Virus record (IMG/VR): IMGVR_UViG_3300042260_000399 | Location: 1-33,367 of that record | Source: a virus | Direction: 5' to 3' (one strand) | DNA length: 33,367 nucleotides | In this document: one piece after another, positions 1 through 33,367 of the stretch | Numbering within the stretch: position 1 is the stretch's first letter | Layout of the letters: every line of letters starts with the position of its first letter | Position numbers and translations under genes: made by a program | The notes under the pieces: model-generated | Told to the model about the DNA's origin: nothing | Database searches by the model: none | What the model saw: the letters and a program-made list of their open reading frames with translations, nothing else

Positions 1-12
1 TGTGTCGGTCAC
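1..12 (-). other. Probable start of the next late gene, cut by the window edge
   Basis: Directly after the TAA stop of the tail gene (15-13 on the minus strand), bases 12-1 read GTG ACC GAC ACA, which looks like a start (M-T-D-T). The codon series runs off the window. If the molecule is circular it continues in frame into the open reading frame at 33367-33290. No clear ribosome binding site is visible, so translation would be coupled to the upstream gene. Confidence 0.4.
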
Positions 13-684
13 TTATGGGCCGAGGTAGATGAATGACAGGGCGGGTGCGTAGGTCGATGAGTTCGTGGCGGCAAGCACACCGCCTGAGTTTTGGCGGACG
101 ATGAGGCGGATGTAGTCGGTGCCTGCAGTCATGTCGAATGGTGCGGTGGTGAGTGTCTGCCACGTTGGGTTCGCGGCGCTTGCTGATGCTTGGTCGAGGC
201 GTCCGACTGTGGATGTGCCAGTCTTCTCAACCAGGATGCGGCGATAGCCAGTTGCGTTGCCTGCCCATTGGACGCTTGCGGTTGCCACGTAGCGCCCGGT
301 GAGTGGTGCGGTGAGGCGGGTGGCTTGTCCTGACGACCAGCAACCCCAAGGGTCGCTGTTGACACCGTCGAACGTGATGGCTTCTTCGGTGTTGTCAGCG
401 ATGTTTTGGTTGGTGGATCGTGAGGCACGCGGTGCAAGCGTGCCACCGTCGAACGCCATGTGGCCTATAGCGAATAGGTCCGCGCCGTCGGCGAGTAGCC
501 GAACGACTTTGCCAGGTTGAGGCGCGAAGTCTCCAAGGTAGCGGATACCTGCGATCTGCTGGGTGCTACCAGCAACGGTGATGGTGATGGTGCGATTGTT
601 CTGAACTGAGACGACGGTGCCGGCGCGGTGTTGGAGTTCTTGACCAGGCTTCTTGAAGGTTCGTGCGATGAGTAGCGGATCCAT
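13..684 (-). CDS. Minor tail/baseplate protein with C1q-like C-terminus
   Basis: A 223-residue protein, the last tail gene before the window edge. Residues about 15-80 look like a small beta-barrel (VVSVQNNRTITITV, then PGKVVRLLADG), as in OB-fold baseplate proteins. Residues about 85-223 resemble a C1q/TNF-type jelly roll: NTEEAITFDG, then GRYVATASVQW and a closing SFIYLGP strand. Such domains are used by phages for trimerisation and host-surface binding. It lies 3 bases after the preceding tail gene in the same operon, which supports a distal tail role. The domain assignments come from sequence patterns only; receptor binding is inferred. Confidence 0.72.
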   Translation of the reverse strand: MDPLLIARTFKKPGQELQHRAGTVVSVQNNRTITITVAGSTQQIAGIRYLGDFAPQPGKVVRLLADGADLFAIGHMAFDGGTLAPRASRSTNQNIADNTEEAITFDGVNSDPWGCWSSGQATRLTAPLTGRYVATASVQWAGNATGYRRILVEKTGTSTVGRLDQASASAANPTWQTLTTAPFDMTAGTDYIRLIVRQNSGGVLAATNSSTYAPALSFIYLGP

Positions 685-687
685 GTG

Positions 688-2061
688 TTAGGCCTCTTCT
701 GCGCCGAGTGTGCGGATGGTGCGTGCAGTGGCCTTCATGGCCTCGGATGCACGCAGTGGGATTTGTAGGCGGTCGATGACGAGCAAACGGTCGACCTTGG
801 TGCCTGTGTTCTTGAGTGCGATGACGTCGCCAGCCTCGATGGATGGGTCGGTGAGCTGCGTCCACTCGATGGCCTCTTGTGCGCCCTTGCTTTTCGCAAG
901 CGCCGCAGATGCGGTCTTGAGGGCGATGGCTTCGCTCGAAATGGCGGGCAGGCTCAAGAACTTCGGCACCTGACCGAATGGGCCGTAACGGTAGGTCGGG
1001 CTGGCTGGGTCTTCGTCCCACACTTCACCGCGGTAGATGACGTCTTCAGAGGTCGATTCGCCGGTCACAATCACACCGTTGTAGGTCTGTTCGACGCTGA
1101 GGTTGCGCGTGATGTCGAGCACGACGGCGTCAGCGTCTTCGGTGTAGGTGTCGTCAGCGGTGGTGTCGTCGTAGACGCGGGTAGGTTCGAGGCGTGCCGT
1201 ACCAGATCCGTCGAAGTACAGGTCGAGGCCGCAGCTGTTGGCGAGCTTCTGAGCGTCTGCCCAAGGGTCGTTCTCGGTCTCGAGGCCGAACACCATACGG
1301 TTGACGGTGTCGGTGCTTGACGCAAACGAGATTGGGATGTCGTCCCAGCGGTCTTGCAGCAACTTCGTGATAGCGGTCACGACGTTGGTGCCTTTGGCGA
1401 CCACGTACGGTTCGGTCCAACGGTTGCGACTGACCTTCAGCGAACGGTCTTGACCGGTCACACTGATGTTCACGCCGCCTTGAGCTTGCTGCATGTCCAC
1501 GTTGGTGATCACGAAGACACCCAACGGTACGAGCTCGTCTTGTACGACTTCGACGGTGGCGAGCGTCAGGGTGCCGTAGGTGGCGACGCCGGCGAGCGCC
1601 GAGTAGTTGTCGTAGTCGCCGCTGAGCGTGGCGTAGCTGCGCAGCTGTTGGCTTGTGACGCGGATACCTCGAAACAGGTGCAGCTCGTTACCGAACGGGG
1701 TGAGTGCGTCGAACGCGTCATCGGGCACGATGCCGTTGTCGAGGATGGTTTCGGTTTCGGCGACAACGGTGAGCAGCGATCCATAGCTGCTGCCTGGTGC
1801 GGCGAGCGCCGTGTAGTTCGCGTGGCTGGTCGCCAGGTCGAAGTAGGTGGCGTAGACGGGTGTGGTGCCGATGCGTGGGAAGTCCGAGAACAGTGTGACG
1901 CTGCAAGTGCGTCGGACTGAGCGGCGGCTGTCGTCTTCGATGCTGCCGTCGAGTGGTTCGAGCTCGAGTAGCAGGTTGTCGCCGCGTCGGATTTCGGCAG
2001 CAGTGATGGCGGTGTGGCTGTCACGGACTGCGGTTTTGAAGTCTGCGCTGACGCTCTGCAT
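688..2061 (-). CDS. Minor tail protein (baseplate hub-like)
   Basis: A 457-residue tail protein. The N-terminus (MQSVSADFKTAVRDSHT) resembles the opening of DUF5047-type actinophage minor tail proteins, and the middle (residues about 210-290) has the feel of a tail-hub domain (ITVTGQDRSLKVSRNRW, then an FGLETENDPWADAQKLA stretch). Two degenerate internal copies of an NY(T/S)ALAG..YG(S/T)L pattern occur near residues 75-100 and 150-170, suggesting duplicated beta repeats. It lies downstream of the Fn3-type tail protein with a 3-base gap. It probably forms the ring at the tape-measure end of the tail; the exact family is uncertain. Confidence 0.65.
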   Translation of the reverse strand: MQSVSADFKTAVRDSHTAITAAEIRRGDNLLLELEPLDGSIEDDSRRSVRRTCSVTLFSDFPRIGTTPVYATYFDLATSHANYTALAAPGSSYGSLLTVVAETETILDNGIVPDDAFDALTPFGNELHLFRGIRVTSQQLRSYATLSGDYDNYSALAGVATYGTLTLATVEVVQDELVPLGVFVITNVDMQQAQGGVNISVTGQDRSLKVSRNRWTEPYVVAKGTNVVTAITKLLQDRWDDIPISFASSTDTVNRMVFGLETENDPWADAQKLANSCGLDLYFDGSGTARLEPTRVYDDTTADDTYTEDADAVVLDITRNLSVEQTYNGVIVTGESTSEDVIYRGEVWDEDPASPTYRYGPFGQVPKFLSLPAISSEAIALKTASAALAKSKGAQEAIEWTQLTDPSIEAGDVIALKNTGTKVDRLLVIDRLQIPLRASEAMKATARTIRTLGAEEA

Positions 2062-2064
2062 GGG

Positions 2065-3600
2065 CTACGCCTCCACTTCGACGTAGCCCAGCTCGTAGGC
2101 TCGGCGTGCTGCGGTAGCCGCTCCGGTGGTGTTCTTGCCGCGGCTGACGATGCGCACGTACTTCTGTGTGTTGAACGGATCCTGCACCAAGATGGTGCCC
2201 TGGTGTTGGGTGATAGCGACCAGTGCGTCGTGTTCGGTGTCGCCGTGGGTCACGACTTGGTAGGTGCCGTCTTGGCGGTATAGGTCGCCAGCGATGACGA
2301 CGGGTGTTTCGCGTCCGATTGGGCGGAAGATGCCGACGTCTTCTTGCTGGTCTTCGTCGACACCATCCAAGACACGGACGCCGGCCATGTTCAGGGTTGG
2401 GTTGCTGATGACCTTGAACCACCATTTGCCGTCGTTGCTGATGGTGGCGGTTGCGCTGGCACTCCACGTCGAGGCGACGGTGTCGGAGCCGAGTACGGCG
2501 ATGGAACGTGCACGCCACGAAACACTGCCGCCGCGGGTCATCTCATAGTCGTTGATGGTTGCGGTGTGGCTGGTGTTCGGGATGAGCGCAGATCCGCTGC
2601 GGACATCGGTCCATGTGAGGCCTGCGTCGTCGGAGCGTTGCACCTGGAAAGTCTGTGAGTCATAACCGACAGCAGCGGCACCGACAGCGGTCACGGTGGT
2701 CTTGTTGGTGGCGGCATCCCACGCGACGGTCACGGTCGGTGTGGTCGGTGGGGTCAGGCTGATGGTAAACGCCGAATAGGCCCACGCTGACCAGAACGGA
2801 CTGCCGTTGATGCTCTTGGCGGCGCGGACGTAGCAGCGGTAGCTGCCGTTGCCGAGGTAAGTGCCGACGGTAGCGGTGTTCGAGGTCGATGCGACCTGGC
2901 TGCTTGTCCACACTGGGGTGGCCGAGCCTGGGTCGAAGCCGGCCGCAGTGTAGGCGGCTTCATCGAAGATCTTGATTTCGTAGTAGCTCTGCGCCTCGAG
3001 GTCGGTGTCGGTGAACGTCCACGTGATGTCTGGCGCGGCCGTGGTGGTGACGGTGCCTGATGGGTCACTGACGCTGACCGTCGGCTGGGTGGTCTTGTCG
3101 ACGTCGATGTAGAGCTCGTACACGTAGGCACGGTCGGTGCTGTCACGGTATTCGGTGACTTGGATACGTGCTTCGTCGATGAGTGCCTGTGTCCAGGTGG
3201 ATCCGTTCGGGGCGGTCGAATACCAAGGGCCGACAACTTCACCGGTGGCGTTCTGGCCACGGACGGCGAGCGCCGCGGTGAACCAGTTCTGTTTAGTGTT
3301 GTTGCCGCCACGTGCAAGAACACGGCTAATCGAGTGGGTGCCGAGTGCGAGGTTTAGTTTGCCGTCGCTGGTCGGTGTTTGTACGCGGGCACGCAGACGG
3401 ACACGGCGAACGATTTCGTTGTTGGCGATAGCACTCGTGCCGAAGCCGATGATGACCGAAGCGGTACCAGAACCGGTCTTGCGGATGTAGCTGCTGTCTG
3501 AGTTGTCGCTGGTTGCGACGTGCAGGTTTGCTGCGCCGGTCGCGGTGAAGTTCGCACTTCCTGACGTTACCGAGTTGGGGCGGATGATTACGGTGGTCAT
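2065..3600 (-). CDS. Minor tail protein with fibronectin type III-like repeats
   Basis: A 511-residue protein beginning with a beta-rich domain (MTTVIIRPNSVTSGSANFTA; residues 1-175 resemble a jelly-roll lectin-like fold). Ig/Fn3-type segments follow: TQPTVSVSDPSGTVTTTAAP at about 180, and PPTTPTVTVAWDAATNKTTV at about 280, with regularly spaced W and Y residues. Fn3-like modules are common on actinophage tail tips, where they contact host surface sugars. The ATG at 3600 shares an ATGA with the tape-measure stop, implying coupled translation. Its place directly after the tape measure fits a distal tail protein. Confidence 0.72.
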   Translation of the reverse strand: MTTVIIRPNSVTSGSANFTATGAANLHVATSDNSDSSYIRKTGSGTASVIIGFGTSAIANNEIVRRVRLRARVQTPTSDGKLNLALGTHSISRVLARGGNNTKQNWFTAALAVRGQNATGEVVGPWYSTAPNGSTWTQALIDEARIQVTEYRDSTDRAYVYELYIDVDKTTQPTVSVSDPSGTVTTTAAPDITWTFTDTDLEAQSYYEIKIFDEAAYTAAGFDPGSATPVWTSSQVASTSNTATVGTYLGNGSYRCYVRAAKSINGSPFWSAWAYSAFTISLTPPTTPTVTVAWDAATNKTTVTAVGAAAVGYDSQTFQVQRSDDAGLTWTDVRSGSALIPNTSHTATINDYEMTRGGSVSWRARSIAVLGSDTVASTWSASATATISNDGKWWFKVISNPTLNMAGVRVLDGVDEDQQEDVGIFRPIGRETPVVIAGDLYRQDGTYQVVTHGDTEHDALVAITQHQGTILVQDPFNTQKYVRIVSRGKNTTGAATAARRAYELGYVEVEA

Positions 3601-5753
3601 GCGTATCTCACTTCACGGGCTAGTTTCATTAGGGCTTCATCGACCACGCGTTGGATCGTCGAGACGGTGCCTGAGTCGGCTCCACCTTGAATGGTGATCT
3701 GAACTGCGCCTGGTGCGATGGTGATGCCACCGGTGCCGTAACCGTTGGCTCGTGACGAGTTCAACGGGATGACGGCTTCAGGGCCAGCCTCACCGATAAC
3801 CGCGAGGGTCGGTTCGGTCACGATGCCACCCTTGGCGAGCATCGGAACTTCAGGGATGTTGATGCCGAAGCTCTTACCGCCGACGACTGGCACCCAGCTT
3901 GGGAAGTTGAAACTGACTCGGTTTAGGCCTCGAATTAGCCAGTTGATGCCACCGATGATGGAGTTGACCGCGCCTTTGATGGCTCCGACGACGCCGTTCA
4001 TCACGGTGGTGACCACGGATCGGATGGCGTTGAACGCAGTGGTGAAGGCGTTCACGTACATGCCGACGTAAGTCTCGATGCCGTTCCAGATGGCTCTCGC
4101 CACGCCCAGCACCACATCCTTGATGCCGTTCCACACGTTGCCAGCCACGTTACGGATGGCGTTCCACGAACCCACGATGCCGTCTCGAGCTCTGGTGAAA
4201 AACGCGGTGAAGTTTTGGTTGAACCAGTTGCCGATGCCTTGGAAGAAGTTCTTGATGCCGTTCCATACGGCGGCAGCCACGTTCTGAATGTTCCTCCAGG
4301 TGTCGATCAGGAATGCGCTGATCTTGTCCCAGTTCGAGATGATGAGCACGGCGACCACGGCAACAGCTGCAGCGATAGCGAGCATCGGGTTCGCAGCCAG
4401 CACACCCCACAGCGACTTTGCACCGGTCGCAACCGCTGAGAAAACGGCTGGTGCCTTCGACATCAGAGTGAAGACGGAACCAACACCCGACACGAGCTTG
4501 CCCATCACGAAGATGGCTGGGCCGACCGCGGCGACGACACCACCGATGGTGACGATGGCGGTCTGCATACGTGGGTCAAGTGCGGTGAACTTGTTAGTCA
4601 GGTCGGTGAGGAAGCCTGCAAGGCTGCGGACGGTCGGTGCAAGTGCATCACCGATCTTGATGGCTGCGGTATCGAGCGAGCCGCGCATAGCCTCAAGCGC
4701 ACCGGCTGTGCCGCTCATACGGGCGTTGGCCATGTCTTGGGCGACACCTTGCTTGTTGACGGCTTTTTCCAGCTTTGCATAGCCGTCGACGCCTTCAGCG
4801 ATGAGGATGTTGGCGGCACGCATACCTTCGACACCGAAGACGGTCTTGAGCGAGGCGGTGCGAGCTGCGTCGCCCATGCTGCCGTAGGTATCGACGAGCT
4901 CCTTGACGACCTTGTCCATCGACTTGATGGAGCCGTCTTGGTTGAGGAACTCGAGGCCGAGCGCCGCGGCTTCCTCAGTGGCCTTGCGGGTGGTCGGGAT
5001 CAGGCCGAGCAACATACGGTTCAGGGATGTTCCAGCGGTGGTTGAGTCGATACCAGCGTTGTTCATCGCGGCGAGCGCGGTCACGACGGACGACATCGGC
5101 ACGTTGAGGTTGGCTGCGGTCGCGCCGACGTATTTCATACCGGCAGCCAGGTCTTCGACGCTCGCGGTCGAGGCGACGGCACCTGCGGCGAGTAGGTCGA
5201 CAACCTTGGTGGTGTCCTTGGCGCTGATGCCGAAGGTGTTCATCGACTGCACGATGATCGTCGAAGCGTCAGCGAGTCCCATGCCTTCGGTCGCGGCGAG
5301 GTTCAGCGAGGCTTGGAGTGCGCCACCGCTGATCGAGGCTGGCTCTAGGCCACCCTTTGAGAGCTCGAGCATCGCGTCAGCGGCTTCGCCGGCGCTGAAG
5401 ACTGTGTCAGCACCCATCTTGAGGGCAAGGCTCGACAACGAGTCCATCTCTTTGCCCGTAGCAGCAGCGTTCACCTGAAGGCTGTTCATGGTGGTTTCGA
5501 AGTCGGCAGCGGTCTTGACCGACAGGCCACCGATCAGTGCCAGCGGTGCGGTGATGTGGGTCGACCAGTTCTTACCGAACGAGGCGATGTTCGCGCCAGT
5601 CTTCGAGAGTTGAGCACCGATTGCGGCGAATGAAGCGCCGGCAGTCTTCTCGACGCCAGCAATCTCTACGCCGAGACGGCCAAGGGTGGTTTGCAGTTTC
5701 TTGAACTGCGTGTCATCGAATTGGCCTTCGATGCGGACGACGGCGGCTGGCAC
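3597..5753 (-). CDS. Tail tape measure protein (TP901 type)
   Basis: A 718-residue protein, the longest in the window. The N-terminal coiled-coil/TP901 core (residues about 30-350) shows the usual small-residue helices (FETTMNSLQVNAAATGKEMD, then SAGEAADAMLELSKGGL). A hydrophobic stretch near 400-480 (AANPMLAIAAAVAVVAVLII) is the expected membrane-active segment. Trp-rich WNGIKNFFQGIGNWF-type repeats lie at 480-580. At roughly 0.15 nm per residue the protein would set a tail of about 105 nm, an inference from the family rule. The GTG start at 5753 lies 4 bases after the gp10-like gene stop. It overlaps the next tail gene by ATGA. Confidence 0.95.
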   Translation of the reverse strand: MPAAVVRIEGQFDDTQFKKLQTTLGRLGVEIAGVEKTAGASFAAIGAQLSKTGANIASFGKNWSTHITAPLALIGGLSVKTAADFETTMNSLQVNAAATGKEMDSLSSLALKMGADTVFSAGEAADAMLELSKGGLEPASISGGALQASLNLAATEGMGLADASTIIVQSMNTFGISAKDTTKVVDLLAAGAVASTASVEDLAAGMKYVGATAANLNVPMSSVVTALAAMNNAGIDSTTAGTSLNRMLLGLIPTTRKATEEAAALGLEFLNQDGSIKSMDKVVKELVDTYGSMGDAARTASLKTVFGVEGMRAANILIAEGVDGYAKLEKAVNKQGVAQDMANARMSGTAGALEAMRGSLDTAAIKIGDALAPTVRSLAGFLTDLTNKFTALDPRMQTAIVTIGGVVAAVGPAIFVMGKLVSGVGSVFTLMSKAPAVFSAVATGAKSLWGVLAANPMLAIAAAVAVVAVLIISNWDKISAFLIDTWRNIQNVAAAVWNGIKNFFQGIGNWFNQNFTAFFTRARDGIVGSWNAIRNVAGNVWNGIKDVVLGVARAIWNGIETYVGMYVNAFTTAFNAIRSVVTTVMNGVVGAIKGAVNSIIGGINWLIRGLNRVSFNFPSWVPVVGGKSFGINIPEVPMLAKGGIVTEPTLAVIGEAGPEAVIPLNSSRANGYGTGGITIAPGAVQITIQGGADSGTVSTIQRVVDEALMKLAREVRYA

Positions 5754-5757
5754 TGGC

Positions 5758-6336
5758 TTACCTCACAATTCCATTCAAGCGCCGTTCGTATTCGGCGGTT
5801 ACTGATTCAAGAGTAGAGAATGTGTCCGCCTGAATGGATGCGGCAAGTGCGTCGTAGGCCTGCCAGATGGCGCGACCGGCGCGACCGTGACCTGCGTTGA
5901 GGTTCTCGATGAATTGCTTACCCGCGTTCGGGTTGTTCGAGAGGCCTTGCTTGCCACTTGCGCGACGGCCTGCGAGCTCGAAGATGACACCAGAGGCCGA
6001 AGCGTTGACGACGCGGTAGCCGAACGAGTAGCCACGGCCAGAAGTATCGCGAACACCAGCGCGAACGATGATGCCTGCCTGTGCTCGAGACGGATCCCAC
6101 GCTGGCCAGCCGGCACCGCCTCGTGTGCGGCCTCTGACGGGTGGCTTGGTGCGCCAACCAGACATCGGACTGAACGCCGGGATACGGCCTTTCGCGAGCC
6201 CTGCGACCTCGTTGGCTTTGGTTCGGAAGCCTTTCAGCAACTCGTTCTTCAGGTCGGGCGCGACCGACGTCAGCTCCTTCTTGAGCTGCTCGAGGCCGGT
6301 GACAGTGACCTTCAGATTCACATCGCTGTTAGCCAC
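5758..6336 (-). CDS. HK97 gp10-like tail/connector protein
   Basis: A 192-residue basic protein with the HK97 gp10-like pattern: an N-terminal beta strand (LKVTVTGLEQLKKELTSV), then GFRTKANEVAGLAKGRIP and a C-terminal FELAGRR segment. Family members usually sit in the head-tail connector module; here the gene lies between the tail chaperones and the tape measure. The GTG start at 6336 overlaps the end of the frameshifted chaperone (stop at 6331-6329) by 8 bases. A role in tail completion or tube assembly is inferred from position. Confidence 0.68.
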   Translation of the reverse strand: MANSDVNLKVTVTGLEQLKKELTSVAPDLKNELLKGFRTKANEVAGLAKGRIPAFSPMSGWRTKPPVRGRTRGGAGWPAWDPSRAQAGIIVRAGVRDTSGRGYSFGYRVVNASASGVIFELAGRRASGKQGLSNNPNAGKQFIENLNAGHGRAGRAIWQAYDALAASIQADTFSTLESVTAEYERRLNGIVR

Positions 6337-6780
6337 GTCCTGTCGCCTTCCTTAGTCGTTGCTTCATCTTCTGACGCTTGTCATCCTCACCTTGCTTTTC
6401 GAGGATCTCGACGATGGCGTCAAAGACCGCTGGGTGGCGAAGTAGTTCGTCAGGACCGATGTGGGTGGCGACTGCCACGGCTGCTATGCGCCGAGCGGTC
6501 GCCGTTATACGTTTCCCGGGGCGGGTTCACTTCCGAAGTCCACTTCCAACTGGAAGTCCGTCACCTTGAACGCGTCGAAGTCGAGGCTGATCAGGTTGTG
6601 GTTGCGAAGCGCCTGCCATGCGAGGAACGCCAACCAGACGGTTCGCATTCTGTTGCGGAATTCGCTGGTGTCGATGTTGAAGCGTTCTTCGAGAGCGATG
6701 ACTTCACGGTCTCGAGCGATGAGCTCGTGAGTCGTGCCGTCTGCGAGGGTGATCTTGATGTTTACTTTTGTGCTTGCCAT
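6329..6780 (-). CDS. Tail assembly chaperone, -1 frameshift product (GT-type)
   Basis: Reading the 91-residue chaperone to the AAC codon ending at 6511 and then slipping back one base on GGGAAAC (6517-6511) opens a 60-residue extension that ends at a TAA at 6331-6329. The product is 150 residues. The extension starts RITATARRIAAV and contains a DAIVEILEKQ helix followed by a highly basic tail (KRQKMKQRLRKA), typical of the longer tail chaperone made by siphoviruses, which bridges tail-tube subunits and the tape measure. Pairing of GGCGAC with GTCGCC (6503-6498 with 6472-6467), starting 7 bases after the heptamer, could stimulate slippage. The frame arithmetic was done by hand and is consistent. 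Confidence 0.9.
6505..6780 (-). CDS. Tail assembly chaperone, unshifted product (G-type)
   Basis: A 91-residue protein (MASTKVNIKITLADGTTHEL...) that ends two codons after the slippery heptamer. Between tail tube and tape measure this is the standard place for the short tail chaperone. It has an N-terminal beta pair followed by helices around residues 30-65 (WLAFLAWQALRNHN). The ATG at 6780 is preceded by a GAAAGGCAGG ribosome binding site. The family function is to hold tape-measure protein soluble and recruit tail-tube subunits; the short form is made in excess over the frameshifted form. Confidence 0.9.
   Translation of the reverse strand: MASTKVNIKITLADGTTHELIARDREVIALEERFNIDTSEFRNRMRTVWLAFLAWQALRNHNLISLDFDAFKVTDFQLEVDFGSEPAPGNV
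6511..6517 (-). promoter_or_regulatory. Programmed -1 ribosomal frameshift site GGGAAAC
   Basis: The zero-frame codons are CCG GGA AAC GTA TAA, so the heptamer G GGA AAC lies in the X XXY YYZ phase required for tandem -1 slippage. The zero-frame stop follows one codon later, and the -1 frame stays open for 60 codons with typical chaperone content. Confidence 0.9.
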
Positions 6781-6800
6781 CTCTGGCCTGCCTTTCGGTT

Positions 6801-6860
6801 GGGAAGGTGGGAAGTTTGGTCCGAGCGGTCGCCACCTTCCCTAATGACGACCGCTCGGAC
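6801..6860 (-). terminator. Strong hairpin after the tail-tube gene with an interlocked second inverted repeat
   Basis: A perfect 13-bp inverted repeat (6819-6831 with 6848-6860, arm GTCCGAGCGGTCG) lies 7 bases below the tail-tube stop. A second perfect 10-bp inverted repeat (6801-6810 with 6832-6841, GGGAAGGTGG) is interleaved with it, one arm lying in the loop of the first. The two stems are thus either mutually exclusive or form a partial pseudoknot. There is no clear U-run, so this may be a transcript-stabilising or attenuating structure rather than a simple terminator. It separates the abundant tail-tube message from the chaperone genes. Confidence 0.75.
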
Positions 6861-6866
6861 TTCTGT

Positions 6867-7829
6867 TTAGTAGCTCGCTACGCCGTTGACGACGGTGGCG
6901 GTCAATGCCTGTCCGCCTTCTGGCTTCACGACTAGACCCTCGAGCGATAGACGCATCGCGCCACCAGCTGCGTCAGCCGATGGGAAGTCGGCGGTGAAGG
7001 CGACCTTGGTGGCGGCAAGCTTCACGCTGTTCGCACCCTCGGTGAAGGTGAACTCGAACGAACCGAAGATCGGCGACACCGAAGCGTCGGTGCCCGAGCT
7101 CGAGCCGGTCAGGATGGTGCGCCACTCGTCGAAGTTGTCTGGAACGATTTCCAGCGATACCTCGATGTCCTGGCGACCTGGGAACACGTCGTTCGGGGTG
7201 ATGGCACCAGAGACCATGATGGCCTCGAGTGAGTTGGTGATTGAGACCTCGCCAGATGCGATGCGAGCGGTCACTGGGGTGGCCGAGTCGATGTCTAGCT
7301 TGAAGGTGCCAGATGCGGCGTTCAGGTAGCTCGCAACGGTGTCGTCGGTGACAGGCACGAAGGTCGCGGCAGGGTTCAGGGTGGTGCCCAGACCGCTCGC
7401 GCTTACCTCAACAGGGTTCGCTTCTGAGAACGAGATGGTCAGTTCGTCGATCTTGCCGTCGTTCACTGCGTAGATGGTGCTTCCTTGCTTACCGAAGAAG
7501 GTGAAGTATGGAAGGTCGTCAGCGGTGGTGATGGTGTGGGTGTATGGGCCGGCACCAGTCGAAGCGATTGAACCGAGGGCTGCGTAGAGCAAGCCAGCGA
7601 CGCTCTTGGTGTGTGCGCGGCATGACCAGTCGATACCTGGCACCACGCCGGTGCGGTTGACGGCGGTCGATAGGCGCGAACCAGAGGTGCGCTCTTCGAG
7701 GTCTTGTGAGATGTCGACGGTGACGATGGCTCCATCGGTCAAACCGAAGGCATAGCCTGGGTTCGATGCCGGGGTGCCTTTAGCGGTCTGCTTGCCGAAG
7801 CCGACCTGTGCTAGTGCGCTCTGAATCAT
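6867..7829 (-). CDS. Major tail (tube) protein
   Basis: A 320-residue protein beginning MIQSALAQVGFGKQTAKGTP, the usual tail-tube opening. Long beta-rich stretches (YTHTITTADDLPYFTFFGKQ, then DIEVSLEIVPDNFDEW) match actinophage tube proteins with an insertion domain. It follows a textbook AAGGAG ribosome binding site 6 bases before the ATG at 7829, one of the best in the operon, in keeping with high expression. The order tail terminator, tail tube, chaperones, tape measure is the siphovirus standard. It polymerises as hexamer rings around the tape measure. Confidence 0.9.
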   Translation of the reverse strand: MIQSALAQVGFGKQTAKGTPASNPGYAFGLTDGAIVTVDISQDLEERTSGSRLSTAVNRTGVVPGIDWSCRAHTKSVAGLLYAALGSIASTGAGPYTHTITTADDLPYFTFFGKQGSTIYAVNDGKIDELTISFSEANPVEVSASGLGTTLNPAATFVPVTDDTVASYLNAASGTFKLDIDSATPVTARIASGEVSITNSLEAIMVSGAITPNDVFPGRQDIEVSLEIVPDNFDEWRTILTGSSSGTDASVSPIFGSFEFTFTEGANSVKLAATKVAFTADFPSADAAGGAMRLSLEGLVVKPEGGQALTATVVNGVASY

Positions 7830-7831
7830 GG

Positions 7832-8086
7832 TTACTCCTTGTCGGTCGGCTCGCTGGCTGGCTTTGCCGCTGCCTTCTTTGATGTGGTTGGCTCGCTCGG
7901 TTGAGCAGGCACGGCTAGGGTCGCCAAACCGATGCTGGCGAGGTGCTCGAGGATGGCTTCGTCTTGCGGGGTTTCCGCAGTCACGGTGCCAGCCTTGAAC
8001 GAGTAGGCGACGATTGCGCCGTCGATGATGAGCTCACCGGCGACGTCGTTAGCGATGTTGTAAGTCTTCACAAGGTTCATGGTCAT
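7832..8086 (-). CDS. Small phage protein with Ala/Pro/Lys-rich tail
   Basis: 84 residues. The N-terminal part (MTMNLVKTYNIANDVAGELI, then YSFKAGTVTAETPQDEAILEHLAS) is a compact alpha/beta unit and the last 25 residues are a disordered Ala/Pro/Thr/Lys tail. It lies between the tail-terminator-like gene and the tail tube, where small accessory head-tail proteins occur. Its architecture (short folded head, charged low-complexity tail) resembles that of the 76-residue protein at 9401-9631, suggesting related roles. No function is assigned. Confidence 0.65.
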   Translation of the reverse strand: MTMNLVKTYNIANDVAGELIIDGAIVAYSFKAGTVTAETPQDEAILEHLASIGLATLAVPAQPSEPTTSKKAAAKPASEPTDKE

Positions 8087-8093
8087 GGGTGTG

Positions 8094-8537
8094 TCACTCT
8101 CCGATCCAGGCGGTGCAGCGAACCAAGAGCGTGAGCAACAAGGCGCGTCTGCGGTCAGCGTCGTTGTAGGTGTCTTCCAGTCGTGCGCCAGTGATGGTGG
8201 CGAGCATGACGGTGTTGTTCAGGGTGTGGTTGGCCGAGATGACCTCTTCCACCAGTTGCCCGAGCGCCTTGATGCGGTTTCGGACGTCTGGGTACGTGTT
8301 CGTGGTCATGTCGACGAAGATGTGGACGGGCAGGGTGAACGTCTCGTCTTTGTTGCGGATGCCTGTCGTTGCGAGGCGGGCAGTCCAGTCCTCGATGGTC
8401 GCTGGAATCCAGACGTGCTCGCGCTCCAAGGTGGTCGGTGAGCCGATGGTCACTGGCACCTTTTGAGTGGCAAGGGTCGAGTCGTCGTGGATTAGCTGCC
8501 ACAAGGCTTGCTGGGCGTCCCAAGAGGCTGACAACAT
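8094..8537 (-). CDS. Tail terminator-like protein
   Basis: 147 residues, with an N-terminal helix (SWDAQQALWQLIHDDSTLA), a central beta-rich region (WIPATIEDWTARLATTGIRN, then TFTLPVHIFVDM) and a C-terminal strand pair. This is the pattern of siphovirus tail terminator/minor tail U-type proteins, which cap the tail tube at the head end. It sits immediately before the small gene and tail tube, and after the head-tail adaptor, exactly where that role is expected. The assignment combines order and fold pattern. Confidence 0.7.
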   Translation of the reverse strand: MLSASWDAQQALWQLIHDDSTLATQKVPVTIGSPTTLEREHVWIPATIEDWTARLATTGIRNKDETFTLPVHIFVDMTTNTYPDVRNRIKALGQLVEEVISANHTLNNTVMLATITGARLEDTYNDADRRRALLLTLLVRCTAWIGE

Positions 8538-8540
8538 CTG

Positions 8541-9395
8541 CTAACCCACCGCCGGACGTTTCTGACCGTAGAGGGCGATGACGGTGTCGACCTCTGGGAT
8601 ACCTGTTGGGCGTCCGAGCTCGAGGTTTGCCACGCTGATACGGAACTCGCCAAGGTCGGTCGACTGCGAGGTCGCACGAGCCGGCGTAGCCGAAGGCACG
8701 AGGTGTTCGCGAGCGACTGCCATCGCGCCCTTACGGACGTCACCGAGGACGCTGGCATAGCCGTGTTCGTAGACCACGACGATGTTGTTCGGCGCGGTCG
8801 CCGGCCAAATGTCGCCACCTGAACGGATCAGGGCACCGTGCGCCTCGCTCTTGACGGTGCTTGCATCAACGGCGGTGCCATCGACGGTCACGCTGACGAC
8901 CGAGGTCACCATGACGTCTGGAACGAGTAGGCGAGTGGTTCCGTCGCCTGAGAGGGTCACGCTCTTGCGCTGGGCGCTGAATGCAACACCTGCGGCACGC
9001 TCGAGACGCTGCGAGGCGGTGTCGCGTGCTTTGCGGATGTCGTCGGCGGTGTAGCGGGTCGCATCCGAGAACGACGGATCGTAGGCGCGAAGCTCGTGAA
9101 TCTCGAACAGGTGCTCATTGACGACGTTGATGGCCTCGGTGCGAGACTGTGCGACGCCTGAGAGCGTCCAAGATGCGGTGGCGGTGTATTCGCCGAGCGT
9201 GCCAGTGACCGCCGAGCCTAGAGCGAATGTGTAGCACCCTGCGGTGGCAGAGACGACGGCGTTGCCGCTCTGCACGGTCGAGCCAGCTGAATCCTTGACG
9301 ACGACAGCGACGCTGCCGGTTGGGGTTGAGAGGTCACCGTCTTCGTTGCGGACATCGATGGTCAGCGACGCAGCGGTGCTCTTTGCGACGCGCAT
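8541..9395 (-). CDS. Head-tail adaptor with N-terminal Ig-like domain
   Basis: 284 residues. Residues 1-95 form an Ig/carbohydrate-binding-like beta sandwich (SLTIDVRNEDGDLSTPTGSV, then GEYTATASWTLSG). Residues about 100-284 resemble HK97 gp6-type connectors: helices with DDIRKARDTASQRLERAAG, a beta insert (VTSVVSVTVDGTAVD), then RKGAMAVAREHLVP and an ELGRPTGIPEVD terminus. The connector binds under the portal and receives the tail. The Ig-like domain is a plausible surface decoration. It follows the capsid and 76-residue genes in order. Confidence 0.75.
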   Translation of the reverse strand: MRVAKSTAASLTIDVRNEDGDLSTPTGSVAVVVKDSAGSTVQSGNAVVSATAGCYTFALGSAVTGTLGEYTATASWTLSGVAQSRTEAINVVNEHLFEIHELRAYDPSFSDATRYTADDIRKARDTASQRLERAAGVAFSAQRKSVTLSGDGTTRLLVPDVMVTSVVSVTVDGTAVDASTVKSEAHGALIRSGGDIWPATAPNNIVVVYEHGYASVLGDVRKGAMAVAREHLVPSATPARATSQSTDLGEFRISVANLELGRPTGIPEVDTVIALYGQKRPAVG

Positions 9396-9400
9396 GGGGC

Positions 9401-9631
9401 TTACTTCCGCTTGGTCGCAGGCTTGACGGCCTTGTTCTCGACGTCGCCGGTTGCAACGGCCTTGTCTTCGACCTCAGTCTCAGCGACCTTCTTGGCGGCT
9501 GGCTTGGTGTCGACGAGGCCGAGCTTCTTCGCGACCTCGATTGGGATCTTGTCGCCTGGGTGGAATAGCACGACAGACGATGCCTGTCGGGTGTCGTAAA
9601 CGCGTTCTTTCGCGATGATGTGGTCGCTCAT
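9401..9631 (-). CDS. Small protein with low-complexity tail, downstream of the capsid gene
   Basis: 76 residues: a short folded N-terminus (MSDHIIAKERVYDTRQASSV, then FHPGDKIPIEVAKKLGLV) and a Lys/Ala/Glu/Val-rich tail with three imperfect VEDKAVA/VENKAVK-type repeats. The pattern is frequent in small genes between capsid and connector genes of actinophages, but no function is known to me. It follows a ribosome binding site (AAAGG) and lies just below the capsid terminator. Confidence 0.65.
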   Translation of the reverse strand: MSDHIIAKERVYDTRQASSVVLFHPGDKIPIEVAKKLGLVDTKPAAKKVAETEVEDKAVATGDVENKAVKPATKRK

Positions 9632-9690
9632 GTCAGTGGCCTTTCAAAAGGTGGACAGGTTCAGAGTGCCGTTGATGTCACCCCAGCAAG

Positions 9691-9721
9691 CAGAAAGGGC
9701 AGGAACCGAAGTCCCTGCCCT
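9691..9721 (-). terminator. Rho-independent terminator after the capsid gene
   Basis: On the minus strand an 11-bp stem (AGGGCAGGGAC paired with GTTCCTGCCCT, one G-U) closes a TTCG tetraloop, followed by TTCTG. It lies about 20 bases after the major capsid stop and ahead of the next late gene. It probably terminates most capsid transcripts, giving capsid a higher message level than downstream genes. Confidence 0.85.
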
Positions 9722-9742
9722 GTCCGGCTTGGTTAGTGCGGG

Positions 9743-10996
9743 CTACGCGACAGAAACCGCAAAAGCCTTCGGTTGAGTTACTGCGAATGCGGCACGCATG
9801 GTCGCAAGCAACGCCACCTGGCGCTTCACGAAGTAGTCGCTGTGTGAGTCTGACGCAGCCAGTGAGACGCCCTCGCGGATCCACAAGGTTGCTTCGCTTC
9901 CGCGGCCAACAAGTGGGCTGCCCGAGGTGAACGATGCGTGGACGATTGCAGGGATGCCCCACAGGGTGGTTGGCTGGTTCGCGGCTGGGTTGCCGTAGAT
10001 GTAGGTGCCAGCGGTCGAAGCCTTTGACACTACGATTGCGTCCCAGTCGTCTGGGTGGATACCGATAAAGTCTGGCTCGACCTCACCGTTGGTGCGGACG
10101 GTGGTGATGGCGCGGTGCAGCGAGTCAAGTAGACCAAGAGCGGTCACTGAACGGTCGATGCTTCCGATGCCAGAGGTGTTGTAGATACCACGAAGGTTCT
10201 CGCCAGCACCGTCACCTGAAAGCAACTGGGTCTGAAGGCGACGACGAACGCCATCGATCAGACGGTTGTTGACCCAAGACTCGACGTATGCAGCGTCAGC
10301 AAGCGCACGGCGGGTCACAGGGATGAAGTGAGCGATTTCCTTCACGTTTGCTTCGCGCTTGGTGAACGCGATTGCAGACTCAGCCGCAGCGGTGACCTGG
10401 TCGGTCTCGACGGCAGCGTTGGTGTAGGTGGTCTCTTCAAGGTATTCGACAACGTCTGAGTCGGTGGTCGCTGAAGCGATCACGTCTAGGAAGCTCAGAG
10501 ATGGAAGAGGCTTTGCAACGATGAAGCCCTGACGGTCAGCCACAGGCGAGATTGCTCCGCCACCGACTGAAAGAAGGGTCTTCATCTCTGCGCGGTCAGC
10601 AAGCTTTACAGAGCTTGTGGTTCCGAGAGGAAGGTTGTCGCTTGCCTGGATGCGCTCGCGAGCCGCTGCGAATTCAGCTGACTTTACGAATGCTTCGCCG
10701 TAGGTGCGAGCGATGCGCTCTTCACTCTTTGAGCCCTGGTTGCCAGCGTCCTCAGCTAGAACCTCAAGAAGACGCGCACGGCGTGCCTTCAAAGATTCAG
10801 CCTCGTCACGGATGGTGTCGTAGGTCTTACCGGCAGCATCGATCTTCTCGAATGCCTCGCCAGCGGTGATGTCAACACCCTCGGTCTTTGCAGACTCGAT
10901 GATGTTCTTCAGCTCGCTCTTGGCCTGCGCTGCTAGTGCTTCCTTCGCAGCGATCTGGTTAGCCATCTCGCGAACCTGTGCCTTTGCATCGGCCAT
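9743..10996 (-). CDS. Major capsid protein (HK97 fold)
   Basis: 417 residues. The first about 100 residues are a charged, helical delta/scaffold domain (AKEALAAQAKSELKNIIESA, then RDEAESLKARRARLLEVLAE), normally cleaved by the prohead protease. The capsid fold follows: PVADRQGFIVAKPLPSLSFL near 165, then EEIAHFIPVTRRALAD-like residues near 230, and WVNNRLIDGVRRRLQTQLLS-GDGAG around 250. It has a strong ribosome binding site (AAAGGAG, 7 bases before the ATG) and a terminator directly downstream. The gene follows the protease as in most HK97-type phages. The delta domain probably replaces a separate scaffold gene. Confidence 0.95.
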   Translation of the reverse strand: MADAKAQVREMANQIAAKEALAAQAKSELKNIIESAKTEGVDITAGEAFEKIDAAGKTYDTIRDEAESLKARRARLLEVLAEDAGNQGSKSEERIARTYGEAFVKSAEFAAARERIQASDNLPLGTTSSVKLADRAEMKTLLSVGGGAISPVADRQGFIVAKPLPSLSFLDVIASATTDSDVVEYLEETTYTNAAVETDQVTAAAESAIAFTKREANVKEIAHFIPVTRRALADAAYVESWVNNRLIDGVRRRLQTQLLSGDGAGENLRGIYNTSGIGSIDRSVTALGLLDSLHRAITTVRTNGEVEPDFIGIHPDDWDAIVVSKASTAGTYIYGNPAANQPTTLWGIPAIVHASFTSGSPLVGRGSEATLWIREGVSLAASDSHSDYFVKRQVALLATMRAAFAVTQPKAFAVSVA

Positions 10997-11007
10997 GTGG
11001 TTCTCCT

Positions 11008-11775
11008 TTATCTGATTGAAATGAGCAACTCAGCGAGGCGCTCTGTGTTGATGGTGCTATCTGTGTCACCCGCAGAGGTCTTCTCTTCGGATGCTTCGGT
11101 TCCGGCGTCGTCGGCGAGGGTGTCGTCTTCGGTGCTGGTCGGAAGTTCTTGGTCGCCGGTCGGCGCTGGGTCAGCGTCTTCGGCCTTGCCATCGACGACA
11201 GCCAGCACGCCGGCGAGGGCGGTCTGGGCGTCACGGACGGCGGTGATCAGGTCATCGCTCTTCCTCCCGGTCAGGGCAGAGGCAGCCTGGATGAGGCGGG
11301 TCTGTGGGTTCATGCCGATCAGGGTTGGACCGACTTCGAACAAGTCCACCTCGTAGAGCTCACGGACGGTCTGGCCGTCTGGGTCGGTGACGTAAGAGAA
11401 CTTGGTGGCGTAGTAGCCGAACGAGAATTCGACGACGCGGCGCTCTTTGAGCAGGCGGGCGACGTAGGCGGCGCGGTCGTTGTTGTCGACGTCGAGCTGT
11501 GCCTTGACGTAAAGACCCTCCGTTGTCTCTTCAGCCTCGAGCACGATGCCGATGTGCGACTTCGGGTCGTCCCATTCGTGCGACCAGATCACAGGGATTG
11601 GGTTGCCACTGGTTTTCCAGTCGGCGAGCGACTTCGCGAACGCACCTGGCATGGTTCGGTCGCCACCGAGGTCGATGTTGCCGAACGCTGAGACGATGGC
11701 TTCGAATGTGCCGTCGATTCCATCCACGGCCTTGAACTGGGCGCGGAGTGTCTTTGTTTCATGCTTCATAGTCAT
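11008..11775 (-). CDS. HK97-type prohead protease
   Basis: 255 residues. The herpesvirus-type serine protease core is visible at residues 20-160: GTFEAIVSAFGNIDLGGD, then the active-site histidine H66 in IWSHEWDD, and the nucleophile S118 in VVEFSFGYYA. The C-terminal 90 residues are acidic and low in complexity (DPAPTGDQELPTSTEDDT), a typical disordered tail. The enzyme cleaves capsid delta domains and itself during prohead maturation. Two ATG codons (11775, and two codons later) are possible starts; the context does not decide between them. Confidence 0.92.
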   Translation of the reverse strand: MTMKHETKTLRAQFKAVDGIDGTFEAIVSAFGNIDLGGDRTMPGAFAKSLADWKTSGNPIPVIWSHEWDDPKSHIGIVLEAEETTEGLYVKAQLDVDNNDRAAYVARLLKERRVVEFSFGYYATKFSYVTDPDGQTVRELYEVDLFEVGPTLIGMNPQTRLIQAASALTGRKSDDLITAVRDAQTALAGVLAVVDGKAEDADPAPTGDQELPTSTEDDTLADDAGTEASEEKTSAGDTDSTINTERLAELLISIR

Positions 11776-11804
11776 AGGTTGGAGTCCTTGTCACCGAATC
11801 GGGG

Positions 11805-12515
11805 TTATAGGTAGCCGAGGGCGGCCAGTAGTTCTTGTTCTGCGTGTTCACGCACCGTGATGTCGCCGCTGATTGGGTTGGCGTTCAGGGTCACGGAGCT
11901 CTGAATCATCGGTGCCGTGAATGAGGCGAGTCCGCTGATGGTGTGGGTGGTTGTCTGTGCGCCGAGGGCGGTGCCGGTCTGTCCGCGTGCGCCGTTGACG
12001 ATGCCGTCTTCGAACGAGATGCCGTAAGCCCAGCCGAAGCGTGGTAGGTGCAGGTTCGGCAACGGTGTGTGCATCGGGCGTGGTGGTCTGCCGACGCCTG
12101 TGCCGACGACTGGTGGCTCGGTGCTTACGACTGTGCCGTTGCTGGTAGCGGTGCCGGTGATCTGTCCAGCGAACGCGGGTGATCCGTTAGCGGTGCCGTC
12201 CGTGGCGCTAGTGCCACCGATGACGCCAAGGTCTTCCTCGCGACCGATGACGGTGCCGAGGATGGACGAGTTGCCACCGCTGGTGCCGAAGAGTGCAGCT
12301 AGACCTGTGAGGCTGTGGGTCGCGGTTGAGGTGCTAGTTAAGGCGCTCGCAACGATGCTTGGTGAACCGGTGAGAATGGCCGATGTGCTTGAACTACCCG
12401 ATACGGTGCCTGTGAGAGTCGGGCTGGTAGCGAGCTGGGTGTAGGTGAGCGTGGCAGGGATGACCGCGTAGGTCAGGTAGAGGCTCGCGAGTTGCGAGTA
12501 TAAGCGCGATGCCAC
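11805..12515 (-). CDS. Ser/Thr/Gly-rich structural protein between portal and protease
   Basis: 236 residues. Residues about 25-130 are strikingly rich in Ser, Thr and Gly, with repeated short units of the type TLTGTVSGSSST, ILTGSPS and LTGLAALFGTSGG. Residues 130-180 hold a Pro-rich link (PPVVGTGVGRPPRPMHTPLP), followed by a helical C-terminus (REHAEQELLAALGYL). I do not recognise the family. Its place after a fibre-like gene and before the protease suggests a head-associated or fibre protein. The low complexity suggests a rapidly evolving surface structure. Confidence 0.6.
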   Translation of the reverse strand: MASRLYSQLASLYLTYAVIPATLTYTQLATSPTLTGTVSGSSSTSAILTGSPSIVASALTSTSTATHSLTGLAALFGTSGGNSSILGTVIGREEDLGVIGGTSATDGTANGSPAFAGQITGTATSNGTVVSTEPPVVGTGVGRPPRPMHTPLPNLHLPRFGWAYGISFEDGIVNGARGQTGTALGAQTTTHTISGLASFTAPMIQSSVTLNANPISGDITVREHAEQELLAALGYL

Positions 12516-12527
12516 GCTAGTCGCCTA

Positions 12528-12890
12528 CTAGGCGATGGTTTCGGTCAGGTTGCCAGTCTGCACGGTGTAGGTGCCTTGGGTCGCGAAGCTCTGTGAGGCG
12601 TCGAGTGCGCGTGAACCAAGGAAGGTGCCACCGGTGGCTGCCGTCCAGTATCCGAGGTGGGTGATGGTGGTCGAACCTGGCACGTCGAACACGAGCGCAC
12701 CGCCTGTGGTCACCGATCCTGACGCTGGGGTTCCCCAAGTGATGGTCTTGCGTGCGTAGGCAGGTGTTCCGCCAGCGACTTCAGTAGTGCCGGTGGTGCC
12801 TGGGTCGGCGGTGTGTAGCGATGCGAATGCCGCTTGGCCGGCGAAACCAGTTAGGAGCGCGTTCTTGCCGCTGTTGCTCAGTCCTGCCAT
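12528..12890 (-). CDS. Small fibre/decoration-type protein
   Basis: 120 residues opening MAGLSNSGKNALLTGFAGQA, then ASLHTADPGTTGTTEVAGGT and YARKTITWGTPASGSV. This is a recognisable actinophage family usually called a tail-fibre or head-decoration protein: an N-terminal helix followed by a beta sandwich with an F-D-V-P strand and THLGYWTAATGGTFLGS. Here the gene lies in the head module, between portal and protease, so a capsid-attached decoration is at least as likely as a tail role. It starts 3 bases after the portal stop. Confidence 0.72.
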   Translation of the reverse strand: MAGLSNSGKNALLTGFAGQAAFASLHTADPGTTGTTEVAGGTPAYARKTITWGTPASGSVTTGGALVFDVPGSTTITHLGYWTAATGGTFLGSRALDASQSFATQGTYTVQTGNLTETIA

Positions 12891-12893
12891 GTG

Positions 12894-14321
12894 TTACTCC
12901 TCTACGATTCTGGCGATGTTGCCCTGCTCGTCGCGTTCGATGCGCTTGGTGCGCGTCGCGACCGGTTCGGGCACGGTGACGTTCACGACTGGCGCAGGTT
13001 GCGACTTGACGGCGTCCACGAGCATCTCGAGCGCCGAGGCTTGGTTCGGGAATGTGGCTGGATCAGCGATGCCCTGAAGCGGCGTGCCGGCTGTGTCTGA
13101 GCCAAGCGTGCCGGTGCCGTCGAGCGGTGCCATGTTGATTGGCACAAGGACCGTGTCGGCGAGTGGGTCGTCGATTGGTGGCAGGTTCTCAATGCGACGA
13201 GCCTCGTTGCGGGTGCGGACACCGGCCTGAAGGTTCAGCATGTGAGCCTGAGCTCGAGCGAGGCTGTCTTCGCGAAGTAGCGCGTCCATGTCGGCTTCGA
13301 CGAACACGCCGTCCCACGCTGGCTCGACGTCGATGAGTTGTGCCTGGATCGTCTGCTCGACGTAGGTGATGCGGGCGGCGATAGCGTCGTAGAGCGCCTT
13401 GCGGTATTCCACCGCTGAGGCGAACGAAGCCTTTTCCAGACCGAGCAGGGCTGGGCTGATGTCGTAGACGGCGCAGACTTCTTCACGGCTAAAGCGACGA
13501 AGCGAGACGAGCTCCATGTCGGTCGCCTTGACGGTGAGGCTCGTTGCCTTCAGGCCTGCGTCGCCGATGATTGGCTTGCCGGCGTTCTCTGAGCCTGAGT
13601 AGATCTTGGTGAGGTCTTCGCGCAGGCGAGCGAACGCCTGGTCGTTGATTTTCTGGTCGTGCGAGAACACGACACGCCCGCCGTTGACGCCGTTTCGCAT
13701 CGCTTCGGCTGAGAAGCCTGCGGCGGCGTCTTCTAGGGCGAGGGTTCGGCGCAGAGGCTCGAGCGGGCTGATTCCGTCGCGTGGGTCGAAGTGAACGACC
13801 TGCTCGGTGCCGAGGGTGTAAGTCTTCGCGCCGAGAACCACGTTGTAGCCGATTGGGCCGCGCTCATCGCGGATCACCTGAACAAACTTCCAAGGCACTG
13901 GCCAGAGCTCGGTCGGGACTTCGCCGGTGGCTGGGCGATATTTGACCCAGAGCGCCTGTCCGTGGATCTCGCACGAACGGAACATCTGGGCGAACAGACC
14001 GAACTGCGAGCCGCCTGGGTGTGGGCGCTTCAAGAGCTGGGCAAGTGGGTGTGAGCGAACGCGGCGACGGGATTCGCCGTCGACGTCGTATTCGTAGACC
14101 TTGAATGGGTTGCGGGCGGCACCGTTCACGATCTTGTTGACCGCGGCGAACACCATTGGCTGGCTCTTGTAGATGCCTTCGTAGGTGCTCCAACCACCGT
14201 CAGAACCGAGCAACGGCATGTAGCCGGCGGTTGGTCCGACGGTCGATGAGTTACCGGTCGGGAACGGCCACGATTTCGCGCCGACCGACTGCGGCCTACC
14301 GCCGCGGATGACTGAGGTCAT
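12894..14321 (-). CDS. Portal protein (HK97 family)
   Basis: 475 residues. Diagnostic segments: MVFAAVNKIVNGAARNPFKV at about 55, then HPLAQLLKRPHPGGSQFGLF, VKYRPATGEVPTELWPV and VVHFDPRDGISPLEPLRRTL at about 180. The C-terminus (TKRIERDEQGNIARIVEE) is common in this family. The portal forms the dodecameric DNA channel at one vertex and docks the terminase. It follows the terminase and Sm-like genes in the normal order. Confidence 0.95.
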   Translation of the reverse strand: MTSVIRGGRPQSVGAKSWPFPTGNSSTVGPTAGYMPLLGSDGGWSTYEGIYKSQPMVFAAVNKIVNGAARNPFKVYEYDVDGESRRRVRSHPLAQLLKRPHPGGSQFGLFAQMFRSCEIHGQALWVKYRPATGEVPTELWPVPWKFVQVIRDERGPIGYNVVLGAKTYTLGTEQVVHFDPRDGISPLEPLRRTLALEDAAAGFSAEAMRNGVNGGRVVFSHDQKINDQAFARLREDLTKIYSGSENAGKPIIGDAGLKATSLTVKATDMELVSLRRFSREEVCAVYDISPALLGLEKASFASAVEYRKALYDAIAARITYVEQTIQAQLIDVEPAWDGVFVEADMDALLREDSLARAQAHMLNLQAGVRTRNEARRIENLPPIDDPLADTVLVPINMAPLDGTGTLGSDTAGTPLQGIADPATFPNQASALEMLVDAVKSQPAPVVNVTVPEPVATRTKRIERDEQGNIARIVEE

Positions 14322-14324
14322 GCT

Positions 14325-14543
14325 TTAGCCCTCTCCATGAAGCACTTGGATCCAAGAAACACGTTCGCGCAGCACGACGGCTTCACCGTCGAGCGGTTGC
14401 GTTGTGTCGCCTGATAGGTATTCGGCGTGGACTAGGACAAGGCAGTCGCGGTATTCGCCAACTAGCACACCTTTGAGGCTCTGCCCATCGGTGGTGTGAA
14501 CGCTCACGCTCTTGCGCTCGAGTTGTCTAAGCCAACGTTTCAT
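14325..14543 (-). CDS. Sm-like small protein next to portal
   Basis: 72 residues with the beta pattern of an Lsm/Sm-like barrel: KSVSVHTTDGQSLKGVLVGE then DCLVLVHAEYLS and a final strand RERVSWIQVL. Small Sm-fold proteins occur in actinophage operons between terminase and portal; their job is not established. It lies 3 bases upstream of the portal gene, so the two are probably translated together. Confidence 0.72.
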   Translation of the reverse strand: MKRWLRQLERKSVSVHTTDGQSLKGVLVGEYRDCLVLVHAEYLSGDTTQPLDGEAVVLRERVSWIQVLHGEG

Positions 14544-14569
14544 GTGTCTACCTTGCCGTGTTAGTCACT

Positions 14570-16006
14570 TCAGATTGTGAAGATGCGTGGTCCGCCGTCG
14601 TTGTCGGCTTCCCATGTCGCCAATTGCACGCCCATCGCCAGCGCGATCGCCGAGTCGATGGTGCGGGTTGACTTGCGTTTGTGGAGTCGCCAACCGCGGG
14701 CGGTCTCGTAGATACCTGCGGCCATCATCTGTTCGTGAAGCAGGTCGTCGTTGCGGTCGACCGTCAGGTTGCCTTCCATGATGATGTCGTAGAGAAGCTG
14801 TGAGGCTGGCACCATGCGGGCGTCGTTCTGGGGGAACGTCTCGGCTGGGATGCCGTCAGCGAGCAAGAGTTGCTGCGTGCGGACCATCTGGAACGGGTCG
14901 AAGGCCACACGAGTGATGAAGAACGAACCGCAGAGCTCGCGGATCAGGTCTTCCACCTGGGTGTAGTCGAAGTATCCAAGCGCGTTGTCCGCTTCGAAGT
15001 GCCAGACCTTGCCGTGATACATGCCGTCCGGGGTGCGCTGGACGATGGCGACGGCGGTGGTGTCGTGTCGGCTCGCGGCGTCGACGGCGATGACGGCTGG
15101 CAGGTTCGGATCGATTGACGGGTCGCCGAAGCACAGCTCATACGATTCACGAGGCACCCAAGCGCCCATGCCACCTTCCCACCATTGGTTCAGGTGTAGG
15201 CGACGGAAGACGGCCTCTGGTAGCGCGGCCAGCTGTTGCTCGAGGAAGTCGTCAGACACCCACGAGGCTGGGTTGGCGTCGCGCCATGCCTTGCGGTCGC
15301 GGAGGTCGGCGTTCTCTGCCGCTTGTCGCCAGTAGGTATACAGGCGCGGGTCGGCACCTGATCGGCCGCGCTCGAGCAATTCCCACAACGGACCACGACG
15401 CTCTGCGCCGGCTGTCGAGATGGTGATGAGCAACGACTGGTCTCGCGCCGCGGTGCCCGAGCGCATCGCCTCATACTGCTCGCTGTTCTTGTGGACGTGA
15501 TACTCGTCGACGATGGCCATGTGAGGGTTCAGACCGTGTTGCAGGTCAGCGTCCGCCGAGAGGGCGCGGTAGATGGCACCTGTTTCGGGCACCTCGATAA
15601 CCGAGCGATAGACCTTGCAGGCGGCGCGCAGCATTGGCGAGGCGCGAACCATGTCCGCCGCAGTCTTGAACACGATGGACGCCTGTTGGCGCGAGCCGGC
15701 GAGCGTGTAGACCTCTGCGCCGAATTCGCCGTCTGCGAGCAAGCCGTAGAGGCTCATCCCTGACGCCTTCTCGGACTTCGCGTTCTTGCGGCTCAAGCCG
15801 ATAAGGGCTTCCTTGTAGAACCGCTTGTCGGTCTTCGGATCTACCGTGCCGAAGATCGGTCGGATGATGTCGTTGTATTGCCAGTCCTCGAGCAGGAACG
15901 GCTGACCTGCCCAGCGACCTCGAGTGTGCTTCAGGTAGCCACCAAAGAACCGCTGGACGCGTTCGGCGCGTGCCTCGTCGATGTATGGCTTGGTGCGCTT
16001 GGTCAT
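14570..16006 (-). CDS. Terminase large subunit
   Basis: 478 residues from the ATG at 16006, which shares an ATGA with the small-terminase stop. The ATPase domain has a Walker A-like GLSRKNAKS at 70-78, Walker B MAIVDEYH at 163-170 and coupling motif TISTAG at 195-200. The RNase H-like nuclease has acidic positions in PAVIAVDAASRHDTT (about 320-335), TRVAFDPFQ (about 390) and RTIDSAIALAMG near the end. The opening WAGQPFLLEDWQ is typical of the Terminase_1 family, which pairs with P27-type small subunits. It cuts concatemeric DNA and pumps it through the portal. Confidence 0.96.
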   Translation of the reverse strand: MTKRTKPYIDEARAERVQRFFGGYLKHTRGRWAGQPFLLEDWQYNDIIRPIFGTVDPKTDKRFYKEALIGLSRKNAKSEKASGMSLYGLLADGEFGAEVYTLAGSRQQASIVFKTAADMVRASPMLRAACKVYRSVIEVPETGAIYRALSADADLQHGLNPHMAIVDEYHVHKNSEQYEAMRSGTAARDQSLLITISTAGAERRGPLWELLERGRSGADPRLYTYWRQAAENADLRDRKAWRDANPASWVSDDFLEQQLAALPEAVFRRLHLNQWWEGGMGAWVPRESYELCFGDPSIDPNLPAVIAVDAASRHDTTAVAIVQRTPDGMYHGKVWHFEADNALGYFDYTQVEDLIRELCGSFFITRVAFDPFQMVRTQQLLLADGIPAETFPQNDARMVPASQLLYDIIMEGNLTVDRNDDLLHEQMMAAGIYETARGWRLHKRKSTRTIDSAIALAMGVQLATWEADNDGGPRIFTI

Positions 16007-16509
16007 GTCTCGATGCTCACCTTCACGCTTGGACCGTCGAGGTCTTTGTTGAGGCTGGCGAGCACCGATTCGCCGGCGAGTTGCATCAGGCCGAGGCGCA
16101 GGCGGGCGGCGAGGGTCAGGCCGAATTCGTTGGCGAGGCGCAGGTAGATGTTCGCTTCGTCGCGGGCGACCTTGATCATCGGGTTGACCATTGGACCGCG
16201 TGGACCTTTGACAAGGACGCCGGTCTCGGTGATCTTGCGGCGGGCTTCGAAGTGGACGTAGGCGCTGTGGCACATCATGGCGACGGCTTCGACGTCAGCT
16301 TCGCGCAGACCGCGTGGACCGAGCTCGGCAACTACACGCCGGAACATGTCTTGAGCTTCAGGCGCGAGGTCAGCGGGCGGTTCAATCAACGAGCTCTTGT
16401 TGCTGGCGATCGGTGCTATCTCGACGGCAGGCTTTGCTTCGCCTGGCTTTGGTCTATGACCGGTGCCCCGATTGGCGCGGGTAGGGTCGGCGGGTCTTCC
16501 TTTAGCCAT
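16003..16509 (-). CDS. Terminase small subunit (P27 family)
   Basis: 168 residues. It has a basic, disordered start (MAKGRPADPTRANRGTGHRP), followed by the P27 core: ADLAPEAQDMFRRVVAELGP, then READVEAVAMMCHSAYVHFE and NPMIKVARDEANIYLRLANE, with an FGLTLAARLRLG helix. It binds the packaging site and loads the large subunit. It overlaps the methyltransferase gene by 8 bases. P27-type phages usually package from cos ends with help from an HNH nuclease; the HNH gene at 18875-19156 is the likely partner. Confidence 0.92.
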   Translation of the reverse strand: MAKGRPADPTRANRGTGHRPKPGEAKPAVEIAPIASNKSSLIEPPADLAPEAQDMFRRVVAELGPRGLREADVEAVAMMCHSAYVHFEARRKITETGVLVKGPRGPMVNPMIKVARDEANIYLRLANEFGLTLAARLRLGLMQLAGESVLASLNKDLDGPSVKVSIET

Positions 16510-17776
16510 CGTTGCCTACTCGAACGGCTTCGCGACCGGTTAGGCGCTCCCACCGCTTGACGATGACGTCGCAGTAGACCGGGTCGAGCTCCATCGTGTA
16601 GCAGCGGCGGTCAAGTTGAGCGCTGGCAATGAGCGTTGAGCCTGAGCCGCCGAACGGATCGAGGACGAGGTCTCCGCGCTTGGTGGAGTTCTGCACCATG
16701 CGTGCCACAAGCTTGATTGGCTTCATGGTCGGGTGCTCGTCGTTCCTCTGCGGGCGTTCCTCGCGGATGATGGTCGAGTTGGCGCGGATCTCGGCGAGCA
16801 TCTGAACCAGCTGGTCCTTCTTCAGCGCGGCTAGGTCGGTCTCGTCGTCGATGACGGTGGAGCGATTGAACGGACCAAACCAGTTGTGCGCTGCGCCGTC
16901 TTTCCAGCCGTAGAGGATTGGTTCGTGTTGCCAGTTGTAGTCCTGGCGGCTGAGGACGAAGCGGTCTTTGACCCAGATCAGGCATTGCTTGAGCAGGAAG
17001 CCGGCGTCAGCGAAGGCGCGGCGGAAGGTGTTGCTGGCGCTGTCGGCGTGGCAGACGTAGATTGCACCGCCTGCCTTGATGCTTTCGGACATGCGGTTGT
17101 AGGCCTCGCGCATGAAGACGTCGAATTCCTCTTCGCTCATCGAGTCGTTCTTGATGGTGAGTGCGTCCTTCGTTCCACCGACGTAGGCGACGTTGTAGGG
17201 CGGATCGGTGAAGATGCAGTCGGCGAGCTTTCCGTCCATGAGCACTTGGAAGTCCGCTGGGCTAGTCGAATCGCCGCACATCAGGCGGTTGTCGCCGAGT
17301 ATCCAGATGTCGCCTGGCTTGGTGGTTGGCTCGACTGGCGGCTCTGGAATTTCGTCTTCGACCACGTCGGGCTCACCGTCGGGGCGCAGCTCCTCGAAGC
17401 CGAGGGACGTGGTATCCCAGCCGGCTTGGTTCAGCTCCCCGAGGGTGGCCTCGAGGATCGTCTCGTCCCATGTCGCGAGCTCGGCGGTGCGGTTGTCGGC
17501 TAGGGCGTAAGCCTTGGCGCGTTCGTCGCTCCAGTCTTCAGGAGTGCGGGCAATCGCAATCTCTGTCCAGCCGAGAGCCTTGGCGGCCTCGACGGTGCCG
17601 TTGCCGGCGATGACCACACCGGCGTGGGTGACGACGATTGGTTTACGCTGCCCGAACTCGCGCAGGCTCGCGGAGATGGCGTCTAGGTTTCGCTGATCAT
17701 GCTTGCGGGCGTTCTTCGGGTCCGGGGTGAGCGAGTCAATGGCGACGGTCTCGAGCTGGAGGGTTGGTGCGTTCAT
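16502..17776 (-). CDS. ParB-like domain fused to beta-class DNA methyltransferase
   Basis: 424 residues. Residues 1-115 are a ParB/Srx-like domain (IDSLTPDPKNARKHDQRNL, then RKPIVVTHAGVVIAGNGTVE). Residues about 155-420 are an N6-adenine/N4-cytosine methyltransferase with motif IV TDPPY at 190-194 before the SAM-binding FGGSGST at 375-381, the order of the beta class. HPTMKP near 340 is also characteristic. Such fusions occur in many actinophages and may protect phage DNA from host nucleases; the target sequence is unknown. It overlaps the zinc-finger gene by ATGA, so methylation is coupled to the late operon. Confidence 0.92.
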   Translation of the reverse strand: MNAPTLQLETVAIDSLTPDPKNARKHDQRNLDAISASLREFGQRKPIVVTHAGVVIAGNGTVEAAKALGWTEIAIARTPEDWSDERAKAYALADNRTAELATWDETILEATLGELNQAGWDTTSLGFEELRPDGEPDVVEDEIPEPPVEPTTKPGDIWILGDNRLMCGDSTSPADFQVLMDGKLADCIFTDPPYNVAYVGGTKDALTIKNDSMSEEEFDVFMREAYNRMSESIKAGGAIYVCHADSASNTFRRAFADAGFLLKQCLIWVKDRFVLSRQDYNWQHEPILYGWKDGAAHNWFGPFNRSTVIDDETDLAALKKDQLVQMLAEIRANSTIIREERPQRNDEHPTMKPIKLVARMVQNSTKRGDLVLDPFGGSGSTLIASAQLDRRCYTMELDPVYCDVIVKRWERLTGREAVRVGNDG

Positions 17777-18171
17777 TCGTTGTCCTTCAAGGTTGGGAAT
17801 AGGTCGTTGATGGCGTTGTTGATGCGTTCACCCATGTCAGCGGCTCGCCATGAGAGGCCGTGAGGGAGCTTTGGTTCGAGCCGGCGGTAGGCGGTCGCCA
17901 GCGTCTGGGTTTCGATGACCGCTCGCGCTAGTTGCTCTTCAGCCGGCGCAGAGGCTTCGTCCTCGAGGACGGATTCGACGACGGCGGCCAGGTCGGTCTT
18001 GACAATTGCCAAGACATTGGGCTGTTCGCCGACCGGCTCGAAGAACGATTGCGCTTGGCGTTCTCTGTAGGCCTCGGTGCGGCAGGCAGCGGAGCAGTAG
18101 CGCCGAGGGTTGCCTGGGCGTTCTCTTGTCGCGATCGGGTTGCCGCAGACTACGCAGGAGTGGTGGGTCAC
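17773..18171 (-). CDS. Zinc-finger protein, first gene of the late operon
   Basis: 132 residues. The N-terminal 35 residues hold a four-cysteine zinc finger (CVVCG then RRYCSAACR), as in phage proteins that recognise nucleic acid. The rest is helical and acidic (LAAVVESVLEDEASAPAEEQ, then LATAYRRLEPKLPHG). It is the first gene of the late run and is preceded by a palindrome-rich region. The GTG at 18171 is the chosen start. It could be a regulator or a partner of the terminase; no function is proven. Confidence 0.7.
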   Translation of the reverse strand: MTHHSCVVCGNPIATRERPGNPRRYCSAACRTEAYRERQAQSFFEPVGEQPNVLAIVKTDLAAVVESVLEDEASAPAEEQLARAVIETQTLATAYRRLEPKLPHGLSWRAADMGERINNAINDLFPTLKDNE

Positions 18172-18188
18172 ATTCCAACTGTGACGCT

Positions 18189-18204
18189 ACTGTCACGCGA
18201 CAGT
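18189..18204. promoter_or_regulatory. Operator-like palindrome ACTGTC-N4-GACAGT
   Basis: A perfect 6+6 inverted repeat with a 4-base spacer, 18 bases upstream of the first late gene. Additional GTGAC and GTCAC half-sites lie on either side. The position suits a regulator of late transcription. Confidence 0.5.
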
Positions 18205-18415
18205 TGCCTACCGTCACTCGAAACTCCAATTTCGGGCGCGTTTTTCTTCTGGGGGCAGCCGGGGTAAGCAGTTTTCGCTGTCAACTTCGAACCCCCTATC
18301 CCTTCTCGCCTGTGCATGCCTGTCCTGACGGGATTTCTAGGCAGGGGTGGGGTATGTGCTCGGTTCTTGCTGGCTCTGCCGTCTAGGGGCGTTCTGTGCC
18401 TTGCTAGGTGGTATG

Positions 18416-18431
18416 CGCTCGTTGTTCGTAA
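18416..18431 (+). repeat. Shared motif CGCTCGTTGTTCGTAA (copy 2)
   Basis: It matches the minus-strand copy at 24999-25014 at 15 of 16 positions. It lies 12 bases below the stop of the small beta-rich gene. The opposite orientation relative to transcription argues for protein binding rather than an RNA element. Confidence 0.45.
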
Positions 18432-18442
18432 GGGTGTGAGGA

Positions 18443-18727
18443 CTATGCGCCACGGAGTAGGACACGAAGGTCGATGCCTGTTGCGCTGTCACTGATGACG
18501 TGGATCTGCTCGCCGTGTCCGAGGTTGATGGGTCCGAACTTCTCACCACCGTAGATGTGGATGCCGTTGGCTAGTGTGACGTCGGCTCCACCGATGGCGA
18601 CCTTGTTGGATGAGCCGTGGTATTCGCCGTAGAGCCAGACCTGACAGCCATCGGTGTTGTCGGTGTCTTGGATGTTGAGGGCTGCTCGAGTCGTGGTGAC
18701 GAGCTGTGAGAACGATTTGATTGCCAT
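18443..18727 (-). CDS. Small beta-rich protein, probable virion decoration
   Basis: 94 residues with a short helix (KSFSQLVTTTRAALNI) and then a chain of beta strands: GCQVWLYGEYHGSSNKVAIG, GADVTLANGIHIYGGE and QIHVISDSATGIDLRVLLRG. The ADVTLANG...GEQIHVIS pattern recurs in phage small structural proteins that dock on capsids or tails. It is separated from the late operon by 271 bases and from the HNH gene by a strong hairpin, so it may be its own transcription unit. The structural role is inferred. Confidence 0.65.
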   Translation of the reverse strand: MAIKSFSQLVTTTRAALNIQDTDNTDGCQVWLYGEYHGSSNKVAIGGADVTLANGIHIYGGEKFGPINLGHGEQIHVISDSATGIDLRVLLRGA

Positions 18728-18765
18728 GTGCCTAGTGTCGGGCGTGTGTCATCGGTGGAATGAGT

Positions 18766-18800
18766 GAGCCCACACCTGCCGCAGCAATAGGTGTGGGCTC
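18766..18800. terminator. 12-bp perfect hairpin at the early/late boundary
   Basis: GAGCCCACACCT (18766-18777) pairs perfectly with 18789-18800 around an 11-base loop. It lies in the 147-base gap between the last early gene (HNH, minus strand) and the small beta-rich gene. There is no U-run on either side, so it is either an atypical terminator of the early operon or an mRNA-processing or stabilising element. Confidence 0.6.
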
Positions 18801-18874
18801 CATCAGTCGGTAGGTCGGACGGGTGTTCCCATCCCATGAAGCGATCTGATGTTGGGTCTATGGTCGGGGTGCTG

Positions 18875-19156
18875 TCACTCCCATGAGTGCTTGAGCCAGC
18901 CTTCGGCATGGGCTTGGGCTGGGTGGGTTGTGATGTGGTGGTGGCAGGCGTGGCACAGGGCGACGCAGTTGGTTGGGTCGAGGATGCTTCCGCCTCTTGC
19001 TCTGCTCTTTAGCTCGTGGACTTCGGTGGCTTGGGCTCGGTAGCAACGCACGCAGGTTGGGTTGGTCTCGAGCATGGCCTTGACCAGTGGGATGCGTGCG
19101 GTGCGGTACTTGCTCGCGGTCTTCTTACTGCGACGGCGTAAGGGCTTGCGGTTCAT
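18875..19156 (-). CDS. HNH endonuclease
   Basis: 93 residues. The HNH core is complete: CVRCYRAQATEVHELKSRAR (first zinc pair and catalytic H), then NCVALCHACHHHITTHP (second zinc pair and the final H). The N-terminal 25 residues are very basic (NRKPLRRRSKKTASKYR). It lies upstream of the terminase block. In HK97-like phages an HNH protein stimulates terminase cleavage at cos, and that is the likely role here; a homing nuclease is the alternative. It follows the metallophosphoesterase gene with a 4-base gap. Confidence 0.88.
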   Translation of the reverse strand: MNRKPLRRRSKKTASKYRTARIPLVKAMLETNPTCVRCYRAQATEVHELKSRARGGSILDPTNCVALCHACHHHITTHPAQAHAEGWLKHSWE

Positions 19157-19160
19157 GGGG

Positions 19161-20336
19161 CTAGAGCTTGAGAACGGTGCCGGTGAAGTGCTTGCCTTGT
19201 TGGAGCTCGAAGCAGGTGATGCCGGTGCTCGAGTCTGATCCGCTCATGAGGCGGAACCAATCCGAGCCGTTGTCTGAGGTGCTGGCCTGTATCCAGAAGC
19301 GTGAGCCGCCGTTGTGGGCTTGGCCGAGCTCTTCGACGCGTAGGTGGTGGAAGTGGCCTGACACGAAGATGCTGAAGTTGGCGGTGGGTCCGTGGCCGAA
19401 GGCTTGCTTCTCTAACCACGACTGCACCATGTTCGGGCGCTTGGCTTGGTGACCATGAGCGACGGCAAGGATGTGGAACTGGTCACCGAACACGTCGAAG
19501 GCAAGTGACTCGTCGTTTGGCTGAGGGATGAGGAAGGTGGCGTCTATGCCGACCTCGGTGGCAAGGCGTCTGAGTTGCTGAAGGATGACGATGCCCCAGT
19601 CGTCGACACCTGGCTTGCCGATGGTCTGGCCGTTGTATCGGAACTGGCAGTGGTTCGAGCCGACTGAGGTGTAGGTGACCGGCGCGTGTTTGCTTGCGAG
19701 CTTGATGAGATCCCACATCAGCGCGGCGGCTAGATCGGTTTGCTGCATGGGCGAGAGGTCGTTGGTCGCGAGCTGTTGGAGTGAGGCGGTGTTCGAGACC
19801 GACTCGATGATGTCGCCGGCGTCGATGATGACGACCTTCTCGTATTTGCCTCGCTTGAGTTGGGCTTCGATGTTGGCGTAAGACTCGAACACTCGAGCTA
19901 TGAGGTCTTGGGTTGTGCCGCGTGAGCCGACCTTGCCGACCTGGAAGTCAGCCGCCACGATCACGAACGCCTTGCCGGTGTGGGTCTCTTTGCGGGTGGT
20001 CGGTTTGGTGCGCTTGGCTTGGGCGTAGAGCGTTGGCAGGTCGAGCTCTGGCTTGGTGCGCTTACGGAAACGGAAGCGGTAGGCGGTGAGCCATTGAGGG
20101 TCGAGTGGGAATGGGCGGGCTACTTGCCAGCGTGATGTGCGCGGTTCGCCGACTATCTCGATCTCGGCTGGGTCGAAGCCTGCCTCGATGAGGAATTTGT
20201 CAAAGTCTGGCTTCTCATCGGGTAGGAAGCCTTGAGTCGTGGCTTCGCCTTCGGTGCCATCAAACTCGACTGCCGGTCGCCAGTCTTTGGGAACCTCGAC
20301 TCGAGGTGTTGGCTCTAGGCCTTCCAGCAAGAGCAA
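19161..20336 (-). CDS. Calcineurin-like metallophosphoesterase
   Basis: 391 residues from the TTG at 20336; a second TTG at 20330 has a better spaced AAAGG. The metal-binding series is visible: ADFQVGK at 129-135 (the usual DxH is DxQ), AGDIIE at 173-178, GSNHCQ at 226-231, AHGH at 293-296 and SGHFHH at 326-331. The first 115 residues are a poorly conserved extension. Phage relatives are annotated as phosphoesterases or SbcD-like nucleases, acting on DNA or nucleotides. It overlaps the upstream small HTH gene by about 20 bases. The substrate is unknown. Confidence 0.85.
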   Translation of the reverse strand: MLLLEGLEPTPRVEVPKDWRPAVEFDGTEGEATTQGFLPDEKPDFDKFLIEAGFDPAEIEIVGEPRTSRWQVARPFPLDPQWLTAYRFRFRKRTKPELDLPTLYAQAKRTKPTTRKETHTGKAFVIVAADFQVGKVGSRGTTQDLIARVFESYANIEAQLKRGKYEKVVIIDAGDIIESVSNTASLQQLATNDLSPMQQTDLAAALMWDLIKLASKHAPVTYTSVGSNHCQFRYNGQTIGKPGVDDWGIVILQQLRRLATEVGIDATFLIPQPNDESLAFDVFGDQFHILAVAHGHQAKRPNMVQSWLEKQAFGHGPTANFSIFVSGHFHHLRVEELGQAHNGGSRFWIQASTSDNGSDWFRLMSGSDSSTGITCFELQQGKHFTGTVLKL

Positions 20337-20545
20337 GCCTTTGTTCGGTGGCGATGGATCGGTGAGCCGCTGATAAAGACGCCGCGCTTGTTGAGCTCAC
20401 CTGTGAGGGCGTGAACCGTCCACTTCTCGTTCATGACTGCGTCAAGGAAGATCTTGCTGTCTGATGCGTCAAGTGATTCAGCGACGTCGCGAACCTTGCA
20501 TAACTGAGGGCGAGTGGTTGGAGTGAGGCCGTCGAGTAGACCCAT
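20315..20545 (-). CDS. Small HTH-type DNA-binding protein
   Basis: 76 residues: VRDVAESLDASDSKIFLDAV, then WTVHALTGELNKRGVFISGS and PIHRHRTKACSCWKA. The arrangement helix, WT.. helix, and a G-[VI]-S-x-x-x-I-x-R-H-R recognition helix ending in C-x-C is a recurrent actinophage small protein placed before the phosphoesterase. It has a GAAAGGCG ribosome binding site. It is probably a DNA-binding partner of the phosphoesterase, whose start overlaps its end. Confidence 0.75.
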   Translation of the reverse strand: MGLLDGLTPTTRPQLCKVRDVAESLDASDSKIFLDAVMNEKWTVHALTGELNKRGVFISGSPIHRHRTKACSCWKA

Positions 20546-20615
20546 GAGAGAAGCGCCTTTCGTTTCGTTTAGGTGGTTACCCCAAGACCGCCTGTGCGAA
20601 TCGAATCTGTCGATA

Positions 20616-20663
20616 CGGTGTAAACACCGCTGTGGTTGCTGTTGCTAATCTCAGGGCAACCAC
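20616..20663. repeat. Palindrome plus 8-bp hairpin in an intergenic gap
   Basis: The 120-base gap 20546-20665 holds a perfect CGGTGT-AA-ACACCG palindrome (20616-20629) and an 8-bp inverted repeat GTGGTTGC/GCAACCAC (20632-20639 with 20656-20663). On the minus strand the hairpin comes first, directly after the 95-residue gene stop, and could end that transcript. The palindrome then looks like an operator for the downstream HTH/phosphoesterase/HNH unit. Confidence 0.5.
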
Positions 20664-20665
20664 TT

Positions 20666-20953
20666 TCATTCTGTCGGGTGTGTCTTATGAGTGGGTGCTA
20701 TTGTCGTTGGTGGCGTGTCGAGCGCCTTCTTGATCAGAGCGATTAGGCCGTTGTCGGCGGTGCAGGTTATGCAGGGAGCTTCGTGTGCGTGACAGTCGCA
20801 TTTACAGGTGCAGTCGTAGTCGCGGCGCTGTTCAATGACTTTGATGATTCGCTCTTCGGCTCTGGTCTCGCCGATGAAGATGCCTGACTCTTCGCCATGA
20901 GCGAAGCCCATTTCGTATGCGCGTTCCTCAGCGCCAGTGTCGAAGATGGTCAT
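20666..20953 (-). CDS. Small acidic protein with Cys cluster
   Basis: 95 residues from the ATG at 20953 (TIFDTGAEERAYEMGFAHGE...), which shares an ATGA with the FmdB-like gene. The middle has a dense cysteine/histidine group (YDCTCKCDCHAHEAPCITC), which may bind metal. The N-terminal half is helical and acidic. The family is not recognised. The in-frame codons upstream of 20953 belong to the preceding gene's region, so the ATG at 20953 is the start. Confidence 0.72.
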   Translation of the reverse strand: MTIFDTGAEERAYEMGFAHGEESGIFIGETRAEERIIKVIEQRRDYDCTCKCDCHAHEAPCITCTADNGLIALIKKALDTPPTTIAPTHKTHPTE

Positions 20954-21123
20954 CGGTTCTTCCCCCAACCTGTGCCTCGGAACTGGACGGGTGGCGCGGT
21001 GTAGATGCGCTGCATCGGTTTCTTGCACTGAGCGCACATGGGATTCGGTATCGAGGCATTGATGGGTTGGGTGATCACAGCGGTGATGGAGCAGTCGAAG
21101 CATTTGAATTGGTAGCTAGGCAT
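20950..21123 (-). CDS. FmdB-like zinc-ribbon protein
   Basis: 57 residues: MPSYQFKCFDC, then PNPMCAQCKKPMQRIYTAP and QFRGTGWGKNR. The CxxC...CxxC pair, the M-x-R-I-Y-T-A-P strand and the F-x-G-T-G-W-G end are the signature of small FmdB-type zinc ribbons often carried by actinophages. It overlaps the upstream zinc-finger gene by 8 bases and the downstream gene by ATGA, which confirms the frame. The function in phages is unknown; nucleic-acid or protein binding is likely. Confidence 0.85.
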   Translation of the reverse strand: MPSYQFKCFDCSITAVITQPINASIPNPMCAQCKKPMQRIYTAPPVQFRGTGWGKNR

Positions 21124-21697
21124 GGGTGGCTTTCGTTTGAGTGGCGGTGCGGATCTTCTTTATGTGCTTTTCGTAGCGGCTGAGGTGCTTCTTGCATAGC
21201 CCACGACCGTGGTATTCGTCGATGCAGCCTCTGACGTGGCAGAACCTGTCTCTTGGCTTCAGGTTGTTCGAACCGATAGGCGGTTGGATCGCTTCGAGAA
21301 CGGGCGTGATGTCTAGGCTGAGGCGCTTGACCTTGATTCCTCGTTCTTTGCGCCAGCGCGTGAACTTGAGATGGTGCCCGTTGCAGAGCATCATCGCCCT
21401 GTGTTTGTTGTTGCAGCCTGGCACGGAGCAGGTTTCCGGCTTCGGTGCGCCTGGCTCGATGTTCCTGGCGTATTTGCACAACTGCTCGAACGTGATGTCG
21501 TGGCGTTTGTGGAACAGCGGTCTCGGGCGCAGTCCCTTCGCTCTTACCTCGCGGATGCTCGTAGTGACATGCTCGGGATTCACGCACTCTTGCTTGCCGC
21601 ATAGGCGGTAGCCGAAGTGAATGAATTGCCCCTTCTTGTTGATCGGAAGCATGGTGTCGAGGTCGAGGTCTCCGTGATGCATTCTGCAGGGGGTCAT
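21116..21697 (-). CDS. HNH-like protein with duplicated zinc fingers
   Basis: 193 residues. The N-terminus (CRMHHGDLDLDTMLP, then GYRLCGKQECVNPEHVTTS) matches the second half of HNH_3-type homing nucleases, where CxNPxH marks the active site. Two later units share the pattern C-x-V-x-G-C...H-x(3-5)-L-C-x-x-H-x-x-x-(F/Y): TCSVPGCNNKHRAMMLCNGH at about 90 and FCHVRGCIDEYHGRGLCKKH at about 152. These look like zinc-binding DNA-recognition modules, duplicated. It is flanked by ATGA and 8-base overlaps, so it is an integral operon member rather than a recent insertion. Confidence 0.7.
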   Translation of the reverse strand: MTPCRMHHGDLDLDTMLPINKKGQFIHFGYRLCGKQECVNPEHVTTSIREVRAKGLRPRPLFHKRHDITFEQLCKYARNIEPGAPKPETCSVPGCNNKHRAMMLCNGHHLKFTRWRKERGIKVKRLSLDITPVLEAIQPPIGSNNLKPRDRFCHVRGCIDEYHGRGLCKKHLSRYEKHIKKIRTATQTKATHA

Positions 21698-21858
21698 TGT
21701 GGCTTCTTCTCGATGATGATTGCCCAGTCCTTGAGCTTGATGGGTGGCAGGCCGTGGATGGTCGCGTAAGTCTCTGTCACGGATCGGACGTATCCGTTGA
21801 TGACGGTTTGCCCGTTAACCAACTTCACCCACGAACCGGGGGTTAGCTGCGGCTTCAT
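21694..21858 (-). CDS. Small beta-barrel-like protein
   Basis: 54 residues: MKPQLTPGSWVKLVNGQTVI, then GYVRSVTETYATIHGL and PIKLKDWAIIIEKKPQ. The GSWVKL...GYVRSV pattern suggests an SH3-like barrel. ATGA overlaps on both sides (with the Bet stop and the zinc-finger start) fix the frame. No function is assigned; small barrels in this position may modulate recombination proteins. Confidence 0.72.
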   Translation of the reverse strand: MKPQLTPGSWVKLVNGQTVINGYVRSVTETYATIHGLPPIKLKDWAIIIEKKPQ

Positions 21859-22685
21859 GCGTCCGCCGCATCTGCCTGGTCGACCAGAGGCTTGAGCGTC
21901 TCAATGAGGTTGTAGGCATCATGCTTGGTTAGTGCGCTCAGGTCGTCGCCTTCGTATGGGTGGCCGATGGTGTCGCTGACGAACTTGCGCTGGGCCTCGA
22001 TGGTTTCGTGGCCGGCTTTGGTGAGCAGGCGGATGATGAAGCTGATCTGCGCCTTTGAGGCGGTTGGCTCATCCTCGACGACTTCGGCTTCGACGATGTG
22101 CTCGGTGTGAGCCTCATCACGCTTGGCGACCTCTTCGGCGGTGTAGAGGCCTGACAGGTCGTTCGGGAACGCCTTACGCAGAGCGAGGGCTTCGGCACAC
22201 TTGGCGAGCATCAGGCGAGGCTTCTCTTCCCACATCTGGCTCGGCTTGTTGTTGAACTTTTGGACGTATTCGTCGTAGTAGGCGACGGCATACAGAGGCT
22301 CTTTGAAGCCGTGGCGAAGGACACCAACCCGAGCTGCGACTGGCGCTTCCTTGCTCGTCCATGTGTCGCGCCACTGACCGTCCTCGCCGCAATACTCTGG
22401 ACCGACCTGACCGGCGTAGTCGCCAGAGCGTTCAGCCACGATGCGAAGGCCGTCGATGCTGGCTTGGATAGTCCAACGCTTGCCGTCCTTCGAATTGCGC
22501 CCAATCATGTAGATCTGGCGAGCGAACGGGTCGAGGCCTGTTTTCTGGGCGAAGTTGAGGAATACGGCGAGGTCAGCGTTCGGTGCGTCCTGCACACCGA
22601 TCTGGCTGAGGGCGGCGAGTTGCTGGGCGTTCCAGAACTCTTGGTTAGTTGCGACGGCGAGGGCGCTGTTCGGCCTAGTTGTCAT
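21855..22685 (-). CDS. Bet/RecT-type single-strand annealing recombinase
   Basis: 276 residues from the ATG at 22685, 11 bases inside the exonuclease end. The core runs from FLNFAQKTGLDPFARQIYMI at about 40, through RWTIQASIDGLRIVAERSGD at about 70 and AYYDEYVQKFN at about 135, to KCAEALALRKAFP at about 165. The conserved ..QTSIDG.R.IAERSG segment identifies the Bet family. It anneals complementary strands exposed by the upstream YqaJ nuclease. The C-terminal 80 residues (KAQISFIIRLLTKAGHETIE...) resemble the added domain found in other actinophage Bet proteins. A longer upstream reading frame exists but lies inside the exonuclease gene. Confidence 0.93.
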   Translation of the reverse strand: MTTRPNSALAVATNQEFWNAQQLAALSQIGVQDAPNADLAVFLNFAQKTGLDPFARQIYMIGRNSKDGKRWTIQASIDGLRIVAERSGDYAGQVGPEYCGEDGQWRDTWTSKEAPVAARVGVLRHGFKEPLYAVAYYDEYVQKFNNKPSQMWEEKPRLMLAKCAEALALRKAFPNDLSGLYTAEEVAKRDEAHTEHIVEAEVVEDEPTASKAQISFIIRLLTKAGHETIEAQRKFVSDTIGHPYEGDDLSALTKHDAYNLIETLKPLVDQADAADA

Positions 22686-23697
22686 TCTTGGTTTCCTTCC
22701 TCTGTGAGGTTCGTAGGCTTCGGGTGGTAGTGCTGTTCCAGAGGCGTTCGTCTTTGTGGACGTCTGGATACAACGCGGCAAGTGCATCGCGGTCGAACGA
22801 GCGCTTGGTTTGCGACTTGAACGAGTAGACCTGTTGGCCATTCAGAGTGCCAATCTCGAAGTCGCCCAGCTGACCGACAAGCTTGGTTCGCATCTCGGCC
22901 TTGTCCGTCTCGAGGTCTTTGATGACCATGAGCAGCTCGTTGTATTCGATGACGAGCTCCGCGGTGGTTAGTGGGATCTCAACCGAGCCGGCGCGGTCGG
23001 TGTGGAGCTGGTCAAGGTAGGCGTCTGTCCATAGTGCTTCGGGCAGTTTCGGCGCTTCACCTGACGCGACCGCATCCCAGACGAGGCGGGCGGCGTCGAT
23101 GAGCTCGGCGCGGCGCTTGTCTTTCGGCGCGTAGATGATGTGGTGGGCTAGGCGCTGGCCACCGATCAGGGCGATGACGTGGATGTGGTCGAGGCCTGAC
23201 ACGATGAGTTGCCAGTCGACCTGCGCGGCGACGTCCTTCGGTGCGCCCTCTGCCCATTCCTTGGCAACGTAGCTCGAGCGGGTCTTGACTTCGACGGCGC
23301 AGCGACCCTCTGGGCAACCGGACACCATGCGGTCGAGGGTGGCTCGCATCCAAGGCTGGTCTTGGTTGGCGATGATGCCGATGCGACGGACTTTGAGACC
23401 CTTATCTTTAGCCCACTCTTTGGCGACGATGTCCTCGAGGGTCACTCCCCAGAACGCGGCTTCGTTCTCGCCGACGCCCATCTCGAAGTCGTCGTCGGTT
23501 GGAACGACCTTCTCGCGCCAGACGTCGATGGCGGTTCCATAGTCGCTCAGGCCGAGAATCTTCGGCAGATCTGTGGCGGTGATGCCGTCGCGACGAGCTT
23601 GGAGCCAGTCCTTGCGCTTGGCGTCTGACGGTAGAACGAGGAACGCGGTCGGCGTGATGCGGCGTGTGTTCTCTTCCATGCTCTGTATCGTCTTCAT
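22675..23697 (-). CDS. YqaJ-type exonuclease
   Basis: 340 residues from the ATG at 23697, which shares an ATGA with the HTH gene stop. The lambda-exonuclease-like fold shows WLQARRDGITATDLPKILGL at 31-50, the acidic triad region with D122 (RATLDRM), E136 and K138 (VEVKTR) and Q159/Q163 (AAQVDWQLIVSG). It degrades one strand from double-strand ends and acts with the downstream Bet protein. Its C-terminus is a coiled coil (ELLMVIKDLETDKAEMRTKL), common in YqaJ phage members. Confidence 0.94.
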   Translation of the reverse strand: MKTIQSMEENTRRITPTAFLVLPSDAKRKDWLQARRDGITATDLPKILGLSDYGTAIDVWREKVVPTDDDFEMGVGENEAAFWGVTLEDIVAKEWAKDKGLKVRRIGIIANQDQPWMRATLDRMVSGCPEGRCAVEVKTRSSYVAKEWAEGAPKDVAAQVDWQLIVSGLDHIHVIALIGGQRLAHHIIYAPKDKRRAELIDAARLVWDAVASGEAPKLPEALWTDAYLDQLHTDRAGSVEIPLTTAELVIEYNELLMVIKDLETDKAEMRTKLVGQLGDFEIGTLNGQQVYSFKSQTKRSFDRDALAALYPDVHKDERLWNSTTTRSLRTSQRKETKNDN

Positions 23698-23906
23698 TTG
23701 TCTTCCGCCGCCGATTTCACCGGCAAGTGGTCGAAGGTGCCGCTGGTCTTGAGCACGAAGAGCTCCCAGAACGCTGGGTGCATACGGCGAGCGCCGGCTT
23801 CCCACTGTTGCCAGGTGCGAAGGCTCGAGTGAATGACGGTCGCCGCTTTGGTCTGAGTCAGGTTGTGCGCCTTGCGGACTGCGCGGATCTGTTCAGGTGT
23901 TGGCAT
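23694..23906 (-). CDS. HTH regulator (XRE/YdiL-like)
   Basis: 70 residues: PEQIRAVRKAHNLTQTKAAT followed by SLRTWQQWEAGARRMHPAFW. This is a helix-turn-helix of the XRE superfamily with the extra R-x-W-x-x-W-E-x-G recognition sequence. It overlaps the membrane gene by one base (TAATG) and the exonuclease by ATGA, so it is cotranscribed with the recombination genes and may regulate them. Confidence 0.82.
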   Translation of the reverse strand: MPTPEQIRAVRKAHNLTQTKAATVIHSSLRTWQQWEAGARRMHPAFWELFVLKTSGTFDHLPVKSAAEDK

Positions 23907-24088
23907 TAGCGGCGACGGCTCTTCTCGCGCTTGTCGATGCTGAAGGTCAGGACGACGCCAGCGAGTGTCCAGGCAGTCAGGATGACGTTAGCCAGCACTG
24001 GGTTGGTCTCTTGTAGTGACCAGAAGCCCTCGAGCATGGCGGCGACGGCGCTTGCAGCCGCGACGATGTAGATGATTGTGCGGATCAT
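23906..24088 (-). CDS. Small protein with two membrane segments
   Basis: 60 residues from the ATG at 24088. Residues 2-22 (IRTIIYIVAAASAVAAMLEG) and 31-50 (LANVILTAWTLAGVVLTFSI) form two hydrophobic helices, followed by a very basic tail (DKREKSRRR). The fold is holin-like or exclusion-protein-like, but the gene sits among recombination genes. A possible ribosome binding site (GAAAGAC) precedes it. The function is unknown. Confidence 0.75.
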   Translation of the reverse strand: MIRTIIYIVAAASAVAAMLEGFWSLQETNPVLANVILTAWTLAGVVLTFSIDKREKSRRR

Positions 24089-24104
24089 GGGAAGTGTCTT
24101 TCGG

Positions 24105-24521
24105 TTAGAACGTGGTTTCTTCGGTTGCCTGAGTGGCGGCGTTAGCCCAAGGGTCTGACGCTGGGGTGGTGGCTGGGCGCGGTGCGCTCTGGCCGTCGCG
24201 GATGACTGGTGCGACGCTGTCGGCATTGATCTCGTAGGCGGTGCGCTTCTCGCCGTCCTTGGTCTCGTAGTTGCGTTGTTTCAACGAGCCGGTGACGATG
24301 ACGCGCTGACCCTTCTTGAGCTCGTCCGCGATCTGCTCGGCTGCGAACCATGAGACGGCGTCCAAGTAGGTGGTGTCGCCGTCGACCCATTCGCCGGCTT
24401 CGTTCTTCTTGCGGTCGTTGCAGGCGACGGTGAAGTTGACGACGCCTTTGCCTGAGTTGGTAAAGCGCAGTTCTGGGTCGCGGACTAGGTTTCCGACGGC
24501 GGTGATGGTTGGTAGTGGCAT
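24105..24521 (-). CDS. ssb: Single-stranded DNA-binding protein
   Basis: 138 residues with a full OB fold: LPTITAVGNLVRDPELRFTN, then NFTVACNDRKK, WFAAEQIADELKKGQRVIVT and GSLKQRNYETKDG. The C-terminus is acidic but ends TEETTF rather than the usual DDDIPF. This suggests a modified contact with host SSB partners. An AAGGAAAC ribosome binding site precedes the ATG at 24521. It protects single strands during recombination and replication together with the YqaJ/Bet pair downstream. Confidence 0.95.
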   Translation of the reverse strand: MPLPTITAVGNLVRDPELRFTNSGKGVVNFTVACNDRKKNEAGEWVDGDTTYLDAVSWFAAEQIADELKKGQRVIVTGSLKQRNYETKDGEKRTAYEINADSVAPVIRDGQSAPRPATTPASDPWANAATQATEETTF

Positions 24522-24540
24522 GGGTTTGTTTCCTTATCTG

Positions 24541-24780
24541 TTAGTGGTGGTGATTGCCGTCAATGGTGATGTGCTTGCTGTCGCAGTCCCATTCACCGTA
24601 TGTGGCACGTCGGACAAGAGCTGCGCCCAGAGGTGCGTCAAATACCCGGCCCAGAGACGCATACACTCGCGTTTCGTTTCTGATGACTGCTCGAGCCTCG
24701 GCGATGGCCTCTACGGCGCTGGTCGCCCACACATAGAAGCCGCTGATGTTCGCAAATTTGACGAGGTAGTAGTTGTCCAT
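24541..24780 (-). CDS. Small early protein of unknown function
   Basis: 79 residues: MDNYYLVKFANISGFYVWAT then SAVEAIAEARAVIRNETRVY, and a C-terminus HITIDGNHHH. The N-terminal beta strand, helix and strand pattern with an AVEAIAEAR helix is common to small phage early proteins. AAGAGAGAAGAA precedes the ATG at 24780. No family is recognised. Confidence 0.7.
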   Translation of the reverse strand: MDNYYLVKFANISGFYVWATSAVEAIAEARAVIRNETRVYASLGRVFDAPLGAALVRRATYGEWDCDSKHITIDGNHHH

Positions 24781-24808
24781 TTGGTTCTTCTCTCTTGCTT
24801 GGCGTTGC

Positions 24809-24958
24809 TTAGATCTCGTTGATGCCCACGACGGTGATGTCGTTCATGCGGTTGGCGCTGATGAAGGCCATGAGGACTTCCTCGATTGCTTCGCCGGCGC
24901 GCAAGGTGATTTTGCGAATGGTGTTCTCTAGGTAGGTGATCTCGTAGTTGCGGTACAT
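24809..24958 (-). CDS. Small early protein of unknown function
   Basis: 49 residues from the ATG at 24958 (MYRNYEITYLENTIRKITLR), preceded by GAAAGG at a normal distance. The C-terminus is FISANRMNDITVVGINEI. A longer in-frame start at 25006 would remove the intergenic space that carries the ribosome binding site and a repeat motif, so I prefer the shorter form. It looks like a small beta-alpha-beta protein; no function is known. Confidence 0.65.
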   Translation of the reverse strand: MYRNYEITYLENTIRKITLRAGEAIEEVLMAFISANRMNDITVVGINEI

Positions 24959-24998
24959 GGTTCGTGCCTTTCGTTGCTGTTGCCTTGTAGTGACAACA

Positions 24999-25014
24999 TT
25001 ACGCACAACGAGCG
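24999..25014 (-). repeat. Shared motif CGCTCGTTGTGCGTAA (copy 1)
   Basis: This 16-base motif on the minus strand differs at one base from the plus-strand copy at 18416-18431. Both copies are outside genes. The motif has dyad-like ends (TTACG...CGTA), so a phage regulator may bind it. This copy lies in the leader of the 49-residue gene. Confidence 0.45.
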
Positions 25015-25017
25015 TAT

Positions 25018-25230
25018 TTACCTAATCGAACGACGAGCTGTTATCGAATCGTTATCAACATTGATTTCGATGGGTTTGGTGTCTCTCTGGATCAGGAAGA
25101 AGCGGTTATCGCCCGAGTGGACGATGGTTGCGTCTCGGCCTTCGTCCATGTGGCTTGCGATCCATGCGAGCAGACGGCGAGCGCCTTGGCGTCGGTAGTG
25201 GTTGCGGACTGATTTGCCTGGGGTGTTCAT
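25018..25230 (-). CDS. Small early protein of unknown function
   Basis: 70 residues: MNTPGKSVRNHYRRQGARRL then ASHMDEGRDATIVHSGDNRF and FLIQRDTKPIEINVDNDSIT. A basic helix is followed by a beta hairpin. ATGA overlap with the kinase-fusion gene fixes the frame. Its last codons contain the double GATAAC repeat described at 25041-25056. No function is recognised. Confidence 0.7.
   Translation of the reverse strand: MNTPGKSVRNHYRRQGARRLLAWIASHMDEGRDATIVHSGDNRFFLIQRDTKPIEINVDNDSITARRSIR
25041..25056. repeat. TTATCGAATCGTTATC repeat (copy 1)
   Basis: Two GTTATC units one helical turn apart, in the 3' end of the 70-residue gene. A copy with a single difference lies at 27778-27793 over the endolysin stop codon. 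The 10-bp phasing and rarity suggest protein-binding sites. Confidence 0.45.
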
Positions 25231-26135
25231 GCGTTTACAACTTTTGGTGCTGCGAGTGCGAACTCGACTTGCTTGTAGAGGTGAGAGAGGCTGTTGTCGT
25301 TGGTGATGCGCGCGTCGAACTCGTACTTGTCGAGTGCGTGCTCGCTTGGGTGAGCGTTGGCCGCTGAGATGCCTGGACGGTCGATGCGCCAGATCTCGCC
25401 ACCGATGGCTCTGATGGCTTCGGCTTCGTTTGGGAAGCGCACGTCGGTGAAGACAACCTTCGCGCCGTCTGGTATCTGACGCATGGCCTGATCGACCCAG
25501 AAGCTATCGCCGAACATGTCGCGCCCGACCTCGGTGCCGAAGCGTTGCATGAGCGGGCGCACGCGCTTGCTAGTGCTCTTCAGCATTTCCCAGCCGAAGT
25601 TGTCGACGGCGCTGCGTAGTGGCACTCCCTGGTAGTCATCCACGTCCACGTCTGGGTTGAGGCGGTAGAGAGCTTCGCGGATCTGATTAGCGAACGCGGC
25701 CTTCTCGTAGCCGTGTGCCTTGACGAGGAAGTCGCCGGCTGTGTCCTTGCCTGAGCGTGCGTAGCCAGATAGGCCGATGGCTCGGACGCGTGGCTTCAAG
25801 CGACCGTTGCGAAGGATGAGCAGTGGCAGACCGATGGCAGTTGCGACGTGCACCTCGAGGCGAGCGCCCTTTGAATCCTGCCAGCCTGGGAGCACGACGA
25901 GTGCGTCGACGTCCATGACTTGCGGCAGATCTCGCTTCATGTAGTAAGCCCAAGGGTGGTTCGGTCGTTCTGGTGATCCAGCTGCGGCCAGAGCTTCTTC
26001 GAGTGTGTCGCCGTCGTTGGTGGCTGGGTTGAGCACTTGATGCCCAAGGGCGCGAAGCTCGGCTTCGGCCTGAAAGAACGCTGGGTAGTTCCAATCTGGG
26101 ATCCCGGTCATTGGACCGGCGATGTATAGCTTCAT
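25227..26135 (-). CDS. DUF4406 domain fused to deoxynucleoside monophosphate kinase
   Basis: 302 residues. Residues 1-110 match DUF4406 (YIAGPMTGIPDWNYPAF, then VDALVVLPGWQDSKGARLEV), a relative of nucleoside 2-deoxyribosyltransferases. Residues 118-300 carry a P-loop (GLSGYARSGKDT at 121-132) and VVFTDVRFPNEAEAI of the T4 gp1-type deoxynucleoside monophosphate kinase family. The kinase would raise dNDP supply; the first domain may handle the same nucleotide pool, perhaps base exchange or a modified nucleotide. Fusion of the two makes a shared substrate likely, but this is inference. It shares ATGA overlaps with both neighbours. Confidence 0.87.
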   Translation of the reverse strand: MKLYIAGPMTGIPDWNYPAFFQAEAELRALGHQVLNPATNDGDTLEEALAAAGSPERPNHPWAYYMKRDLPQVMDVDALVVLPGWQDSKGARLEVHVATAIGLPLLILRNGRLKPRVRAIGLSGYARSGKDTAGDFLVKAHGYEKAAFANQIREALYRLNPDVDVDDYQGVPLRSAVDNFGWEMLKSTSKRVRPLMQRFGTEVGRDMFGDSFWVDQAMRQIPDGAKVVFTDVRFPNEAEAIRAIGGEIWRIDRPGISAANAHPSEHALDKYEFDARITNDNSLSHLYKQVEFALAAPKVVNA

Positions 26136-26425
26136 CGCTTCCTTTCGTTGATGAGCTTGTGCACTTGCTTGCTTGCGTGGACGGCTTTAGGGTCGCGTGC
26201 GCCTGCGAAGTGTCTGCCGGCGTGAAACATGATGTTGTCGCGCTTGCGCTGATCTATCGCGAGCTCTTGCTCAAGCTCTTTTCTGACCTCTCTTTTGAGT
26301 CTTTGTTTCTCTTGAGGCGGGGTGAGTTGAGGCGCGTGGCGTGGCGCTGGATTGCGCCATGAGGTGTCGTGGCGCTCTCGCTCGAGCTCTAAGAGCCAAA
26401 GCTTGGCTGGGCTGGTTCTAGGCAC
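26132..26425 (-). CDS. Charged coiled-coil small protein
   Basis: 97 residues starting at the GTG at 26425. The middle is a highly charged helix (PQEKQRLKREVRKELEQELA) likely to form a coiled coil. A motif FHAGRHFAGARDPKAVHASK follows. It overlaps the upstream gene by 37 bases, and I find no better start. It shares ATGA with the kinase-fusion gene. The function is unknown. Confidence 0.62.
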   Translation of the reverse strand: MPRTSPAKLWLLELERERHDTSWRNPAPRHAPQLTPPQEKQRLKREVRKELEQELAIDQRKRDNIMFHAGRHFAGARDPKAVHASKQVHKLINERKR

Positions 26426-26607
26426 AAGATCACCTTCTCTGCGTGCTTGTAGTCGGTGTCGAGCCAGAAGGCGACCTTGGTGCGGGCTTTGGTGTAGTCC
26501 TTGGCTGCCTTGGTGCGGACGGCTGGGTCTGGGTGAGAGATGCTGTCGATGTAAGCGTTGCGAGCGTCGCTGATGACGTCGCGGATGTCGGGTGGGAAGG
26601 CGTTCAT
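26389..26607 (-). CDS. Small helical protein
   Basis: 72 residues from the ATG at 26607: MNAFPPDIRDVISDARNAYI then DPAVRTKAAKDYTKARTKVA and FWLDTDYKHAEKVILCLEP. It is helical throughout. The start shares ATGA with the membrane gene upstream. A longer frame to 26946 has no supporting start. No family is recognised. Confidence 0.68.
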   Translation of the reverse strand: MNAFPPDIRDVISDARNAYIDSISHPDPAVRTKAAKDYTKARTKVAFWLDTDYKHAEKVILCLEPAQPSFGS

Positions 26608-26822
26608 TGAAGGTTGCCCATTGCCGTCTCGATGTCGTCCATGCGACGAGTGATCAGCGAGTTGACACCTGACTGCGCCCGGCTGACAGCGATGAGGCCG
26701 TTGACAGCGGCGCGGAGCTCTTTGATTTGTCGCAGCGCGTCCTTGATGACGACGCTTTGCAAGATGACGCCAGCGGCGAGAATGACGACGCCGATGGCAG
26801 CAAGGGTGTTGGGAAGGTTCAT
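26604..26822 (-). CDS. Small membrane protein with coiled coil
   Basis: 72 residues. Residues 6-26 (TLAAIGVVILAAGVILQSVV) form one membrane helix. A helix with heptad character follows (LRQIKELRAAVNGLIAVSRA). The topology resembles that of the 89-residue protein at 33015-33284 but reversed: anchor first. It follows a GAAAGAGAACC ribosome binding site. The role is unknown. Confidence 0.75.
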   Translation of the reverse strand: MNLPNTLAAIGVVILAAGVILQSVVIKDALRQIKELRAAVNGLIAVSRAQSGVNSLITRRMDDIETAMGNLQ

Positions 26823-26837
26823 TGGTTCTCTTTCGGG

Positions 26838-27140
26838 TTAGAACAGCTGGTCGCTGTTTCGTTGCTGGATGGATCCCCTGCGCCAGACTTGGTTGCCGGC
26901 CACGCCGTCGAACTCGGTCGACTCTGGCTTGAGCACGGCGAGGCATTCGGCGATGACGGGGCAGGTCTTGCAGTGGGCTAGGGCTTGGATGGCATCAGCG
27001 GTGCCAGGGATGGTGGTATCGAAGAGCTTCGGGTCGGCGTCCAGACAAGCGGCGTTGCTGTAAAGACGTCGGCTCATGATCACAAGCGGACCGACTAGAG
27101 CCGGGGTGGCGAAGTCCTCTGGGAAGTTAAGGGCGTTCAT
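26838..27140 (-). CDS. WhiB-family iron-sulfur transcription factor
   Basis: 100 residues. All four cluster cysteines are present: C32 (NAACLDADPKLFD), then C57-x2-C60-x5-C66 (HCKTCPVIAECL). The turn GVAGNQVWRR at 79-88 corresponds to the GVWGG signature of the family but is degenerate (W to A, G to N). WhiB proteins bind a 4Fe-4S cluster and the major sigma factor, and are restricted to actinobacteria and their phages. A phage copy could redirect host promoters or repress host whiB genes. The start lies one base after the RusA stop. Confidence 0.9.
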   Translation of the reverse strand: MNALNFPEDFATPALVGPLVIMSRRLYSNAACLDADPKLFDTTIPGTADAIQALAHCKTCPVIAECLAVLKPESTEFDGVAGNQVWRRGSIQQRNSDQLF

Positions 27141-27141
27141 C

Positions 27142-27615
27142 TCAGTTAGCTCGCGTCCATGTCTTGAGCCACTCGATGACCCGTTCTAGACGGCTGACCG
27201 AGCGGATAGTGATGACCGCGCCGGCTGGCTGATCTTCGGCTGTGTAGTCCTTGGCGACAATCAGGCGGCACACCTGCGCGTCATCGCCCCAGACCGAGCC
27301 TGACTGCGTGAGGCCGTCAAAGGTGGACCGCACGAGCTTGTCAAGGTCGGGCTTGACCGATGGCAGGTCGCGCTTCACGGTCTTTGGGCGTTGCAGGTAG
27401 AACTCGATGGCGACCGCGACGGCACCATTGACTTTGCCCCAACCTTGTTGGTTAGCTTGGATCGAGGCTTGCCATGCGACGGTGTCGCGCCAGTCGTAGA
27501 GCTTGGTGCCAGAGGCCTCGCGAAGGTAGATGGTTCCAAGCTTCGTGACGCCAGCAATCTTCGAGCCTTGCGGTGCCGGTGTGCCAGGAACGACTATGCG
27601 GATCTGTGTGTTCAC
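27142..27615 (-). CDS. rusA: RusA-type Holliday junction resolvase
   Basis: 157 residues. RusA hallmarks: PGTPAPQGSKIAG near 10-22, FYLQRPKT at 72-79, and the catalytic series D90 and D92 in KPDLDKLVRSTFDGL with D111 in WGDDAQV. The enzyme cuts four-way junctions, here to resolve branched replication or recombination intermediates before packaging. The GTG start at 27615 overlaps the small membrane gene (GTGA). Confidence 0.93.
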   Translation of the reverse strand: MNTQIRIVVPGTPAPQGSKIAGVTKLGTIYLREASGTKLYDWRDTVAWQASIQANQQGWGKVNGAVAVAIEFYLQRPKTVKRDLPSVKPDLDKLVRSTFDGLTQSGSVWGDDAQVCRLIVAKDYTAEDQPAGAVITIRSVSRLERVIEWLKTWTRAN

Positions 27616-27725
27616 TCTTCATCCCATGCGTCGTCTGAGGTGGCCACGCTGATGAAGGCGATGATGAGGATGGTGAGCGGCGTGCAGATCGCCCACCCAA
27701 CTAAAACGCCAAGCCAAAAGTTCAT
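27612..27725 (-). CDS. 37-residue single-span membrane protein after the endolysin
   Basis: MNFWLGVLVGWAICTPLTIL followed by IIAFISVATSDDAWDEE: one long hydrophobic span and an acidic tail. An AGGG sequence precedes the ATG. It overlaps RusA by GTGA. It lies just below the endolysin gene, so a holin-like or spanin-like role is possible, but such small membrane proteins also occur in phage early operons with no known job. Confidence 0.7.
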   Translation of the reverse strand: MNFWLGVLVGWAICTPLTILIIAFISVATSDDAWDEE

Positions 27726-27777
27726 GCTTCAACCCTGCCAGTGAATTGCGCTCGTTGAGTGTTGAAACGCCGCATCG

Positions 27778-27793
27778 TTATCGAACCGTTATC
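27778..27793. repeat. TTATCGAACCGTTATC repeat (copy 2)
   Basis: It is nearly identical to 25041-25056 (15 of 16 bases). It covers the endolysin stop codon and the start of the short gap before the membrane gene. Two GTTATC units lie 10 bp apart. Confidence 0.45.
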
Positions 27794-28280
27794 TGTTCGC
27801 CTTGCGCCAGACGAGCGGGTGTCGGAGCTTGAGCTTGCGCTTGGCCGCCGCGACGCTGGCTCGGCACCCTCTGAATTCGAAGTGCATGGCGTCTGGTCGC
27901 GACTGCCACGATCCACCCCATGTGAGCGAGCAGGCTTCGGCGACGCGGTTCGCGTAGGCGCGGTTGAACTGGAAGTCGCTGGACCCCATGACGTTGCGGA
28001 GTGCGTTGAGGTCGATTGCGAGACCCCAAGAGTGATAGGACTTGACGCCTGGATACCCGCGGATGTCTCGGTTCGCGTATGACCAGTCGTCCCGGACGCC
28101 TCGGTCAAGGTCATACTTACGGTCCATGAGCAACATGCAGGCTTTGAAGATCGGCACGAGCTCGGCTCGCACTCGCATCTCGACGCCGACGGCTGTGAAC
28201 ACTTTGATGTGGTCTCGGTAGTAGTCCGGGTTGTCTGGGTTTCCCCAGCCAAGGCGCATCTGCTCCAGCACCGTGGGCAT
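27789..28280 (-). CDS. M15-family peptidase, probable endolysin
   Basis: 163 residues, about the size of a single-domain lysin. The VanY/M15 zinc site is clear: H83 and D90 in SYHSWGLAID, and H133 in DAMHFEF, with WGGSW at 121-125. The N-terminus (LEQMRLGWGNPDNPDYYRDH) is helical. It probably cuts peptide cross-links of peptidoglycan. AGGGG precedes the ATG at 28280. There is no signal peptide, so it needs a holin. It lies within the early operon, far from the tail genes, which is unusual. Confidence 0.88.
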   Translation of the reverse strand: MPTVLEQMRLGWGNPDNPDYYRDHIKVFTAVGVEMRVRAELVPIFKACMLLMDRKYDLDRGVRDDWSYANRDIRGYPGVKSYHSWGLAIDLNALRNVMGSSDFQFNRAYANRVAEACSLTWGGSWQSRPDAMHFEFRGCRASVAAAKRKLKLRHPLVWRKANR

Positions 28281-28323
28281 GTCTGTTCCCCTTCGGTCGG
28301 TTTGGGGAATCGTGCGCTCGCGG

Positions 28324-28767
28324 TCACCATCGCTGGGTCTTCCCTCGGTGGCATCGACGGCACAGCATTTGCAGGTTGTCGCGGTGGTTGAGCTGCCCGA
28401 AGTCCTCAGAGCCTTGAGCCGAACTCAACGGCACGATGTGGTCGCACTCGAGTGGCAGATCTGACCGTCCGCATCGGTCACATCGACCGCCAGCACGCTT
28501 TCGAGCCGCTTCGCGTTCGCGTGGATAGTTCGGATCGCGGTAGCCGGCACGCCACGGTTGCTGGGCGTTGCGTCCTGCCTCAGTGCGCCGTCCGCCGTAT
28601 TCGGTCGGCTGATGTTCGGCGCAGTAGGGACGAAGCGACACGACGCCACAGATTCGGCACGAGGTTGGCAGTGCCCCCGATTGGTTTTTGTGGGCGTCGC
28701 AACGACTCGAGCCGTCGGTCACGCGTCGACCGCAGACCAGGCATGGCCTTCCGATGCGCCCGTTCAT
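28324..28767 (-). CDS. HNH endonuclease with N-terminal zinc ribbons
   Basis: 147 residues. It has two CxxC groups (PCLVCGRR and SCRICGVV) in the first 60 residues, then a complete HNH core: CDRCGRSDLPLECDHIVPLS and LQMLCRRCHRGKT. The basic linker REREAARKRAG precedes the nuclease. It could aid recombination or act as a free-standing homing nuclease. The start shares ATGA with the upstream regulator. Confidence 0.88.
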   Translation of the reverse strand: MNGRIGRPCLVCGRRVTDGSSRCDAHKNQSGALPTSCRICGVVSLRPYCAEHQPTEYGGRRTEAGRNAQQPWRAGYRDPNYPREREAARKRAGGRCDRCGRSDLPLECDHIVPLSSAQGSEDFGQLNHRDNLQMLCRRCHRGKTQRW

Positions 28768-29324
28768 TCGAGCTCGTCGTCTAGATCATCGAGAGCAAGC
28801 GCCGTCTGGGTGTTTGCCTTGCGCCGGCGAGCGCGTCTCGAGGCGTCTTGGCGTGCCTTCCAGAGCTCGCGCTGGGCGTCTGCCTCAGCTTGAGTCTCGC
28901 GGTGGGCGCGGGCGAGCATGTGCAGGTGGCAGACTTCGCAGAGTCCGGTGGCTTGGCGTCGGATTGGGCGGGTGGCGCAGCCTGGGCAAGTCGGCACGTC
29001 TGGATCCATGTAGTCGCGGATGCGCTGCTCGAGGTCTTCCATCCGCACCTTGCCGTCGATGATGTCCGTGTGGATCAGGCGCAGGCGATTTTCTTGCCAG
29101 GAGACGCCAGTCGGTTGACCTAGCACCAGGCCGCGGCGTTCGCCTTTGCGTCTGAGGCTGATGCGGTTCTTCTTGGCTTGCTTACGGACCGAGAACACCG
29201 ATCGCTCGAGCATGGCGGCTAGTTGCACCGCTCCGAGGTGGCTGTTCTCGCGCAGTGCCTGAAGCTCGCGTGATGTCCAAGGGCGTGTATTTAGACCCTC
29301 GTTTTGAGGCTCAATCGTGCTCAT
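28764..29324 (-). CDS. HTH and zinc-ribbon DNA-binding protein
   Basis: 186 residues from the ATG at 29324. The N-terminal part (RPWTSRELQALRENSHLGAV, then AAMLERSVFSVRKQAKK) resembles a SANT/GcrA-like HTH. A CPGCATRPI...LCEVCH zinc ribbon lies near 110-130, and the C-terminus is a charged helix. It shares ATGA with the initiator upstream and with the HNH gene downstream. It is likely a regulator or a partner in replication; neither is proved. Confidence 0.78.
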   Translation of the reverse strand: MSTIEPQNEGLNTRPWTSRELQALRENSHLGAVQLAAMLERSVFSVRKQAKKNRISLRRKGERRGLVLGQPTGVSWQENRLRLIHTDIIDGKVRMEDLEQRIRDYMDPDVPTCPGCATRPIRRQATGLCEVCHLHMLARAHRETQAEADAQRELWKARQDASRRARRRKANTQTALALDDLDDELE

Positions 29325-30004
29325 GCGCTGACCTTCCTTGGCCAGCAGTTCGGGCACTTGCCAACGCTCACATGGCCATCTGCGTCGGTGTAGGTCATCA
29401 TGCGGCTGTATGGATCCTTCTCGCCGAGAGGTTCACACTCGCCGCACCATTCGGGGATGATCGGTGGGGCTTCATTCGCTTGCTGGCATTTGGTGCAGTA
29501 AGCCTTCGCTCGTCGATGGCTGTTGCACGCCTTTGAGAGTTTTGAATTTCCCCCTCTGGGGGTTAGGGGGATATTCTTCTCGTTCTTCTTCTCGTTACTT
29601 TGTATAGGGTCCGGGAAACCGGGGTTCGGTAAACCGGGGTTCGGTAACTGAACCTCGGCGGCTTCGTTGTTGTTCACAGTTTCGTCGGCGTTGTCCACAG
29701 GTTGCAGACGTGGACGGTCGAACACAATCTGCACCGTCGACCATCGCCCAGTGGTTCTGTCCTGGCGTCGTTGCCGGTGGATGTATCCGGCTTCGACGAG
29801 CTCGGTGAGTGCCGTCAGGATTGCGGCTCGACCTTCCTTGCCTTCTTTAGCCAGTGATCGTGAGTCGGTGTGCCAGTCGTCAGGTCTCGAGAGGATTGTG
29901 ACGAGCAGACCGCGGGCGCGGAATGAGAGCGTCTGGTCGCGTAGCACTTCGTTGTCGAGTATGGTGAAGCCACGCTCTGGTCTTGGTCCGCGGACGATGG
30001 TCAT
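29321..30004 (-). CDS. Replication initiator-like winged-helix protein
   Basis: 227 residues. Residues 15-100 are a winged helix (LSFRARGLLVTILSRPDDWH, then AAILTALTELVEAGYIHRQR), matching phage replisome-organiser/helix-turn-helix domain proteins. Residues 120-145 hold a repeat-encoded LPNPGLPNPGFPDP and NEKKNEKN linker. The C-terminus is a Cys-rich zinc region (C160, C170, C173, CGEC at 187-190, CPNC at 217-220). It probably binds the origin inside its own gene and recruits host helicase. No phage helicase or polymerase is visible in the window, so this dependency is expected. Confidence 0.82.
   Translation of the reverse strand: MTIVRGPRPERGFTILDNEVLRDQTLSFRARGLLVTILSRPDDWHTDSRSLAKEGKEGRAAILTALTELVEAGYIHRQRRQDRTTGRWSTVQIVFDRPRLQPVDNADETVNNNEAAEVQLPNPGLPNPGFPDPIQSNEKKNEKNIPLTPRGGNSKLSKACNSHRRAKAYCTKCQQANEAPPIIPEWCGECEPLGEKDPYSRMMTYTDADGHVSVGKCPNCWPRKVSA
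29570..29650. other. Candidate replication origin: iterons plus polypurine tract inside the initiator gene
   Basis: Two perfect tandem copies of AAACCGGGGTTCGGT (29616-29630 and 29631-29645) and a third degenerate unit lie inside the initiator gene. An A-rich minus-strand polypurine stretch with a 12-bp tandem repeat (encoding NEKKNEKN, about 29572-29597) follows. Iterons next to an easily melted tract within the initiator gene are the arrangement of the lambda O gene. No replication assay data exist here, so this is a candidate. Confidence 0.55.
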
Positions 30005-30696
30005 GCGTTCACCCGCTTGCCTGTGGTCTGCCAGACAATGCAGGCGCGGCCTGTCTCGGTCGTGCCTCGCTCACCTGAGTCTTCGACGTAGCCAGCGGCC
30101 ACAAGTTCGGCGCGGCGGCTACGCAGACCTGACTCGGTGATTGTTGGCCAGCCTCGGTGTTGAACCTCGAGAGACCAGCGGTGCGTTAGTTCCTCGTCGG
30201 TCTTTGGTCCGTATACGTTCAGCAGCTCGAGGATGCGCGTGTGCGTCTGATTGACGTTGCGGATGGATTCGGCTGCCTCGAACGATGTCGACGGGTCTGT
30301 GCGCCGTGCCTGGGTGTAGGAGGGCGAGTCGATGATCTTCTTAGCCGCTTCCATGACTCCCGAGAGTGGGTCGATGTCGAAGAGTGCATCTGGCATGTAT
30401 GCCGTCGGCTGTGCCTCTGGAATCATGTAGATCTGAAGCGCACGGATGACGGCGGCGCGGTTCTCAGCGTCGAGCTTCCAAAGGTCAGTGAGCTTGACTT
30501 CGCTGCGTCCGAGTTCGATGGCGCGAAGCACTTCGATGAGGATGCCGAGGCCGGTGCCCCAAGCGTGGTCGGTGAGGGCTTCCCAGTTGTAGTGGGAGGC
30601 GGCTGGCTTCGCGTGCTCGGCGAAATACCAGTGGTCGGCCAGTGATGACCGTTCGATGAGTGCGGTTGCCGCGGCTATGCGGCGTTGAGATGACAT
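30001..30696 (-). CDS. Replication-associated protein with C-terminal winged helix
   Basis: 231 residues. The C-terminal 100 residues are a winged helix of a recurrent phage type: RTDPSTSFEAAESI, then HTRILELLNVYGPKTDEELT and SGLRSRRAELVAAGYVEDSG. The N-terminal 130 residues are unique and helical (NWEALTDHAWGTGLGILIEV). It shares ATGA with the initiator downstream, which suggests joint action in replication control. It begins right after the Xis gene. Confidence 0.75.
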   Translation of the reverse strand: MSSQRRIAAATALIERSSLADHWYFAEHAKPAASHYNWEALTDHAWGTGLGILIEVLRAIELGRSEVKLTDLWKLDAENRAAVIRALQIYMIPEAQPTAYMPDALFDIDPLSGVMEAAKKIIDSPSYTQARRTDPSTSFEAAESIRNVNQTHTRILELLNVYGPKTDEELTHRWSLEVQHRGWPTITESGLRSRRAELVAAGYVEDSGERGTTETGRACIVWQTTGKRVNA

Positions 30697-30703
30697 TGGG
30701 AAG

Positions 30704-30886
30704 TTACTGCCTATCTGTTTCGTGTTGGAGCCAGGTCTCGAGGGCTTGGCGTGGGATGCGGATGTTGCGTCCTATCCGCAGGTGGGGGAGTCGGTTCGCT
30801 CTAATCAGGTCGTAGGCGGTGTTTTTGCCTACGCCGAGCTCGCGAGCCGCCTCGCTGACCGAGAGTGTGAGTCGGTCAGTGGCCAT
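30704..30886 (-). CDS. xis: Excisionase-type HTH protein
   Basis: 60 residues from the ATG at 30886 (inside the end of the Cro-like gene): LTLSVSEAARELGVGKNTAY, then RLPHLRIGRNIRIPRQALET and WLQHETDRQ. It is an HTH_17/AlpA-like winged helix as in phage excisionases. It would bend attP/attR DNA with the integrase to direct excision. It is the second gene of the early operon. Confidence 0.85.
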   Translation of the reverse strand: MATDRLTLSVSEAARELGVGKNTAYDLIRANRLPHLRIGRNIRIPRQALETWLQHETDRQ

Positions 30887-31094
30887 TGATGCTGGCGATG
30901 TCCGTGGGCTGGACACCTAGAGCTTCGGCGAGCGCCTTGATGGTGACGAGGTTGGGTTGGCGCTTGCCAGTCTCGGCGTCGCAGACGGTCGCGGAGCGGA
31001 TACCCGCGAGCCTGCCGAGGGCGGTCTGGCTGAGTGCCCGTTCCAGGCGCAGGATTTTCAGTCTCTGTGGATCAAGTTGCAGGCCGGGGGGCAT
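30876..31094 (-). CDS. Cro-like XRE regulator
   Basis: 72 residues from the ATG at 31094, with a strong AAGGAG ribosome binding site. The HTH runs from LKILRLERALSQTALGRLAG, through IRSATVCDAETGKRQP, to NLVTIKALAEALGVQPTDIA. It is the first gene of the minus-strand operon and faces the repressor, the usual place of Cro. A longer upstream frame crosses the promoter and is not used. Confidence 0.87.
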   Translation of the reverse strand: MPPGLQLDPQRLKILRLERALSQTALGRLAGIRSATVCDAETGKRQPNLVTIKALAEALGVQPTDIASINGH

Positions 31095-31251
31095 GTTGTC
31101 TCCTTCGGTGTCTCGTTGGCGCTGAGCGGTTATATCGCACCGTCTGGGTGTCGTCATCACCGCTAGGGGTAATCGTATCGGTGTAGTAGGGGTTTCGCGC
31201 AAATTCGTGTATCGTGTGGGCGTGTCGCGTGAACCCGACCAGGGAGAAGAG
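31095..31251. promoter_or_regulatory. Divergent lysis/lysogeny control region
   Basis: 157 bases between the two HTH genes. On the minus strand TATAAC (31134-31129) with ATGACG (31157-31152) at a 17-base spacing is a plausible early promoter. Two similar boxes, GTATCGGTGT (31175) and GTATCGTGTG (31209), may be operators; no convincing plus-strand promoter is seen. A GGGAGAAGAG ribosome binding site precedes the repressor ATG at 31252. Confidence 0.6.
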
Positions 31252-31578
31252 ATGCCGTTGTCGAAGAATCCGTTGATAGATCTCGTCGTCTTCGGGCGGT
31301 TAGTTCGAGCGGCGCGGATCATCGCGGGGTTCGAGTCCGTGAAGACTGCGGCGGAAGCTGTCCGTGAGCGAACGGGCATCGTCATAAGCGACCGAACGCT
31401 CTATGCCATCGAGAGGGGTGAGCAAGAACCGACCATCACGCAGCTCGTGGCGTTTGCGATGGCGTTTAACCCACCAGGTGGGCAGGTGTTCTTCGCTCAG
31501 GCGTATCGGGATGATGTGCGGCTGATGTTGCGGGCTGCTCGAGGCACTGGGGGTTTGGCGCAAGATGGCCCATCTTGA
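31252..31578 (+). CDS. Immunity repressor-like XRE protein
   Basis: 108 residues. The HTH lies in residues about 12-72 (FGRLVRAARIIAGFESVKTA, then SDRTLYAIERGEQEPTITQL). A GGGAGAAGAG ribosome binding site precedes the ATG at 31252, so I do not use the longer frame from 31207. It is divergent from the Cro-like gene and overlaps the integrase by 14 bases, so repressor and integrase are made together. No peptidase domain is present, so induction is not by LexA-type self-cleavage. Confidence 0.82.
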   Translation: MPLSKNPLIDLVVFGRLVRAARIIAGFESVKTAAEAVRERTGIVISDRTLYAIERGEQEPTITQLVAFAMAFNPPGGQVFFAQAYRDDVRLMLRAARGTGGLAQDGPS

Positions 31579-32755
31579 AGACCGCTGGCATGACCGCGAC
31601 CGTCAACCGACCGAACTGTTCGGCAAGGGCAAGCGGTGGCGGGTCAGGTATCGCGATCCGTCTGGGCGCGACCGCTCCAAGTCGTTCGAGCGCAAGGACG
31701 ACGCACTTCGGTATGCCCATGACGTCGAGATGCGTATCGACCGCGGGCGCTACATCGACCCAGACCGAGCCAGGGCGACCGTTGGCGAGCTCGCGGAGCA
31801 GTGGTTGGCGACCAAGGCGGCTATCCGTAAGCCGACGACATCGGCAGGCTATGAGTCGCTCTGGAACTCGGTGCTCGAGCCACGCTGGGCGGATGTGCCG
31901 GTGTCTGCCATCGCGCACTCGGACGTGGCGAAGTGGGTGGGTCAGCTGTCCACCAAGTTCTCGCCGTCTCGAACGAGGCAGGCGCACTTGGTTTTTCGTG
32001 CCTTGCTCGACATGGCGGTGAAGGACAGGCGCATTGAGGTGAATCCTGCGCTCGGTGTGGATCTGCCGAGTCTGCCGATGAAGGGTCGCCACCAATACCT
32101 CACGCCTGGACAGGTGAAGGCTCTGGCGGAAGCGTCGGGCGACTATGCGTCGCTGATCTTGACGCTGGGGTTCTGTGGTCTGCGCTGGGGTGAGGCCATC
32201 GCCTTGCAGGTTCAAGACGTCGACGTGCTTCGCCGGCGTATCCACATCCGTCGGAATCTGTCCGAGGTTCACGGCAAGATGGTGGACTCGACTCCGAAGA
32301 CCAACGCCGTCCGCTGGGTGCCGATGCCTGCGCCTGTGTTCGATGCGGTCGAGCCGCTACTTGACGGGCGAGCTCCGAACGACTTGCTGTTCACGACTCC
32401 GGGTGGATACGTCATCCGCCACGGCAACTTCGTCAAGCACTCATTCGCACCAGCCTCGAGCTCGGTCGGGTTGGTCGGGCTGAAGATCCACTCGCTACGG
32501 CATACGGCGGCGAGCATCGCGGTGGCGGCAGGTGCGTCGGTGAAGGACGTTCAACGGATGCTCGGCCACGCGAGGGCGTCGATGACTCTGGACGTGTACG
32601 CCGACCTGTTCGAAGACGACTTGGATGACTTGGCTCGGCGCATCGGCGAGGCCGCTTCGGCTTCGACGTGGACGCCACCGACCAAACTCTCAGGACGCAC
32701 TCAGGACGCACCAGAACGGGACGAGGGGGTATTTGGAGGGATGGGCGGTGACTAA
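31565..32755 (+). CDS. int: Tyrosine-type integrase
   Basis: 396 residues. The N-terminal arm-binding domain (RYRDPSGRDRSKSFERKDDA) and core-binding SAM-like domain (VGELAEQWLATKAAIRKP) are followed by the catalytic domain: R207 (GLRWGE), K245 (TPKTNAVR), H309 and R312 (HSLRHTAA), H335 (MLGHARAS) and nucleophile Y345 (TLDVYADL). All active residues are intact. It recombines the phage attP with a host tRNA-Asn gene; its stop codon lies within the first 18-bp arm repeat of attP. Confidence 0.97.
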   Translation: MAHLEDRWHDRDRQPTELFGKGKRWRVRYRDPSGRDRSKSFERKDDALRYAHDVEMRIDRGRYIDPDRARATVGELAEQWLATKAAIRKPTTSAGYESLWNSVLEPRWADVPVSAIAHSDVAKWVGQLSTKFSPSRTRQAHLVFRALLDMAVKDRRIEVNPALGVDLPSLPMKGRHQYLTPGQVKALAEASGDYASLILTLGFCGLRWGEAIALQVQDVDVLRRRIHIRRNLSEVHGKMVDSTPKTNAVRWVPMPAPVFDAVEPLLDGRAPNDLLFTTPGGYVIRHGNFVKHSFAPASSSVGLVGLKIHSLRHTAASIAVAAGASVKDVQRMLGHARASMTLDVYADLFEDDLDDLARRIGEAASASTWTPPTKLSGRTQDAPERDEGVFGGMGGD

Positions 32756-32770
32756 AACCGCAGGTCAGAG
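32753..32770 (+). repeat. 18-bp attP arm repeat, left copy
   Basis: TAAAACCGCAGGTCAGAG; identical to 32852-32869. It overlaps the integrase stop codon. A probable integrase arm or Xis binding site. Confidence 0.85.
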
Positions 32771-32805
32771 GCTATGTGCACTGGTCAGCGAATCGCCGTA
32801 TCGAT

Positions 32806-32849
32806 CTGTTAATCCGTAGGTTGTGGGTTCGAGTCCCACCCCCGGAGCC
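32806..32849 (+). tRNA. Partial tRNA-Asn(GTT): 3' half, the attP core
   Basis: The sequence starts at the anticodon loop (CTGTTAA, anticodon GTT). It then has the 3' anticodon stem TCCGT, a 5-base variable region, a perfect T arm (GTGGG-TTCGAGT-CCCAC) and the acceptor 3' strand CCCCGGA with discriminator G and CC. The 5' half and a matching 5' anticodon stem are missing, so this is not a functional tRNA. Integration would restore the host gene's 3' end. Confidence 0.9.
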
Positions 32850-32851
32850 GG

Positions 32852-32869
32852 TAAAACCGCAGGTCAGAG
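32852..32869 (+). repeat. 18-bp attP arm repeat, right copy
   Basis: It is identical to 32753-32770 and lies 2 bases after the tRNA-derived core. Confidence 0.85.
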
Positions 32870-32944
32870 ACGGTTTAGGGTGTTTGACTGAATGTCAGTC
32901 AGGACGCTCAGGACGCACACAGGACGCACGAGAATGACCGTAGG

Positions 32945-32958
32945 GGCGTTTTCACGCC
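32945..32958. terminator. Short GGCGT-TTTC-ACGCC hairpin
   Basis: A 5-bp stem with a 4-base loop (GAAA on the minus strand) lies downstream of the minus-strand lysis-type genes and beyond the integrase. It may end either transcript. There is no U-run, so support is weak. Confidence 0.35.
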
Positions 32959-33014
32959 GTTCTGGGGTATCTGGTCGGGCTGGGTCTGCCGAGTCGTCTG
33001 GGACGATTCTGGGG

Positions 33015-33284
33015 CTAGTTGAAGCCTGATGTGAACAAAACGGTGAGCACCGCCGCGATCAGGATGCCGGCGACGGCACGAACCAACCACTCGAAGCGGT
33101 CTTCCATCTTCTTGATGCGCTCCACGAGGGTCTGCAGGAGATTGCGTGAAGCGATGAAGTCAGCCTGGTACACGTCCTGGCGAACGTAGGACTCTTCGAG
33201 TTTCACCACGACGGCATCGAGCTTCTTGTTGGTCTCATCGAGGCGACGCATAACTTCGCCTAGTGTTGGTTCTTCCAGCGACAC
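33015..33284 (-). CDS. Coiled-coil protein with C-terminal membrane anchor (lysis-associated)
   Basis: 89 residues from the GTG at 33284, five bases after the upstream gene's stop. The N-terminal part has EEPTLGEVMRRLDETNKKLD then VYQADFIASRNLLQTLVERI, a coiled coil, and the C-terminus WLVRAVAGILIAAVLTVLFT is a single membrane helix. This architecture is common next to holin/lysin genes in actinophages. A longer frame (to 33335) overlaps the holin-like gene, so I prefer the GTG. The role is inferred. Confidence 0.8.
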   Translation of the reverse strand: MSLEEPTLGEVMRRLDETNKKLDAVVVKLEESYVRQDVYQADFIASRNLLQTLVERIKKMEDRFEWLVRAVAGILIAAVLTVLFTSGFN

Positions 33285-33289
33285 GACGC

Positions 33290-33367
33290 CTACTTTTTCC
33301 CGACGCCGTATTGCTTGGTCAGCGGCGTGAACCACAAGGCGGCGGCAGCGGAGGCAACCGACAAGGC
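33290..33367 (-). CDS. Holin-like small membrane protein, 5' end cut at the window edge
   Basis: Open from the window edge, the frame reads ALSVASAAAALWFTPLTKQY and ends GVGKK. A short hydrophobic helix is followed by an FTPLTKQYGVG segment seen at the ends of actinophage holin-type proteins. If the window is circular, the start is the GTG at 12 and the whole protein has 29 residues. If not, more N-terminal sequence lies outside the window. Confidence 0.6.
   Translation of the reverse strand, partial: ALSVASAAAALWFTPLTKQYGVGKK

Follow-up and report, generated by a model that had tools for sequence, protein, structure and literature searches.

An intact attP with a tRNA-Asn core in a phage contig probably from Acidimicrobiia hosts, flanked by a repeat that recurs in actinophages

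The attP of phage lambda consists of arm sites, a bending site, the core, a second bending site and three tandem P′ arm sites. Its IHF sites lie between the core and the arms, and cos contains IHF sites as well. A further factor, mIHF, was discovered at the attP of L5. Binding by mIHF has been reported to be non-specific, with no motif emerging from ChIP (PMC3724605, PMC6155035). The attP of Pixie, a mycobacteriophage of subcluster K3, has two direct arm sites on the left, three on the right and an inverted sixth site (PMC3203893).

The window, that is, the whole stretch of DNA analysed here, corresponds to a 33,367-base virus record in IMG/VR. Adjoining the gene for a tyrosine integrase, it carries an intact lambda-type attP at 32690-32927, all parts of which lie on the + strand in the order two TCAGGACGC arms, an 18-bp sequence called M hereafter, a 44-nt core, a second M and three arm units. 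The P arm (32690-32709) is a tandem of two TCAGGACGC units (32690-32698 and 32701-32709) with an 11-bp step, located within the 3′ end of int. The left M (32753-32770, TAAAACCGCAGGTCAGAG) begins with the int stop codon, TAA at 32753-32755. The pentamer TCGAT (32801-32805), probably the left core half-site of the phage, directly precedes the common core (32806-32849), which corresponds to the 3′ 44 nt of tRNA-Asn(GTT), from the anticodon loop CTGTTAA (32806-32812) to GCC. The right M, an exact repeat of this widespread actinophage motif (32852-32869, TAAAACCGCAGGTCAGAG), is found 2 nt past the tRNA end. The P′ arm (32899-32927) holds three arm-type units with 9- and 11-bp steps, TCAGGACGC at 32899-32907 and at 32908-32916, and ACAGGACGC at 32919-32927. 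The preliminary description of this DNA had placed a 44-base core between identical 18-bp repeats, with two arm units inside int on the left and three on the right, and the coordinates agree with it on each of these points. It had also called the arm repeats mirrored, which is correct for their position but not for their orientation, as all repeats are direct and the left and right arm units point the same way.

The repeats are beyond chance expectation. The two TAAAACCGCAGGTCAGAG copies are identical and have no further match in the window at up to three mismatches, and 0 of 100 shuffles contained a match to the 18-mer at that tolerance. The pattern CAGGACGCA has six matches in the window versus 0.52 expected, four of them in the attP stretch, and none of 100 shuffles reached six. 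The left and right 31-bp arm blocks are 90% identical. ARAGORN detected no complete tRNA in the window, as expected of an attP.

The exact 44-mer core was found in six GTDB genomes, five of them titled as Acidimicrobiia or Acidimicrobiaceae MAGs and one as "Actinobacteria bacterium AC_12". In each of the six it ends a complete tRNA-Asn(GTT), which confirms the identity of the core. The proposal of an intact attP is upheld. The bases before the core are GCGGA or CCGGA in the six genomes versus TCGAT in the phage, showing that 32806, where the anticodon loop begins, is the exact start of identity. The position of this boundary, along with the precedent of other tyrosine integrases, leads us to infer that CTGTTAA is the 7-bp overlap region of strand exchange. 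A disrupted anticodon stem had been invoked as the left edge of identity; the edge itself was well placed, but TCGAT is also present left of the core in the attPs of Boilgate and of an independent phage contig, and thus looks like a core half-site and not like a random disruption.

This second contig (L010, IMGVR_UViG_3300035670_000696) shares with the window the identical 44-nt core, TCGAT, the order of the parts and a ACCAGAACGGG sequence following the left arms; it differs in its integrase, which is only 43% identical, in its arm unit, GGGTCAC, and in its degenerate M copies. In the window ACCAGAACGGG is at 32709-32720, on the core side of the left arms. We compared the arm regions of L010 near 10410 and 10660 for this sequence, and near copies of it come after the right arm units in both phages. 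The common ACCAGAACGGG suggests that the arm block may be longer than the 9-bp unit.

Of 395 evenly sampled Acidimicrobiia genomes, only 6 contain the exact core, and 73 encode an integrase related to that of the window (E ≤ 1e-40), with at most 43% identity. The hosts are probably Acidimicrobiia. The preliminary description had predicted actinobacterial genomes with a complete tRNA-Asn ending in the core; such genomes exist, in a narrower group than it foresaw, namely Acidimicrobiia MAGs, one of which is titled only Actinobacteria. A prophage with the window's own integrase was not found among the genomes searched, in which the best relatives show about 43% identity.

Related elements do adjoin tRNA-Asn in this class. 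In genome G079 (locus L158), a complete tRNA-Asn is followed by M (AAACCCCCGGTCAGAG) and then by CAGGACGCGCTCAGGACGC arms, which fall in the 3′-terminal part of a related integrase gene. In G075 (L215), the tRNA-Asn is followed by the CAGGACGCGCTCAGGACGC arm pair, again within an integrase gene, whose product shares 40% identity with that of the window. Both loci thus resemble the window in their tRNA-Asn, their related integrase and a CAGGACGC arm pair within the int 3′ end. At a third locus (L214, in G004, UBA4744), the exact core is followed by an M-like GAAAACCCCAGGTCAGCGG and a decayed integrase of the family; tRNA-Asn and integrase are again as in the window, but the CAGGACGC pair is missing. 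In the 1.9 Mb of DNA examined, tandem CAGGACGC pairs were present only in the window and at the integrase loci L150, L151/L215, L157 and L158, where tandem CAGGACGCGCTCAGGACGC occupies the int 3′ end in Acidimicrobiia. L150 sits at a tRNA-Met. The restriction of these pairs to related integrase loci indicates that the arm unit goes with the integrase, which is how arm-type sites should behave. In all three tRNA-Asn loci int faces the tRNA, whereas int and core are co-oriented in the window; elements of the L158/L215 type are therefore relatives with a rearranged module. The expectation that prophages with the same int would lie directly after tRNA-Asn was met in part: related integrases with the same arm units do adjoin it, but with no more than 43% identity and with int on the opposite side.

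The integrase gene (31565-32755, + strand) encodes a protein of 396 aa that matches the PHROG integrase family (E = 4e-67) and Pfam PF00589 (E = 2e-19). The catalytic R, HxxR, H and Y can be read from the sequence in GLRWGE, HSLRHT, LGH and VYADL, and they are kept in alignments with the L215 and L010 integrases. On the other side of the attP, at 33015-33335 on the - strand, lies a holin/XhlA-like lysis gene (phrog_689, E = 1e-5; the Pfam XhlA match is below cut-off). In L265, one of the loci compared, a 44% identical holin gene is located after the tail genes, and a tail protein is 57% identical to that of the window. This synteny argues that the attP is intact and that the DNA right of the core belongs to the phage. 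If the region were instead an attR-type prophage junction, bordered by host DNA beyond the core, it would likewise read int, arm and 3′ tRNA fragment, but this is very improbable in view of the P′ arm units and the syntenic phage holin gene found there. The preliminary statement that this is not an integrated prophage therefore stands, as the right flank consists of phage lysis genes.

L265 also has tail-fibre genes and, near its end, a membrane protein with LTKQYGIGS, and the right end of the window cuts inside the counterpart of the latter gene. The window is thus one linear, incomplete metagenome contig that lacks a stretch between its ends. We had considered an ORF running across the joined ends of a circular molecule and dropped it, since the comparison with L265 shows that tail-fibre genes and most of the membrane protein are missing there. 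Tandem prophages are a conceivable alternative. Next to int, two opposed and overlapping helix-turn-helix ORFs (30876-31385, - strand, and 31207-31578, + strand) look like an immunity switch, their starts being uncertain. Elsewhere in the window, single proteins combine a ParB-like nuclease domain with a DNA methyltransferase (16502-17776) and DUF4406 with a deoxynucleotide monophosphate kinase domain (25227-26135).

We propose the following course of integration. The tyrosine integrase would bind the core half-sites around CTGTTAA, and its N-terminal domain is predicted to bind the direct TCAGGACGC arm units, two on the left and three on the right. attP would recombine with the tRNA-Asn(GTT) gene of the chromosome. 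At one junction the phage core of 44 nt would restore the 3′ half of the tRNA, and the right M, the P′ arm and the lysis end would come next to it; the other junction would comprise int, the P arm and the displaced 44-nt tRNA fragment. M, which on either side separates the core from the arms, is a common actinophage element and not a signature of the integrase. We consider it very probable that the window holds the intact attP of a temperate siphovirus-like phage, with hosts probably in the Acidimicrobiia, and that it recombines with tRNA-Asn(GTT) as laid out in this model as a whole. For an uncultured phage, the site offers a testable host assignment through the Acidimicrobiia tRNA-Asn. It also provides a candidate integration site in this poorly known class from soils and waters, most of whose members are represented by MAGs. 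No paper on phage integration in Acidimicrobiia surfaced in a limited literature search.

M is a recurrent feature of such junctions. In 17 of 19 tRNA junctions, about half of which had been found through M itself, M at up to three mismatches starts 1 to 6 nt past the tRNA end, a position at which random windows have it in about 0.4% of cases. Nine of the junctions had been reached by core, integrase or prior knowledge, and seven of these contain M; of the other two, Tweety has a truncated M copy and L215 has none. The plan arm, core, M, arm is found in Taj, Tweety, Boilgate, Cheetobro and Pixie. At eight other phage integrase loci sampled, a close M was present only once, in Schmidt, showing that M is recurrent but not universal at int loci.

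The distribution of M extends well beyond integration sites. We found M (17-18 bases) in 345 of 50,697 phage records, all of them actinophages, and in 4 of 72,556 plasmids, all from Streptomyces, and the reversed sequence had no match in the phage records. In a scan of viral contigs that yielded at least 120 stretches, most M copies among the matches listed were not near an integrase of the window's kind, and at least 78 of the contigs listed had a terminase-large-like family, named by eye from its sequence, near M. In a spread sample of 60 records, M was within about 200 bp of the genome end in about 49. Its near edge lies 48-57 bp from the genome end in several clusters, in either orientation (48 bp in Omnicron, 52 in Snenia, 54 in Quink). 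Overall, M was seen mostly near actinophage genome ends and upstream of terminase-like genes. At the right end of Gaia (L178), several M copies, some of them degenerate, stand about 40-50 bp apart beside the genome end, an array that resembles the sites of packaging proteins.

Bacterial chromosomes also contain M. Among 246 Actinomycetota genomes, 22 have a 16-mer of it, at 25 places in total, and none has the reversed control. Five of these copies come after tRNAs, three of them adjoining an integrase, and others are located by dnaA, dnaB, radA and disA; M was found upstream of dnaA, of dnaB and of a P4-type primase. At up to two mismatches, 13 host genomes have 114 sites versus 15 for the reversed sequence, a comparison in which five genomes had been chosen for their exact M copies and the reversed control is imperfect for coding or codon bias. 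In another locus (L195, around 1501), M is part of a stretch of about 150 bp downstream of a ketol-acid reductoisomerase gene, bounded by the long inverted repeat CCCACTTTCAGTACTTTTTC / GAAAAAAGTACTGAAAGTGGG; this stretch may be a mobile element of small size or a MITE-like one. Exact-string searches of papers for M returned no named element; apart from chance primers, the only match was a phiJoe primer, from the int-attP region, that carries CCCGCAGGTCAGAGC (PMC5311408).

What M does can be read in several ways. A tentative reading, somewhat less likely than not, is that M is the site of an actinobacterial, IHF-like DNA-bending host protein that is used both at integration and in packaging near cos. 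Like the IHF sites of lambda, the two M copies separate the core from the arm units, and the recurrence of M close to phage genome ends, independent of orientation, fits a packaging role. Such a protein would also be consistent with the copies upstream of dnaA, dnaB and the P4-type primase, with the restriction to Actinobacteria, from the 345 phage records to the Streptomyces plasmids, with the excess of copies in the 13 host genomes and with a folding signal that is weak over 63 independent M copies. However, the known factor, mIHF, is reported to lack a sequence preference or ChIP motif (PMC3724605, PMC6155035), and these papers report no preference matching M. The low frequency of M at the other int loci sampled, the clear hairpins formed by some copies and the codon bias that the reversed pattern controls for imperfectly also speak against this reading. 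In its broader form, in which M is the recognition sequence of a phylum-wide actinobacterial host protein used at attP and near cos, we put the proposal forward as a conjecture that is somewhat doubtful.

Alternatively, M could act in RNA, as a terminator-like element whose loop is conserved, after the restored tRNA, after genes and near the phage genome end, an explanation we regard as possible yet rather uncertain. The start of M a few nucleotides past tRNA ends argues for it, as do the copies of L188, L158 and Pixie, which are hairpins followed by a U-tract with stems that covary around GGTCA. Unrelated hairpins occupy the same position in L150 and L215, and several M copies come after gene ends, e.g., those of radA and disA. 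Pope et al. report a putative terminator between the core and P3 in CrimD (PMC3203893). Conversely, only 8 of the 63 independent copies surpass the 5th percentile of shuffles in folding, a level that about 3 would reach by chance, the orientation of M after gene ends varies, the right M copy of the window has no unusual stability (z 0.0), and the MrMagoo copy lies between divergent genes. The fold z was below -2 at about 5 of the 19 tRNA junctions, and no known Rfam RNA matched at the gathering threshold.

The preliminary description had implied that the 18-bp repeat is an integrase site, and the repeats do flank the core on both sides, but additional sites for integrase or excisionase that belong to this phage alone are improbable, and we rejected that reading because M keeps its letters in hundreds of unrelated actinophages with unrelated recombination modules, near genome ends and at many loci devoid of an integrase, while the arm letters vary between these phages.

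M matters more than the attP, in that actinobacteria and their phages share one sequence of 16-18 bp, met again and again at attP, close to cos and beside some replication genes. If the host-protein proposal is true, M would be a sequence-specific counterpart of IHF sites where the known mIHF shows no sequence preference, and the protein reading it would be an IHF-like factor with sequence specificity, of which the phylum has been thought devoid. Were M a terminator whose loop is conserved, that too would be new to describe.

The attP itself belongs to a known kind. Like the lambda site, it reads arm, bending site (here M, putatively), core, the same again and three P′ arms, with the difference that the letters of M are other than those in lambda. 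The mycobacteriophages Tweety, Taj, Boilgate and Cheetobro share the succession of arm pair, M-like sequence, core, M and arm pair, and Boilgate also has TCGAT left of the anticodon loop. Their cores derive from other tRNAs, and their arm units are TGTACCC, GTCACCC or CACCCTACGG; the left M-like copy, direct in the window, has the inverted orientation in Tweety, Taj and Cheetobro. Closest in plan is Pixie, with a tyrosine integrase, a core that starts from the anticodon loop of a tRNA 3′ part, two plus three direct arms and an M-like hairpin past the tRNA end. Pixie differs in its tRNA-Lys in place of tRNA-Asn, in its arm unit, TGTACCC, in its host and in the location of its attP on the 5′ side of int, the 3′ side being used in the window. 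The site is thus familiar in design, and M is the interesting lead that it provides.
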